From positions 124,001 to 188,000 of the forward strand of contig JAIWND010000041.1 in NCBI GenBank assembly GCA_025330725.1: a stretch of DNA of 64,000 nt. The letters run 5' to 3'. This DNA comes from Chlamydoabsidia padenii. Lineage: Eukaryota > Mucoromycota > Mucoromycetes > Mucorales > Cunninghamellaceae. Shown here one piece after another: positions 1-64,000 of the stretch (position 1 is the stretch's first letter; each line of letters starts with the position of its first letter). The notes under the pieces were generated by a model. It saw only the letters and a list, made by a program, of their open reading frames with translations, was not told where the DNA came from and did no database searches. The translations under genes and the position numbers were made by a program.

Positions 1-31
1 ATGATTGACAATAAATTTATTTTTTAACTAG

Positions 32-125
32 TACCCCTGAGCGGTACATGAACTTTTTTGAAGAGGCCATGCGAGCCACATATTTTGATGAGGCTTCCCA
101 TATTAAGGAGGCAAAGGGGGATTAA
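32..125 (+). CDS. Terminal exon of an unidentified gene (5' part outside the window)
   Basis: A frame opens after a plausible acceptor (TTTTTTAACTAG ending near 31) and runs to TAA at 123-125. The roughly 30 residues include TPERYMNFFEEAMRATYFDE and end in KEAKGD. Reading frame, position at the window edge and codon use suggest the last exon of a gene that starts upstream. I do not recognise the family. It could instead be a chance frame, because only one splice site is visible. Confidence 0.4.
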
Positions 126-218
126 TAGTAAAAGAGAAAGGAAACGATTTTGTTTTTGTTTTTTGTTTTTTTTCCTTTTCTCTCACTCTCTCTTTTTCAC
201 ACACGCTGTTTTCAAAAC

Positions 219-536
219 ATGTTTAAACTATTCATGATATGTGTTCTCCTGGTTAGTTTGATGATTCCTTCTATTAAAAGTGAACTGTATGCTTATGAAG
301 AATTAGATTGTACCGGACCAGCTAGTACATATAGCGACGGGTGCGTAGATTTGACTAGCATCATGTCGGTACAAGTCAAAGAAGACGATCAAAGTTGGTT
401 AATCTATCCTACTAAGGATTGCTCTGGCTCTGAACACTTTTTGGCCCCTTCACAATTAGAGGATGATGGAAAGTGTGTATCTGATAATCAAAATTACCGT
501 TTCATTGCTCAGAGTGCTCGACCCAATAACGATTAG
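219..536 (+). CDS. Small secreted protein with four cysteines
   Basis: The ATG at 219 opens a 105-residue frame ending in TAG at 534-536. Residues 1-22 form a hydrophobic signal peptide (MFKLFMICVLLVSLMIPSIKS), so export through the secretory pathway is likely. The mature part is acidic and has four cysteines (contexts LDCTG, DGCVD, KDCSG, GKCVS), enough for two disulphides. The frame stays open upstream of 219 but has no ATG there, so 219 is the start. AATAAATAAATAAATAAAA at about 582-600 is a good polyadenylation region. I recognise no domain. Small secreted proteins of this kind are common in fungi, and no function is assigned. Confidence 0.6.
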   Translation: MFKLFMICVLLVSLMIPSIKSELYAYEELDCTGPASTYSDGCVDLTSIMSVQVKEDDQSWLIYPTKDCSGSEHFLAPSQLEDDGKCVSDNQNYRFIAQSARPNND

Positions 537-676
537 TTTGTAGTAAGGGGGTACAGGGGTAGATTTGCAGAGGTAACATGAATAAATAAATAAATAAAAT
601 CGGTGTTCAAAATAGTATGAAAAAACCCAAATTTAGGTTGTGAAAACTGATATCATTCTGTGCAAAAAAGAGCGTG

Positions 677-1012
677 TTAGGAAGGAGTCTGGCTGATTTG
701 GAGCAATGGGTTTATCGCTATACATTTATAATGCCTACATAATGGCCCACATGGCAATTCTCCGGTGCCCAATAAAAGCCATTCTATGTAATTACTTTTT
801 GGGTCTTCTCTGATGATCTGGTAGACAACTACCTCATTGGCGACGGAAGCATTGTGAAGATTCAAAACTCTGAAGTTCATGCGGTTATTATTGTTTTGTT
901 TGTATGTTTTAAGGGGAGGAGAGTTGTCATCGTATATAGGGGAGTTAAAAAAAACAAAAAGGAGCATATAGGGATATATGGCTAGGATGAAATCATACCA
1001 TGTAATGAACAT
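677..1012 (-). CDS. Doubtful small ORF with hydrophobic start
   Basis: The minus strand is open for 111 codons from an ATG at 1012. The first 20 residues are hydrophobic (YDFILAIYPYMLLFVFF), with one N-glycosylation sequon (NAS) further on. A TATATAAAG box lies only about 10 bp upstream of the ATG, which is too close for a conventional promoter. There is no homology that I recognise, no partner exon and no clear codon bias. It may be a small secreted protein or chance. Confidence 0.2.
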   Translation of the reverse strand: MFITWYDFILAIYPYMLLFVFFNSPIYDDNSPPLKTYKQNNNNRMNFRVLNLHNASVANEVVVYQIIREDPKSNYIEWLLLGTGELPCGPLCRHYKCIAINPLLQISQTPS

Positions 1013-2105
1013 GTATCAACTCTTTATATAGGGACAAGCAAGAGATCATGCATTCCTAATTCATGTGTTTTTTAAAGGTTTGAAAATAGAGCAGCTGGAT
1101 GCTGAGAACAAAATTTCTTACTTTTAAAAAATGTAAATCAAGGACGATCATCACTTGATTCTGTTTCCCTTGGATAAAGAAGACAATGATATCATTCCAC
1201 TAGATAGAGTAATCGTAATTTAATTGTATGATATCGGTAAGATTGAGATGTCATTCTTTTTACTCTACGTCTTTCACGATTATCATATAATGAATGACAT
1301 ATTTGATTAGGTAAAACCCATCAACAAGACTGAGTTCCCGCTCAAAATGGATCAAAAAACAGGGTTTAATCCCCTTGGGCTCAAGGGAAGGGATTAATGA
1401 TGTGTACTGAAGAAAAAGTCAGTGAACATATGTTCAACCACATGTAGACGATCCGATTATTCTCCCTTTGCTCATTCTTACAACAGCAATCTGGAGTAGA
1501 CTGAGTCTTACTTTCCATGTTGACCAGATCAGTGCTTCAGTTTTATCTTCTTTTTTTTAAAGTATCATCTATGGATCTATTTATCCCTAAGTACTTTTTA
1601 TGAATTTCTCGAGTATAGAAGGGAGGAACACAAATGGAGAACCATGCACCAATGTTAGAAAGAAAGGGGAAGTATCAAATAGGAGTCAACGATCATATCG
1701 GCCAGTGTTACGTATGAAAAGAGAAGCAAAACAGCTTCGATCTAATACTATACATAAACATGCCCTCTCTTTTTTTTATAGGGGGGGTATTCTTTAGACA
1801 GTAGTACGAGGGAGAGTTTTTGAATGTGATGGATTTAGTTTTGAGCAAAAAAAAAAAAAAAAAAAAAAAAAAAGTATTAAAGGGATATAGTAATCGACGA
1901 CCACAATAAAAACACTACCGTAAAAACACATGACAAAAAGGTTCATTTTCTCCCCTTGTGAGGATAAACGGATGGGTAGCGATCATGGTGTTTAGAGATT
2001 TCGGATTTTTTGGTCAATCTAAACTTTCTTAGGAGGACCGACTGGCTTTTTTCATTAAACTCAAACTAGGGTAGAAGAAGAAGAATATACCCGTGTTTAA
2101 GCAAC

Positions 2106-2153
<48 letters not shown>

Positions 2154-2821
2154 TGATTAATCAATAATGGCAGTAACAGAGAATTGTCCCTTTCATTTTT
2201 AAAGTCCAGCGAGGATTATATCTTTATTCCCAAAACTATTTTCACTTGATCTTTGGTTTTAAAGTTGTTAATGAGTTCAGTAATAAAAAGGAAGATTTGC
2301 ACACACACACACACTCTCTCTTTCTCTTTCTCTCTCTCTCTCTATGTGTGTGTGTGTTTGATCTGAGACCATCGCATTAATCGAATCTTATACACATTCA
2401 TGCCGACATTTTAAATCCCGCTTGCCGCGCTCTCAAGTCTTTTGGTCCCTTATTACAATCACTTGAGGTCAATATGTTTCTATAAATTTCCCCTCATCTC
2501 CTTGCTTTGGCTTCCTCGTTGTCATTTGTATTAAAAAGTGAAGAGAGGGAGAGTTCACCTTCCCCCCTTTTAATCCTATTCACCGCTTGGGATGCGATTA
2601 TGAGCGAGAACGTTGGGATTAAAATGATAATCCCTTTTCCTTTCTCCTGGTGTGTGCGCATGTGTGTGTGTGTGTGTATGAATAATCCCCTAAAAATTTG
2701 TTGACCTTGGATTATCAAAAATGTGCAGTGACCTTTCTCTCTTAACATACCCTACCTTTCGATCATTTTGGTTCATGTTACTTCTCCCTTACTTTCTGGA
2801 TGTTATTCCCCCTACTCTTTA

Positions 2822-2860
<39 letters not shown>

Positions 2861-2950
2861 CATTGACCTCAAAAAATTGAATATAAAAAGATCCTGCTTC
2901 TTTTCATTTTATTTCTTTTTCATTTTACTTTTTTCATCTTAATCATTACT
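1013..2950. other. Intergenic stretch with A tracts and microsatellites
   Basis: I see no convincing gene here. It holds an A27 tract (1847-1873), an A39 tract (2113-2151), a CA/CT/TG microsatellite (about 2299-2358) and an A37 tract (2823-2859). The short frames at 1600-1797 and 2494-2748 look like chance. The last 100 bp before 2951 are pyrimidine-rich and probably form the 5' UTR or promoter of the homeodomain gene. Confidence 0.6.
2299..2358. repeat. Compound microsatellite (CA)n-(CT)n-(TG)n
   Basis: Runs of CA, then CT with TTTCTC interruptions, then TG follow each other directly. The CA and TG blocks are complementary, so the tract could fold back around the CT core. Confidence 0.9.
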
Positions 2951-3817
2951 ATGACGACACTTGAACTGATGCAACAACATCCTATGATGATGACTACCTC
3001 TTGTCCAAACATTTACTATGCTCACCATCCATTTTATCACCGCCAACAACAACAGTCTTCTTTGGCACCATATGGTGGTGACTTTAGACCGAGTTTCTAT
3101 AATCCTTTTGAAATCAAACACCGCCGCCGTACTTCCCGAGCTCAACTCAAAGTACTTGAGAAATCATTTATGGAAAATCCAAAACCTAATGCTTCTGTTC
3201 GTCGATACTTGGCTCAAGAATTGGATATGACCCCTCGTGGGGTCCAAATATGGTTCCAGAATCGTCGGGCGAAGACCAAACTCCAAAGAAGGAAGCAACA
3301 ACAGCAGCAGCAACAGCAACAGCAACAATCTCCTAGTATCACTACTTCATTTTCGTCAGATTCTTCTTCACTGTTTTATTCTATACAACAACAAGATGAA
3401 CAATCCACCCCACTTTTCATGTCAGACCAATCTTGGTTAGCTATGCCCATGCATCCACTTTCCTCGGACGGTGGAAAAGGTTTTATGCAACAGCACCAAC
3501 AGGTAACTTTTACGAGAGAAACATAAAAATAGGATTGGATTGTTCCTTAACTCTCTTTTTCTTTCTTTCTTTCTTTTAATAGACTCTTCCTGCTTCTTCT
3601 AATTATCTTCCATCACCAACTACACCTATGAGTGCTACTGCTACAAAGACACCCGAATTAATGATGACAGGTTTGAATGGCGGAGTTAATTCATGGTTAG
3701 ATTTGGCGACTACTCAAGATGCAACGATCTACCCTACATGGTACCCATCTCCTCCTTTATCTGATTATCATCATCAATCTGTCTTTTTTGATCATCATTA
3801 TCAACAACAACAACAGC

Positions 3818-3848
<31 letters not shown>

Positions 3849-3888
3849 GAGATCAATTGGATCCATGGATTCATTGTCTTTTCACTAA
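2951..3888 (+). CDS. Homeodomain transcription factor, Gln-rich
   Basis: Exons 2951-3502 and 3583-3888 are joined by an 80-bp GT-AG intron in phase 0, giving 285 residues. A homeodomain covers about residues 56-115. It has the basic N-terminal arm KHRRRTSRAQL and a recognition helix with WFQNRRAK at about 101-108, including the invariant W, F, N and R. A glutamine run follows at 116-126, and a longer one (about 16 Gln) lies near the C-terminus. The Met/His/Gln-rich flanks look like activation regions. It is expected to act in the nucleus as a sequence-specific DNA-binding regulator. The ATG at 2951 is the first in frame after a pyrimidine-rich leader. The precise subfamily (Pho2/Yox1-like or other) cannot be fixed by eye. 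Confidence 0.92.
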
Positions 3889-4273
3889 ACAACAACAAAA
3901 AAAGTATTATCATTCCACACTCCTCCCACTCCTCATGCCTTATATAATTTCATTTTTTCTTTTCTTTTTGCATTTACATCTATTTGGATAATTCTTTATG
4001 ATCTATGCCTATACCACGAACTAGCATTTTTTTCCCTCTTTTAATGAACCTCCCCCTTTTTTTTTACAAGCTTTGGACTTGTGTTGTACTATTCCACTCT
4101 TTTCTACAGGTTTACTATATCCCTATCCTTTCTTTTCCCTTCTTAGTTTACACACCCAAACGCATTCTTCTTACAATAATAATAAATACACTCGATGGCA
4201 GGACAACTACTTGGTTACATATAAATAAAGCAACATCTTTTTCATTCTCTTGCGAGAAGGGGGGTATATTTTA
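3889..4273. other. Convergent intergenic region
   Basis: This is the 3' flank shared by the homeodomain gene (+) and the hypothetical gene ending at 4274 (-). It is AT-rich with T tracts and AATAATAAATA near 4180. No gene is seen. Confidence 0.5.
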
Positions 4274-5319
4274 TTATGATGAAAAGGTGGTGATGGAAAG
4301 GGGACTAGGAGACCATGAGAGAGAATCAGACCGTTTAGGCAAATAATTCCTTGGTCGTAAAGGGCCGACAATTTTATCTGCTCGCATCATATTGACCTCG
4401 GCCACCAACATACGAAGATGAGCAGAGTTGATACGAGGCTCTCTTAATTTGATCACTTGCAAAAAATCAAGTTGAACAGACCCGGTCAGGGTCCATTGCT
4501 TAGTCAGACACGTTTCTTGCCAATTAGCCCAGCTATTTTCTAAAAGTGTATTGTTGTTACTGTTCTTGTTGTTATCTTGTTGTACCTCAGTATCATTGAG
4601 CTGTTCTTGGAACATACGAAATGTGGCCAAAGGGACATGGGTGGTGGGTGGCTCAACAACAACAAAATCATCATCAGAATACATGCTGGTTTCAGAGGAT
4701 GATGTGGTAGATGTCGGACTCAAACTGGGACAGTCTTCGTCTGCCATCATTTGCTGTTGTACGTAGTGATCACATAATATTTCGGATAATGTCGATGTAC
4801 TGGTATAGTACCCAGTGCAATAATGCTGTTGTTGTTTTTGAAAAGGAATACTTATTGTCTCACTCTCCTTGTTCAAGTTTATAGTAGAGGAGATGTCATT
4901 TTCTGATGGATTGGCCAGAGTGGTAGTTGGTGGAGCAGATTGTGGCATAAAACCAATCAAAGGTGTATACTGACTCGAAAGAGGTCGACTAGTCGTTTTT
5001 TTGTTGCTACGGTTGAACCATTTTGACAGAAACGATGAAAGAGGTGAGATGGACGGAGGTTGGAAAAAGGGGTAGGGAGTTTTGGTACATTTCTGCTCCA
5101 ACTTGGTTTCAATATAATAAAAGTGAGTTGGCCTCATACTGTGCTTTTCTCTCTCTTTAAATTTCAATAGAGGATACTTACTTGCAGGGATGGCATTCTA
5201 GTTTTTCTTTTTTTGTCGGTGTATTTTGGAATGGTACCATAAGGTACCACACCTGAAGAGGTCATATTTTGTTTCAAATCGGCTATTGATTCATTGTCTT
5301 TTTTCTGATGGTTTTTCAT
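4274..5319 (-). CDS. Hypothetical Ser/Asn-rich protein, two exons
   Basis: The ATG at 5319 opens exon 1 (5319-5182), which ends in a strong GTAAGT donor. Exon 2 most likely begins at 5092 after a CAG, in phase 0 (an AAG acceptor at 5102 is an alternative), and runs to the stop at 4274. The protein is about 318 residues. The N-terminus is basic (DKKRKTRMPS). The middle is low in complexity, with Ser/Thr runs and an acidic DDDFVVVEPP segment. The C-terminal 90 residues (SWANWQETCLTKQW, then FLQVIKLREPRINSAHLRML) look folded and helical. I do not recognise the family. It converges with the homeodomain gene. Confidence 0.68.
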
Positions 5320-6483
5320 GTTCAAGCAAATGAAAGAAGAAGAAGAAAATAATTTAGTTTGAAGGGGAGAATGAAACACTCAATAAAACAAAAGATAGAG
5401 ATAAGAAGTACTTAAATGGGAAATGTGTATAGAGATAACCGGTTAAAGTTTTCTTGAGTGGGCATCACGTGGACATGCTTCTCCCCCCTTTTTTTGTACT
5501 CTTAGGATCACCATGATGTCATCAGAGACCCGTGAGATATGTAGTTTGATTTTGTATAATCAGCAGAAAGATATTCTTTGTTAGAACATACCACCATTGT
5601 CATTTGAATGCACAACATACAGATCATTGACAAAAATAATTTCAAGCTAAAGTGCACTAGTGTAGAATTAAGGGGAAGGATAGCTTCAAGGGAAAGGGGG
5701 AAAGAGGGGAAGATGGTCATAATATGGACTGTTTACATGATATAAAAACTCATTTATTCAAAGCAGTGCGTGAAAGGGACAATGAAAAGAAAGAGAGATA
5801 AACAATGATAGGTAACTTTATTATCAACCCGCGTTTGTTTGTTTGTTATGTTTAATTTACAATATTGGTGCACGAGTAAATGTTTACTTTTGACTTGGGA
5901 TGATGCAGGTAACATACAGTATCTGATAGAGGGTATGAGCCATATGAAGAATAGATTATCAAAACGAAACTCGACAACGAATAGGATATTTATGTAGACC
6001 GGAAATCACCTAATTTGATGATGTTTAATTGGTTCCGGGGGCGGCGGCGGATAATGAAATTTCAGTGAGTATTATTAATGTGGAAGTATCTTTGACAGCC
6101 CAAGTCGCCCCGTATCCCTCCCTCAACAAAATAGCATTTAAACTTATTATTTATACAGAGAACAAGTCAAATGACCCGTGTGAACTCGATTTTTCGTTCA
6201 CCGACCACATTTCTGTTCTTATAACCTCATTTAAACCCCTGATAAATCAGTAAAGAATGTAGCTGTCTCCAATCACCATGTTCGATGCTTCTGATTGATA
6301 TTTCTGATTGACTTGACTAAAATCCGACTTTGACTTTACAAAGTTCAACATCCGCCCGTTTTCGCGTACTACACGAGGCCTTCCCTTTCCCGAAAAATCA
6401 CGGGGATTTCAAATCCCGAAGGATGGTTTTTTGGGGAAAAGCCACGAAAATGGAAGCTATCTCCTCATTTTGCTTCTTTTTCG

Positions 6484-6551
<68 letters not shown>

Positions 6552-6658
6552 CCTCTTCCACTTTTTATTTTACATCTCTTATCCCAGGTGTCTTCATAAT
6601 AATGTGCTACTTTTTATTAAAAAAACTACTGAACTGCATTATTAATTAAATTGACCTA
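5320..6658. other. Intergenic region without convincing gene
   Basis: The short frames here (5508-5720, 6029-6253) have no supporting features. The region contains (GTTT)n at about 5833-5848, a GGCGGCGGCGG patch near 6040 and a T63 tract (6485-6547). It probably includes the promoter of the minus-strand gene starting at 5319. Confidence 0.5.
6485..6547. repeat. T63 homopolymer
   Basis: Sixty-three consecutive T residues, one of several very long A/T runs in the window. Confidence 0.95.
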
Positions 6659-8230
6659 GTGTTGTAGTCCCAGTCTCTGTAGGTTCTTGGCAAGGTACGT
6701 CGTCGGCGCTCACTTGTAACTCCATGAAGGTATACATCCACATTGCCTGCATGCAAAGCACGCTCAAATGCTACAGTTTGATTTGGATTTAATAAACCAA
6801 GATACTCACTTTGGATTGCTTCTTCGGCCGCCTCTCCTCTTGCAAGTTCTTCTTGTAATCTTGCTACTTCTTCTTGATGTCTTCTGTTAGTGGTGCACCT
6901 CGTAATAAATGCCGTCTCCATCCTCAATAGTTGGCTTTCATTGTCAATAACAGGTGCCTGTGCTTCCTATGCTTCTTCATCATCATCATCTACAATAATC
7001 AAGTCATCGCCATCATCATCATTATCCGCAGCAACCAAGTCATTATCTTCCATCATCCACAACAATTACTTCGTCGTCTTCGTCGTCATCATTAGCATCA
7101 TCATCCACTACAACTACTTCGTCTTCACCATCAATTCTTGCACGAACTCTTCTTGGCGGGATGGTAAGTTCTTCTGCGGTTTGTTGATGGTCAGCTCTTT
7201 GTCGACTGCGGATTCGGGGGTTAGGGTGATGTTGCTCTCCTGGAAGGTGGCCTGGGTGGTACGTATTAGGATTTGTAGTCTAGAAATACATTGTTTTAGA
7301 ACAGTAAGGTTAATTAATAAACCTAATAATAAATCGTATGTGTTTGTGAGGATGTTTGTCATGATGTTTACCGGGAAAAAAAGAATAAAGGGTGTGGTGT
7401 GTGATTTTTTTATAAAATTGGCACGGTTTGTCAAACGTGTTACTCCATTTGCAAATTGGTAGGCCTTCACCAGATGTTTACATTGGCAGACGGGGCTTCT
7501 GATAAAAGCAGGACAGCCATTCACCCATTGATCAACATTTGTTGCGTATGGGATGCCACTGACCTGTAACCGACTGTATTTGGTCTATTCTTCGGTGAAG
7601 CGCTTTTCAAAGGTTGATGTCTCTTGACGATACACAACCGTTGATTCATACTTATGTACAAGCTTACTGTTGTAATGCTTGACAATGACGAACGTAACAA
7701 GATCCAGTCGTGCGCGATTGTAGTGATAAAGGTGCGTTCGTTTCAAAACCTTCTAATGTGCTTCTATCATCATCGCTGTCTTCCCAATTGGTACAATGCC
7801 ATTGATCACCGACTTTGCCCAGCGGTTATACTGGTTTCGCGTATACCAATTTCTGTACAGATAGGCCCAGGTATCCTTAAGCCCATGTTCCACACAGTAA
7901 TTGTGCATTTCTTTGGCCGAATTACACCTAATGGTTTCATTGTTCACGAAAGTAGCACCTAACCATATTAAAGTGAGTCTTTCATGCAAATTTTTCAAAT
8001 CCCGGAAATCATGCAATGTTTTATTTTGAAAATTTCAACAGCGTTGGGCATGAATTTCCTTTTTTGGGGTGAGAGGTTTACCTTGCGGGATCGATTCATG
8101 AAGGTTGTAGTGCACCCCCATCATTTCAGTAATCGTGCTTCGTTGAGCAAGATTTGCCAAAATTCCAGTGGGGCGTCTTTGTGTGTTGGAATGGGCCGGA
8201 AAGAAGGGTCAACAAAATCAAACTCGTTTT
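6659..8230 (-). pseudogene. Decayed MULE-family transposase with SWIM finger
   Basis: Minus-strand fragments in changing frames add up to the C-terminal half of a Mutator-like transposase. From 8230 downward: EFDFVDPSFRPIPTH, then MGVHYNLHESIP, then LIWLGATFVNNET, then KDTWAYLYRNWYTRN. A SWIM-type zinc finger remnant (NGCPAFIRSPVCQCKHLVKAY) lies at about 7455-7525. An acidic segment (7140-6960) and a coiled coil (HQEEVARLQEELARGEAAEE) follow before the stop near 6659. In-frame stops and frameshifts occur near 8121, 8040, 7750, 7067 and 6968, so no functional protein can be made. The N-terminus and TIRs were not found. Confidence 0.72.
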
Positions 8231-8475
8231 GAGCGTCATCAGGGTAGTAAATTGGGGAAGAGGCAGAATGTTTTTGTGCAAGTTTTGTCTTAATTGCTCT
8301 TCTTAAATGTCATATGTACAGTGAACACTCTTTTATAAGATAAAAAGAGAGGGTAAGCCTGAATACTGTAGAGTCTTTTATTTAGTTGCTACTACTCTCG
8401 AATAGAGTCATCATACTTGATACTCGTGAGGTGTTGAACCCTGAATATGTTACCTTTACTACTCCGAAGGCTACT

Positions 8476-9375
8476 ATGCAACAGAAACAAAAGAAAAATT
8501 CTTTCACCACTCATTTCAAACGACTCTCATTATTTTTATCTTCATCTTCGTCAAAATATGATAATAATAAGAAGGAAAGTCCACTTGGCAATAACTCGGT
8601 GGGATCGCCAACTGCTTCATCCTTCTACTATCATCCAAATGAGGATTATGATTCCATAAAAAGCAATTCATGGTCACGCTCGATCATGAGAGACTTTTAT
8701 CATCAGAAAGAAATAGCGACTTGTCAAAGCATGAAAGAAGTCGGTGAGATGTTGATACCATGGCTCAGCAAAATAAATGAGATACCAAAGGAAAAAATCA
8801 AAAGTAAGGATGAAAAGCCAAGTGAAGGAAAAAAAAATAGGGGTTTTCATTCTTCTTCCACAAGAATTAGCACACATACTTCAGAAGTATTACAATCAAC
8901 TCAGCATCTTCTTAGTTGACCTAATTGATCATGCCAAAAAGCAATCCTGGATGAGCGCACACTTACTTGAACATCAGTGGCAAGTTCCTCAAGATATAAT
9001 AGAAGGGATTCGGTCTTATGAAAAACAACGTTTTTATAACAACAGCATGAAGATAAATGAATCGGCTCCTGTTCAACTTGTATGGCATGTACATATGATG
9101 CAACCTAAAAGTTATTGTGATATGAGCTACAAGTACCTAGAACGGCTTGACAATAATAATGATGATTCACCCAATGAAATGGATACATTGGTAAAAGTAT
9201 AATATTTTGAGTAATCTCCCTTTCAAAATGTATTTACAGTAGATCCTCCCCCTAGGTCAAGCCCTTTTGTAAAGGAATTGTTTTACCCGAAAACGATTAT
9301 AGATATGATACAATCGAATTGAATGATCCACTTGTCACAAGTAGTAGCTGGCGAAAAGGAGGTAGAGCACATTGA
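8476..9375 (+). CDS. GRDP-like (DUF1399-type) protein, second module only
   Basis: The proposed exons are 8476-8803, 8865-9190 and 9256-9375 (257 residues), with introns of 61 and 65 bp. The N-terminus is Ser/Lys-rich. Residues from about 112 on align by eye with the second module of the next gene: HQWQVPQDIIEGIRSYEK against VNWVFPDSVVRGLRNYKN, and LVWHVHMMQPKSY against VSWHTHQLHPVDY, where the WHxH motif is the hallmark of GRDP proteins. The first module is absent, so this is half of a tandem paralogue. It may be a functional short form or a decaying copy. The third exon is the least certain part, and splicing into the downstream gene cannot be excluded. A TATAAGATAAAA stretch at about 8334 could be its promoter. 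Confidence 0.6.
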
Positions 9376-9545
9376 TTTTCAGGTAGCTTTTTTTATTGAA
9401 TTTTGTATTTCCGATTATCTTGTTATACATAGCATATGGCAAACTTTAAAAAAGACAAGTTCAAACACAGCCCCTTTCTTTCTAATAAGTAATTAATAAC
9501 AAACTTTTAACGAATGGTCTTCTCTTCTATTATTTTTACTTTACC

Positions 9546-11375
9546 ATGTTTGAAAGTTTCAAAGCTTCAACGTTTGCCCAGATGCAAGATCTACTACCGA
9601 GTATTGGTCAAGTCGTGACTATTGAGAAATGTCTTTACTACTTATCATTAATTGAACAAATCTCCAATCTCCGTAATTTATTTGTCGACCATTTGCATGC
9701 TTTACATGCACGAGCTGAATTGAGGTACGAGTACTGGGTGGAAGGCTGTAAAACATCACTTCCTGGCCCTTTAGTCGCTCCTCCTATCGGTAACTCTACC
9801 TTTTTAATTCTCTCTCTCTCCTGTGCTTAAACTTACCAGCTGTTTATATAAAACTAGATGTTGCTTATATTATGCATGCCCATCTTGTTTCTCCTTTTCG
9901 ATATTATGAAGACTGTATGCGTCTGAACTTACCAATGTTGCCCTTGCCTTTGGAACAAGTGGTAATCACATAGCCTGTTTCTTTCCTACATGGATTAATT
10001 TTGTTTTTTTTCTATCCCAGCACACTCAGCGTGATCAACCTAACGACGAATCACTTCAATTCTGGAAACTTTGTGCGCCGCATGAACCTTTTCTATTGAC
10101 TTTGGACAATGTTGTGGGTGATATTGTTTTAAAAACCTGTTGCCACAACTGTGAATCCAAATTATCTATAAGTGGGTAAGATAAAGGAATACGAAAACAT
10201 CTGAACATAGCTCTCTCTCTCTAATGCGCTCAAGTTCTGATTATGGTGCCTGGCGCTTTCATGCCACTGCTTATATAAAATGCTGGAATTGTAACATTGA
10301 ATATAACATGCACCATAAAGCCATGGTTCACTTGATGAGTGATATTCGAGATAAAAAGAATTATGTGAGGTAAAATAAGTCATAGAGAAGAAGTGAATAG
10401 TCTTGATTGATCTCATACTGACATTGCTAATCGTAGAGGAACAATGATCAGTCCTTCAGGGAAGTTACAACAAGAATCAGTCATACCGAGTAACTATGAG
10501 TTCATCCACGCACGAAAATATTTTGAAGGATGCTATAGTGGTGTGGGAACTGGAAAAGAGTTGCAACGCCAAACCTTTCATTTTGCACCAACACTGCCAT
10601 CCTCAATTTACAACGTGAAGAGCAATAAGATCTCGACTCAATCCATTGAGGATTTCTTGGGCCAGCATTTGAAAGCCGCCGACGCTAACAAGAAATTGAT
10701 GCAAACCTTTCGGTGCACGTATGGTGACACCAATCCAAGTTCTTTCTCTTTGGATCTGTTACAAGCCATTGAACGGCAGCATGTGGTAGGATCCAGAATG
10801 CTAAATGTCAATTGGGTGTTTCCAGACTCAGTTGTGCGTGGTTTACGAAACTACAAGAACTTTTTGTTATTGATGAAAGACGATCGCGATCTGATTGGTG
10901 TTCCTACACTTGAAATCGATGTTTCTTGGCATACACATCAACTACATCCTGTTGATTATAGACGATTCACTTTACAATATATTGGTCGAGTCATCAATCA
11001 TGATGATACCATTCCACAAATTAAACTTGATATTTATTCTCAGCGTACAAGAATGGCTTGGGAGAAGAAAGTAGGTCGGTTTAAATCTTCCGTGAGTTAC
11101 TTGGTTACTTGGTCACTTGAAAAGATAAAGGTAATACGTATTTACTTTTCTTTTTTTTTTTTTTTTAGTTCGACCTATTCAGGAGGAGGAGTAACCGAAA
11201 AGTACAGGATTTCGGGAAAGATTACGTTCATGGACTTTTAGAGTTGGAAGAACGGGTTTATGATTGTTGCTGTCAGCATCATCATCAATCAGCAACGAGC
11301 AATGCCATTGATTCACCCGAAAACGATAAAAACAAACAGAACCGAATCATAAAACAACAACCGAAATCTATGTAA
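9546..11375 (+). CDS. GRDP-like protein (glycine-rich domain protein family), two modules
   Basis: Six exons (9546-9789, 9858-9961, 10021-10175, 10235-10369, 10437-11130, 11169-11375) joined by GT-AG introns of 38-68 bp give 512 residues in one continuous frame. Module 1 carries DVAYIMHAHLVSPFRYYED (residues 82-100), the family's WHxxML-like motif with M for W. Two CxxC-type pairs follow (CCHNC, then CWNC), possibly binding zinc. Module 2 carries LEIDVSWHTHQLHPVDYRRF near residue 378. The C-terminal tail is short, basic and His/Cys-bearing, without the long Gly-rich tail of plant members. Family members in plants and filamentous fungi have poorly defined roles, with stress and RNA-binding suggestions for some. 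It sits 170 bp after the half-length paralogue in the same orientation. Confidence 0.86.
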
Positions 11376-11726
11376 GACGCATAGGAAAAGGTTAGCTTGG
11401 ATTGTTCTTTAACTTTTCTTTATTCAATTGCTAAAAATAGATTAATTACTAGGAAGCCCCCTCTCTTGTGATTCAGGTACATATATCAATCTCAACGAAA
11501 AATAAATAGTTTCTCTCTTTTGTTCTTTGACAAACTGTTCCTCTCCTGTATCTCCTTCGAACCGAACTCAAACCGGTATGATTCGGCATCTGAGAATGGT
11601 ACTATTACGTTATTTGGCTGCTTTTTTTTTTATTTTTCATAGCTAAGCAAACAATTTCAGTTAACCCGGCCCGTTAACGGTTTTATAGTTTTGTCAATCC
11701 TATGCTCTTGTACTCAATTACAGCAA
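11376..11726. other. Intergenic region
   Basis: This region holds the terminator side of the GRDP gene (AATAAATAG near 11500) and the upstream region of the secreted cysteine-rich gene. No gene is seen. Confidence 0.5.
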
Positions 11727-11735
11727 TATAAAAAG
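11727..11735 (+). promoter_or_regulatory. TATA box of the cysteine-rich secreted gene
   Basis: TATAAAAAG lies 62 bp upstream of the ATG at 11789 with no competing gene between, a usual TATA-to-start distance for fungal genes. Confidence 0.55.
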
Positions 11736-11788
11736 GGAATCAAGCCTCAAGGTTATTTATTCATTCAACTAATTAATCCAACCCCTTC

Positions 11789-12183
11789 ATGATCAGAACA
11801 ATCTTCTTTTGCTTTGCTCTCATTTTCTGCCTTTTGGGACTCACTCAAGCCGCACCTAGTATGTATTCCACATGTAAAACTATTTACTCTGAGATATGAT
11901 TTATAACTCTTTTTGTGATGATATAGAGGAAGAAAGCCAACCCCTGGAGCCTACTTCTGTGATCCTCGGAACAAAGTTTCTCGAAGCTCATAGAGTACCC
12001 AAGGCTCATAACTTTTGTCATGCAGGTTTTGGCGTCTGCCCTGACAGTCATTGCTGCCCCATGGGAGGTGAGTGTTGTGATGTCCCTGGGACTTGCTGTC
12101 CTCGAGACTATCATTGTGTGACAGGTTCCAACAATCGTTTGGGTTGTTGTCCTAATGGTCAAAACTGTGGATTCCGTCAATAA
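11789..12183 (+). CDS. Secreted 12-cysteine granulin-like protein
   Basis: Exons 11789-11858 and 11927-12183 (68-bp intron) give 108 residues. Residues 1-21 are a clear signal peptide ending LTQAAP, so the product is exported. The mature part has 12 cysteines spaced C-x6-C-x4-CC-x5-CC-x5-CC-x5-C-x8-CC-x5-C, with CCPMGGECC and CCPRDYHC motifs. This resembles the stacked CC pairs and CCPxDxHC signature of granulins, although the spacing is not canonical. Six disulphides are expected, giving a compact stable extracellular module. Granulin-type proteins act as secreted growth or protease-interacting factors in other eukaryotes, but the role here is not known. A TATA box precedes it at 11727. Confidence 0.85.
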
Positions 12184-12412
12184 GTATATGTTGCTCGAAT
12201 CATAAAAATATCATAACATTTAAAATAAAAAATAGAAGAGGAAAGAGACGAATAGGATATAACATTATTCTTTAGCTGTCATCAGGAAATTTTTTGGGTA
12301 TGCAAGTTGTGGTAAATGGGACTTCATTAGAATGAAAGAAGGGTTTATATAATGTATTTCTGGCGAACTTTTGCAGTGTTGGAAATTCATGCATATTCAA
12401 TCCCCGCTCACA

Positions 12413-13754
12413 ATGCCATGATCAGTACTAGTAATGATTCTTTGAACATGGCTGTTCGTCAGTTGCATATATACTTTCATGTTGATTGATTGACCTTGAT
12501 GCTTCTTTACAACACGGTAGAAATCGCGATGGTAACTTTCGATACCATTTGTGGTTGTTGTCGGGTGGGTTAAAAGGGTCGTATTCATCTTGGACACTGA
12601 CTTGAAAATCATCGAGTTTGTTGATTTTTGTGTCCAAAAGTTAAGCCAAGTAATGGTTTCTGTCGTACACGGCATTAGTTTATTTTTTATTTTTTATTTT
12701 TATTAAAGTGATTGAGCAATCAAGTCAAGTTTTTATTTTTATTTTTTTAGGAACCATACAAGTATATCCGGTAACACAGTAGTTGAAGATGATCACATTC
12801 GGACTACGAATGTGGGGGCTTAATTGATGGGACAAACACTTATTAGAGATAGAAAAACAGTAACAGACTTTTTTTTCTTCTTCATTTGAATAAACAAGCT
12901 CATTACGTCTCGTAATCACGTCCCATATCACAGTTTCTGGGATTTTTTTTTATCGTTTCTATCGTGTTCTTGAGTTCTTGTTTCGTTGCGACCTTGGTGA
13001 GTTTGTATAATGATCGTTGAAGCTTCTTTTGCTGCTGCTTGATTATGTCTTTTTTTCTGGTTTTGTCGTTAGCGTATTCTTATAAGTGATATGGCAGTGG
13101 AAGAACAACGTCGATTGGTTTCACCAACTTCTTCACACTAGATCGGAACTGGCTGAAACAGCCTTTCAGGTACTTCTGCCCTTTGCTCTCCTTTTTACCA
13201 ATAACTTGAGCAAAAGCTTACTCGAATCCTTTTATTTGAGCGGTAGAATAGTCCATTACCATGCCAATAAAGCTGTCATCTTTAAATGTGATATTATAAG
13301 CCTTGAAAAAATCAACAAAATAACCTTTAAATGCTGTTGCGTTTGAATGACGGATGGCTGCAGTGTAAAGAAGAACATGGCGGCCTAATGGTTTACAATA
13401 TATAACAGACGAGTAAAGATTGTAATCCTGGAACACCTTAAAGGTGAAGTCTGTCAGGGTTGGATTTCTTCTGAAATCGACGAATGCATCGATTTGATCT
13501 GTTTAAAACGAGATCATAAACTCATCCAGGTTGGTATTACGAACTCGGAATCGGCCCTGATGTTCCATTTGAAAATTAAGGAAAACTTCGATCGTTGTTT
13601 GGCTTGACTTGATGATACCGGTGGAAATAGCAATTTTTCTAATACAATCGATGTTTTGGAGGATCGGGTGAATTTCACGCACAGGAGAAATACCAGCAGA
13701 ACCAGAAGAAGTACCAACTACTAAAGCCTTTGCAGTGACATCGGGATACAATCG
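12413..13754 (-). pseudogene. Decayed MULE transposase interrupted by a solo LTR
   Basis: Minus-strand fragments read as a degenerate MULE domain: PTLTDFTFKVFQDYNLYSSV, then a fragment around SFIGMVMDYSTAQIKGFE (second catalytic Asp region), then YLKGCFSQFRSSV (the C-x-x-H/F step), then TTTNGIESYHRDFYRVVKKH (the catalytic Glu region) near 12560. Stops separate the pieces, and a 272-bp solo LTR (12661-12932) sits between the second and last blocks. The element was therefore already present when the LTR retrotransposon landed. Nothing indicates remaining function. Confidence 0.65.
12661..12932 (+). mobile_element. Solo LTR of an LTR retrotransposon (copy 1)
   Basis: The 272-bp block starts TGTCGTACACGGCA and ends CCCATATCACA (TG...CA ends). 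It is flanked by a perfect 5-bp target duplication, GTTTC (12656-12660 and 12933-12937). It is nearly identical to 33593-33877 and contains AATAAA near its 3' end, which sets the + orientation. No internal retrotransposon domain lies beside it, so it is a solo LTR left by LTR-LTR recombination. Confidence 0.85.
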
Positions 13755-13767
13755 AGAAAATTAGGTT

Positions 13768-13833
13768 GGGTCAGGTTAGTTGAAAGTGGGTCACCAAAAT
13801 GGAAATGGGTCAAATAAAATTTAATTGGGTCAC
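13768..13833 (+). repeat. Four GGGTCA motifs at about 20-bp intervals
   Basis: GGGTCA occurs at 13768, 13788, 13807 and 13827. It lies about 200 bp upstream of the RPS25 ATG, so it could be a promoter element array or a remnant minisatellite. Confidence 0.6.
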
Positions 13834-14007
13834 CGATTTGAATGGGACGTTTGCGAAAAGTTAGAAAAGCCACATACATGGTCTATGTGCTAACTGACAT
13901 TTTATTCTCCGCTTATTCGACGAAATATTCAAGTTATTCCAGATTTCCGTGTGGGCCCAAGTATTTCCCAAAAACACTTGCACAGTTCAATATCAGGATA
14001 CTTTAAC

Positions 14008-14692
14008 ATGGTAAGGTTCTAACAGCATTCATAGAACACATATTTATCGAAAACACAATGTTAAGAAGGGCGGATTGGCAAATGGATGGATGATTGGATG
14101 AATGGATGAATAGGATCGATGAACGGAGATGTTTTTACCCCCTTCAATCAACTCTGGGTGACCTCTCCATCCAAAGTCAATTAAACTCATGACCTCCCTC
14201 CCTTCATAACGCTGAGCATCCTAGTGAACAGTCAACCTCAACAATGATTTTTTTCCGGTTATGCAATTTGCATTTATAGGCTAAGAAAGACGTTGCTGCC
14301 AAACCCTCTTCCTCCTCAGGTGGAAAGAAGGCCAAGAAGAAGTGGTCTGCCAAGAAAGTCAAGGACAAGGCCAACAACATGGTCGTTTTGGATAAACCTA
14401 CTTATGAACGTTTGTTCAAGGAAGTACCTACCTATAAGCTCATCAGTCAATCTGTCTTGGTGGATCGTCTCAAGTTGAACGGTTCCCTCGCTCGTGTCGC
14501 CTTGAAGGAACTTACTGCTCAAGGTCTCATCAAACCTCTCACCATTCATCACGCCCAAGTTATTTACAGTAAGCATGGTACTACCTTGATGATTGGATGG
14601 ACTAACTAACAGATTTTTGCTTGACAACAATAGCTCGTGTTGGCGGTGATGAAAAGGCCGCTGCCAAGGAAACTGCTGCTGATGAAGAATAA
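14008..14692 (+). CDS. RPS25: 40S ribosomal protein eS25
   Basis: Exon 1 is only the ATG (14008-14010), followed at once by a GTAAGG donor. Exon 2 is 14280-14568 and exon 3 is 14634-14692, with introns of 269 and 65 bp. The 116-residue product begins MAKKDVAAKP, carries the basic GGKKAKKKWSAKKVKDKANN stretch and the conserved block from VLDKPTYERLFKEVP through LITPSVL-like LISQSVLVDRLKLNGSLAR to HHAQVIYTR. Length and sequence fit eS25 (about 105-125 residues), a small-subunit protein near the E site that is needed for some IRES-driven and non-canonical initiation. A long first intron after the ATG is common in fungal ribosomal protein genes. It converges with RPP2. Confidence 0.95.
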
Positions 14693-14905
14693 ATCTATCT
14701 CTAAACATTTTTCCCTCTTATATCTATGCACACCAACAATAAAATTATGCTTCTATTCATGGTCCTCTGGTTGTCAATGCATAACACAGAGCCTTCCCTA
14801 CATAATTGAGCTGGTCGATACCTGCCACTTTTTATTCTCGAGTCATTAAAAATAAAAATAAAGTTCAGGAGGAATGTGAATGGGTGCAATAACCTAACGT
14901 AAGAC

Positions 14906-15301
14906 TTAGTCGAAGAGACCGAAGCCCATGTCCTAATAGAAAGAGATAGAAGGTTTTAAAAACACAATTTCATACATGCAGCAAAACGGTTAACTTACAT
15001 CATCAGATTCTTCCTTTTCTTCTTCCTTGGCTTGTTCAGCAGGGGCATCAGCAGCACCGGTACCACTAGCAGCAGCACTAGCAGCAGCAACAGCGCCACC
15101 GGAAGGAACGGATGACATCTTTTCCTTGCCTTCTTCCAAAAGTTGAGCAATATTCTTTTCAGAGAGAGCGGCGATCAAAGAAGAAACACGTTCTTCATCA
15201 ATTTCGGCACCAACAGTGTTCAAGATGTTCTTGACGTCTTCGGCAGTAGGGTTGGCTTTACCACCAGTGGTAAGGAGAAGGTAAGCAGCGAGATACTTCA
15301 T
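14906..15301 (-). CDS. RPP2: 60S acidic ribosomal protein P2
   Basis: Exon 1 (15301-14999) and exon 2 (14932-14906), joined across a 66-bp intron, give 109 residues. The N-terminus MKYLAAYLLLTTGGKANP and the ADVKNILNTVGAEID-like helix identify P2 rather than P1. An Ala-rich hinge leads to the acidic EEEKEESDDD and the invariant C-terminal MGFGLFD that recruits translational GTPases. The last eight residues sit alone on exon 2. It forms the P1/P2 stalk of the large subunit. The region directly upstream of the ATG is a TTTTTGA-type tandem repeat. Confidence 0.96.
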
Positions 15302-15312
15302 CGTTCTTCAAT

Positions 15313-15453
15313 ATCAAAAATCAAAAATCAAAAATCAAAAATCAAAAAATCAAAAAATCAAAAAATCAAAAAATCAAAAAATCAAAAAATCAAAAAATCA
15401 AAAATCAAAAATCAAAAATCAAACAAAATCAAAAAAATCAAAAATCAAAAATC
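15313..15453 (-). repeat. 7/8-bp tandem repeat at the RPP2 start
   Basis: About 18-19 units of TCAAAAA and TCAAAAAA (TTTTTGA on the coding strand) begin 12 bp upstream of the RPP2 ATG. They must lie in its 5' UTR or core promoter. Confidence 0.9.
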
Positions 15454-15705
15454 ATTTCATCCTTCTCCATCCATCCATCCAACTATCCAGCTCATTGTCT
15501 AGATCCAATTCTTTGATTTATCCATTCACACCCATAATTGTTGATTCAAAAATAAAATGTCATTTACCAAGTGGTTGATATAAAGGAGAGGGAGAGAAGT
15601 GAAAGTGGTTAGGCGGCCTATAGGCAAATAAAAAAGAGCCCACCGCCTTCAATTTTTCGTCGATTAGGCAAAATTTTATTCCGAGTGGCTTCCGAGTGGC
15701 TTCCT

Positions 15706-17138
15706 GAATACCGATAAATCTGCGAAATAAACGCAAGTCACACGTTTTGTAGAGTGCAAAGCAAGTCAATTAACTTTACAAAATTTCGCCAAAGATTTCA
15801 TGAAAAAAAAATTGACTTGGCCAAATTTCGGTGAAGACTTAAAAAAACACTTTATTGATTTGAGAATAATTGATGTAAGCTAAACTAAACTAAAAACACT
15901 ATAACTAATGGTAATATAACTAATGATAACGGTAAAGGATACAATAAAAAGACGGAGAAGAATCCCACCACCGTCGAAAAACGAGCAAAGAATACTATAA
16001 AAGAAAAAGTGTGAGTATGCGATTAAATACTATTTCTGCTTTGTTGGGCCTTGATTAGGTCGGATCAATCTATCAAGTTTTGATAAAAAGATTCGCTGTT
16101 CATGCAAAAGGTATTCGAGATCAGCATTGTTGGAAAGTGTGGTACATGCCGCCGCCAAATCATTAGTGATTAGTTGTGACATTTGTTTGACCTTTTCCTT
16201 GTTGTCCAAAAGAAGAGATGCCCTAAATTCGTCAGAAACAAGAGTGTTATCGGAAGAAGAGATGTCGGAAGATGTGTTACTGTTGTTTGAAGTCGCTGTC
16301 AAAGTGTTCACTGCAGATGATGGCTGATGGCGGAATATATACGGTAATGATTTGATTAATGACACCAAAAACATATGTTTACATATGCCTTTGTTAAACA
16401 AGCATGAGCAGCTAGCGACAGTCTTGTTTTCGATCGACACCTGGTATGTGATATGTTGTTCAGTAAAGGATTTGCAGGAGAAGGTCTAGACAGCAAAAAA
16501 AAGTAAGGCTTTTTTTTATCATAGATTAAGAGGTACCAGCTTACCGAGTCGTCAATTTTTTGTACCATTTGTTGTCCGGTTTCATTGTCGATTTGTTCAG
16601 CCTTCTTTAGATTGTCTTCTTCAAAATCCTTCAAAGTGATAGTTTCAGCACCCCAATTTACCCGCATAGAAGCCCATCGATAGTCGTTGATCATCTGCGT
16701 CGCCAAAATAAAGACAATACGATCCACCCGGAGGTTGCGCGATTTACCAAGATATTTCTTCTTCAGAACGTTGTGGTATGATTCGATTAGATTGTTTGTT
16801 TGGAATGAAGCATCCTAGTGTGGAGAAAAAAAATGGTGAAAAAGCAGTAACAATTAAAGCTTTCAATATCTTACCAATCGCCATGCCTTCACCCACAAGT
16901 CCTTCTTGGGTAGCCATCGATCATTCATGTATGCTACAAACCTAGCAAATGGACGGAATTCTTCCTGGAAGCGATCCCAATTGGCCTGGAATTCTTCAGG
17001 AGTACCAGAATACATCATCATGTTCAGATGCATACGGACCTTGTTCTGCACACCACTCGTTTGTTGGGTTGCCGCCGCTACCTTAACCTATGGGATGAAT
17101 TGAATTTCGAAAATTTGGTGAGTATGATTGCCCTGTTC

Positions 17139-17211
<73 letters not shown>

Positions 17212-18662
17212 ACATCCCGTTTAATGTGGACTTCCCAAGCACGTTTGATATGCCAGTGGCAAAGTAAAATGTCGACGTTTGTGCTGAATACTTGACGAAT
17301 AGCTGCCATTTCTGTCGCACTGCAATCAATCATAATCCGCTTGACATTTAAACCATTAGTGTTCGATTTCACCCAAGCAAGCCATTCGGACAGCACAGGG
17401 ATCACTTCCATACTGGTGATAAAGAAGCAGACAGGGACACCCTTTTTAGTCGTCCGATTTATAACAACAATGGTGTAAAGGTAGCAATCAGTTTTGTCGA
17501 TGAATGACTTACACGTTTTGTGAGTCGAATCTATGCACCATTCCGAAGCATTTTCCAAAATCTATGATGTTAAAAAAAAAAAACTCGACATAACGAGGTG
17601 GTCAGTATGAAGTTTAGTAGTCCTTTTTATTGCTTCAGTGTTTTACGTACCTTTTTCTGCCAAGGAGAGACCCACGATACCAAAAATGGACCACCATCAG
17701 GATGGACCTTGTATAAAGTAGAGTAGCCCCTTTCACCAGATAAGAAGTCGAGCCAAAGACGGACACTTTTGCCATCATAGGGATCTTTTCTTGATTGCTT
17801 GTTAATAATGGACTGCACCAAGTTTTGGACTGCCCGATAGTTGATAGTCATGGCAATCGGAAATCGTCCCTTTTCTTCGATTTCACCTTCCTATGGATAT
17901 TATAAAAAGAATAAGTTAATAATTAGTTGGTCTCTGGGTGTGTTTTTTTCCGAAACTTACTAAAGCATCCATCTCATCTTCAGTGTAACGAAGAAGTGTA
18001 CTAATTGAAGACCAATTCATCTTGTTGTGTTGTACCTTACTAGTAAGCCATGCCTTGATAGTTGGATCTAGGCCTTCTGTTGCTATTTCATCCAAATCGG
18101 TGGGATCGTGGTTGAGATGGATCCAATTGTAGGCCACCTCAATATTGCCATTATTGAAGAGCTTCTTCGTAATTTGAGCAGGACATCCAACACCTTTTGA
18201 CGCCTTTTTGACAGTTCGACGTCGCTTTGAGGGTCCAGCTTCAGCGACAGGCTTTTGTTGTGCTTCGCGAGGGGCTTCATGGCGATCACAAAGGTAGTAT
18301 CTTGTTTCCTTGACTTGCTTTGGGGCGCCTTGATTGGTACGTGGGACATATGTCTTACGACCTATAAAAACACCATGATTTTTCACCTCGTTTTCCATCC
18401 AGTAAGTGAATTCATCTTCATTGCCAAAGGTCATCACAAACGGTTCACCATTATAGCTAGGGACGTACCGTTCAATGAAACCGTACTTAATTTCGTCATT
18501 TGTAGGTGTTTTCGTCATTGTTGATTGAGTATTTAGAAGAAGAAAAAAGAGGGGAGTAAAAGTTAGGGAAGTGAAGTGAAAGGGGGAACCAAAAAAAAAA
18601 CAAAAAATTGAATCATTATTTCAGCGTGTGACTTTCACTTTTTTCGCGGATTTATCCTCTTC
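15706..18662. mobile_element. Apparently intact MULE DNA transposon with TIRs and 10-bp TSD
   Basis: The element is 2957 bp. It is flanked by a perfect direct repeat GTGGCTTCCT (15696-15705 and 18663-18672), the 9-11-bp target duplication typical of MULEs. Its ends are inverted repeats of about 38 bp. From the left it reads GAATACC then GATAAATC, GCGAAA and AAGTCACACG. From the right it reads GAAGAG then GATAAATC, GCGAAA and AAGTCACACG. The core 32 bp agree at 27 positions. It encodes one intact transposase on the minus strand. Without it, about 400 bp would separate RPP2 from the ORF at 18699. Confidence 0.85.
16030..18518 (-). CDS. MULE transposase (WRKY/FAR1-like finger, DDE, SWIM)
   Basis: Six exons (18518-17961, 17890-17651, 17561-17214, 17087-16875, 16814-16545, 16485-16030) keep one frame and give 694 residues. 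Introns are 59-126 bp, and intron 3 contains an A67 tract on the coding strand. The N-terminal part has a Cys/His arrangement (YYLCDRH, GCPAQI, WIHLNHDP) like FAR1/FLYWCH-type fingers. The MULE catalytic domain shows D277 (CIDSTHKT), D345 (IMIDCSATEM), CHWH at 367-370 and E464 (NNLIESYHNVLK). A SWIM finger CSC-x6-CKH follows at 569-580. The C-terminus is Ser/Asn-rich. All catalytic residues and reading frames look intact, so cut-and-paste activity is possible. The exons fit TIR ends at 15706 and 18662. Confidence 0.92.
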
Positions 18663-18698
18663 GTGGCTTCCTATAGTCGCCATTTCAAAATAATTAAA

Positions 18699-19301
18699 AT
18701 GAAGAATTTGCTCACCTCCTCTCTTTTACTATGGTTTTTAATTCGATCAGCTGTCAACTTGATCAATCAACGGATCACTGGAGTGATGGATGATTACGAC
18801 ACCGTTTGCCCTGCCACTCGCATCATGCCTCACCGGGATTGGGTGTTGTTTTTGCAAAAGGAATCACAACGAACGAACACGGCGTATTACAACGTAACTT
18901 CTGGGGCCCGAGTGACCAAGAACAAGAACTTTTTGGAACAGTTTGGTAATCATGATGGAACAGTGTTTGTTGATTGTCCTAAACATCCCAACAATGACAC
19001 CAACAACACTCGTAACGGTACCAACAATACTGTCAAGAAAAGAAAAACGAAAATGAACTTCAAAGAGAGAAATCTTTCTAATAACTGTAATGTATGTGTA
19101 TCATTTACTAACTTTTTTTTTGTTTTTTATACACAAGTGCCTACCATGGGGCTAACAAGGATTTTGGATAATGAAAAGACTAGTCGATGTCAACCCTGGG
19201 TCAGGCTCACCTTTATTCGACACCTTCTCTTCCTCACCATCAACCAGCAGGATACATCGGCCTCATTCAATGAACGAAAAAAATACTCAACAAATGGATG
19301 A
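18699..19301 (+). CDS. Hypothetical secreted or membrane protein (exon structure uncertain)
   Basis: The ATG at 18699 opens a frame starting MKNLLTSSLLLWFLIRSAVN, a possible signal peptide or anchor. It is followed by GVMDDYDTVCPATRIMPHRDW, several Asn-rich sequons (NNTRNGTNNT) and a basic stretch. A likely intron runs from GTATGT at about 19091 to ACACAAG at 19137 (branch TACTAAC). The frame downstream of it is unclear: one choice stops within five codons, others continue to 19300 or 19335. I do not recognise the protein. The MULE insertion ends 37 bp upstream of the ATG, so it may have replaced the natural promoter. Confidence 0.4.
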   Translation: MKNLLTSSLLLWFLIRSAVNLINQRITGVMDDYDTVCPATRIMPHRDWVLFLQKESQRTNTAYYNVTSGARVTKNKNFLEQFGNHDGTVFVDCPKHPNNDTNNTRNGTNNTVKKRKTKMNFKERNLSNNCNVCVSFTNFFFVFYTQVPTMGLTRILDNEKTSRCQPWVRLTFIRHLLFLTINQQDTSASFNERKKYSTNG

Positions 19302-19716
19302 GGGCAAAAGGATAAAGGCAGATGGTTGGGCTTGGTAATTAGGTTAGATGAATAGTATAGAATATAGCTATTATTATGTTATCATAGTAAAGTACCTTTT
19401 TATGTGAATATCTTGTCTATTGGTGTTGTCTATGACTGAAACTGTTGTCGGTGGTTAATGACTGGTATGTACAGTATATGGCTCTGGTTTTAAAGTTCCG
19501 GTCTTAACACATCTTTGAAATCATGCAACTACAACAGCATCTGGATCCTGAATTCTTGTTTTGTGACAAAGACATGGCTGAAATGATGGCAGTTTTCAAT
19601 GTGTAAATCATGGACTATATGGGTCAGTAAAAAAAATAACTACTGTATATTATGATAATGGAGGTATGTACAAGAAGAAGATTTTATTTCAAATGAAAAA
19701 TAAAAAAAGCATATAA
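19302..19716. other. AT-rich region without gene
   Basis: Only short frames occur. It includes poly-A-signal-like AATAAAAA at about 19699 and no recognisable domain. Confidence 0.5.
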
Positions 19717-20242
19717 CTATTGATTTTTAATAATGTTGGCCTTTGAGTAAGATAATTGAAGACCAAAATGGTCCAGTACAGGAGTTATAATTGACTCGAA
19801 AACCTTTGGCGTTTCCTCCTTGAACGAGTCGGGTTGTTGTTGTTGAAGAGCAAAGCCATAAGATACACCTTCTTCGGCCAGCTTGAGAGCATGTTCCTTG
19901 ACACCTGGTTGAGACGATCGGTTTCAAAGCAAAATCAAGTGACCTGTAACGGTGATTCCCAAATTAAAATCACGACGTGGTTCAGGTACTTGTAAGCAAA
20001 AACACGCATAATCAATCGATTGTTGAAGTATTGATGCATATCGTACCAAGCAGCCACTGGCTTTTTGGAAATTATGGATTTGTACTTCACTATAGTTGAC
20101 TTTTTTCCGCCGTCGAAGGATTATCGTTATCAGAATGGCGTGACCGGAATCGGATCATGTCGCATAGTTGAGTAAAGACGTGTTCGGCTTGAGAGAAGTT
20201 ATTCAATTTAGCACTCTTTACCACAAATGACCGGGCTTCCAT
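19717..20242 (-). pseudogene. Unidentified gene remnant, frameshifted
   Basis: From an ATG at 20242 the minus strand reads MEARSFVVKSAKLNNFSQ and continues to NDNPSTAEK, where a six-A run shifts the frame. The next frame continues VNYSEVQIHNFQKASGCLVRY to LGITVTG. After a possible 43-bp intron it ends GVKEHALKLAEEGVSYGF through SKANIIKNQ and a stop at 19717. The pieces look like real coding sequence but I recognise no family. A single missing base in the homopolymer, real or a sequencing error, would explain the break. Confidence 0.35.
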
Positions 20243-20319
20243 TACGTTTTGAGGAGGTCGGTTTGGCGTGATCAATAATTTAGAAGCAAAAAGATATTTA
20301 AGAGATACAGTGCTTTCAA

Positions 20320-20465
20320 CTCCAAATGACGGTTTTGCGGTTTCTCAAATCTCAATTGACGGTTTTTGAAATTCCAAAGGGCGTTTTTTAAAATCTCAAA
20401 GGGCGGAAATTGCCTCCCCAATTGACGGTTTTGTGATACTCATTTGACGGGAGTTAGTTACTTTG
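20320..20465. repeat. Cluster of TTGACGG / GGGCG-type short repeats
   Basis: The motif (A)ATTTGACGG / AATTGACGGTTTT recurs near 20324, 20352, 20430 and 20452, with related AAAGGGCG units near 20376 and 20398, spaced about 22-30 bp. It lies between the remnant at 19717-20242 and the Tc1 copy at 20718. Confidence 0.6.
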
Positions 20466-20717
20466 GTTGATAGTATTAGATTTTTTTACGGGAATGCTGC
20501 GCGCAAGGGTAGACTTACATCCCAAGATTCAAGGCGAGGGTAAGCGGGGTTTCAAATAAGTTTGGTCTTGTGTGTCAATTTTTCGATTGGATTATTATAT
20601 ATCGTTTTTTGGGGTAACAAAAAAAATGAATAAGAAGCCTTTTTTTGACGTCTTTCATTGTTTGAGACAGTTGTGACATACAGCTTTCTTTCAACATCCA
20701 AACAAAAAATGCATATA

Positions 20718-22280
20718 CAGTCGTTCCAGCGCCAACGGCGGCTTTTTTTAAAAAAAAGGACAGATAATAAATTTTTCCACAGGGCGGCGGGGGGGTTTTT
20801 TTTTTCTTACAAGGCGGGGGGGGTTTTTTTTCTTAATGAGATGACTACCCGTTTTTATTATGAAGACGTTCAAGGTAGAATAGTTGATGAGCAAGGGAAT
20901 GATGCTATGGACTGGGATGAGAAAGTCACTCCTTTCCATTAAAAAACTTTGACCCGTATAAGAGAATATTGCGAAAAGCAAGAAGATGCACAGTTATCAT
21001 CTAAAGAAGACACAGAAAAGCTTGATATTGATATGGAGGAAGTTATAGCCGTAGTCAAAAAGCAGATAAAAGATTTATCATAGATACTCAAATGAGCAAA
21101 AGCTTCTGTTTGTGTACTATAATAGAATCAAGCTATTTAATGCTGCTAAATCTGGGCGCTTAGCAGGCGACATAAACGAGCGAACAGCATAAAAATGGGC
21201 TAAAAAACTTGAGGAGTACAAAGACTGGAATATTTTTGAGAAGCAGACCAATTTGGTTAATAGAGCAAAACCACAATTAGATGATAGACACAAGCTTCAT
21301 CTTCTAAACTTTTACGACGACTACCCACAAGCACGAATAGTTGATGCGATGGACTTCCTCACACAAAAATTCTCTGACCTTAGTGTGAAGAAGAGCACTG
21401 TCCATAACTTTCTGAAAACCGAGTGCAATCTTCCCTTTAAAAAGCTGACAACTCAGCCAGCTGCTAGAAATAATCCAGTCAAAATTCAGGATCGCATGGA
21501 TTGGGTTCTTGAGTGGAGTGCAATGGATATGAACTATTTAAAAATTTGTGTTTTTGTTGATGAGTCCGGATTTAATATCAACATGTGGCCTCCTAGTGGA
21601 TGGTCATTGAAAGGGAAGTCTGCTGTGTTACAGTTACTCCTACCGGAAGGGCTGTTTCTCACACTGTATTAGGTGCTATCACGGCAAAGCTTGTTGTTTC
21701 TATGGAACTTCGAAATCCCCAAGAAGAATGCTCAAAACGAATCAAAATCGACTTTGGTAATCGTAAAAGGAAAGCACCAACTCGAACCACAAAGCCGACT
21801 TCAAAAGGTACTGTCACTGGCCATTATATGAAGTTTCTTGAAAAAACCATGGATGAGATGGATTGTTTTCCTGAGCTAAAAGGTTATTATATTATAATGG
21901 ATAATGCACCCATTCATACAGCGGACCAAATTGATGAGATGATAGTTGCAAGAGGGTACAAGAGTATCTACCTTCCTCCTTACTCTCCTGAACTTAATCC
22001 AATAAAGCAGTTTTGGGCAATTGTCAAAAATAAGGTTAATCGAAGTTCATTTGAAGCTACCGAAGATTTGGCTACTCGGATTACTGAAGCTTGTAATTCT
22101 GTTCCTCCTAAGCACCTACAAGCATTTGTTCAGCACTCTGTTGATTGTTTTGAAATATGCTTACGTGGCGAGCCACTATTAATATTATTCATTTCAAGTA
22201 TTAAGTTATTTTTTATGGAAATACAGTGTTTCGCTTTGAAAATAAAAAAAACCTTCAAAAGAATCCGACTGGAACGACTG
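20718..22280 (+). mobile_element. Tc1/mariner element, family 1, copy 1 (defective)
   Basis: The 1563-bp element is bounded by TA dinucleotides (20716-20717, 22281-22282) and 12-bp perfect terminal inverted repeats CAGTCGTTCCAG. It carries a broken transposase gene on the plus strand. The leader (20740-20840) contains G/T homopolymer blocks. Sequence beyond its right end (22283-22473) is also shared with copy 2 at 29090-30731. Confidence 0.88.
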
Positions 22281-22316
22281 TACTGTGCTTCCACTCTCAA
22301 TTTACCAACTTTTTGA
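20841..22316 (+). pseudogene. Tc1/mariner transposase, family 1, copy 1; catalytic Glu changed to Lys
   Basis: From an ATG at 20841 the frame reads MTTRFYYEDVQGRIVDEQG and stops at 20941. Further stops occur near 21082, 21118 and 21190. A long frame (21253-21672) carries the helix-turn-helix part, the first catalytic Asp (CVFVDESGFN) and a WSLKGKSAV block. A frameshift follows at about 21625, and the second frame carries the second Asp (IIMDNAPIH). The third catalytic position reads NPIKQFW instead of NPIEQFW. It is therefore dead on two counts. Copy 2 shares the stops and frameshift but retains the Glu. Confidence 0.88.
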
Positions 22317-22525
22317 AAACGCTGCCCACTTTCTTGAATTATTTTAGACACATGTGTGAGGATAAGTTGCCCAGAATAATGGGACTAACTTGGCCAAATG
22401 ATTGAAATTAGCTTGCCCAACATTTTGAATATAAATTAACCGTAATTTACAAATAGTTTGACCAGCTTCTGGTGGATAAAGTCCTTAAGTGTTTAATGAT
22501 TAATCAATGTTATAATAAGAATGGT

Positions 22526-24175
22526 TTATGTCTTTTGTTTTTTAGGGGTACGGGAGAGGACAACGTTCCCACTTGATAACCAATTTACAGGTGGATTTGA
22601 AGCTGGGCGTTTTAAATTACTGTGACTATAGAGCGAAGCTGCTTCAATCTTGGTGGCAGTTTCTAAGGCAACCTCCTTCAAACATAACAAATGTTTAATC
22701 ACGTTTGGGAGAAGTGACATTTGATCCACGTTTTTGAATAGTTTGATTTTAGATGTATTGATTATTCTGTAAAGCTTGGGAGAGGGGAGATCCATAACGT
22801 ATGTTTGTACATTTTCGCCTTCACAGTGAACACCACAAACTTTAGGTTTCATAACTCCATTGATGATCAATTTGTTCAAAATCTCCTTCATCTGTTTAGT
22901 AAGTTTGACCAAATCTGATTCTACACTGGAGTTTTTTTCTGTAGGCTTAAATTCAGCAATTAAAACAACACATTTGGCACTACCAGAGATGTTGTATACT
23001 AAAAAATCCGGCTTGAATGCAACGTTGTTGTTTCTTGACAGCTGGCCATTAGCCCATTTCATTTTGAGGAGAGGGTCCGAAGCAAATATAGATGACAGTA
23101 ATGGTGACAGGTAATAATGAACGTAGCTGTCTTCATTTGAGTCGTCAGGTGGTCCATTGATAAGAACTGGGAGGATTTGTGTCAGAACTTGGGCAGTGTG
23201 TAAATCTAAGAGATTCTTAGATTCACAAGCCTTTTGAAGTAATTGAGCGCACAATGACAGTGAAGAGAACCAATCAGCAGGACGAGATACCTCGATGTTC
23301 ATACACCTACTATAGCAATTCAGTCCTTCTGTGAGGAAATAGGCATCAAATGATAACGTTGGTGTGAGCAGAGTATGGACTTTAGTTGGGAAATATTTGC
23401 TAACAGAGAATGTCGAGTTTCTATCAAATATGTAAATATCATTTAGGGCGAGGAGGCGAATATCTGAGAGTTGTGCTGGATCAGTGCGTTCAGCCAATTT
23501 CAAGTTTGCTTTCTTAAAATTAAGGCATAAATCAGAAATACAAACACCATCTAACATCCATTCTGACTCTGAAGTATCTTCAAACTCGGTTGCATCTTCC
23601 TCTTCCCCTTCTTCCTCTTCTTCCTCTTCTTCCTTTTCCTCATCTGAATTCGTAAATATAAGGGTGTACTCACAAGTACGGTGAGGATGGTGGTGGATTG
23701 ACAAATCTGATGGAATTTTGTCCTCTTCATCGTTTTCCTCATCATATGGATCTACTGAGTTCAGTGCAGGGCCGGATTCTCCTTCTTCTTCTTGATGTAT
23801 GATGGTTTCTGTTGGCTGTGGTTGATTTAAATTTATGGAGCCTGTGCCCAAATCATTAAATGCATTGATGACGCTAGAATCACCTGCTGTAATGCTAAAA
23901 CTGATGTTTTGAGGCTCTGTCTCAGGTGATTTTAATGATAATGATAAACGGCGAGCTTCTATCCTTGCAAAGTCCGGTACATGACTTGAGCTTTGAATGC
24001 TATCCATTATGGACAAATACGTGTTTTTGATTTTGGTGTCATTTACTGGATAAAGCTTGTCTTTATTGATTGAAGCCTTGAATTCTGCGAAAGACCATTC
24101 GCTGATAGGATGATCTGAGAAATAGTTAAAGGAAGAGTTGTTTGTTTTGTTCTTCAATTTGTATGATTTATCCAT
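22526..24175 (-). CDS. 549-aa protein with PD-(D/E)XK nuclease-like core, function unknown
   Basis: A single exon runs from the ATG at 24175 to the stop at 22526. The first 210 residues are low in complexity, with an acidic block (about 178-200, mostly Glu). The C-terminal 250 residues look folded. NEDSYVHYYLSPLLSSIF (347-364) is followed by KPDFLVYN (388-395) and VVLIAEFKPTE (403-413). This is the order E...PD...ExK of PD-(D/E)XK nucleases, with D390, E408 and K410 as candidate catalytic residues. A further strand-like segment (KVCGVHCEGENVQTYVMDL) follows, and the basic tail ends RTPKKQKT, a possible nuclear signal. I recognise it only as resembling lineage-specific proteins of mucoralean fungi. 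It lies between two inverted Tc1 copies, so it may belong to a mobile element. Confidence 0.8.
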   Translation of the reverse strand: MDKSYKLKNKTNNSSFNYFSDHPISEWSFAEFKASINKDKLYPVNDTKIKNTYLSIMDSIQSSSHVPDFARIEARRLSLSLKSPETEPQNISFSITAGDSSVINAFNDLGTGSINLNQPQPTETIIHQEEEGESGPALNSVDPYDEENDEEDKIPSDLSIHHHPHRTCEYTLIFTNSDEEKEEEEEEEEGEEEDATEFEDTSESEWMLDGVCISDLCLNFKKANLKLAERTDPAQLSDIRLLALNDIYIFDRNSTFSVSKYFPTKVHTLLTPTLSFDAYFLTEGLNCYSRCMNIEVSRPADWFSSLSLCAQLLQKACESKNLLDLHTAQVLTQILPVLINGPPDDSNEDSYVHYYLSPLLSSIFASDPLLKMKWANGQLSRNNNVAFKPDFLVYNISGSAKCVVLIAEFKPTEKNSSVESDLVKLTKQMKEILNKLIINGVMKPKVCGVHCEGENVQTYVMDLPSPKLYRIINTSKIKLFKNVDQMSLLPNVIKHLLCLKEVALETATKIEAASLYSHSNLKRPASNPPVNWLSSGNVVLSRTPKKQKT

Positions 24176-24253
24176 ACCTTGAAAAAAAAAAAAAAAAATA
24201 GAGACGAATTGTGATAAAACGTTTAACTTGTTTATGGCTGTCGATATTTTTGT

Positions 24254-24322
24254 GGTACCTCAAAAGTTCGCCGTAATCTTGAGGTACCGCAAAAGTTCGT
24301 CATAACCCTTGAAGTATCTCAA
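24254..24322 (-). repeat. 30-bp tandem repeat cluster (left, inverted)
   Basis: Two and a half units of GGTACCTCAAAAGTTCGCCG / TAATCTTGA (29-30 bp) occur here, and the same unit recurs in reverse orientation at 25111-25183. The pair brackets about 0.8 kb that includes a LINE remnant. Confidence 0.8.
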
Positions 24323-24453
24323 ATTTCCATTTTAGGATGCAGTTTATTGTTTAATTAAAAAAAAATAACTACAAACTAGTTGCATTATATATGAGTATGG
24401 TACAAAGAGGTAACAACCTCCCTGCGCCAGTGACTATTTCCATAGTGACAGAG

Positions 24454-24822
24454 TCAATGATACTTCCATATGATTGCCATAACTGTGTCGATCCATCGCA
24501 CGAGGACCTTGTTTTTGGTGTTTGGGTTCGTCATGATTGCCCAGAATGTTTGTTGAGATGGAGGGAACACGGGGCCAGCCCACAGGTGATCTTTAACAGT
24601 ACATCCCAAGAAGAAATGGTAGTAGTCTTCTATTGTTTGAGTGCAATGAGCGCAGATTGGATCCACATTCGTGTTTGTTGTTCGCTGTGCAATGCGCTCC
24701 TTCGTTGAAAGGGCACCATGGAGTAGCCGCCACCAAATTGTCAGCGCCTTGTGTTGCAGGTCAATTTTCCTAAAAGCCTTCCACGTAGACTGTGGCAACC
24801 GCTGTCGTATTCTAACAGGCAT
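24454..24822 (-). pseudogene. Non-LTR retrotransposon remnant, zf-RVT C-terminal domain
   Basis: A 122-codon open stretch reads LTIWWRLLHGALSTKERIAQ, then a zinc-binding motif CAHCTQTIEDYYHFFLGC followed by LW. This is the C-x2-C...H...C arrangement of the domain found after the reverse transcriptase in LINE-type elements. No reverse transcriptase or endonuclease core is present, so this is a 5'-truncated relic. Confidence 0.78.
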
Positions 24823-25110
24823 TTAGTAACAATTGTGCTACATGCTGGAATACTCAGCTCGGATAAAATTATTCTAGAGCAGTCCCTCTGCCTGCACACC
24901 TGTTGTTATATCCGGGGAGTAGTTTTTGTATTACTGTTTTCTTCTCTCTCTCATTTTCATCTAATAAATTTGACTTACACCTTTGACTCAGTATTCATAC
25001 AGTCTTTATTTACATAAACCACTACTACAACAACCGCCAGCCCATTGAGATTTTTAAGAGAGGAGTAGAAAGACAAGAGAACCAGAGCCGTTATGGTTGA
25101 AGTTGAGGTG

Positions 25111-25183
25111 AAGTACCTCAAGATGATGACGAACTTTTGAAGTACCTCAAGATTATGGCGAACTTTTGAAGTACCTCAAAATT
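25111..25183 (+). repeat. 30-bp tandem repeat cluster (right)
   Basis: AAGTACCTCAAGATGATGACGAACTTTTGA and its near copies (AGATTATGGCGAACTTTTGA) are the reverse complement of the cluster at 24254-24322. Confidence 0.8.
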
Positions 25184-25223
25184 AACAGCACCCCTTGTTT
25201 ATTCACATCTGTCATCTCACTTA

Positions 25224-25400
25224 CAGTCATTTCAGAAAGTAAAGTCGCTGGTTTTGAGTTTAATGTCGTGCAAAAAATTTGCGTGTTCAACAATGAAGTC
25301 GCCTGGTTCAGCAATAGAGTCGTGATCACATGTCACGGGCTTTGTTTATTTTTACCTGTCGCTAATTTTTCTTGGCATTTTAATTTTATAAAACGAGAAT
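25224..25400 (+). mobile_element. Isolated terminal fragment of Tc1 family 2
   Basis: After a TA (25222-25223), CAGTCATTTCAGAAAGTAAA opens about 175 bp that match, in reverse orientation, the 5' ends of the family 2 copies at 27730-27901 and 55620-55797. Both contain the GCGAC and GCACGACAT-type blocks and the TAAAAATAAAC block. No transposase sequence follows, so it is a truncated copy or a small non-autonomous derivative. Confidence 0.7.
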
Positions 25401-26212
25401 GCTCGGCCAGCAGAAAATTTTTCACAGAATGAAGGCCTTTTTTAGCTTAATGAGCGAGGGGAGGGGCAGAGAGGAGGGGGATACATTTGGTATATTTATG
25501 CATATGGACAAAATGTTCACAACTTTTTCATCAAATGAATGGCAGGCAATTCGCAATGGGTGTAGGAGGTGCACTTTTAAGACTCCAGCATAACTTTAGC
25601 TCAAAATATAAATAGAAAGAGGCCGTCATTGTTTTAAAATACCAACCAGTTGACCAGCTTTGTACACAGTAATCCACCCAAGAACAACAAAACGAGCGGA
25701 AATAGATGCGGGAAGCACATTCTAACATGAAAAAAAGGCGGGTCAATAAGTTATAAAGTAGGCGAAATCAAACCTGTACGTTCCGCAAAGCAATGTTGCA
25801 ATGTACCGCAGTGGAGATACTACATGTCAGTTGACCACGAAGGAGTCCCTGATTGGTACAATTATGCTAAACTTTTCTCTTTTTCCCTCTGACCTTGGGG
25901 CAATCATCCTGCCTATGCGTCAGCCTATACTCAAGAGAAAAGGTTGCTTTTGGAACCAGCTGTGTGTTGGTCGTTCAAGGGAGAGGACCTCGTAACAATG
26001 TGCGACGTGCGGACAGAGCTTAGAAACAACCCATGTAAAAAACCTTGCAGTTTCCTTCTTCATCTCATAGCTTCCATCTCCAAGCGAGGGAAGAAATACT
26101 ATTGCATGGCCACACAACTGTGTTGAAGGAGAAGCTGAAAGAAGAAGAAAAAAATATTCCGTGGAAATCCGTGAAAAAAAAAATCACAGTGAGCCAAGAA
26201 AATGAAGGCTTG
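25401..26212. other. Region without convincing gene
   Basis: Only short frames are seen. The stretch lies between a Tc1 terminal fragment and a family 2 Tc1 copy and is probably transposon-derived. Confidence 0.4.
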
Positions 26213-26318
26213 TCATTGGCCAGCCAAATAAAAGTGAACACCAGGAAGGTGCAATCTTTTTCCACAATCTTCTTTCCCACCTCCTTTTTTTTTTTTTTTT
26301 TGTTTTTTTTTTTGTTTT

Positions 26319-26350
<32 letters not shown>

Positions 26351-27649
26351 GCATTTTGTGTTTTTATAATCTCTCCTTGTTGAGACATTTACCGAACATT
26401 TAGCAGAATGAGAAACAAAGCCTTTGAAATCACTTAAATATAAGCTATTGCATGCCTCACTAATTCTTGTCATTAATGATTCTTTTTCCAGGAATTTATT
26501 TCCTTTAACTTTACTCTTGACAACTGACCAAAATTGTTCAATTGGATTGAGTTCAGGAGAATACGGAGGAAGGTAAGCATACCGGTATCCTCGAGAGTGA
26601 ATATATTTTCCTATGTCAGTTGAGCTATGAATAGGGGCATTATCCATGACAAGATAATGTCCTTTCATTTCTGGATACTTGTCCATTTCATCAAGGGTAG
26701 CTTTTAAAAAACTCAGATAATGTCCTGTTACTGTTCCAATGCTATAACCATCAGTCTCATACCCGATCTTTCTCTTCTTGATACGCTTCGGAACTCGCAA
26801 ACTAACATTAATTAAACCTGTGGCAGAAATTGCACCTAAAATGAATGTTGCTTTTGCTTTAGTCATTGGCACTGTAACTACTGCAGGAGTGCCTTTCTTT
26901 AACCAAGCCATACCCCGTTTCAAATTAATGTGAAAGGCGGATTCATCAAGAAAGACACAATTTGTTGTGAAATCCAGGTCAGTTTGCTGCCACTTTTGAA
27001 CCCAGTCATATCTTTGCTGAATCTTTTCCTTACTGTTCCTTTCCACAGGATGAAACTGTGCTTGCTTAATAGACAGATTACACTCAGTTGTCATGAAGTT
27101 ATAAACAAGACTATGAGAAACGTTGAGATCCTCATAGTTTTGTTTCAAACTTTCCATCACTTCATTGACAACGGCAGAAGGATTCTCATCAATGTAATTT
27201 AAAAGAAATTGATTATGCTCATTCCCAAGAATACGGCGTCGCCCTGATTTTTTCTTTTTTTCGAAAATGCTTTCTGGGTCTTCGTAATAACGTTTTACCC
27301 ATCTCTGTGCTGCCCGGATATGAATCCCTAATTGTCTCGCAGCAGCAGAAGCATTCAAGCATTTGCTGAAAAATAAATGAAAAAATCTAGTCTTGTCTTC
27401 ATCAGAGTAAACCGTATAGCGTCGCTTATTGCATAATTCCATATCAACATCACAGTTTCTTTCATCCGCAGTTGGAAGTATAACGGGATTAGATTGTCTT
27501 TCTGGAGGTTTATTCATTAAGAATTGAGTACGGGAACTTAATGTTTCAATAGCATACAACTCCTCATCTACAACTAGATCCATCGGCTGAACGCCATGTT
27601 CATCAACAATATGCCCCTGTCCATCTTCATAATAAAACTGCATACTCAT
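26213..27649 (-). pseudogene. Tc1/mariner transposase, family 2, copy A (frameshifted C-terminus)
   Basis: The start is the ATG at 27649 (MSMQFYYEDGQGHIVDEHG). The frame is open further upstream, but that part is the element's 5' UTR. It has a helix-turn-helix head (CLNASAAARQLGIHIRAAQR), first Asp (CVFLDESAFHIN), second Asp (LVMDNAPIHS) and Glu (NPIEQFW), all intact. Compared with copy B (54263-55486), one base is lost near 26390, after HSAKC. The normal ending DKCLNKERL-stop is lost, and the frame runs on through a Lys/Gln tail encoded by the T-rich tract at 26283-26348. The catalytic core may still be functional. The right element end is at 27901, followed by TA. The left end was not identified. 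Confidence 0.82.
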
Positions 27650-27901
27650 CTTCAATATCTGTAAAATAAATTGTAAATAGAGAGAAGAAAGCAAAACGGA
27701 CATAGAAAATCGAACCCCTTTTTTATAACAATTTAATGCCAAGAATTTTATTGGATTACTAAGCGACAAGTAAAAATAAACGAAGTTCGTGACGCATGAG
27801 CATGACTTTATTTTTGGATCAATCGATATCATTTTTGAACGCACAATTTTTTTGCACGACTCCAAACTCAAAATCAGCGACTTTTCTTTCTGAAATGACT
27901 G
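27650..27901. mobile_element. 5' end and terminal repeat of Tc1 family 2, copy A
   Basis: On the minus strand CAGTCATTTCAGAAAG begins at 27901 next to TA (27902-27903). The sequence down to the ATG matches the equivalent leader of copy B and the fragment at 25224. Confidence 0.75.
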
Positions 27902-28421
27902 TAAATCACCCAGAATTTCTTGATTGGATAAAATAAATGATGACGTCAGCACTTTTCTTTTTATCACCCATGAAATTAGTAAACCGCTTTTCTTTACTTT
28001 TCTCTTTGACTCCCTGATGCTTGCTTTCTTGTTTACTTGCACCTGCTGCATTTGACTCTATTATTCTTATAGTATGGACGTGTTTGATCATAACTAATAA
28101 CTTTTCTTCTATTAGACTTTATTTTTACTTTTATCTTTTGGAAGTTAAATTAGCAAACACCATATTGTGGCCATCTTGAAGTACTCATTCACTCTTTTCA
28201 AAACTGTTAATTTATTTCTTTGTTACAACAAATCAACAAAGATATCAAGTCAAATTCCGCAGGTTATTTTTGTCCTTGTTTGTAACTGCATTTCTCAATC
28301 CACTTCTTTGGTAATAGCATGAATAGGCAGTAATTATGGATTATTGTTTCTAACATAATGATAGGTGACAATATTGGTGATTTACCACATACTTTTTTAG
28401 CATATTTCTGCGCCTTATTTT

Positions 28422-28842
28422 GATCTGACTTGGTTCCGGATATGAAGAAGGGATGACACACGGCTGCATGCGTCTTTGGGACTTTGTTGTGATGCATGTA
28501 ACTGGTCAGATTATTTTGCTGAGCTTGGGCGGTTTCCTACGCCGTTGACACAGAACTTTCTTTTATCCTCTTCTTTATACAATCGGATATTAGGAGGCGG
28601 CTCACAGAATAATGTTTGTCAAAATAAGAGGCATCTAGACAAAGAGATCTGACTTGGTTCCGGATATGAAGAAGGGATGACACACGGCTGCATGCGTCTT
28701 TAGGACTTTGTTGTGATGCATGTAACTGGTCAGATTATTTTGCTGAGCTTGGGCGGTTTCCTAAGCCGTTGACACAGAACTTTCTTTTATCCTCTTCTTT
28801 ATACAATCGGATATTAGGAGGCGGCTCACAGAATAATGCTTG
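28422..28842 (+). repeat. 224-bp tandem duplication
   Basis: The segment starting GATCTGACTTGGTTCCGGAT at 28422 recurs at 28646 with only a few differences (for example TACGCCG/TAAGCCG). The second unit ends near 28842 after CACAGAATAATG. No protein is evident in it. It lies in the spacer 27902-29089, which has no other recognisable gene. Confidence 0.9.
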
Positions 28843-29089
28843 TCTCTTAAAAACGTCTTGTTGCTCTGTATTGCAATACAATCCAGGAGATCACATTCGA
28901 GTTTTGGTATAAATTTCTCTAAATGAATCTGGAGATGTTCTTGCTCATCCCTTTTTTAATATAGGTATGATCTCTATTTAAAATTTTCCAAATTTGTAAT
29001 CTGTTTGTAATCCGATACACTGTTGGAAATGCTCTAAAGACTTCATTCAATTTTCGATCAAATGTATTCCCTAAATTAATTAAAATCTT

Positions 29090-30731
29090 ACCAGAAGCTG
29101 GTCAAACTATTTGTAAATTACGGTTAATTTATATTCAAAATGTTGGGCAAGTTAGTTTCAATCATTTGGCCAAGTTAGTCCCATTATTCTGGGCAACTTA
29201 TCCTCACACATGTGTCTAAAATAATTCAAAAAAGTGGGCAGCGTTTTCAAAAAGTTGGTAAATTGAGAGTGGAAGCACAGTACAGTCGTTCCAGTCGGAT
29301 TCTTTTGAAGGTTTTTTTTATTTTCAAAGCGAAACACTGTATTTCCATAAAAAATAACTTAATACTTGAAATGAATAATATTAATAGTGGCTCGCCACGT
29401 AAGCATATTTCAAAACAATCAACAGAGTGCTGAACAAATGCTTGTAGGTGCTTAGGAGGAACAGAATTACAAGCTTCAGTAATCCGAGTAGCCAAATCTT
29501 CGGTAGCTTCAAATGAACTTCGTTTAACCTTATTTTTGACAATTGCCCAAAACTGCTCTATTGGATTAAGTTCAGGAGAGTAAGGAGGAAGGTAGATACT
29601 CTTGTACCCTCTTGCAACTATCATCTCATCAATTTGGTCCGCTGTATGAATGGGTGCATTATCCATTATAATATAATAACCTTTTAGCTCAGGAAAACAA
29701 TCCATCTCATCCATGGTTTTTTCAAGAAACTTCATATAATGGCCAGTGACAGTACCTTTTGAAGTCGGCTTTTTGGTTCGAGTTGGTGCTTTCCTTTTAC
29801 GATTACCAAAGTCGATTTTGATTCGTTTTGAGCATTCTTCTTGGGGATTTCGAAGTTCCATAGAAACAACAAGCTTTGCCGTGATAGCACCTAATACAGT
29901 GTGAGAAACAGCCCTTCCGGTAGGAGTAACTGTAACACAGCAGACTTCCCTTTCAATGACCATCCACTAGGAGGCCACATGTTGATATTAAATCCGGACT
30001 CATCAACAAAAACACAAATTTTTAAATAGTTCATATCCATTGCACTCCACTCAAGAACCCAATCCATGCGATCCTGAATTTTGACTGGATTATTTCTAGC
30101 AGCTGGCTGAGTTGTCAGCTTTTTAAAGGGAAGATTGCACTCGGTTTTCAGAAAGTTATGGACAGTGCTCTTCTTCACACTAAGGTCAGAGAATTTTTGT
30201 GTGAGGAAGTCCATCGCATCAACTATTCGTGCTTGTGGGTAGTCGTCGTAAAAGTTTAGAAGATGAAGCTTGTGTCTATCATCTAATTGTGGTTTTGCTC
30301 TATTAACCAAATTGGTCTGCTTCTCAAAAATATTCCAGTCTTTGTACTCCTCAAGTTTTTTAGCCCATTTTTATGCTGTTCGCTCGTTTATGTCGCCTGC
30401 TAAGCGCCCAGATTTAGCAGCATTAAATAGCTTGATTCTATTATAGTACACAAACAGAAGCTTTTGCTCATTTGAGTATCTATGATAAATCTTTTATCTG
30501 CTTTTTGACTACGGCTATAACTTCCTCCATATCAATATCAAGCTTTTCTGTGTCTTCTTTAGATGATAACTGTGCATCTTCTTGCTTTTCGCAATATTCT
30601 CTTATACGGGTCAAAGTTTTTTAATGGAAAGGAGTGACTTTCTCATCCCAGTCCATAGCATCATTCCCTTGCTCATCAACTATTCTACCTTGAACGTCTT
30701 CATAATAAAAACGGGTAGTCATCTCATTAAG
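29090..30731 (-). mobile_element. Tc1/mariner family 1, copy 2, in inverted orientation to copy 1
   Basis: Nearly identical to the reverse complement of 20841-22473. The TIR CAGTCGTTCCAG and TA are present at 29281-29294. The opposite end is missing: homology breaks at an A37 tract (30732-30768). The shared block continues beyond the TIR into 29090-29280, so more than the transposon was duplicated. Confidence 0.88.
29247..30722 (-). pseudogene. Tc1/mariner transposase, family 1, copy 2
   Basis: The ATG at 30722 starts MTTRFYYEDVQGRIVDEQG, with the same early stop as copy 1. The helix-turn-helix frame 30310-29891 is identical in protein sequence to copy 1. The same frameshift follows. In the C-terminal frame (29963-29247) three residues differ: TKKPTS for TTKPTS, NPIEQFW for NPIKQFW, and KVKRSS for KVNRSS. 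The DDE triad is complete but the gene is broken. Confidence 0.88.
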
Positions 30732-30770
<39 letters not shown>

Positions 30771-30824
30771 TAAAGTTAGCGGCACTATTTTTTTAGGCGC
30801 AAAGCAAATCTGAAGAATAGTTTG

Positions 30825-31370
30825 ATGCATGTCCTCGGATCCGAAGTCAAAATTTCCAAAGTCTCAAATGTCTATAATACCAAAAGTGATGGTAAGTGTG
30901 GTTTTCGGTGTGTGGCAATGGCTGTCTTTGGTGACGAAAAAAAGTACATGGACGTCAAAACGAAGATGTTAGAAAAGCTTCGAGAAATAAAGGGCGATTA
31001 CGAAAAAAGTACCTGGATCAACAAAGAAGACTCCTTCGGCAAACTGGAGGCGCTTTTAATGAACATTGGAAATTGCCTTCATAACAGGGACTTCTGGTTT
31101 ACTGACCCAGTGTGCTCTCAGTTGGCCGCTGACACATTTGAAACGCCTATCAAATTCCATGGTCCCAATCATTCGACTTTGTACTTGCCATTAACAAATC
31201 ACAAATACAAATCATATCGACCAATAGCTTTAAACCTCCACGCCGATCACATATACCTCGTTACAATGAAAAAGGGCACCAACTATGGATATGCTCCTAT
31301 CAACATGATGCATAACAGTATATGTGAAAAGTTGGACCTCAACAATCTATCTGCTTCAATTGGCCAATGA
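30825..31370 (+). CDS. OTU-like cysteine protease domain protein, possibly truncated
   Basis: From the ATG at 30825 the 181-residue frame reads NTKSDGKCGFRCVAMAVFGD, the OTU signature (D22 and C25 in DGxC, followed by FR) with the catalytic Cys. A matching histidine block RPIALNLHADHIYLVTMKKG lies near residues 143-160. OTU proteases remove ubiquitin, and related domains also occur inside DNA transposons and retrotransposons. The frame begins just after the truncated Tc1 copy 2 and lacks any other domain. It is therefore probably the surviving part of a larger mobile-element protein, though a small free-standing protease is possible. Confidence 0.65.
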   Translation: MHVLGSEVKISKVSNVYNTKSDGKCGFRCVAMAVFGDEKKYMDVKTKMLEKLREIKGDYEKSTWINKEDSFGKLEALLMNIGNCLHNRDFWFTDPVCSQLAADTFETPIKFHGPNHSTLYLPLTNHKYKSYRPIALNLHADHIYLVTMKKGTNYGYAPINMMHNSICEKLDLNNLSASIGQ

Positions 31371-31715
31371 TCTCCCTCTCACTATTCTACTTTTATTTCC
31401 CCTCTCACTCTATTTTTACTATTTGTCACCATTACTTTTTTAACATCCACTATAATTGTAGTCTCTCCCGCTCTCTTTGTTGTACTGTGTATATACAAAA
31501 AATTTAATGCTACTTGATTTTTTGTTGTATTTTGTAAATAAAAAAATTCTAAGCTTTGATCGTCTTTAGCATGAATCAACTTTTTTTAAAGACCGCAAAA
31601 ACGATTTTTACATTTTTAAATCCCGCTACCGGTGCATGTTTACTGGTGCGCCGAGTCATGGCCAAGAAATAACCCGATTATCTCACCATTGCTGTTTACC
31701 AACTGAAATAGTTAC
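31371..31715. other. AT-rich spacer between the OTU ORF and ADA2
   Basis: Contains AATAAA-like polyadenylation signals near 31537. No coding trace of the ZZ or SANT domains expected upstream of ADA2 is present. Confidence 0.6.
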
Positions 31716-32738
31716 ATGACGCAAAAAGCAATTAAAAGTCGCCCTGCCTATCATGATATACAAGGTTATATGCCCAAAAGACAAGAGTTTGAAGTGGAAT
31801 ATGACAATAGTGCTGAACAAGTAATCAAAGATCTGGCTTTCTATGGCGACGACTCGGAACAAGACATTCGATTAAAATTGACCATGTTGGGGATTTATAA
31901 CAGCAAGTTGGATAAGCGTTCTGATTGTAAAAGGTTTGTTTTCGATCGACATTGGTTAGATTTTCGAGCTCAACGGTTGGCTGAACGAAAACGCACACGG
32001 CCTCTAATTAACGACACTCGAGTGTTTTGTCGACTTCAAACCGCCAAAGACTACGATCAGTTCATCAAGGGACTAGTACGAGAATTCGAACTACGAGAAC
32101 GAATATCCCAACTACAGCATTGGAGACTTCATGGTGGAGTAACAACTTTACGACAAGGTGATCAGTATGAACAAGATAAACTGGATCGAATAGAGTATTT
32201 GAAGCTATCTTTGGAAGAAGCTCACGAACGGCTTCACTGGGATATGATGCCCTCTTCTTCTTTTTCTGGGGGTACTAGTGATATGGGTATACTTCCTGCG
32301 AATATTCCTGCTCTTCAACGCCCGGAATTACTTCAAAAGTCCTCATCACCCATAACGCCGTCGTCAACACCAACACAACAACCGCCTCATCTTTCGACTT
32401 TACCCGCCTTGGTCCCCAGCCGACCTCCTCCAGCACCATTAAAACCAAAGCCAACGCCATCAATCGGTCGTAAACCAGCAAATCCATTGGATATTTCTAG
32501 TATGGACGGTGTGGACTTGTTGTCATCAGAAGAACAAGTACTTTGCTCAACACTTCGTCTCTTACCAAGATCCTATCTTGTTATCAAGGATACTATTTTG
32601 AAAGAATATGCAAAACATGGGTTCCTGAAACGACGTGCTGCTCGTTCATTGATCAAGATTGATGTCAATAAAACCAGTCGGATTTATGATTTCTTTATCG
32701 AAAGTGGCTGGATAACTGCAACAAAGCCCAATTCTTGA
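31716..32738 (+). CDS. ADA2: SAGA adaptor ADA2, N-terminally truncated paralogue
   Basis: A single 340-residue exon. Residues 8-60 (KSRPAYHDIQGYMPKRQEFE, then YDNSAEQVIKDLAF and LKLTMLGIYNSKLDKRS) and the RVFCRLQTAKDYDQFIKGL segment are the conserved middle of ADA2. A Pro/Ser linker leads to a C-terminal SWIRM domain (LLSSEEQVLCSTLRLLPRSY to RIYDFFIESGWI). ADA2 normally starts with a ZZ zinc finger and a SANT domain, and both are missing. An in-frame TGA lies three codons before the ATG. An acceptor-like TAG just before TTACATG leaves room for a lost or distant 5' exon. Full-length ADA2 bridges Gcn5 acetyltransferase and the rest of SAGA. Without SANT, Gcn5 stimulation would be expected to fail. 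Confidence 0.86.
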   Translation: MTQKAIKSRPAYHDIQGYMPKRQEFEVEYDNSAEQVIKDLAFYGDDSEQDIRLKLTMLGIYNSKLDKRSDCKRFVFDRHWLDFRAQRLAERKRTRPLINDTRVFCRLQTAKDYDQFIKGLVREFELRERISQLQHWRLHGGVTTLRQGDQYEQDKLDRIEYLKLSLEEAHERLHWDMMPSSSFSGGTSDMGILPANIPALQRPELLQKSSSPITPSSTPTQQPPHLSTLPALVPSRPPPAPLKPKPTPSIGRKPANPLDISSMDGVDLLSSEEQVLCSTLRLLPRSYLVIKDTILKEYAKHGFLKRRAARSLIKIDVNKTSRIYDFFIESGWITATKPNS

Positions 32739-32753
32739 TCACCATTCACTATT

Positions 32754-32758
32754 CATCA

Positions 32759-32855
<97 letters not shown>

Positions 32856-32936
32856 CCATTATTGTTATTATTATTGTTACTATTGTTACTATTGTTACTA
32901 TTGTTACTATTGTTACTATTGTTACTATTGTCATTG
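32754..32936. repeat. (CAT)n microsatellite followed by a 9-bp minisatellite
   Basis: About 34 CAT units (32754-32856) are followed by six to seven copies of TTGTTACTA (about 32873-32931). It lies directly after the ADA2 stop, in its 3' UTR region. Confidence 0.95.
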
Positions 32937-33592
32937 TTATGATTATTATACACGATTTTTTTTTTTTGCCATTCAGTCAATTCGAACGTGTCTCGTCCTG
33001 TCAGAAATTCAATTTGACAATCGCGAAGATTTTTGTCTGCTGCAAGGTGTTGAAGTTGGGCATTGGGGTAAGCGTTGGAAATTTCTTGGAGCATTGCCAT
33101 CATGCTATCGACCTGTTTTCACACTTATCATCCATCGTTTTTGGTATGCGTTCCTTGTCTTGTCCACTTGATCCTTCCATAATCAATGATTTGTTGTGAA
33201 AACTTTGGCAAGTTTGCTCCACACGAGCACGATGTTACTGAAGACGTAATAATTCCTTTGTTACTTGTTGCTTATCATTGTTCTTTGGTCATATACTGCA
33301 AGGAAATAGGTTGTCATGTTCCCGAACTACTTGAAAGACTTTTTTGCGGTGTTCAAAGTCAAATTTGATAGGGACAACTTCCTCGGCATGGTCATGTATT
33401 TTTCTGCTGCTTAGGCCAAAGGATTCAGAGAAATCTTTGCAACTGTCGTATTCCAATAGGGAATCAGTAACAATTGTGCTAGCTGTTGGAATAATGTGGC
33501 TGTCTTTCTGGACTGGAAAAAAATGTCAAGTCGGTGACTTTTCCCGCTGTATCCAAAATGAAAAAATCCCTGTTAAACCGTCCCACAAATAC
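32937..33592 (-). pseudogene. Decayed ORFs of unknown identity
   Basis: Minus-strand coding-like pieces occur in shifting frames: FVGRFNRDFFILDTAGKVTD, TDSLLEYDSCKDFSESFG continuing to EEVVPIKFDFEHRKKVFQVV, and MMAMLQEISNAYPNAQLQHL continuing to GRDTFELTEWQKKK. Stops or shifts separate them. Continuation into poly-Asn and poly-Asp comes from the adjacent microsatellite. Probably an old transposable element gene, family not recognised. A solo LTR is inserted at its upstream side. Confidence 0.38.
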
Positions 33593-33877
33593 TGTCGTAT
33601 ACGGCAGTAGTTTATTTTTATTTTTATTTTTTATTGAAGTGATTGATCTCGAAGTGAGCAATCAAGTCAAGTTTTTATTTTTATTTTTTCAGGAACCATA
33701 CAAGTATATCCGTATGGTAACACAGTAGTTGAAGATGATCACATTCGGACTACGAATGTGGGGGCTTAACTAATGGGACAAACACTTATTAGAGATAGAA
33801 AAACAGTAACAGACTTTTTTTCTTCTTCACTTGAATAAACAAGCTCATTACGTCTCGTAATCACGTCCCACATCACA
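33593..33877 (+). mobile_element. Solo LTR of an LTR retrotransposon (copy 2)
   Basis: This 285-bp near-copy of 12661-12932 starts TGTCGTATACGGCA and ends CCCACATCACA. It is flanked by a perfect 5-bp duplication AATAC (33588-33592 and 33878-33882). It has the same orientation as copy 1 and the same AATAAA near the 3' end. Length differs mainly in T-rich stretches and a 9-bp ATCTCGAAG-type insertion. Confidence 0.88.
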
Positions 33878-33882
33878 AATAC

Positions 33883-34613
33883 AACAAATGGGATAGAAAG
33901 CTACTATTCTTTGCTGTACCAAAACATCATGAAACAGAAAGGATGGTAACCAACATCGAGGTAAATCAGTCACAATCTAGGTATTAGTTAATTATGCATT
34001 TAAATAACAAGTATTGCTATTCGGTAGTACCTTTTGAACATCATGGGAAACGACAAGCGTAGTCTGAAAAAGTATGCAGAAGGCTACTCGCTCCACTATA
34101 AAACCAAAACACCAAATAAAAAGAATAAAAAAAGACCATCAAAAAGCTAAAATACGTCAATGATGGTGAGGCTCCTGCCCTTGAGTTTATAACTTTGAAG
34201 ACTGGTAAAAATGATTACATGGTTTCTTATGAATGACAAGATAGACCAACATACATTTTCAAATCCCAATTCATGCAAGGTAAAAGTTCAAACTCCTATA
34301 TTTTTTAGTCCAAAAACCTTGATAAAGTAATCGTTTTGAGTGATTATGCAATTTTGCCATTTGAAAAAAAAAGTAAATTCAACTCAGAAAAAAATAACAA
34401 AGTTTTGCTTTAGTGCCCCAGCATTTCGACCTGGAAGATTGCACCCTTTTTGCAAGGCAATGCGATAAACTGAACAAGCTACTCCCAAACCGAAACAACT
34501 CTTGCTTCATCGATTAAATTATTGAAGTTTTGCCTCGTTTGGTGCTGCAATTCACCTTTATCAGCTCGCCAAATGCAGACGGTGACAAGAATTTTAATTT
34601 TTTGTAACAAGTT
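33883..34613. other. Region without clear gene
   Basis: Scattered short frames and coding-like traces, but no recognisable domain. Probably decayed transposon sequence. Confidence 0.4.
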
Positions 34614-35330
34614 TCCAAGTTCTTTAGGGAACACACATTCGCCCAAGCATTGGAAATTTCAAGAAAACATATCTGGAAGTGTGGGGACTTTAAAGAAGGA
34701 CTGATGGCTGATTTTTGGGATCTTCTTCATTTTCTTTTTGATCCTTCGTCTCATCCACTGCAAGCTATGTTTTGTATCACTACAGATCGATCAACCTATG
34801 ACCCATATATCAACTTGATCAAAGATTTGATGTTGTCTTTTGATCAACTTGTAAGCGAATCCATCCAAAGAATAATCATGCCTGGTAGCTCCTTTACACG
34901 CCTTCCGGAGTTTCTTTTGTTGTCCGATCCCTTGCATGAAAATGATGGAATCGACTATCCTCGTTACTTCGACATCCGATCGCCTTTCTTTGTGTTGTGT
35001 GGTCATATTTGCGTAGCATCAAAGAAAGGATTGCATTTCTTCTCATACTTTTGAGGTGATGATACCACTGATTACAGAGTCGATAACCTGTGTGAAACTC
35101 TGAAAGTTTGCCCTTATCACTTTGACCTGGCCGGTAAAAAATCAAACACTGCAATGACCATACAAAAAATCTTAAGTACCGCTGCCTCTGTCTCTGATCA
35201 TGCCAACATTACTGCCTTTCACGATGCTTCTATTTGGGCTCCAGATATTACTGCTTTCACAAATTCAACCTTTACACCATCTTCTACGTCATCAACCTCG
35301 GTCATGAACTTGCGCAATATATTGAACTGA
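34614..35330 (+). pseudogene. Unknown ORF with one in-frame TGA
   Basis: A plus-strand frame (VSKFFREHTFAQALEISRKH, then LMADFWDLLHFLFDPSSHPL, then SIQRIIMPGSSFTRLPEFL) is open from about 34580 to 35051. It meets TGA at 35052-35054 and continues in the same frame for 91 more codons (DDTTDYRVDNLCETLKVCPY to VMNLRNILN) before a second TGA at 35328. No ATG is well placed, so an upstream exon (acceptor TTTTTTGTAACAAG) is likely. Either a nonsense-mutated gene or one in which a small intron removes the stop. Family not recognised. Confidence 0.4.
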
Positions 35331-35658
35331 ATCAAACGACTGCTCCTCCCACTTGATTAGCTATAGTTATCTACATCTACTAATTTTTTTCTTTTATCCA
35401 TTTACTTTCTTTTATCCATTTCCTTAATATATCAATAAATACTCAGGTCACCCACGCCGCTTCATTTAGTGTGAAAATTTCAGTCCGTTTGAAAGGATTA
35501 ATGCAGAAGTGACAGTTGTGAAACAATTTGCAAAAGCCGATACTTTCTCCCAATTCAATCACTCAGAGGGGGCTTGTCGGTAGTTGAATTTAGAGCATAT
35601 TTTGTTTGACACGGACCAAAAACAAACGATTGACCCGACCCACCTTGTTACATTCAAA

Positions 35659-36575
35659 ATGCAATCCATTACAAAACAATTATTCAATCTTCCGCCCGAA
35701 TCCTCTGAAACTGCCGTTACCATAAGGCCTCAGCCAGGATACTCTTATAAGACTACGATCGAAAGCCGTAGGGGAAAGTCGTCAACCTATAATATAGGAA
35801 CAAAAGTTTACATCAACATTTGTCATTCTGATAGTCTACCTGCTCCAAAAATAGCTTCTGAGGATGAGATTCAACAAGCGTTAATGGCTGTCCCCGGAGC
35901 AACTTATCAAACGCCTCTAAGTTTAGGAAAACCACGGCAACAACTACTCGATGAGGATGAGGATACGTTGATTCTGGATGCCTGTATTCATACACAACCT
36001 TTTATTCGGTCAGAACATGATTTGGATTTTCGTCTTTATATATTAGAGCTGGCAATGGAACATGCTGAAGAAGCTCTTTCGGTTGATTTGAGCCGACAAT
36101 TTATAATATTAAAAGTCGCTGCGAAGGGTGCACCAATACCAAAACGCACTCTCCTTCTACCTCCTGAATCTTCTTCTGCTGGGTCTAAAGTTGATGCCCT
36201 GCTCTTCCCTTCGCCTCAGGTAGCCACTTCCCCTCAAGTGTCAATGTCATCTTGGTATTGTCGGCCTTCGTTTAAAAAGGACGACGGTATTTTGATTATC
36301 ATACTTGAAATGCCAACATATACAGTATGCATCAATGTATAAAAAAGTATGATATATAGCTAACCTTTTTTTAATAGACACCCATACCACCGTGGAGTGT
36401 TCAAATAGATTATTCGTGCCTAATGTTGAAAGGGGTGATGGACAAGGTGATTGATATAATGCTTCCTGAAACTATCGATGTAGTGTCAACAGCCAACCGT
36501 GTAGAATACTATAAGAAAAGTGGACATCTTGTGATACACTTGATGATCGCCACTGTCCGAGAGAGATACATTTAG
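35659..36575 (+). CDS. PIH1: PIH1 domain protein (R2TP/snoRNP assembly)
   Basis: Exons 35659-36324 and 36378-36575 (53-bp intron) give 287 residues, close to human PIH1D1 (290). The PIH1 domain shows RPQPGYSYKTTIESRRGK, the core KVYINICHSDSLPAPK, YQTPLSLGKPRQQLLDEDE and DACIHTQPFI. The C-terminal segment (WSVQIDYSCLMLKG, SGHLVIHLMI) has the beta pattern of the CS-like domain. PIH1 proteins join Tah1/RPAP3 and the RuvB-like ATPases in R2TP. This HSP90 co-chaperone assembles box C/D snoRNPs, PIKKs and RNA polymerase II. The frame is open upstream of 35659, but no ATG precedes it. Confidence 0.9.
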
Positions 36576-37011
36576 ATGCATAGAAATAAAGCTGATCACT
36601 ACGCGCAAGGGAGTTTGTAATACTTTGAATACAGTGATAAAAAATGGAAGGTCAGAAAAAAGAACTCCTTTATGCGTATAATTGACTTACGGCTTTAAAC
36701 ATCACGTATTTTTGTTATACGGAATGGTGGACGAGAAAGCATCGCTGGCCTTGTGTTGTTTTTTGTTGGCGGCATGCCTAAAGAGAGCATGAATATTGCG
36801 GAAAGTATTCACGTCCCTTTGCCACACAGTATGACAGCTATTGCAACTAATACTTTATACAAAGGAGAAGGGTGTTCATCAGCAAGAGGCATGTTCGCCA
36901 TATCCTTGCGACTACAACAAGAGAAGACTTGCGAAGTATTGTATTCATTCATGTCCATCAAGATCAGTCTTCCTTGATCTTCCGCCGTGTAATGTGCCGA
37001 GTAGAGATCTA
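36576..37011. other. Intergenic region with a dispersed short repeat
   Basis: No gene is seen. The segment at about 36797-36852 (GTATTCACGTCCCTTTGCCA, then CACAGTATGACAGCTATTGC) has a close relative at 58110-58165. Confidence 0.5.
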
Positions 37012-37204
37012 CAGGTTTTTTCCATTAAAATTGAGGTTTTTGAAATTTATGATTCGGGTCTTTGAAATTTTATTTACAGCCTTTGACTTTTGATTTTATT
37101 CTGTTTGACTAGTACTTCGGGCTGTTTGATAAGTGAAGATACAGTTCGTGATTTTTGAATAAATAATTATTGATCAAGTTTATTAATTAAATAAATAAAT
37201 AAAA

Positions 37205-38797
37205 TTAAAGCATTTTCTCCATATTTAAACATCTGTCGAAAAATGATACAGAGTGTCTGATCCAACCTTCACAATCGGAAACAGTTACCAGTTTGGCAGC
37301 TTCATTTATTCTTGGAATCAAAGTATCCTTCTCGGTAACCTCTCCCCTACGAACGTTCATTTTAATCTTGGACCACATTTCTTCGATAGGGTTGAGGAAT
37401 GGAGAGTATACCGGAAGGTACATACACTTATAGCCACGAGAGGATATCAGCTTCTTGACGTCGTCGCTCTTGTGGATAGGGGCATTATCCATTACCAAAT
37501 AACGGCCTTTCAAATCATGCTTGTCCAGCTCGTCCATAGTTTTCTCCAAAAACTGCAAGTAGTGAGATGTTCTTGTGCCAACACGACCATTTACGGAGTT
37601 GACACCAGTTTCAACCATGTTTATTTTTCTTTTTTTGTTGGAGACAACAGCAGAGGGCTTGCGAACCATCAAATTGACAATACCTAGCTCACACATGGCA
37701 CCAATGATACTGATAGATATTCCCCGTTGAGCAGCGACAATGGTCTTCGCAGGAGTGCCTTTTACAGAGCGACCAAAGGTTCTTTTGATATGAAGATTGA
37801 ATCCTGCTTCGTCTATGAACACACAAGTTTTAAAATAGTCAAATTCTGGGGTGGCTTGCCATTGTAAAATTGTTTCTTTCCTTTTTTGCAGATTAATAGG
37901 ATTGTTGCGGGCGGCAGGAAGCTTCTCCAACTTCTTCATTGTGAGTTTGCAATGCTTCTTCAAGTGTTTCGAGATTGCCGATATGGTGATTTCTAAACCA
38001 GGGAAAGCTTTCATCACCGCTTCTCTTGCCTCTTTCAATGTGGCTTCAGCATTTTCTTCATAAAAATCCAAAAAAAAGGCAGTGTGTTGGTTAAACAGTT
38101 TTTGATTGCCGTATTTTCGTTCCTTGGACTCAACTGGCTCGGTAGGGACTTCCACCTCGTCTTCATCAATTTCCATACACTCTTGTTTTCTTTTTTCTTC
38201 GATCAGGAGACGTGCCTTGCGGACATAGTGCTGTGCAGTACTAACCACAATTCCGGTTTCCCAAGCAGCTTCTGCCGCAAACTTGTGTTCTTCGAAAACC
38301 AAACGAAAGAGCTCATTGACCTAGTATCAATTTCAAACAGCATAGTGTTAAAAAAAAAGAAAAAAAAAAGTAAGACTTGCCCGCTGTTCACTGTACTTGC
38401 GATACTGGCGCTTAACTATCTGTCTGGCATCGGGAATCATATCAAATGCTAATGGAGCGGTAGTTTTGGCAGATTTTTTCGCTGCTTTTGAGGGAGAGGT
38501 TCCGGTGTTGAGGTTTGTTGTCTCAGGCTGGAAATTGGACAAGGAAAAAAGTTGCTGTACCTCGTTATGGCGTTTACTCCATTCCATTTCTACAGTGTGG
38601 GCAAAATCGTCAAGAACTTCCCCTCTCTGAGAGCTATCTTCTGTTTGCATCATAACATCATCTTCCAAACCAGGAAAGGAGTCCGATACCAATTGACAGT
38701 GCTCGTCCATTATAAATTGGGCAGGTTCAGTAATATCATTGATATGATTATCCGTGACTAAATCACAGTGTTCGTCCATTATAAACTTATTTGACAT
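37205..38797 (-). CDS. Tc1-like DDE transposase with GC-AG intron
   Basis: Exon 1 (38797-38381) and exon 2 (38320-37205) give 510 residues. The 60-bp intron has a GC donor (CGG then GCAAGT) and a CTAG acceptor, and the junction reads KYSEQR-VNELFRLVFEEH. The N-terminal half carries two copies of FIMDEHC and a helix-turn-helix-like segment AAEAAWETGIVVSTAQHYVR. The catalytic core keeps the first Asp (CVFIDEAGFNLH), second Asp (LVMDNAPIHKS) and Glu (NPIEEMW). No stop or frameshift is seen, so it could be active. The gene is about 130 residues longer at the N-terminus than standard Tc1 transposases and lies entirely within the TIRs at 37012 and 40720. Confidence 0.92.
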
Positions 38798-38868
38798 TTT
38801 GTATGATTCGAAGAAATTAGGAAAGAAAAAAAAAGGCTAACGATATTTTATGATGTGTTTTTCATAAT

Positions 38869-38932
38869 AATGCATCAAGTACTTGTCAAGAAAATGACAT
38901 AATGCATCAAGTAGTTGTCAAGAAAATGACGT
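38869..38932. repeat. 32-bp tandem repeat, two copies
   Basis: AATGCATCAAGTACTTGTCA plus AGAAAATGACAT is repeated directly with two differences. It lies 72 bp upstream of the transposase start inside the two-gene element and is a candidate regulatory or binding site. Confidence 0.88.
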
Positions 38933-38959
38933 AAAATTGAAAGGTATTTCATTACCAAA

Positions 38960-39450
38960 TTAGTCTAGTGAGCATATTGAGCTCAATGAACGATATGAAC
39001 TTTATGAGCATAAGTAACACAATGAACGTAATGAGCGAAGTGAGCAAAGGGAGCCCAATGAACTTAAAACACAGACTGAACATTATGAACTCAATGAACT
39101 CAGCGAGCGGAATGAAGCTATTGAATGCTGTGAACGCTGTGAACAGAAGAAAAAACAGGCTAAAAGTTAATGAACATAATGAACATTTTAGTGAACATAA
39201 TGAACACAAGGAGCAAAATTATGAACACAATGAGCGCAATGAACTTTATGAACATAAGTAACACAGTGAGCGTAATGAACACAATGAGCGCAATGAACTT
39301 TATGAACATAAGTAACACAGTGAGCGTAATGAACACAATGAACAAAATGAACAAAATGAACAAAATGAACAAAATGAACAAAATGAACAAAATGAACAAA
39401 ATGAACAAAATGAACAAAATGAGCGCACTAAGCACACTGAGCATAGTGAG
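38960..39450 (+). repeat. TGAAC/TGAGC minisatellite
   Basis: About 50 occurrences of TGAAC or TGAGC at roughly 9-10-bp spacing. They end in about ten exact AATGAACAA-type 9-mers (39330-39420), and a 54-bp higher-order unit is duplicated at about 39225-39330. It lies between the divergent promoters of the element's two genes. Confidence 0.92.
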
Positions 39451-39691
39451 CATACTGCTTAGTAAGCACAGTGAACTGTACGGATTCGGCGTACCTTATG
39501 AAGTCATCAAACTGTTTTAGCACAAAAAAATATAAGTTTTTAAGCAATCTCAATGATACAATTTGTCAATATAACTTAAACGTTGTACAGTGATTGTCTT
39601 GGTTCGAAATGTTTACATAAGTATCTTCCAATGAGGTCATTTCAATAGTTCAAAAAACTTTTAAATATGTTGTGGAGAGCTTTTTCAACTA

Positions 39692-40318
39692 ATGTCAACA
39701 TTAAACATGTCAATCTTTCAATCTGTCACTAAATCACTTCCACGTAAAAAAAAGCAGCATTCTGAAAGGGAAATCAATGGACTCGATTACATGGACATCA
39801 ACGAATATACAGAAAATATCAGTAGTCATATGCAATCTTTTAAACTTCACGACCTAACATCAAACGACACAAGTAATGAGACAGACAAAAGTACTCACAA
39901 TAACCTTGATACACCACCTGTGATCAAAAAAAGGGGGAAATCCGCCACAAACCCCCCTCTAAGTGATCAGTCAAATTCATTGACCACTTGTGAAGCTATG
40001 GATTTATCGGATCCGACAAAATCGAAGCCAGCGACCCTCAAGGTTGTTAAAAGAAGAAAAACGTACACAAAAGATGATCGTCGTAATGTCCTTTATCTTT
40101 ACTATGATATGGGAATGAGCGTCAGGGAGATCAACTACGTAACCGGGATGTGCACCGGGTCTATTCAATACCGTATAAATAAAGTCAAGAAGAAATTCCC
40201 TACCAGGCGAAGAAACCAAGAAATCACTGATGAATCGATAGAGCACATGAAAGAGCTAGTTGCGCATAATGCAGACATTAATTTAAAAAAAGAATTTCGA
40301 GATTCAACCTCGCAATAA
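39692..40318 (+). CDS. Second ORF of the two-gene Tc1-like element: HTH protein without catalytic domain
   Basis: 208 residues from the ATG at 39692. The N-terminal 110 residues are polar with basic patches (PRKKKQHSER, KKRGKSATN). Residues about 118-170 (KRRKTYTKDDRRNVLYLYYD, MSVREINYVTGMCTGSIQYR, INKVKKKF) form a helix-turn-helix. It resembles the transposase segment AAWETGIVVSTAQHYVRKAR on the opposite strand. No DDE domain follows; the C-terminus ends after KKEFRDSTSQ. It reads divergently from the transposase across the minisatellite. It may be a transposase-derived DNA-binding accessory protein or repressor. That role is inference; the shared TIRs are seen. Confidence 0.78.
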   Translation: MSTLNMSIFQSVTKSLPRKKKQHSEREINGLDYMDINEYTENISSHMQSFKLHDLTSNDTSNETDKSTHNNLDTPPVIKKRGKSATNPPLSDQSNSLTTCEAMDLSDPTKSKPATLKVVKRRKTYTKDDRRNVLYLYYDMGMSVREINYVTGMCTGSIQYRINKVKKKFPTRRRNQEITDESIEHMKELVAHNADINLKKEFRDSTSQ

Positions 40319-40720
40319 AACTTGTTTTTTTTAAAAAAAACTTCAAACTACTTGGAATCGAGTGGATACAAGTTTTCGAATTTTAAATAGCTACGTAAAA
40401 TGTATTGAGTGAAACTCCCACTGAGACTTTTTAACTTGCTTGAATGACTTTGTTTCGATATCGAAAAATGTGCACTGCCTTCACGGCACTATAGGGCTTG
40501 CATGATTACCCCTGATGAATGTCATTAGTCATTCGAAACCCGCTATTCGGCATGCCATCATGGATGCTAAAAAAAGAAGCTTTCTACACTAAGATGTTCA
40601 TCTCAAAGGCAACAAAGTACTATTCAAACGGAGTAAAATTAAAAGTCAAAGGCTGTAAATAAAATTTCAAAGACCCGAATCACAAATTTCAAAAACCTCA
40701 ATTTTTATGGAAAAAACCTG

Positions 40721-41199
40721 TAGTTGTATCACAAATTGTCAATGTATAAAAGACTAGTGTTATATCAAGAATTTAAAAATCGATATCTTTATTAAAATAA
40801 TGGAATAAGATATATATACTATACTATACTATACTAAAGAGAGTATGGTGAGGAAGAGTGGAAGAGGAGAAAGAGCAGGGTGAAAATAGGGAGAGAGGAA
40901 TGATGTTAACAAAAGTAGGTATCGGGGTTTCAAGTCTCCTTTTGTTTCATCACAGCCCGCTTCAATAAAGTCCTACATTTCGAGGCCAACCCTGTGATAG
41001 GTTTTCCACGGTAAATAGAAGCGGAAAAAAGTAAGATTTAAGGTTTGTAGACTAACGTTGAACCGCCGCCCTTCCATTTGACTCACCGCACTTTTTGATA
41101 ACCGAAAACAAACTTACTTTACTCACGACAATATATTTTTAAAAAGCCGCCCTTCCCACTTTTTTTTTTCTTTCTTTCTTTTTCAATAAACTCAATACC
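40721..41199. other. Spacer between two transposons
   Basis: Contains TATATATACTATACTATACTATACTA (about 40810) and the upstream region of the Harbinger transposase. No gene is seen. Confidence 0.5.
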
Positions 41200-42703
41200 A
41201 TGTCAATGAATACTGTGGATAATCAAACGCTCTCACTTTTAGGTGAATTACATGAAATTGAAATGGCCTTTGCTTTTCACGAACGACAAGTAGACCTTAA
41301 CGACGAAGGCCAACACCAACACCAGCAACCATTACAACTTCCTCGAACACGGCTACGACGTCCTCGCTTGGATATTCAACGATTCACCGACAGTAAAAGT
41401 AAAGAATTCTTTCGATTCACGCATAACGACGTAAGTGTCATACATGTGTACTTAACTGGTACTAATGAAATGTCTTTATGTTCTTTATTTTATGTAGATT
41501 CGTCGTATATGTGTCGCAATGGACCTGCCCGAGACCATTGATGTAGGCGCTCCTGGTCGCCCCTTCAAGGTGACTCGTGAATTTGGACTGGCGGTTTTTT
41601 CGCGTCGCCTTGCCTTTCCTTCAAGTTTGGTGGACATCCGACATTTTTTTAACTTGTCAAGCTACTCGGCAGCATCTCTTATCACGACTGGGATGGTGTC
41701 GATGGTATTCCCGAAAATCAAGCACAGGATGAAGTTCAACACTCATCACATGCGCCCCGAAAACTTGGTCCGTTTTGCGGCCGCTATCAGGGCTACTGGT
41801 AAGGAGCATAACTATAAAAATTGGACAAAATCACAATATACTAACAAGTCTTTGATTGTAACTAGGCGGTGAAGTCCGTGATGTCGTTGGTTTTATCGAC
41901 GGCACTATGCAGCCAACATGCCGCCCTTATATGCGACAAGATGAACAACGCCTGATGTACAACGGATGGAAAGTAAGTGACAACAAGGTGGTGTATACTC
42001 AATAATGTTACCTTTAACTTACTCTTTTATACGTATTCGACTAGCATTACCATTGCCTGAAGTACCAGGCCATCACGACGCCTGATGGTATCACTGTCAG
42101 CATGATGGGATCTCTTCCAGGAACCCAACACGATGAACGGATCGCGAACGGCACAGGCACCAGGGAACTGCTGGAGCGGTACATCAGTGGGTTTGCCTTG
42201 TATGGCGATCCTGCATATGTCCAATCCGCGGAATTGATCCGCCCATTTATCATTAACAGGGATGCCGAAACCGAAGAGGAAAGGAACGAACAAGGTAAGT
42301 GGGTTGATAGGTAGCAGACAATAGATAATAGTTTATAATGTATAGGGTATAGTTTAGTTATTATACAATATGAATAAAGGACATGCAATTTTAACACAAC
42401 CATGTTATACCACCTTTTCACTGTAGGAATCCGACAAGACATCAACAAGGCGATGGCTAGTCAACGTGTGGCTGTTGAATGGGAATTTGGAAAAACTTCC
42501 ATCTTCTTCAGTCATATCAAGTTCAAGTATGCCATGCGTTTTCCTGTGCTTCTTTTGTGATTGCCACTTTCTTCAAAAACATTCACACCTGCCAGTATGG
42601 GTCCCCAGCAACAAGTCGCTTTCGTGTCTCACCGCCTTCTATTGAAGAATATATTGGAAGTGTGCTTAACCAAGGTGACTATGGAATTCCTGGTTTGGAA
42701 TAA
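41200..42703 (+). pseudogene. PIF/Harbinger transposase, frameshifted near the C-terminus
   Basis: Five exons (41200-41430, 41498-41798, 41866-41972, 42045-42294, 42427-42703) with GT-AG introns. The catalytic domain shows the first Asp (VVGFIDGTMQPTCRP), second Asp (ALYGDPAYVQSAEL) and Glu (RVAVEWEFGKTS). Downstream of the Glu the frame breaks near 42525. The conserved continuation SFVIATFFKNIHTCQYGS and PPSIEEYIG lies in the next frame up to TAA at 42701. A 70-bp intron could remove the break, but it would also delete that conserved block, so a single-base lesion is more likely. The Myb-like partner follows on the other strand, the usual PIF/Harbinger arrangement. Confidence 0.86.
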
Positions 42704-42793
42704 ATGTTTATGCAAGTACACTTGAACCCCACTCTTTTTTTTTTAAAAAAAAAATATGATAATAATAATAATAATAAAGGAACTTTTTATTAA

Positions 42794-44064
42794 TCAATTG
42801 CGTGAATTACTAAGTCTTTGTGGTTGTGGCTGTGTTTGTGTATGTAGTGTTGGGAAAGAGGTGGAGATTGGTTGAGTAGGAGGGGGAGCGGGAAAGTTGT
42901 ATTGGTGAGGGGGTTGGTAGAGGGCGGGGGCAGGCATGCGCTGCATTTGCTGCATCATCATGCTCATCATCATGTTTTGGGATTCCATCGTCTTTTGAAA
43001 AAGTTCAACCGTTTGACGGTGGTATTCTTGGTTTCGACAATCAGCCTCCTGGTTCCGACGAACAATATCCTCCAAAAAGGTGGCTGTCTTTAGGGCATGG
43101 TCGTTACCAGTCCTCATGATGGCAACCAGCTCATCGTGGTTTCTTTGCCGGTCGGCCGCTTCAGCATGGTGTGCCTCTTCATTTTGGCGCGCCAAATCAC
43201 CAATACGCTGGTTGAGACGTGCAGTGGCAGCCCATGGGTTTGACATCGCATATGAGATACGACGAGCTTGGCGGCGATCATTGCCATTTTCTTCTTGTTC
43301 TTCTTCTCTTGCTTCTTCTTCTACTGCTCCTTCATCTTCTTCTCCTGATTCTTCTTCTTCTGATCCTCCTACTTCTACTTCTTCTTGGGTTTGAGGGCGT
43401 CGGAACCTAGGGCGAGGGCGACTATGAGGGGGTGAACATCCGGGAATAGATCACCATTCAATGGTCGACAGTAGGTGGAAGCAGCAACGATGTTTTGCTC
43501 CAACTGACGCAGTCTTGCAAGACGTTCAGTCTCGGCCCGGCGCTGCTCGTTCGTGGCTTCCCTATGTGCCTTTTCCTATGATATAAATAAATCATTAGTC
43601 TGTGCTATCATACATAGTTCATATAAAACATACAGATTGCCAGCATTGGTAGATCATGGCATCCAGCGGAGATCGGTCGACGTGACCCCTGACAACCGGT
43701 CGTTAGGGCCTTGCTGAAATTGTGGGGCCTTTGAGTCGGTTAACGACCTCACCTTCCTTTTGACTGCATCCACAGCCAGAGGTGGCAGGTTCCCTGACCG
43801 GATTGAATTGACGTGAACGATGACCCGTTCCCAAGCCAAAGTTTTTTGGCCATGTGCCACAGCATATGGCCTGTTCTCCAGGTAAGCGGTCATGAGCCCG
43901 AGCTCCCGATCGTCTGTCCATCCTCCTCTGCGCCTAGCAGCATCGGATTCAGGCACCACAGCAACCGAGGTTGGCATGGCAACGGGAGAAGATACAGGGG
44001 TATCTTGTTGTTGCTCGCGGGAGAAGTTTTCGTTTTCGTTGATAAAAGTAATGTTGTTGGGCAT
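42794..44064 (-). pseudogene. PIF/Harbinger Myb/SANT-like partner protein, frameshifted
   Basis: The ATG at 44064 starts MPNNITFINENENFSREQQQ. A Myb/SANT-like DNA-binding domain follows (RRRGGWTDDRELGLMTAYLE, LAWERVIVHVNSIRSG, AVDAVKRKVRSLTDS). The frame breaks near 43675, and the second frame gives SPLDAMIYQCWQS before a GTATGT donor. The next exon (about 43575 down) is coiled coil (EKAHREATNEQRRAETERLA). A second shift at a C5 run near 43435 leads into an acidic linker and a Gln/Met/Pro-rich tail ending at 42794. In this family the partner binds the transposon ends with the transposase. Both lesions fall in or near homopolymers, so sequencing error is possible. Confidence 0.76.
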
Positions 44065-44106
44065 TTGGATTTTAAGATGGGAAGAGAAAAAGAACAAAAA
44101 AAACAA

Positions 44107-44639
44107 GGTGGGGTCCCGTTAGAGAAACTTCGTTACAAAGATTCAGTATCCGATCCATCCCAAAAGAGTTCGCGGATTTTGATCAAAATCCGCTTATCAG
44201 TCCAATTTTCATGGTTTTTGGACATCCTTTTTTGGGTGAGTAATTCAAAGTCTATTTATTTGAGCGCCGATTTGCATATTCAAGCGCCGCGGTAACACGA
44301 AATAAGCTGATTATTATCCAAAAATCTAATGATTTGATCAAATTGGGCTTTGCTAAAAACAACCACAGGAACAAGATGGGGATTCTTCGACGGTGCAGAC
44401 TTTTTCCACAAAAAAAAAAAAAAAAAAAAAAAAAAGAAAGAAAAAAAGATTCACATCTTCAAAATCATTAGCCTCCAAACTTGGTAACGAAACATTGCTA
44501 TCTGGCACAATTTCTTTGGTGAATGGTACCGATACTGAGAAGCCGTCTGTATGGATATATCCCTTGAATCCCATTCTATTGTTCACATGTTTATAATGGG
44601 GGGAAAGGCAAGTAAAATAGTGGTAATGCAGAATTCGTT
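44107..44639. other. Intergenic region
   Basis: Contains the palindrome at 44172-44193, two GCGCCG patches near 44264 and 44283, and an A-rich tract at about 44408-44447. No gene is seen. Confidence 0.5.
44172..44193. repeat. Perfect 22-bp palindrome
   Basis: The left half GCGGATTTTGA is followed at once by its reverse complement TCAAAATCCGC, with no spacer. It could form a short cruciform or bind a dimeric protein. Confidence 0.95.
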
Positions 44640-46012
44640 GAATCCTGAGGTTTACAAATCATACATTCACCTTCTTGTGCCTTTGATTTTGGTCAAGTTT
44701 AAAATCGTATCCAATTCTTGAGGAGGGGCACCACGGTCCGAAAATCCTGTCGCAGGCATAATTGTTTGCATGGCTGTCTTGTCAATCTTGTTGTGCTTTT
44801 TAATAAAAGACTGACTAGGGACCAAGTTGAAAAGGCGCTACCTAGTGATGATGTGATCCAACTCTTGCTCGTCAAGATTCTCCAAGCACCGCCTTGATTG
44901 AATGATTTGTTGCCGAGCTCCACGAGCGATTTTCATCATTTTTTGCCAAGCTTCAAGGTGCAGATGACGAGAATGATTATGGAGGCCAGGATCATTGTGC
45001 GCAGTATAGGAGACAGCCGAGTTACATACAGTCTACCTTGAGGACATTGTGGAACTGATCTGATCTGTCTTCTGCATCAAACTTGCCGCACGAATTTGGG
45101 CATTATTGTATCTTTCAAAATACAAGGCAATCTTGTAGGCATACTTGATGAGAATATGGATATTGCAGTGATATAGTCGATGGTGAGAGAAGGCGGCATA
45201 TCCATATTGGGTCGAGTCATTGTAGCTTGTGGTATCAAGTTTATCATATCTTGGAGGAGCCCTGCGTTCCCATCATTGTTGTTGCCATAGTAAAGCCTGG
45301 TAAGATTGTGTCGGTCGCCTGTCCTTGCTTTATACTGTTTTGGGGGCTTTTGTATAGTGTAGATCACTCTTTGCAACTGGTGGTTCAGTCTAATCTTGCA
45401 TCACTATTGTCACATTGTTGACGTTGATCCATAGCGGTAATCAAATCTTGCAACCGTCGTCTTTGGGCCTCCATATCAGCAATTTGAGCATTAAACCGTG
45501 TTTCTTCCCAATGTGCATCAGTGATAATGGAAACAAACCCATCCTTATTAGATATTGTTCGTATTAGTTCTATACATTGAGCCTGTAGGCGTAGAAGTTC
45601 CATCATGGCAATAACCAGCGCAAGACGAGACATACAAAAGCTTCTGGTAGGGTCCAAAGGGAGACCTTCTTGGAGTAAGGTAAATGCAGATTCTAAGCAA
45701 GTTGCCAAACCAGAGCGGCCTCGAGTAGACCTCGAGTAGACACGATAGCGTTGGTTAATTCCTTGTAATGAGTATTCAAGGCGGATCGAAAAGGATTAAC
45801 ATAAGCTTTCCACAGGGACATACAGTTAATCACCAACAGATCGTTCGAGGCTTCATCTTGAATGCGTTGGATATACACACCACTAGCTTCGGTTTTCCAG
45901 ACTTGATAATTGAGCAGGTAAGTTTACCAAGTTACCCTTGAGACGATCAACATTATAGAATCCTAATAAATCCGCATCACGCTTGATAGTACCTTCCCCT
46001 CCCCTCCCCCCC

Positions 46013-46045
<33 letters not shown>

Positions 46046-47112
46046 GACTTCCAATCCTAGGTATCATATCTTCCACAATACGATTGGTAAACGCATTTTT
46101 ATAATGGGTCATAGTTTCACGGACCACACCGGAAAAGTTACTGCCATGATATGGTGAGGTGACCAGTAGAGTTTGACCATTAGCTTGTAAAATTAGTTGT
46201 AGAGCATCAAAATATCTTTTCATCTCATCGGCAAGAGGCAGGTGTATAACATTATTAGTGGCGATGGGAGTTCCAATAATGAGCTGACATACCGCATACC
46301 GCATAATGCATGCTATTGTTAAACCATGCTTCTTGTACGGGTCGGCTATTTTTTATGTATCATAAACGTAATAGGTCATAAACAGATGTGCCTTGATAAC
46401 CACGTTACGGATGTAACCTACCATGTTGTTGATACCACCAGTCAAGTTACCCCTCCGCGCTGGTTCCAGATGCAGCAACGACTTTTGACCAATTTTTCGA
46501 GTGACAATGTCCGTTCCTTGGATTGGGGCGGGAGGTTCTCCGCATACAGTCCGTGCTTCTTCCACTTCTTCCCTGTCTTTTACTTTCTGAGCACGTAACC
46601 TCTTGGCATATTCACACTTGTTACTTGTACTGCGACTGTGATGTTCGTCGGTCGTATAGTATCCCTCACGGACACAATGAGGACATTTTCTAATAGAGAT
46701 ATCTGTGGCTGCTTTTGTTCTTTTGGCTTCAGCGACCTTCTTTTTTTGTTTGTCCACCGTTGTTTGATTCCTTTTTCTTTTCCTAGTAGGTCGAGGGGGA
46801 GCTATTGAGGGTCCAGGGTCAACATCGTCATAGCTATCATCGTCGTCATCACCTTCTTCATTGTCATCACCTGGTCGACTTTGAGCTTGTATTTTTTTTT
46901 TTTTATGAGGGGGAGGGGAAGAGGGGGAAAAAGTCCGAACACGATACAGTACTTTTAACAAAGTATGATTCTTAAAAACGACACTTACCACCACCCAGAG
47001 GCTCTTGTTGTTGTTGCTGTTTCAATCGTTGCTTGTGAAAAATAATATCCTTCACAGACATGTTATTATAGTCTTCTTCAGTTAGAGGTCGTAGTATATC
47101 TTTTTCCTCCAT
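44640..47112 (-). pseudogene. Large decayed gene with N-terminal zinc knuckle, probably mobile
   Basis: Exon 1 (47112-46989) starts MEEKDILRPLTEEDYNNMSV. Exon 2 starts at 46885 and encodes an acidic stretch and a basic stretch. It continues with a Cys/His knuckle (KCPHCVREGYYTTDEHHSRS then TSNKCEYAKRLRAQK) and RRGNLTGGINNMVGYIRN. An in-frame TAA follows YYVYDT (about 46354), after which the same frame continues KKHGLTIACIMRYAVCQLII. Further pieces (FYNVDRLKGNLVNLLNYQVW, NDLLVINCMSLWKAYVNPFR, SFCMSRLALVIAMMELLRL) and frameshifts continue to about 44640. The T26/G7 tract at 46010-46044 lies in a likely intron. I believe this belongs to a mucoralean-specific repeated family of unknown function. 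Confidence 0.5.
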
Positions 47113-47504
47113 TATTGAGTATGTGTATGTATAAGATTTCCAGTATGATAGAGGAGAGAAAAGTAAAAGAAGAGCAAAGAAATACTCTTGGTGGTATTCA
47201 CCCACAAGTAAAGCTTTCAAATTATTTTTAATCTTGACAACTTTCAACACCTGACCTAACTAAAACCAAGACCAGTACCGGTTTTTATTAATACCAAATC
47301 TACTCATCAAGGTACGAGTCTTTAACGAATGATCAATAAGCCAGTGTACTCAGCACTTCTACCCGAATACACATTTTTACCCCTTAAAATCGATTTTCAT
47401 TTTTAAAAGACCGGCTTTTTAAAAAGTGGATTTTGAGCGCCGATTTTCCGCCCGTTTCAGAGTGCAACCCACCTTTTTTATTTTGTCTTCACACAAGAAT
47501 CGAC
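47113..47504. other. Divergent intergenic region
   Basis: Upstream of the decayed gene on the left and of the plus-strand gene at 47505. No gene is seen; a GAGCGCCGATTTTC motif at about 47436 is shared with 44262. Confidence 0.5.
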
Positions 47505-48488
47505 ATGCGACAAGAAAACTCGAGTAACATTAAAAAGACCAAAGTAGAAGACAACAGTATCAAATTGGAAGAGACACAGACTATTCTAACACCTCATTCG
47601 CCTGAAACTAACGTATCCACCTCCCCGCTAACCCACCAAGCAAAACAAGAAGAATCATCACATGCTTCACCAAGTCAAGAGGACCAGGAATTGATAGACA
47701 TTACTTCGATCAAAGCTGAAGACGTTCCAATACAAACAATAGCAACTAAAGTTGAAGAAATTGAGACAAGTCCCTCCGAACTGGATGATAAAGCCCAACG
47801 ATCTTCTTCTTCTTCTTCTTCTTCTTTGATCAATAGCAATAATGACACCAACACAGATATAAAAATCGAAACCGAAAATCAACGACCAGCTTCAGCCATA
47901 GAAGAGAACAACCTTCAAGCTTCTTCTTCATCATCCTCGATCAATATGGATTCTACAACCAATTTCGAAGAAATTCAAAACCAATTGAAAAAAACTCTTG
48001 ATCATATTGAACAACGAAACATGGTGAGTGGGTTTCGAACTCTCAGCAATGCCACAAGCGCTGTAGTTGATCATTGTGAACAGTTGGGTAAGTATTTTCT
48101 TTCCAAAAAACTGTATCTCTTACTTTTTTAATCATATATATTAGGCTTGACTTCGGACGACCACCCATATAATGCCATTGATAGAGAGCAATTTTGGGCA
48201 GGTTTAAATAATTGCTGGTTGTATGCCTTGGCACAACGACATGAACCAAGTAGTGATGATGAAAAAATGACAGTTGAACAGCTATGTCAATTGCGTGAAA
48301 GAGTCGTCGCTTGGGCAGACAAATTGGAACGTTTCGGATTGGTTGATTATGAAATGGGGTGGTGGGAAGCTGATATCTTGGCTGCTATGGATACTATTTT
48401 AGCTACTAATTATGCATCTGCCCAGGCGGCTGCCCAGGCGGCAATGGCTAAAGCTGCAGCAGCTATATTTGGAAATGAAGCTTGTTAA
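47505..48488 (+). CDS. Hypothetical protein, Ser/Thr/Glu-rich N-terminus, helical C-terminus
   Basis: Exons 47505-48087 and 48145-48488 (57-bp intron) give 308 residues. The first 165 residues are disordered, with poly-Ser runs and repeated KxE motifs (KVEDN, IKAED, KVEEIE, IKIETE) that resemble sumoylation sites. The folded part begins at FEEIQNQLKKTLDHIEQRNM and includes EQFWAGLNNCWLYALAQRHE and RERVVAWADKLERFGLVDYE, ending in an Ala-rich helix. This looks like a nuclear regulatory protein, but the family is not recognised. The ATG at 47505 is the first in a longer open frame. Confidence 0.75.
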
Positions 48489-48594
48489 TCCAATATCCAA
48501 TCAATAAAGTAAAAAGTGACATGTTTTCACTAGAATACAGCATGAAAAAGACACTAGTGGTTTATTTATATGTAATGTTTGTATTTGTAAGGAA

Positions 48595-51500
48595 TTATTT
48601 GACAGTAGATCGAACATAAAATAAATTGTATGCGGCACGACCCTATAACATTCATGCGAGTTGTTAAAACAGTTTAAAAAAGTTTTGTTTTCTCTCACCT
48701 TAACTTTGGATTCATCACAAACTGAGAATCGAGTATCATCAAAGTTGTGCCATTCTCCTCTGTAACCGTTCCTTACACAGGCAGTATCTGTATTTTATCA
48801 AAAGATCTATAAGTAAAAACAAGCCAAACCCATTGATATATCTCAGCTATTACTTACAGTGACCACCTGTCAGCGACCCATAATGGTTCTAATTGAAATC
48901 AAAGAGAGATTAATTGGATTATCGTGGAAGAGAGTGTGGATAGAGCTTACTGAAACGGCGTATAGATCATAATTTAATATTGGTGGATTTGAATGTGGAG
49001 GAATCATCGTTTTGGGAACATAACGAGTCAAGTCAAGGTTCCTATATATGTGCGATAGTTAGCTTTCTTTTTTTACTTTCTCTCTCTCTCTCTTCTACTT
49101 ACTTTGTTGGGAAATCAACAGATGTTTCCAACTTGTTGCGGAAAGGACCATCAAATGAAAATCGTTTCAAATGAATAAGTAAGACGTCTGGTAGTTTTGA
49201 TAGAGTCAAGGTCTTGCTCGCCTTTCTCAACTTTTGACACTTGGGACACCGCCTATTGAATAAACACTAGGTTAATAAAAGAGTTCGGTGATTTAGTGTA
49301 AGGAATGTATGTTTACCATGCTTCCGATTTCTCCAATATTTCTTCTTTGACAAAGAAATCCAAACATTGGTACAATGAGACACCACTGCCAGAAAGCTTG
49401 GTTCGTTTGTTAGAAGGAATAGGTAATGATAGCGACATAAAAGTATTGTAAGTAGTAGAAGTTGTTTTACATGTCAAACAAGACAATCGACTTCGGTATT
49501 GACCTTGGAACAAACTGACAACGACACTAGCATTTCGTGCCATATACTTTTCCCATGCCAAAGCACTCGCTTGATAATCAGGTAATTGTTCAAAACGAGC
49601 TTCTTCAGTAGGGTCTTCAACGGAAGAAGCAGCCTTTTGTTGCTGGGGGATCGCATTAAGATCTTCATGAATACCATCCAATAAAAAGTTGAGAAATTCT
49701 TGTGAATCTTGTTGCTCAGTACCAGAATATTGTGGTGCAAACCTCACCAAAGCTTCCTGCAATTTATGTAAAAAGAGATGGGTATTATTTCATGCTCCTC
49801 CCTCCCTACCCTTTATATATATACACTAGCATTTTACCCGAAATGTCACAGGAGATATGAAATTGTAATTTTCACTCCACATCACTCGAAGCAGTTCAGC
49901 AAATTTCTCTGCAAGAACACCACCTGTGCCCAATGGATTTTGTTTGTTGATGTGCTGCTTGAACATTCCAGCTACAAATATATAATAAAGATTAAAATCA
50001 TCTTTGCAAACAGAGTAGATTCATGACATACATATAAAATAGCGTGCGAATGGAAGAGTTCCACTCAAACACTGTATGATTGAATTCATGTAGCAAGTAT
50101 TCCCCAAATTCTTTAAACCTGTGGTGCCAATTAATACCCCGCCTAATTGAGAGAAAGAACTACCAGAGACAGGAGCAATACGAGAGTTTGTACCTGCACC
50201 TCCGAAATGTGTAGAGTTGTTGTTGTTGCTGCTTCTGATGTTCTTGTTCTTGTGAGTAGAATTTGCATCTGACAATATGGTAGGACTCACAGGCGACGGC
50301 GACAATTGATGATAATGTGACGATGTCGAATCACCTCTGGAAGAAGATGGCGGTTGTGGTAAAGGTCGTGTTGGTTTTGCTGGTATAGGTGGAATGTCGT
50401 ATATATTGTTTGAAGTAGCAGTAAAACCATGAAATGGATTATCAATAAATGTGTTCTGTCGTTGTAAACTGGAAGGTGTTGATATGTTTGGAGAAATTTC
50501 AGGGTAGCGAGATGAGAACATTGCTCCATCACTACCATCAGAGTTATAAATACCAACTGGCGGTACACCATAAGCATTGTTTTTTATCGCTGGAGTTGAT
50601 GTAGGCACTGGAACTGGCACTGACGCTGGCACTGGCATTGGCATATTGGTGACATATTGATACTGGCCGAATGGCTGTTGTCGTTGATAGGATTGAGGTA
50701 CTTGATTGGATCGGCTCATTGACTGTAACTGGCCACTCCGTTGTTTATAGCTAAACTGTTTGATAGATATGAGATGAATAAAAATTGAAAAGAGTTTTTG
50801 AAAACATACAGCATTAACTTACGTAATCATAGATATCGTGATTTACCACTGGGATTTCCGTTTTTTCGTAATACGATGATGATGTTTCAGGGTGATGTTG
50901 ATTTGATTTTACAAATGGCTTGGTAATGTGAGGTGTACTTTCTGATTCCTTTTTGTTGTCATCAAAACAATATACACCGCGAGGTCCTACAGCGGCCACC
51001 CATGCATCAAATCCACCAGCTAGTATAATTGGCATACAAGGTAAAGTTTTCGCAAACTCCAATTCATAAATAGCATCTTTCAGGTACTTGATAGGAAGGT
51101 TCATTTGAGTCGAAGATGGAGAGTTTTGATCATACAGTACTACCAAATCAAACATATGCCGCTGTTCAAAAAGTTGTTGTTCCGCCTCTGGATTCAATAC
51201 CAGCGAGTCCTGTACTTTGTATGAAGTTGTACTAAAAAATATCATATAGTAAATACGAATATGATTCATTTTCTTATCTTTTTGATAAACTCACTCTTTA
51301 CGCAACACCAGAGGTTCAATTTGTACCATCCATTTATGTTTTATGCAAGCACGACGAAACATGTCTCGAGGTCGTACGTCCAAAATTAGAATACTGGCGG
51401 GGTTATCTTTCCGTGTGATCCATTTTGCAAGTTCAAGGGGTTCAACTTGACCTGATTTAGGAAAGATATTGTTGCTACGAGGGGGCAGATGGATGGCAAC

Positions 51501-52434
51501 CGATGATGGCGGTGATCTTTCAGTGGATGATGATGATGGCTGTTGAATAGTGCTGCTTGTGCTAGTTTTAGTTGAGTCTGGTGAATGTATCAGATGATTG
51601 GAGTTGTTTTTAGGTAATAACGATGCTGAGGAAGAACCTTTCCCTTTTGACATATCATTCGTCATCTTCTCAATATTATCCTCACTTTTTAAGGATGGTA
51701 CATGATCAGGTACAGGTGGAAGATTGTCCAAGGCAGATAAACCAGGTGATGATGACAAGGGAGGGTATTTTTCGAGAGTACGTTCAAGATCAGGGTCGCC
51801 GTCTTCGAGTGTTTTTTCTGAAGGTAACTGCTGATCACCTTGATTATATAGCACTTGTAGCTTTTCCCCAATATCTTCTAATATGTTGATAACCTCACTG
51901 TTTGTTCGCTAAATATATATATAAAACGTTTAAAATTAGTCTCCCCCTCGATAAAATACAATCAAGATTTTCAAGCTCTCACTCTTACTACTAATTTACC
52001 TTTCGAAGTTGTACGTAAAATGGATCCCTTTGTGTTGTGGAATATTCAGGATGTTGCTTGATAATTTCCAGCATGATGCTACGATGATATAGTGACAAAT
52101 TATCATTACTTTCTAGTTCTTGGCTGAATAAATGCTTCTTCTTCTTTATGAAGTGCCTTACCTACAGCCTTTCATATAATACACGTATGCATTCTCTATA
52201 TCACCTAACCTGATGGCATTATCACCCTGTTAAAAAAAAAAGTAGAAGTTACTTGAAAGCACACGAGTTATACAAAAAAAAAAAAAGGTAGAACATTCGT
52301 ACCTCTTCATATAGACGGTTGACCGAAAAAACCCACCGCCTTATGGCATACTTGGTAACATCCGTCTGATCTATGGCCGCCCGTGAACGTAATTCTGCCA
52401 AGGAAGTCGGTTTTTTTGTTGAGAAAAGGTTCAT
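48595..52434 (-). CDS. Ubiquitin C-terminal hydrolase, Doa4/USP8 type, with rhodanese domain
   Basis: Thirteen exons keep one frame and give 1001 residues (52434-52303, 52226-52162, 52078-52000, 51908-51295, 51231-50823, 50755-50032, 49971-49838, 49756-49317, 49252-49103, 49041-48951, 48888-48858, 48787-48699, 48642-48595). Residues 1-100 form a USP8 dimerisation/MIT-like helical region. A rhodanese domain (about 245-400) runs from [20 protein letters not shown] to [11 protein letters not shown] disordered linker holds [14 protein letters not shown], an SH3-type motif. The UCH core has the Cys box [18 protein letters not shown] (C654), [12 protein letters not shown], CxxC pairs and the His box GSLTGGHYTACV (H956). 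Such enzymes deubiquitinate cargo at endosomes. An ATG at 52509 is in frame, but 52434 fits the family better. Confidence 0.93.
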
Positions 52435-52611
52435 CAATAAGGCTGTATAGTTGATGAGGAGTTGAAAAAAATAAGAAAAAGATCCAGATTGCAACGTAAA
52501 AAAAGACATTGGCTACTTTTTCGGGCATTCAAATTCATTTTGATTTTCTTTGTGATGCTGAGTGGAGTGCTCGGTTTATCATACATCTTTTAATTCATTA
52601 TTACACAGAGT
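52435..52611. promoter_or_regulatory. Compact bidirectional promoter region
   Basis: Only 177 bp separate the starts of the deubiquitinase (-) and the LYR-motif gene (+), so the two divergent genes must share this regulatory space. Confidence 0.6.
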
Positions 52612-53105
52612 ATGTACCGCACTTTTCTGAAAGCGGCCAATAAGGCTTTGCCTAATAAAAACCAATACTATTTACGAAAGCGTATAAGGCGTCAATTTGA
52701 ACTTTTCCGAGAAGAAACTGATCCTGTTGAAAAATTGGAATGGGAACATCGAGGTATAGTTGGAATCAAGCATCGACTCCCTCTCACTTATTCTTCCCTC
52801 TTTATTCATATCCTTCTGTGAAGCCAAAAACACTTTGATCATCCTCCAAACGGCATCACAAAGACGAGGAATAGAAAATGATATCATTATCAATCTTGCA
52901 GAAGCCGAATTCCATCAAACGAAATTTAATGAAAGGTAATCAAAGTTTTCTCCATAACTTTTTTTTTTTACTCAATCCCTCGATTAGATCACCCTTTGCT
53001 CGTCTCAAATTGAAACCAGAGAGTCGCAAACTGCATAATCTCGCTGACTCGGATTTTGATGCAGTGATAAAGTCCTTCAATAAAGAATTAGATCTATGTC
53101 TATGA
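52612..53105 (+). CDS. LYR-motif protein, probably mitochondrial
   Basis: Exons 52612-52753, 52824-52935 and 52988-53105 give 123 residues. The N-terminus MYRTFLKAANKALPNKNQYY then LRKRIRRQFELFREETDP shows the Complex1_LYR pattern (Y-R motif, basic helix, RxxF). The C-terminal part (LIILQTASQRRGIEND, FARLKLKPESRKLHNLADSD) is less typical. LYR proteins bind acyl carrier protein and help assemble respiratory complexes, Fe-S proteins or the mitoribosome. The exact member cannot be told by eye. All splice phases agree. Confidence 0.8.
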
Positions 53106-54027
53106 TGGCTTGTAATATTTATTAAAGCCGATCACGACGCGTAAGGGTAACATCGAATTTGGGGTTTATAATAAAACAACCTTCACTGGCACGACTTTTT
53201 CTAACACTTGGCCTAATTGTGGAAAGACATACCAACTCATCAACTCAAAGGGATCCTTTGTCGTTCAAAAGTTGTTGAACATACTGAAAGACACTGCAGA
53301 AGATACAGGCAACCCGGCAACACTGTTAGAACTGGTCCTAACTAATGCTTGTAGCCGTAGCCATTATACACATATAGGTTATCCCCTCCCTTCGTATAGA
53401 GTATCTCTTATTATGGATTCTTATTATATCAACTTTGCCTGGTTACATATTATCAATTTACAGCTTTTTAAACGTATATAACATGTATGTAATATGTGTA
53501 TGTCGCTGTGAGACATTTTACATTTTTCGGTGATTTATTGACACGTACAGCCCCGATAAAGGCGGTAAATTACATATACTGTACGTATTTGCAACCTTAA
53601 TGGTCAGATCGAGCTTTAGGATGCTATGTAAAGGAAGGTGGGTAATGTAAGAGGGGTCTTGAATCATCAAGTGGCCATTTTCCAAAGAATAACGAGCTGT
53701 TCAAACATATCCGATCTTTGAACTAGAATAACACTGGAGTCTTGGGAGTAACAATCAGTACTACACGTAGCGTTCTTTACTTGTCAAGACTTTAAAAGCA
53801 CCAGATGTCGGCTGATGAACCAGTCAAAGCAGTGACAAACAAAGAGGTCAAAAGGTTACTGAAGAGCGCATGGCAGAGTTCGCACTTTTTTAGTATTGTG
53901 ATTTCTCACAGCCCATAAGCTACCACTCCCGCTGGCAGGTTCCTCTAAAGCACTACTTTTCGCCAATGCCCATTTGAAACGTCCTTCCAAAGCAAGGAAA
54001 CCTTGCTACTGTGTGATGAAAGATATA
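53106..54027. other. Intergenic region without convincing gene
   Basis: Short frames only (for example 53272-53481). It separates the LYR gene from a Tc1 family 2 element whose left boundary may be the TA-CAGT at 54026-54031. Confidence 0.45.
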
Positions 54028-55797
54028 CAGTATATTCATATTACTTTGGGAAAGAAAAAACTGGGTCTTTTTTTTTAAAAAAAAAAAAAAAAAAAAATGG
54101 TGTGGTCAAAAAACAACCAATCAAATATCACACTCTTGTCCACTCTTGTCCACTCTCTTGTCCACTCTCTTATCTGTCTTTTTTGTTGTTGTTGTTGTTG
54201 TTGTTGGCTGGCGTAGATCACCCGACAGAAACTGTTCGAATTCCTAAAGTTGGATAAAGACATTATAACCTTTCTTTGTTGAGACACTTGTCAAAACATT
54301 TGGCAGAATGAGAAACGAAACCTTTGAAATCGCTTAAATACAAACTATCGCACGCTTCACTAATTCTGGTCATTAACGTTTCCTTTTCCAAAAGTTTATT
54401 TCGTTTCACTTTGTTCTTGACAACGGACCAGAACTGTTCAATGGGGTTCAATTCAGGAGAATAAGGAGGAAGATAAACGTACCTATATCCTCGAGAATTG
54501 ATATACTTACCAATATCAGTTGAGCTGTGAATGGGAGCATTATCCATGACAAGGTAGTGCCCTTTCATTTGGGGATACTTATCCATTTCGTCGAGGGTAG
54601 CCTTTAAAAATCTTAGATAATGCCCTGTCACTGTTCCTATGCTATGACCATCGGTTGAACGCCCAATCTTTCTCTTTTTAATACGTTTTGGAACTCTCAA
54701 ACTGACATTGATTAAACCAGTTGTAGATATTGCACCTAAAATCGATGTTGCGTTCGCTTTAGTTGTAGGCACTGTAACTATTGCGGGAGTTCCCTTCTTT
54801 GACCAGGCTATACCCCGTTTTAAATTGATATGAAAGGCTGATTCATCAAGAAAGACACAGTTTGTCATGAAATCTAAGTCAGTTTGCTGCCACTTTTGTA
54901 CCCAATCGTATCTTTGTTGAATCTTTTCTTCGCTATTTCTTTCTACGGACTGGAATTGTGCCTGCTTAATAGATAGATTACACTCGGTTGTCATAAAATT
55001 ATAAACAGTGCTACGAGAAAGATTAAGATCCACAAAGTTTTGCATTAAACTTTCTGCTACTTCGGTTACAACAGCAGAAGGATTCTCATCAATGTAACTC
55101 AAAAGAAACTGCTTATGTTCCTCCCCAAGAATACGATGCCGACCTGACTTTTTCTTCTTTTCGAAGATGCTTTCAGGGTCCTCGTAATAACGTTTAACCC
55201 ATCTCTGCGCTGCTCGGATATGAATGCCTAATTGTCTCGCAGCAGCAGAAGCATTCAAGCATTTGCTGAAAAATAAATGAAAAAATCGAGTCCTGTCTTC
55301 ATCGGAATAAACTGTATACCGTCGTTTGCCACATAACTCCATGTCAATATCTTCATTGATCCTCGTACTTGTAACTGGAAATATTGCAAGATTAGAAGGT
55401 CTTTCAGCAGGTTTGTTCCTCAGGAATTGAGTACGAGAACTTATTGTTTCGATAGCGAATAGCTCCTCATCAATAACAATGTCCATGGGCTCAACTCCAT
55501 TCTCATCAACAACATGACCTTGTCCATCTTCTTAAAGAAACTACATACTCATATCTTAATGTCTGTAAAATAAATTGCAAATAGGAAAAAAAAAAAAAAA
55601 TTGCTCCCTTTTTTATAAAAATAATTAATGCCAAGAAATTTTATTGGATAATTACTAAGCGACAAGTAAAAATAAACGAGGTTCATGGCACGTGAACACA
55701 TCTTTATTTTTGGATCAATCGACATCATTGTTGAACACACAATTTTTTTGCACAACATCAAATTCAAAATCAGCGACTTTACTTTCTGAAATGACTG
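54028..55797 (-). mobile_element. Tc1/mariner element, family 2, copy B
   Basis: The right end is clear: on the minus strand CAGTCATTTCAGAAAGTAAA begins at 55797 next to TA (55798-55799). The left end is tentative: TA at 54026-54027 followed by CAGTATATTCATATTACTTT shows only partial match to the right end. It contains an almost intact transposase gene. The 3' flank has an A21 tract and CTCTTGTCCA repeats. Confidence 0.72.
54263..55486 (-). CDS. Tc1/mariner transposase, family 2, copy B (shortened N-terminus)
   Basis: A 407-residue frame from the ATG at 55486 (MDIVIDEELFAIETISSRTQ) to TAA at 54263. It has the HTH head (CLNASAAARQLGIHIRAAQR), DDE residues in CVFLDESAFHIN, LVMDNAPIHSS and NPIEQFW, and the ending SHSAKCFDKCLNKERL. 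Compared with copy A the true N-terminus is broken. MSM is followed by TAG in place of CAG (Gln) and a TAA two codons later, so translation could only begin about 22 residues further in. The catalytic core is intact, so reduced or trans activity is possible. Confidence 0.83.
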   Translation of the reverse strand: MDIVIDEELFAIETISSRTQFLRNKPAERPSNLAIFPVTSTRINEDIDMELCGKRRYTVYSDEDRTRFFHLFFSKCLNASAAARQLGIHIRAAQRWVKRYYEDPESIFEKKKKSGRHRILGEEHKQFLLSYIDENPSAVVTEVAESLMQNFVDLNLSRSTVYNFMTTECNLSIKQAQFQSVERNSEEKIQQRYDWVQKWQQTDLDFMTNCVFLDESAFHINLKRGIAWSKKGTPAIVTVPTTKANATSILGAISTTGLINVSLRVPKRIKKRKIGRSTDGHSIGTVTGHYLRFLKATLDEMDKYPQMKGHYLVMDNAPIHSSTDIGKYINSRGYRYVYLPPYSPELNPIEQFWSVVKNKVKRNKLLEKETLMTRISEACDSLYLSDFKGFVSHSAKCFDKCLNKERL

Positions 55798-56014
55798 TAA
55801 TAAGAAAACAATGAATGCCAACAAGTGAACCCAGTAAAAGATGACGTCCGCCAATGGACCTGGACCCAGGTACTTTTTGGCAATTCTCATTGGTTAAAAG
55901 GCCGTCTCCTTGGTTTTTGCCATTCTCTTTTCCACATATTTCATTCGCCGCCCCAATCATTCCCACTCGGTCAAATTACTCTTGTTGAGGAATCTTCGAT
56001 TGTATCTTTTTGAA

Positions 56015-58017
56015 ATGGCACAACACTTTGCGTGGTTGTTGAACCATCGTAAACTCGCATTTGCTTGCGTTCTGTTTGTATTTTTGGTACATTTTGAAGT
56101 ATTTCCTCGTCTGTGGTTCCTGCACACCGGCAGTGATGGATTATTGTATAATAGAAAACAAGGTCAAGGCATGGATCATCTTCCTGAAGATTTGGATTAC
56201 CGACTAGACAGCATCCAAACAATTCTATCCACACAAGAACGACAAGTACAAAAGAGCATTTTCACAAAAGAAATGTTCAAAAATACGGCATCTCTTTTAC
56301 ATAAACAAGAGTACGAGCAACTTAAGCCTCTCACCGCCATCATAATGAAAAAATCGACTCGGATATACGCTATTAAACAACTTGTACAGCAGCTTTTGAA
56401 TTACCCATTCTTCAGAGAAATTATAATCTATAACACTGATCCACTCCAGTCACTGGATGAGGTAAATGATATCTATAATTGACACTTTGACTACTGGATA
56501 TCTAAAATATTTTAACAGGAAGTACTTGCCTTGGACAACACTGGTGATATCAGAGTACATTTCATTAACGTATCTAAAAATGACCGGTTGGATGATTTAT
56601 CTAGATTTACTCTTTGCGCTTCAATGGCTTCTAACGAACATTGTTACTTTCAAGATGATATCGTCGATGATGTTGATGTTGATGATGATAGCTCACTCAC
56701 CAGAATCACTTATTGGGATACACTTTACATCAATTTCTTACGCTATCCCTCTTTGATTCATGCCAATATACAGTCTTCACGATATATTGATCACTATCGT
56801 TGGAGGTTCCACAATGAAGGTAAAGATATCTTGATGCCGTGCAACCAGTATTTATATTTCGCATAATGTAGAGATAAACATGCATGCTGGTTATGCAGAT
56901 TTGGCATTCGGTGCCATTGTACCTAGATGGAAGGCTCAAAATTTCTTGACTCAATTAAGCAAGTCTGGTTTGGGGAAAGAGCGACTGTATGAAGCGGATG
57001 CTTATTTTGCAATTTGGTCTAACCAATACCCATGGCTTCTCGATAATCCTTTGAGAAATCATGCATCACTTGACATTATGGCATCTGATGGTATGGAGCA
57101 ATCATATTTAAATGCCCAAGGAGGTGATATCCGGCGAATGAGATATGATGCTGCGCGAAGGTTGCATCGTGCTTTACAGTCTGATTTGTCCCTGAATCCA
57201 AAAGACTACGTGGACCGTGTGGAAGAAATGCCTCCGATGCGCCAACGTGATACTAGGTAAGATTTTATGAAGCAAATTAACTCAGTGAGAAAAAAAAAAT
57301 TAAACCTTGAGGATTACTTAGGGCATCTTGTGTGACAGATCGTTGCCTTTTCTTCACCAACATAGACCCCATCCCGCCACATCAGCTCGATATGATACCT
57401 GCATTCGATAAGGCCAAGTACTTAAATCTCAAGGATTGGGATACAACACTGGATGGCCATCTTGATTTACCGAAAAGTATTGATTGGGTTCAAGAGGGCT
57501 ACCACAGTGCTGTAGATCGGCGGAATGACACTTGCTGGACTATGAAAACAAGTAAAGGGGTAAAATCAAAGCAAAGTCAGATGCTAAGCAAATACTTTTC
57601 ACTTGATTAGACCCACGAATGAATGACTATTTTGGACTGATCACCCTCGGCCAAGGATTACCCGCCCAATTAGTCATATCCACCAATACAAGATTATCAG
57701 ATCCATCAGCACCTCTGGATCGACTATTCAAGATATCTATTTTGCGAAATAAAAACCACTGGAAAGCTTGCAAGATAATTCGATATTCTACATCCACTAA
57801 TCCTATCAGCAGCAAGCCCCACCATACTAATGACAATGCAATTACAGACATTCACTTTGAGTTGGACTGTTTTTCCGACATACTAGCGATCACAAGTAAT
57901 ACAGCTGATAATGACGATAACGATTATCATCAAAGAGACGTTATACACTCACTGAAAGCCATGTTTTTGAATGATTGGGAGATTCCTTTCAGTGTGTGTG
58001 AGATATTAATAGCGTAA
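56015..58017 (+). CDS. Type II membrane glycosyltransferase-like protein
   Basis: Exons 56015-56461, 56519-56819, 56899-57256, 57322-57551 and 57611-58017 keep one frame and give 580 residues. A short basic N-terminus (LLNHRKL) is followed by one hydrophobic segment (AFACVLFVFLVHFEVF), giving a Golgi type II topology. The luminal part starts a nucleotide-sugar-like fold (LTAIIMKKSTRIYAIKQLVQ, YPFFREIIIYNTDP) and contains CASMASNEHCYFQDDIV, where QDD is a candidate DxD metal site. Later segments (GAIVPRWKAQNF, EADAYFAIWSNQYP) are conserved-looking. Similar to uncharacterised fungal glycosyltransferases; donor and acceptor are unknown. Confidence 0.78.
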
Positions 58018-58347
58018 CATTCAAATGGCTAATTTACTTTACTTTATTTGAAATTAAAAGTGATATCCACTCAGAGATACATGTGCAAGTGTAGGATATG
58101 GCGGCATTTCGAATAAAACAAAGTAGCATTCACATCCCTTTATCAAACAGTATGACAGTTGTTGCAAATCAATACAAGACTGGGTCCGTTTCCCTAATTT
58201 TTATTGGGGTGATTTTTATTTATGAGTGGTATGTGATGTGATATGAATGAAGAAGAATATGATGTTGTTTGAATGATGATGATGATGATATGAAAAAATG
58301 ATATGTATATGATGAAAGTAATGAAAAGAATGGACTAGAGGCGATAT
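58018..58347. other. Convergent intergenic region with dispersed repeat
   Basis: Between two convergent genes. The segment 58110-58165 (GCATTCACATCCCTTTATCA then AACAGTATGACAGTTGTTGC) resembles 36797-36852. It also contains (GAT)n near 58275. Confidence 0.55.
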
Positions 58348-59577
58348 TCAATAAAAGACGGGCGGTTTCGCGGATGGGAATTGCCGCCGACTGACAAGAT
58401 CTAACTTTAGTTCGGTAAGATGGTCTTCCAAGGCAACAAAGAGTGATTGGTTATCAGGTGAAAAGGTGATACCAGCAATATGGGCATCCATATCTAAAGG
58501 TGCTAGTCGGATAATTTGCCGTTGGTCAAAAGTTCTAGTGTCAACGATATTCACTTGAGATACATGTTCACTATAAACCAGCAAGTCCAGAGGTCCTTTG
58601 CTGAAAGCGACACATCTTGCCGCCTTTCTGGTTTTTCTGGTCTAAAAAATTAAACATCGTTAGATCGAATCACTCTGATCGAATCGGCTCTTTTTATTAC
58701 TTACCTCAGATGACACTAATTGGCATAGCTTTTCTTGAGTTTTAGCGTCAAATACATTAACTTGTCCATCCTGACTTGTTACAGCAAACATGGTCGATGA
58801 AGGATGCCATGCACAACCTAAACAAGGTTCGTTCGAGACTACGGAAAGAAAAAAATCGAATTATTTGATCAACCAATGAGGAATAAGATCAAAAACTGTT
58901 ACACATCCCACAAAAGTTACGGTTTTTACCTTTATACGTTGATTCGAGTGTGTAGCCATCACCATGAATAGAGTAACGATAAACATCACCAGTATCACTT
59001 GTGGCTAACATTTGTTTACCATCAGTACTGACAGCAGCTATACGAAAAATTCTGTTAGTTACTAAAAATCAAGCTGAAGAAAGAAAGAAAGAAAACCAAG
59101 CAACCTACTGTGATTCACTGCAGAAGGTAGTTCCATGGAGTTAATTTGTTTCATGGAAGGAACAGAGTAAACATGAATAGTGTGATTATTATTGCAAATG
59201 GTCACTCGAATGTCTCGGCCGATTTTGGATAAACCAATGGTATTGTTCATTCCTGGCCCAATATTGAATACATCAGACGACCTAAAGCAAATAAAGGTAA
59301 AGTCAATGCTTATTCTTTTTCCCATGTGTCCAACTTTTTTCCGATCTATATTTTACCAGTCTTGATTGATAGATCGCACCAAAGCCAAGCCCCTTGGTCC
59401 TGCGACAGCAACATAGCCATACCTAAAGTAAAATGCATTTCAGTATTCAGTATTTTATCCATCTCCTATGCATTCTACCAGTTTGAATTTAAAGTATTGA
59501 GCTTACTTTGTGTCAATCGACATGGGTGCAAACGGCAAGTCGATTGTCTTTACTACGTTTTTCAATTTCGTATCGTA

Positions 59578-59611
<34 letters not shown>

Positions 59612-59938
59612 GAGTCAGTTTTGGCGCTTTATTTTTATCGGTCCGTCCCTCTCCTTAATTTTTGGTTCTTACAAATTGCAAAGAGTTGTGGCGGGGTGAA
59701 ACTACAAGATGTGCAGAGGGACTAGATACCAGATTGCGAAGTTGCCAGTGTTGGATTGTAGTTTCTACTTCATGTACCACTTGTTGGTTTTCTCTTGTAA
59801 AATTCCCATTGTTCTGACTGAACGGAAAAAACGAATTTTAGTATATCACAGCTATTGCGGGTCATTTCATCAAAAGACTTACACGACAGGGATAGGAGTA
59901 GGTATGCTTGGGGTTTGTTTCTTCACGAAAAGTGACAT
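58348..59938 (-). CDS. WD40-repeat protein, DUF2415 type
   Basis: Eight exons (59938-59883, 59817-59673, 59577-59507, 59422-59357, 59281-59109, 59037-58930, 58838-58705, 58641-58348) give 348 residues in one frame. Repeated WD-like blades are visible: VVSPRHNSLQFYDTKLKNVV, RVTICNNNHTIHVYSVPS-like (VTICNNNHTIHVYSVPS), LATSDTGDVYRYSIHGDG, FAVTSQDGQVNVFDAKTQEK, VYSEHVSQVNIVDTRTFD and ITFSPDNQSLFVALEDHLTE. The ending HLTELKLDLVSRRQFPSAKP matches the RRxFP finish of DUF2415 WD proteins. It probably forms a single propeller used for protein binding; the pathway is unknown. One intron contains an A29 tract (about 59581-59609). Confidence 0.86.
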
Positions 59939-60198
59939 GATAATTTAATGCAGAAAAATAAAGATGAAAAGAAAATTTGGGACAGAAAAAGGATGTGGAA
60001 ATATATAAAGGAAATGTGCAGTTAAAAAAAAGAAATAAGGAAATGCCATGAATCGAGTGTACCAATCAGATTGTTTGTTGGTTTTCCGGACATTCAGTTA
60101 ACCTTAAAAAATTTCTGTTTGTAGAACGTATCATGTGATCGTGCACCACACAGTTCATCCCCTATAGAAATTGCCATCCTTGGAATTCTGTGTTTCCT

Positions 60199-60248
<50 letters not shown>

Positions 60249-60327
60249 CATGCATTTATGCCTGACAATTGTCCACTGAACTTTATATACCCATGCCCGG
60301 ATTTTTCTGTTTATTCAAAAAAGGTCA
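59939..60327. other. Intergenic region
   Basis: Upstream of the WD40 gene and downstream of the GPATCH1 homologue. It contains a C10/A36 run at about 60201-60246. No gene is seen. Confidence 0.6.
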
Positions 60328-63300
60328 CTACCACAAATCTTCAGCATGTTTACGTTTAGTAGATGGTTTCTTTTCAACCCACATTGACATATCGTCCATC
60401 TGCCTGGAGATGGCCGTTTTTTTGTCATGGTCTTTGATTTTCGTCTGCCTGTGGCGATGAATGTCGTCATTATTATCATCGTAGTCATCATGAGCATGAT
60501 TATGTTTTCGTTTTTGTTTTTTTTTTCCATCATTAGATTTACTTTTCTTACTACTTTTCTTCTTGTCGTTTGATTTCCGCCGGCGATTATGTTGTTGTTT
60601 CTTTTCGCCTTTATAAACGTCGTTATGGTCATCTTCAGATGAAGAAGTGCTGTTTTCTGATGATAAAGACAAGCGTCGCCGCTGAGTTCGTCCCTTTTTT
60701 GAGGTCAAAAGTCTTGGTTGGAAGGGCGCTACTACAACTTCTTTAGATCGCATCTTCGTATCTTGAGATTCTGGTTTGGTAAATAACGGCCTGAAGGACA
60801 ATGATTCAGCAACAAAAGGTGAGGAAGAGGAAGAGGAAGAAGGTGGGGGTGGGGGCCCAATCATTATTTCGTCGTCATCAAAGCTTTTAGATGATAATAT
60901 CTTTTGAGATTGAATATCGTCCTTGGAGATGATATTGGGTGGTGACAATGTATTTTCGTTATTCACATCAGTGCTTTCATCATTGTCAGAGGTTTCAAAG
61001 ATGGCTTTAAAAATGTCCATTGTTGGTCTAACGTAGGTCAAATCATCATCGCTGTTGTTTTCTTGATTTAACTTTGTTGTTAGGCTCGTATTGTTATCTT
61101 CTGTTGATAGCTTTGACGAGTCTTTGTCAGTAAAGGTTCGAGATGATGGTTTTGCAATAATCGAATTTAGTGCTGGGTCATCGTTTTGTGTTTCTGCCAG
61201 ATTTAATTCTGATGAAGGAGGAGTAAACATATTCGCCATACTTTTTTCATTCAAAGCTGAGGTGGAGCCAGCTTGAGTCCGATGACCAGGTCCTTGTTGA
61301 ACATAATCAGGGTGTGGATTACGTACGCTGAATCTTTTACAGACTAGTCGATTTGGGTAAAATGGTCTTTGAGTTCTTGTCAGTGGTCCAAACATATTCA
61401 TTACAGCCGCCTCAGCTTCTTGTGACAACTATATTAAAGTAAAAAAGTAAAAAGTCATGGTTACATCCCTACCAGTCTTTCTTCTATTTTTTTTTTCTTA
61501 CTTTTTGCTTTGGTTCATCGATAATTTGATTTTCCCGTATTTCCTTTTCTTTTTTCCATTGCTCTTCAGTTTTTAACCCTCCTTCGAATGCGACATGTTC
61601 GATATGGCTACTTTTAGGTGTTTCATTTGATAGAGATGACGATGAAGTGAACCGACCACTCATCATGCTGCTGATAGGGCGAAAAATACGGGCTGCCTTG
61701 GTGAATTCATCTAGTTCTTTCATTCCAGATTCATGAGTCAAGCCGACAGGAATTTCGAACGTGGTAGAAGAATTGCCGTCAGGATCACATTGATTTTCGA
61801 GAGATATTTCCAAGTAACGCTTATATCGTGCTTGTTTTTCAGGGGTATCACCAAACGGAATAAATCCTTGCAAAGCCAATCGAGCTACATCTTTCGGGAC
61901 CAGTGTTACCTGTAATCGTGTCTTATCAATAATAGGTAATGTCATTGTATTTTTGTTGAAAGTTGCTTGTGCTAACTTTTCTTTCGACTTGGAGGACAGG
62001 TAATCAAAAACTGATCTTGTCTCGATAGGGGTTTCGCCTAGCATTGCACCGCGTACGTCCGTAGTAATCTCTAACTGAGGTTTTTTAGTTTTCAATGTGT
62101 TGGTGTCACTTGTTGATGCCTTAAAATGGGTTTCGACAAAATCGTTTGGTACTTTGGGTGGTGGATACCTAAAAAGTTCACATCACATATGAAGCCGGAA
62201 AAAAATGACTGTGAGTGATTTCTCTTTACTCATGCACTGAATATATTATTTTCACCCTACCATTTGCCCAGTTCTTGGGATTTGTTTGATAAGTGAAAGC
62301 CTTTAAGAGGTAAAAGTCCATCTGGGCAGCGTGCCTTTTCTTTTGCTTGTTGATCTCCATTGACTATTGTAGGTTTTTCCATGTTGAATTCACTTGCATC
62401 ATACAAAGTGCGATGATATTTTTGTGAAAGTCCGGGCTCCTCGTCATCATAGAGTATTACGTTATCATCATCCTCAGTATCGAACAAGCCAATGCCCAAC
62501 TTTGAATTTCGATCATGTTGATCCTTTTGCTGTTGCTGAAACCTCCGCATTTCTGCTATTTGAGGTACGTTTTTCATCAAGTTATAGCCCAGCCCATACA
62601 CATTTGTTTTTGCTTGATAATCTACAATAGGTGTGTCCTTGGGTGCCAAAGTCATTTGTTGTTGAGATTTCAATCCTGTCTTACTGTTCGGACTCTGATC
62701 GTTGTCCACAAAAGCGGCACGAGGGCCAACACCTTGACCTGACCTCCACCCCATTTTTTGTAACAATCTTGTACCAATTGATTCTGGCGCGGGAGCCACC
62801 AAATTCATCAAGCTGGAAGTCAATAGTGACATTTCTCCACCTCTTCTGGTATCTTTGCCAAGCTGTTGTTGTCTATTTTCCAGTTCCTTTTCTGCCCCAC
62901 CAAATAGATCAAATTCATCTCTTGCAACCAGTTCTTTGCTACTAGCTAGTACCTAAAGTTAAACAGAAGCATAACCAAGGCGAATTCGTAAGATATAAAC
63001 GATAAGATAAGACCTTATCCGAACCAGTGAAAATTTTACCTCCAAGTCTTCTTCATCCATGAAATCTTCAACTCTTGCAGCACGCTGTTCATGGCGAGAC
63101 GTTCTCGAGGACACAAATTGACCAGGAGTCCAACCTACAACATTGAATTAATGTCAAATACTACCTTGTCAATACAAAAGAGAATTAGTTTTACCTTCTT
63201 TCGATCCTACAGTATTATAATATCCTGCTGAAAACCCGCCTGTGAAGGCTCCATGGAACCTACGGCGACCTTGATCATCACGTGCTTCTTGTTTCCATAC

Positions 63301-63396
63301 AGGTATAAATTGTCCAGAGTCTGACGCACCTACTCTTTTGTCCCGTTCTGTTTGTTGAGGGAATGCTGTGCCAAAGAATACGTTGTTCTCCAGCAT
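60328..63396 (-). CDS. GPATCH1: G-patch domain-containing protein 1 homologue
   Basis: Exons 63396-63195, 63134-63040, 62952-62261, 62168-61502 and 61428-60328 give 918 residues (human GPATCH1 has 931). The N-terminal domain shows [13 protein letters not shown] and [20 protein letters not shown] followed by VGSKEGW, the family hallmark. A G-patch ([19 protein letters not shown]) lies near 150-170. Conserved middle blocks include [10 protein letters not shown] and [23 protein letters not shown]-like ending ([20 protein letters not shown] then [13 protein letters not shown]) precedes a basic Ser/Lys-rich tail. GPATCH1 associates with late spliceosomes and activates a DEAH helicase through its G-patch. 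The second-exon phase and all others agree. Confidence 0.93.
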
Positions 63397-63412
63397 GTTT
63401 AAAGTGAGAGTG

Positions 63413-63413
<1 letters not shown>

Positions 63414-63461
<48 letters not shown>
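63414..63461. repeat. A48 homopolymer
   Basis: A long A run (T on the coding strand) just upstream of the GPATCH1 ATG at 63396 and shared by the divergent promoter with the E2 gene at 63577. Confidence 0.9.
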
Positions 63462-63466
<5 letters not shown>

Positions 63467-63576
63467 GGAAAAAGTCACTTGACCTCGTAAAGACTCTTGG
63501 TGCGGAAAATGAAAACTGGAGTTTAAATACGTCAGCTTTTTCATCGGTTGTTTTTTCCCCTCCTATTACCAAAAAC

Positions 63577-64000
63577 ATGGATTCAGTATCAAGACGTTTA
63601 ATGAAAGAGTTGGCGGATTTCGAAAGAGAAGCTGACAATCATCCAGAAATTCTTACATTATACCCGGCAGACGATGAAGACCTTCTTACGTGGAAGGCCC
63701 AGATAGCTGGTCTGGTAAATACCCCCTATGAAGGTATGAAAGTGATATTCAAACTACCACTCGCTAATTTTTTTTAAAGGTGGGGTTTTTGATCTTTTAA
63801 TAAAAATACCTACCAACTATCCTATGCAACCGCCTACCATTATCTTCACGACTGTTATTTGTCATCCCAACGTTCATATCAAAGTAAAGGGAAAACCCAA
63901 ACCTTTCACCAGAGCTATTACTAATTCTTTTCTTCTTTTCAATAGACAGGTGAAATTTGCTTGGATATATTAAAAACTGCTTGGTCGCCTGCTTGGACCC
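63577..64000 (+). CDS. PEX4: Ubiquitin-conjugating enzyme, peroxin-4 like (partial)
   Basis: Exons 63577-63733, 63780-63883 and 63946-64000, cut by the window end. The UBC fold is evident: RRLMKELADFEREADNHPEI, KAQIAGLVNTPYEGGVFDLL, IPTNYPMQPPTIIF, HPNVHIKTGEICLDILKTAW. The active-site Cys lies in TGEICLDILK. The insertion-free TGEICLDILKxxWSP(A)W form is typical of PEX4, the E2 that monoubiquitinates PEX5 for receptor recycling at the peroxisome. Other E2s share parts of this motif, so the assignment is probable rather than certain. It is divergent from the GPATCH1 gene, 180 bp away. Confidence 0.8.

What the first reader, a model, noticed from the sequence alone, without database searches (positions are those of the whole stretch)
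37012..40720. Two-gene Tc1-like transposon with ~106-bp TIRs and a divergent catalytic-less HTH protein
Seen: about 106-bp inverted repeats with six mismatches, flanked by TA. They enclose an intact 510-aa DDE transposase on one strand and a divergent 208-aa ORF on the other. The second protein repeats the helix-turn-helix style of the transposase head (TGMCTGSIQYR against TGIVVSTAQHYVR) but has no DDE domain. Established: ordinary Tc1/mariner elements have one gene and are usually shorter. Inference: the second ORF is a transposase-derived accessory factor or self-repressor, and the element defines a distinct two-component Tc1 lineage. This is my best candidate for an undescribed system.
Basis: partly seen in the sequence, partly recalled or inferred. 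Interest (0 to 1): 0.86.

Follow-up and report, generated by a model that had tools for sequence, protein, structure and literature searches.

The report
Two-gene jumping gene in a mould
A fungal relative of the Tc1/mariner jumping genes, which normally carry one gene, carries a second gene for a small probable DNA-binding protein that resembles the head of its own transposase, with a dense row of short DNA repeats between the two genes.

Summary
Confirmed and extended. Window 37012-40720 (mould Chlamydoabsidia padenii, Mucorales) is a TA-flanked element with 106-bp inverted ends (6 mismatches), an intact DD34E transposase (510 aa, two exons, minus strand) and a divergent 208-aa gene, ORF2. 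The pairing is not unique to one copy: two more diverged lineages in the genome are TIR-bounded with the same divergent order (C43, C76). Of 7 close transposase copies found, 5 have ORF2 beside them; the other 2 lack the transposase's own 5' part. ORF2 of lineages B and C shows excess synonymous change; its HTH resembles the transposase head (hhalign 39.6; best of 200 shuffles 19.3). New here: all three lineages carry a 9- or 12-bp tandem array between the gene starts; four exact tandem 9-mers occur at two places in 34 Mb, the A and B arrays. The array unit goes with the ORF2 recognition helix, not the transposase's (three lineages only). Best reading: ORF2 binds the array and regulates both genes; this is inferred. 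Multi-gene Tc1/mariner elements are in print for ciliates; my searches showed none in fungi, but the main fungal survey was not held. New variant of a known kind.

The parts
37010..37011 (.). TA flank, left (target-site duplication half)
   Evidence: sequence
37012..37117 (+). left terminal inverted repeat, begins CAGGTTTTTTCC; holds an imperfect 22-nt direct repeat (37025-37046 / 37047-37068)
37205..38320 (-). transposase exon 2 (371 codons + stop): most of HTH1, HTH2, DD34E catalytic domain
38321..38380 (-). 60-nt GC-AG intron of the transposase; the C43 relative has a 64-nt GT-AG intron at the same place, the C76 relative reads through without one
   Evidence: inferred; no RNA evidence
38381..38797 (-). 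transposase exon 1
38867..38930 (.). two copies of a 32-nt direct repeat upstream of the transposase start
38967..39476 (+). intergenic array: 42 TGA(A/G)C motifs on the plus strand within 38950-39490, 37 of 41 spacings multiples of 9; densest part 39168-39422 (9-mer TAATGAACA, 27.7 copies, 74% match)
39692..40318 (+). ORF2, 208 aa: N-terminal motif SERE..DY, C-terminal HTH, no DDE domain
40055..40195 (+). HTH of ORF2 (residues 122-168; helices 127-139, 144-151, 155-168 in the model)
40615..40720 (-). right terminal inverted repeat
40721..40722 (.). TA flank, right
   Evidence: sequence

Best explanation
This is a two-gene DNA transposon of the IS630-Tc1-mariner group (DD34E, TA target), by its parts able to be autonomous. 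Shown by sequence: the TIRs, the TA flanks, an intact transposase frame, a divergent second gene, a repeat array between them, and the same plan in two further lineages of the same genome. Inferred: the transposase cuts at the TIRs as in Mos1 or Tc1; ORF2 arose from a copy of the transposase's DNA-binding head; its product binds the iteron-like array in the shared upstream region of both genes and controls the divergent promoters, most likely damping transposase expression (self-regulation of copy number). Array and ORF2 are put together because the array unit differs between lineages where the ORF2 recognition helix differs, while the transposase recognition helix and the terminal 12 bp of the TIR stay nearly the same.
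For: Two-gene plan in three lineages with both TIRs found: window; C43 (L041 2693-8167); C76 (L043 2360-6519). Broken copies C86 and C37 keep the order. ORF2 within lineages B and C: dN/dS below 1 in 9 of 9 pairs (0.07-0.85), strongest C43-C86 with 10 synonymous and 3 nonsynonymous changes. N-terminal motif SERE..DY seen in copies of all three lineages. hhalign of the ORF2 profile (6 sequences) to 14 transposase heads: 46 columns, score 39.6, E 2.5e-5 for one comparison, against at most 19.3 in 200 column shuffles; with the heads of A, B and C alone 72 columns, into the linker. Array between the gene starts in all three (9, 9 and 12 bp); the exact pattern of four tandem 9-mers occurs in the 34.2-Mb genome 8 times in the A array and once in the B array, nowhere else, backward control 0. 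Turn plus recognition helix: ORF2 A-B 9/16, A-C 3/16, B-C 5/16; transposase 11/16, 11/16, 12/16; the array unit is alike in A and B and different in C.
Against: No binding, expression or transposition data. The array-helix link rests on three lineages, A and B being the closer two. Tandem repeats as such are not rare in Tc1-like loci of this genome (on the other side of the transposase in several 40% relatives); in B and C the arrays are imperfect (58% match at the 9- and 12-bp period), and the 12-mer of C was not searched genome-wide. HTH folds are widespread: the ORF2 model matches TrpR, sigma region 4 and paired domains as well as Tc3. In lineage B the N-terminal motif lies in another frame than the HTH in 3 of 3 copies read. 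The window's own ORF2 has no close copy, so its own selection is untested; pairs share copies. In the transposase tree A+B and C are separated by proteins of other species, so one origin of the pairing is not shown (2 label changes, 0% of 200 bootstrap trees with 1). ORF2 has no relative outside this species in the protein searches, although close transposases exist in other Mucorales.
Confidence: 0.5

Rival explanations
1. Accessory factor of the Harbinger kind: ORF2 is needed for transposition, recruiting or importing the transposase and binding DNA next to it, rather than regulating transcription.
For: In rice and zebrafish PIF/Harbinger elements both proteins are required, and the Myb-like one of Harbinger3_DR binds a 9-bp motif (passages of PMC9710019). 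ORF2 sits beside every transposase copy whose 5' half is present (5 of 5) and shows excess synonymous change in lineages B and C.
Against: The array lies between the gene starts, not near the ends; the TIRs of the window element contain no TGA(A/G)C (sequence). The transposase keeps two HTH domains of its own, so an end-binding helper is not obviously needed.
Confidence: 0.27
2. Internal enhancer: the array is a transpositional enhancer bound by the transposase itself, and ORF2 is a competitor or a by-product.
For: The transposase has a related HTH1; ciliate TBE elements too hold short tandem repeats between ORFs (PMC4724952 passages).
Against: The transposase recognition helix is nearly the same in A, B and C (11-12 of 16), while the array unit of C is different.
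Confidence: 0.1
3. ORF2 is a captured host gene or a chance open frame carried along.
For: No Pfam family above cut-off; lineages B and C also carry another decayed coding stretch with a Myb-like piece, so these elements may pick up sequence; the C18 copy stands without transposase or B TIR.
Against: 7 of 8 ORF2 matches lie beside other element parts and the eighth is 94% identical to the C43 element over its upstream region too; shared N-terminal motif; dN/dS below 1; public gene models exist for two copies.
Confidence: 0.08
4. Two adjacent or nested single-gene elements, one of which has lost its catalytic part.
For: ORF2 ends about where the second HTH of a transposase would begin; nested insertion is seen in the C37 copy.
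Against: One pair of TIRs encloses both genes in 3 of 3 bounded lineages, in the same order and with an array between them; about 300 bp lie between ORF2 and the right TIR in the window, and no second long inverted pair was found inside.
Confidence: 0.05

Closest known systems
IS630-Tc1-mariner group, DD34E (Mos1, Tc1/Tc3, Sleeping Beauty)
   Different: members typically encode only the transposase (PMC12242761, passages); here a second divergent gene and a central array
Ciliate TBE and Tec elements
   Same: [quoted passage not shown] PMC7325037 section 8)
   Different: extra proteins there are a 22-kDa protein without known domain, a zinc-finger/kinase protein or a site-specific recombinase; here one HTH protein like the transposase head; other TIR tips, other kingdom
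Paramecium ITm elements
   Same: all 13 DNA transposons described carry an ORF2 of unknown function besides the transposase (PMC5405496 passages)
   Different: sequence relation to the ORF2 here was not tested; the largest carry 4 ORFs with a tyrosine recombinase
PIF/Harbinger
   Same: two genes, transposase plus DNA-binding partner; the partner of Harbinger3_DR binds a 9-bp motif (PMC9710019 passages)
   Different: other transposase family (recalled); TA flanks and DDE_3 here; partner there is Myb/SANT, here HTH; motif there is subterminal, array here is central
Single-gene Tc1-like elements of the same genome (window 25221-27904; L024; L029)
   Same: DD34E (checked for window 25221-27904 only), TIRs
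   Different: 1.75-2.7 kb; no ORF2 match in them; about 40% transposase identity

Membership tests
IS630-Tc1-mariner (DD34E) | DDE triad with 34 residues between second D and E | tested here: met
   D309, D417, E452; same spacing in the C43 and C76 copies
IS630-Tc1-mariner (DD34E) | TA target-site duplication | tested here: met
   TA on both sides of 37012-40720; the C76 copy reads TA-CTGG at both ends; the C43 copy only at its right end
IS630-Tc1-mariner (DD34E) | terminal inverted repeats | tested here: met
   106 bp, six mismatches
IS630-Tc1-mariner (DD34E) | two-part HTH head and Mos1-like RNase H fold | tested here: met
   [not shown]
IS630-Tc1-mariner (DD34E) | transposase as the only gene (usual, not strictly defining) | tested here: not met
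   ORF2 inside the TIRs in 3 of 3 bounded lineages
Ciliate TBE / Tec | 57-kDa zinc-finger/kinase protein or site-specific recombinase | tested here: not met
   ORFs of 60 aa or more in 36500-41200 listed; apart from the transposase and ORF2 those inside the element are at most 116 aa, mostly on the array; only the transposase exons and ORF2 were scanned with Pfam
Ciliate TBE / Tec | telomere-like TIR tips (TBE) or very long ~700-bp TIRs (Tec) | tested here: not met
   tips read CAGGTTTTTTCC; TIR is 106 bp
Ciliate TBE / Tec | short tandem repeats between ORFs, one ORF in reverse orientation (TBE) | tested here: met
   9-bp array 39168-39422 between the divergent genes; in TBE per PMC4724952
PIF/Harbinger | Harbinger-type DDE transposase and 3-bp target duplication (recalled) | tested here: not met
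   DDE_3 (PF13358) and TA flank
PIF/Harbinger | Myb/SANT/MADF partner protein | tested here: not met
   ORF2 gives no Myb match in Pfam with the limit set at E 10 (HMMER filters drop most weak matches)
PIF/Harbinger | partner protein required for transposition | not testable with these tools
   needs a transposition assay
Paramecium ITm with ORF2 | sequence relation of the two ORF2 proteins | not tested
   Paramecium ORF2 sequences were not fetched

The most novel reading that the evidence does not exclude
A Tc1/mariner lineage in Mucorales duplicated the DNA-binding head of its own transposase into a separate, divergent regulatory gene and evolved a matching operator array between the two genes, giving a self-regulating two-component transposon in which regulator and array co-evolve while transposase head and TIR tips stay constant. 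If ancestral to the 17-row transposase clade, it would be spread over several Mucorales genera.
Probability: 0.4. Interest if true: 0.8.

Novelty: new variant of a known kind. Interest (0 to 1): 0.66.

Why it matters
[quoted passage not shown] The exceptions I found in print sit in ciliates, where the peculiar life cycle has been offered as a possible reason (PMC7325037 section 8). A fungal two-gene lineage with a putative self-made regulator and its own operator array would show that the plan arises outside ciliates, and makes a general question testable: how a cut-and-paste element limits itself. Array, ORF2 and TIR are short and could be tested in yeast.

Tried and rejected
ORF2 as a host gene: unlikely; of 8 matches 5 lie beside a transposase, 1 (C20) beside a TIR, 1 (C73) beside the downstream stretch, 1 (C18) alone. 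ORF2 as first exon of a second transposase: rejected for the window copy; about 300 bp remain before the TIR and one search lists no ORF of 60 aa or more there. Nested single-gene elements: unlikely. Programmed frameshift in lineage-B ORF2: the indel stretch differs between the three copies (frame offsets 1, 2 and 1), so no fixed shift; a short intron there is only possible. Fold search of ORF2: generic HTH, does not single out a transposase origin. Protein searches with ORF2 alone (1 hit, itself, of 40 candidates) and as a six-sequence profile (3 hits of 1480 candidates, all this species): no relative elsewhere; this needs shared 5-residue words, so fast-evolving relatives could be missed. 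GTDB scan with the transposase profile: 142 stretches, 89 relatives, 79 loci returned with prokaryote titles, many cyanobacterial; no fungal context. Tree of 38 rows (28 of the 120 listed protein hits, chosen by me, and 10 of this genome): the three two-gene transposases need 2 label changes, starred branches force 2, 0% of 200 bootstrap trees have 1; C's place beside P0006/P0007 is weak (87/59). As the surroundings of the other proteins are unknown this shows neither one origin nor two. Single-gene controls: of 25 loci (L015-L039) 4 had an inverted pair enclosing the transposase match; L032 (1328 bp) was left out as doubtful, L024, L029 and L031 (= window 25221-27904) were used; their ORFs of 70 aa or more were not compared one by one, and since ORF2 of C is hit from A only at E 0.003-0.2, a very diverged ORF2 there could be missed. 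Heads L018 and L019 were dropped before hhalign. Literature: ten counted searches. Those that bear on fungal or multi-gene Tc1/mariner elements showed no fungal case in the titles and abstract starts listed or the passages read; one returned no paper; 61 (host name) and 65 (Harbinger) had other aims. The fungal survey PMC5751038 is not held and was not checked.
Full report
What is there. The window belongs to a 34.2-Mb genome in 95 contigs (window = C36:124001-188000). Two ORF2 copies of that genome are identical to public proteins of Chlamydoabsidia padenii, a mould of the Mucorales. At 37012-40720 lies an element with 106-bp inverted ends, six mismatches, TA on both sides. On the minus strand it encodes a transposase of 510 aa in two exons (60-nt GC-AG intron) with a complete DD34E triad and a fold closest to Mos1 among solved structures. 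On the plus strand, 894 bp from the transposase start, begins ORF2, 208 aa, without a Pfam family above cut-off.

Is the pair real? Genome searches gave 8 matches with the window ORF2 (including itself), 6 with the C37 ORF2 and 7 with the C43 ORF2; the last two lists include weak extra matches (C73:28579, C24, C30; E 0.05-3.8) that I do not count, the one on C24 adjoining a transposase. The 8 fall into three lineages: A (window), B (C43, C86, C18, C20), C (C76, C37, C73). The transposase search gave 126 matches, a lower bound. Places with stretches of at least 68% identity make 7 copies: window, C43, C86, C76:23.8k, C37, C76:2.8k and C38. Five of 7 have ORF2 in divergent order; the other two lack the 5' part of the transposase itself, and C76:2.8k is 98% identical to C86 over 1.8 kb, so it may be a duplicate. 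The transposase is open in the window, C43 and C76:23.8k and broken in C86 and C37. Both TIRs were found for three: window, C43 (L041 2693-8167, in two aligned pieces; its left end lacks the outermost bases and a foreign insert lies by its right TIR) and C76 (L043 2360-6519, 139 bp, 97%); 3 of 3 enclose both genes. Terminal bases agree: TA-CAGGTTTTTTCC (A), TA-CTGGTTTTTTCC (B, right end), TA-CTGGATTTTTCC (C). C20 and C73 are fragments with ORF2 plus a TIR or the downstream stretch; C18 is ORF2 with its upstream region only. The TIR of A was found only here (2 matches, both ends), that of C at 6 places.

Do other elements of the genome have it? Of 25 loci of the transposase search (L015-L039), 4 showed an inverted pair around the transposase; three, of the more distant group, were used as controls (window 25221-27904, L024, L029; 1.75-2.7 kb), L032 was left out as doubtful. 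None of the three is hit by an ORF2 search. Their ORFs were listed but not compared one by one.

Is ORF2 under selection? By a Nei-Gojobori count dN/dS is below 1 in 9 of 9 pairs within lineages B and C, 0.07 to 0.85. Pairs share copies, some are fragments, and lineage A has no close copy to compare. For 4 of the 9 pairs I computed the chance of so many synonymous changes with an assumed neutral share of 0.23: 6e-5 (C43-C86), 0.011 (C43-C18), 0.047 (C76-C73), 0.16 (C76-C37). Copies of all three lineages share an N-terminal motif SERE..DY. Against it: in lineage B this motif is out of frame with the HTH in 3 of 3 copies read.

Where does ORF2 come from? Its model (3-sequence alignment, mean pLDDT 55.6) has one confident part, a three-helix HTH at 127-168 (block means 78-89), then a helix 180-206; the rest is low confidence. 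Structure matches are generic. Profile comparison says more: 46 columns aligned to transposase HTH1, score 39.6 against at most 19.3 in 200 shuffles and 11.0 reversed; with the heads of A, B and C alone 72 columns, E 1.1e-4; with ten heads of the 40% group score 29.4. E-values are for one comparison. Descent from the transposase head is the likelier reading; HTH convergence or another HTH source is not excluded.

The array. Between the two start codons each lineage has a tandem array: A 9-mer TAATGAACA, 27.7 copies, 74% match; B 9-mer AACAGAATG, 25.3 copies, 58% match, same TGAACA core; C 12-mer AAGACAAAGTGG, 27.2 copies, 58% match, or a 36-mer, 9 copies, 75%. In A, 42 TGA(A/G)C motifs lie on the ORF2 strand within 38950-39490 and 1 on the other; 37 of 41 spacings are multiples of 9; in B 27 and 0. 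An exact pattern of four tandem 9-mers occurs 8 times in the A array, once in the B array and nowhere else in the genome, backward control 0. Other tandem repeats do occur in these and in related loci, and the C unit was not searched genome-wide. The turn plus recognition helix of ORF2 is more alike in A and B (9/16) than with C (3/16, 5/16), as is the array; that of the transposase is alike in all (11, 11, 12 of 16). With three lineages this is a hint, not a test.

How it probably works. Inferred: the transposase acts at the TIRs; ORF2 binds the array and sets expression of both genes. The place of the array, in the common upstream region, speaks for regulation; a Harbinger-like helper role is the main rival. 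I hold the regulator reading at 0.5, and that the two genes form a real lineage at about 0.9.

Spread. Transposase relatives: 385 proteins, best 120 listed, among them Rhizopus delemar (67%), Phycomyces (62%), Cokeromyces (74% over 60% of the query) and unnamed assemblies (up to 77%). In a 38-row tree A and B sit in a 100/99 group with P0002, P0011 and Cokeromyces; C lies with P0006/P0007 (weak, 87/59) and Phycomyces (98/91); all are in a clade of 17 with 100/100 support. Whether the others carry ORF2 could not be read.

Known ground. Read as passages or one section: PMC12242761, PMC4724952, PMC5405496, PMC9710019, PMC7325037 (passages and section 8), PMC4202319 and PMC3441728 (one passage each, on other elements). 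Multi-gene Tc1/mariner elements are described there for ciliates; TBE even has tandem repeats between ORFs. No fungal case showed in the listings; the library lacks most subscription journals and the main fungal survey.

Noticed in passing
L041 6140-7000 (C43); L043 3385-2690 (C76); L049 4832-5670 (C73); L151 1065-1989 (C64); L071 (C12): Downstream of ORF2, lineages B and C share a ~860-bp stretch (78% identical) with a decayed coding piece resembling a Myb domain (Pfam PF00249 E 0.001, below its cut-off). Its left edge falls at nearly the same point in several copies, also in C64, where no ORF2 match was found; no match in the window's contig. Possibly a third, dying gene or a captured host gene.
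   Followed up: partly
L041 7214-7993: AT-rich insert with a 215-aa ORF next to the right TIR of the C43 element; a 99.6% identical stretch lies beside the C76:2.8k copy.
   Followed up: no
window 25221-27904: Single-gene Tc1-like element, 143-bp TIRs 81% identical, ends TACAGTCATTTCAG, transposase frame on the minus strand.
   Followed up: partly
window 54263-55486: Transposase of the same 40% family, open frame of 407 aa; only one TIR found in the window.
   Followed up: partly
L044 5201-6191 (C37): A different, broken Tc1-like transposase lies between the transposase and ORF2 of the C37 copy, apparently nested.
   Followed up: no
C20:108148-109056 and 111511-112419; C37:94937-95845 and 98191-99099: Two pairs of alike transposase copies in opposite orientation about 2.4 kb apart (C20 pair 98.3% identical over 1.86 kb; C37 pair with equal scores); each could be the ends of a larger inverted structure.
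   Followed up: no
window 38321-38380; L041: The inferred transposase intron has a GC donor in lineage A and a GT donor at the same place in B, and is absent in C.
   Followed up: partly
C18:2462-2833 (L047): An open ORF2 frame of 123 aa with its upstream region but no transposase or lineage-B TIR in the 8 kb read, 94% identical to the C43 copy.
   Followed up: partly
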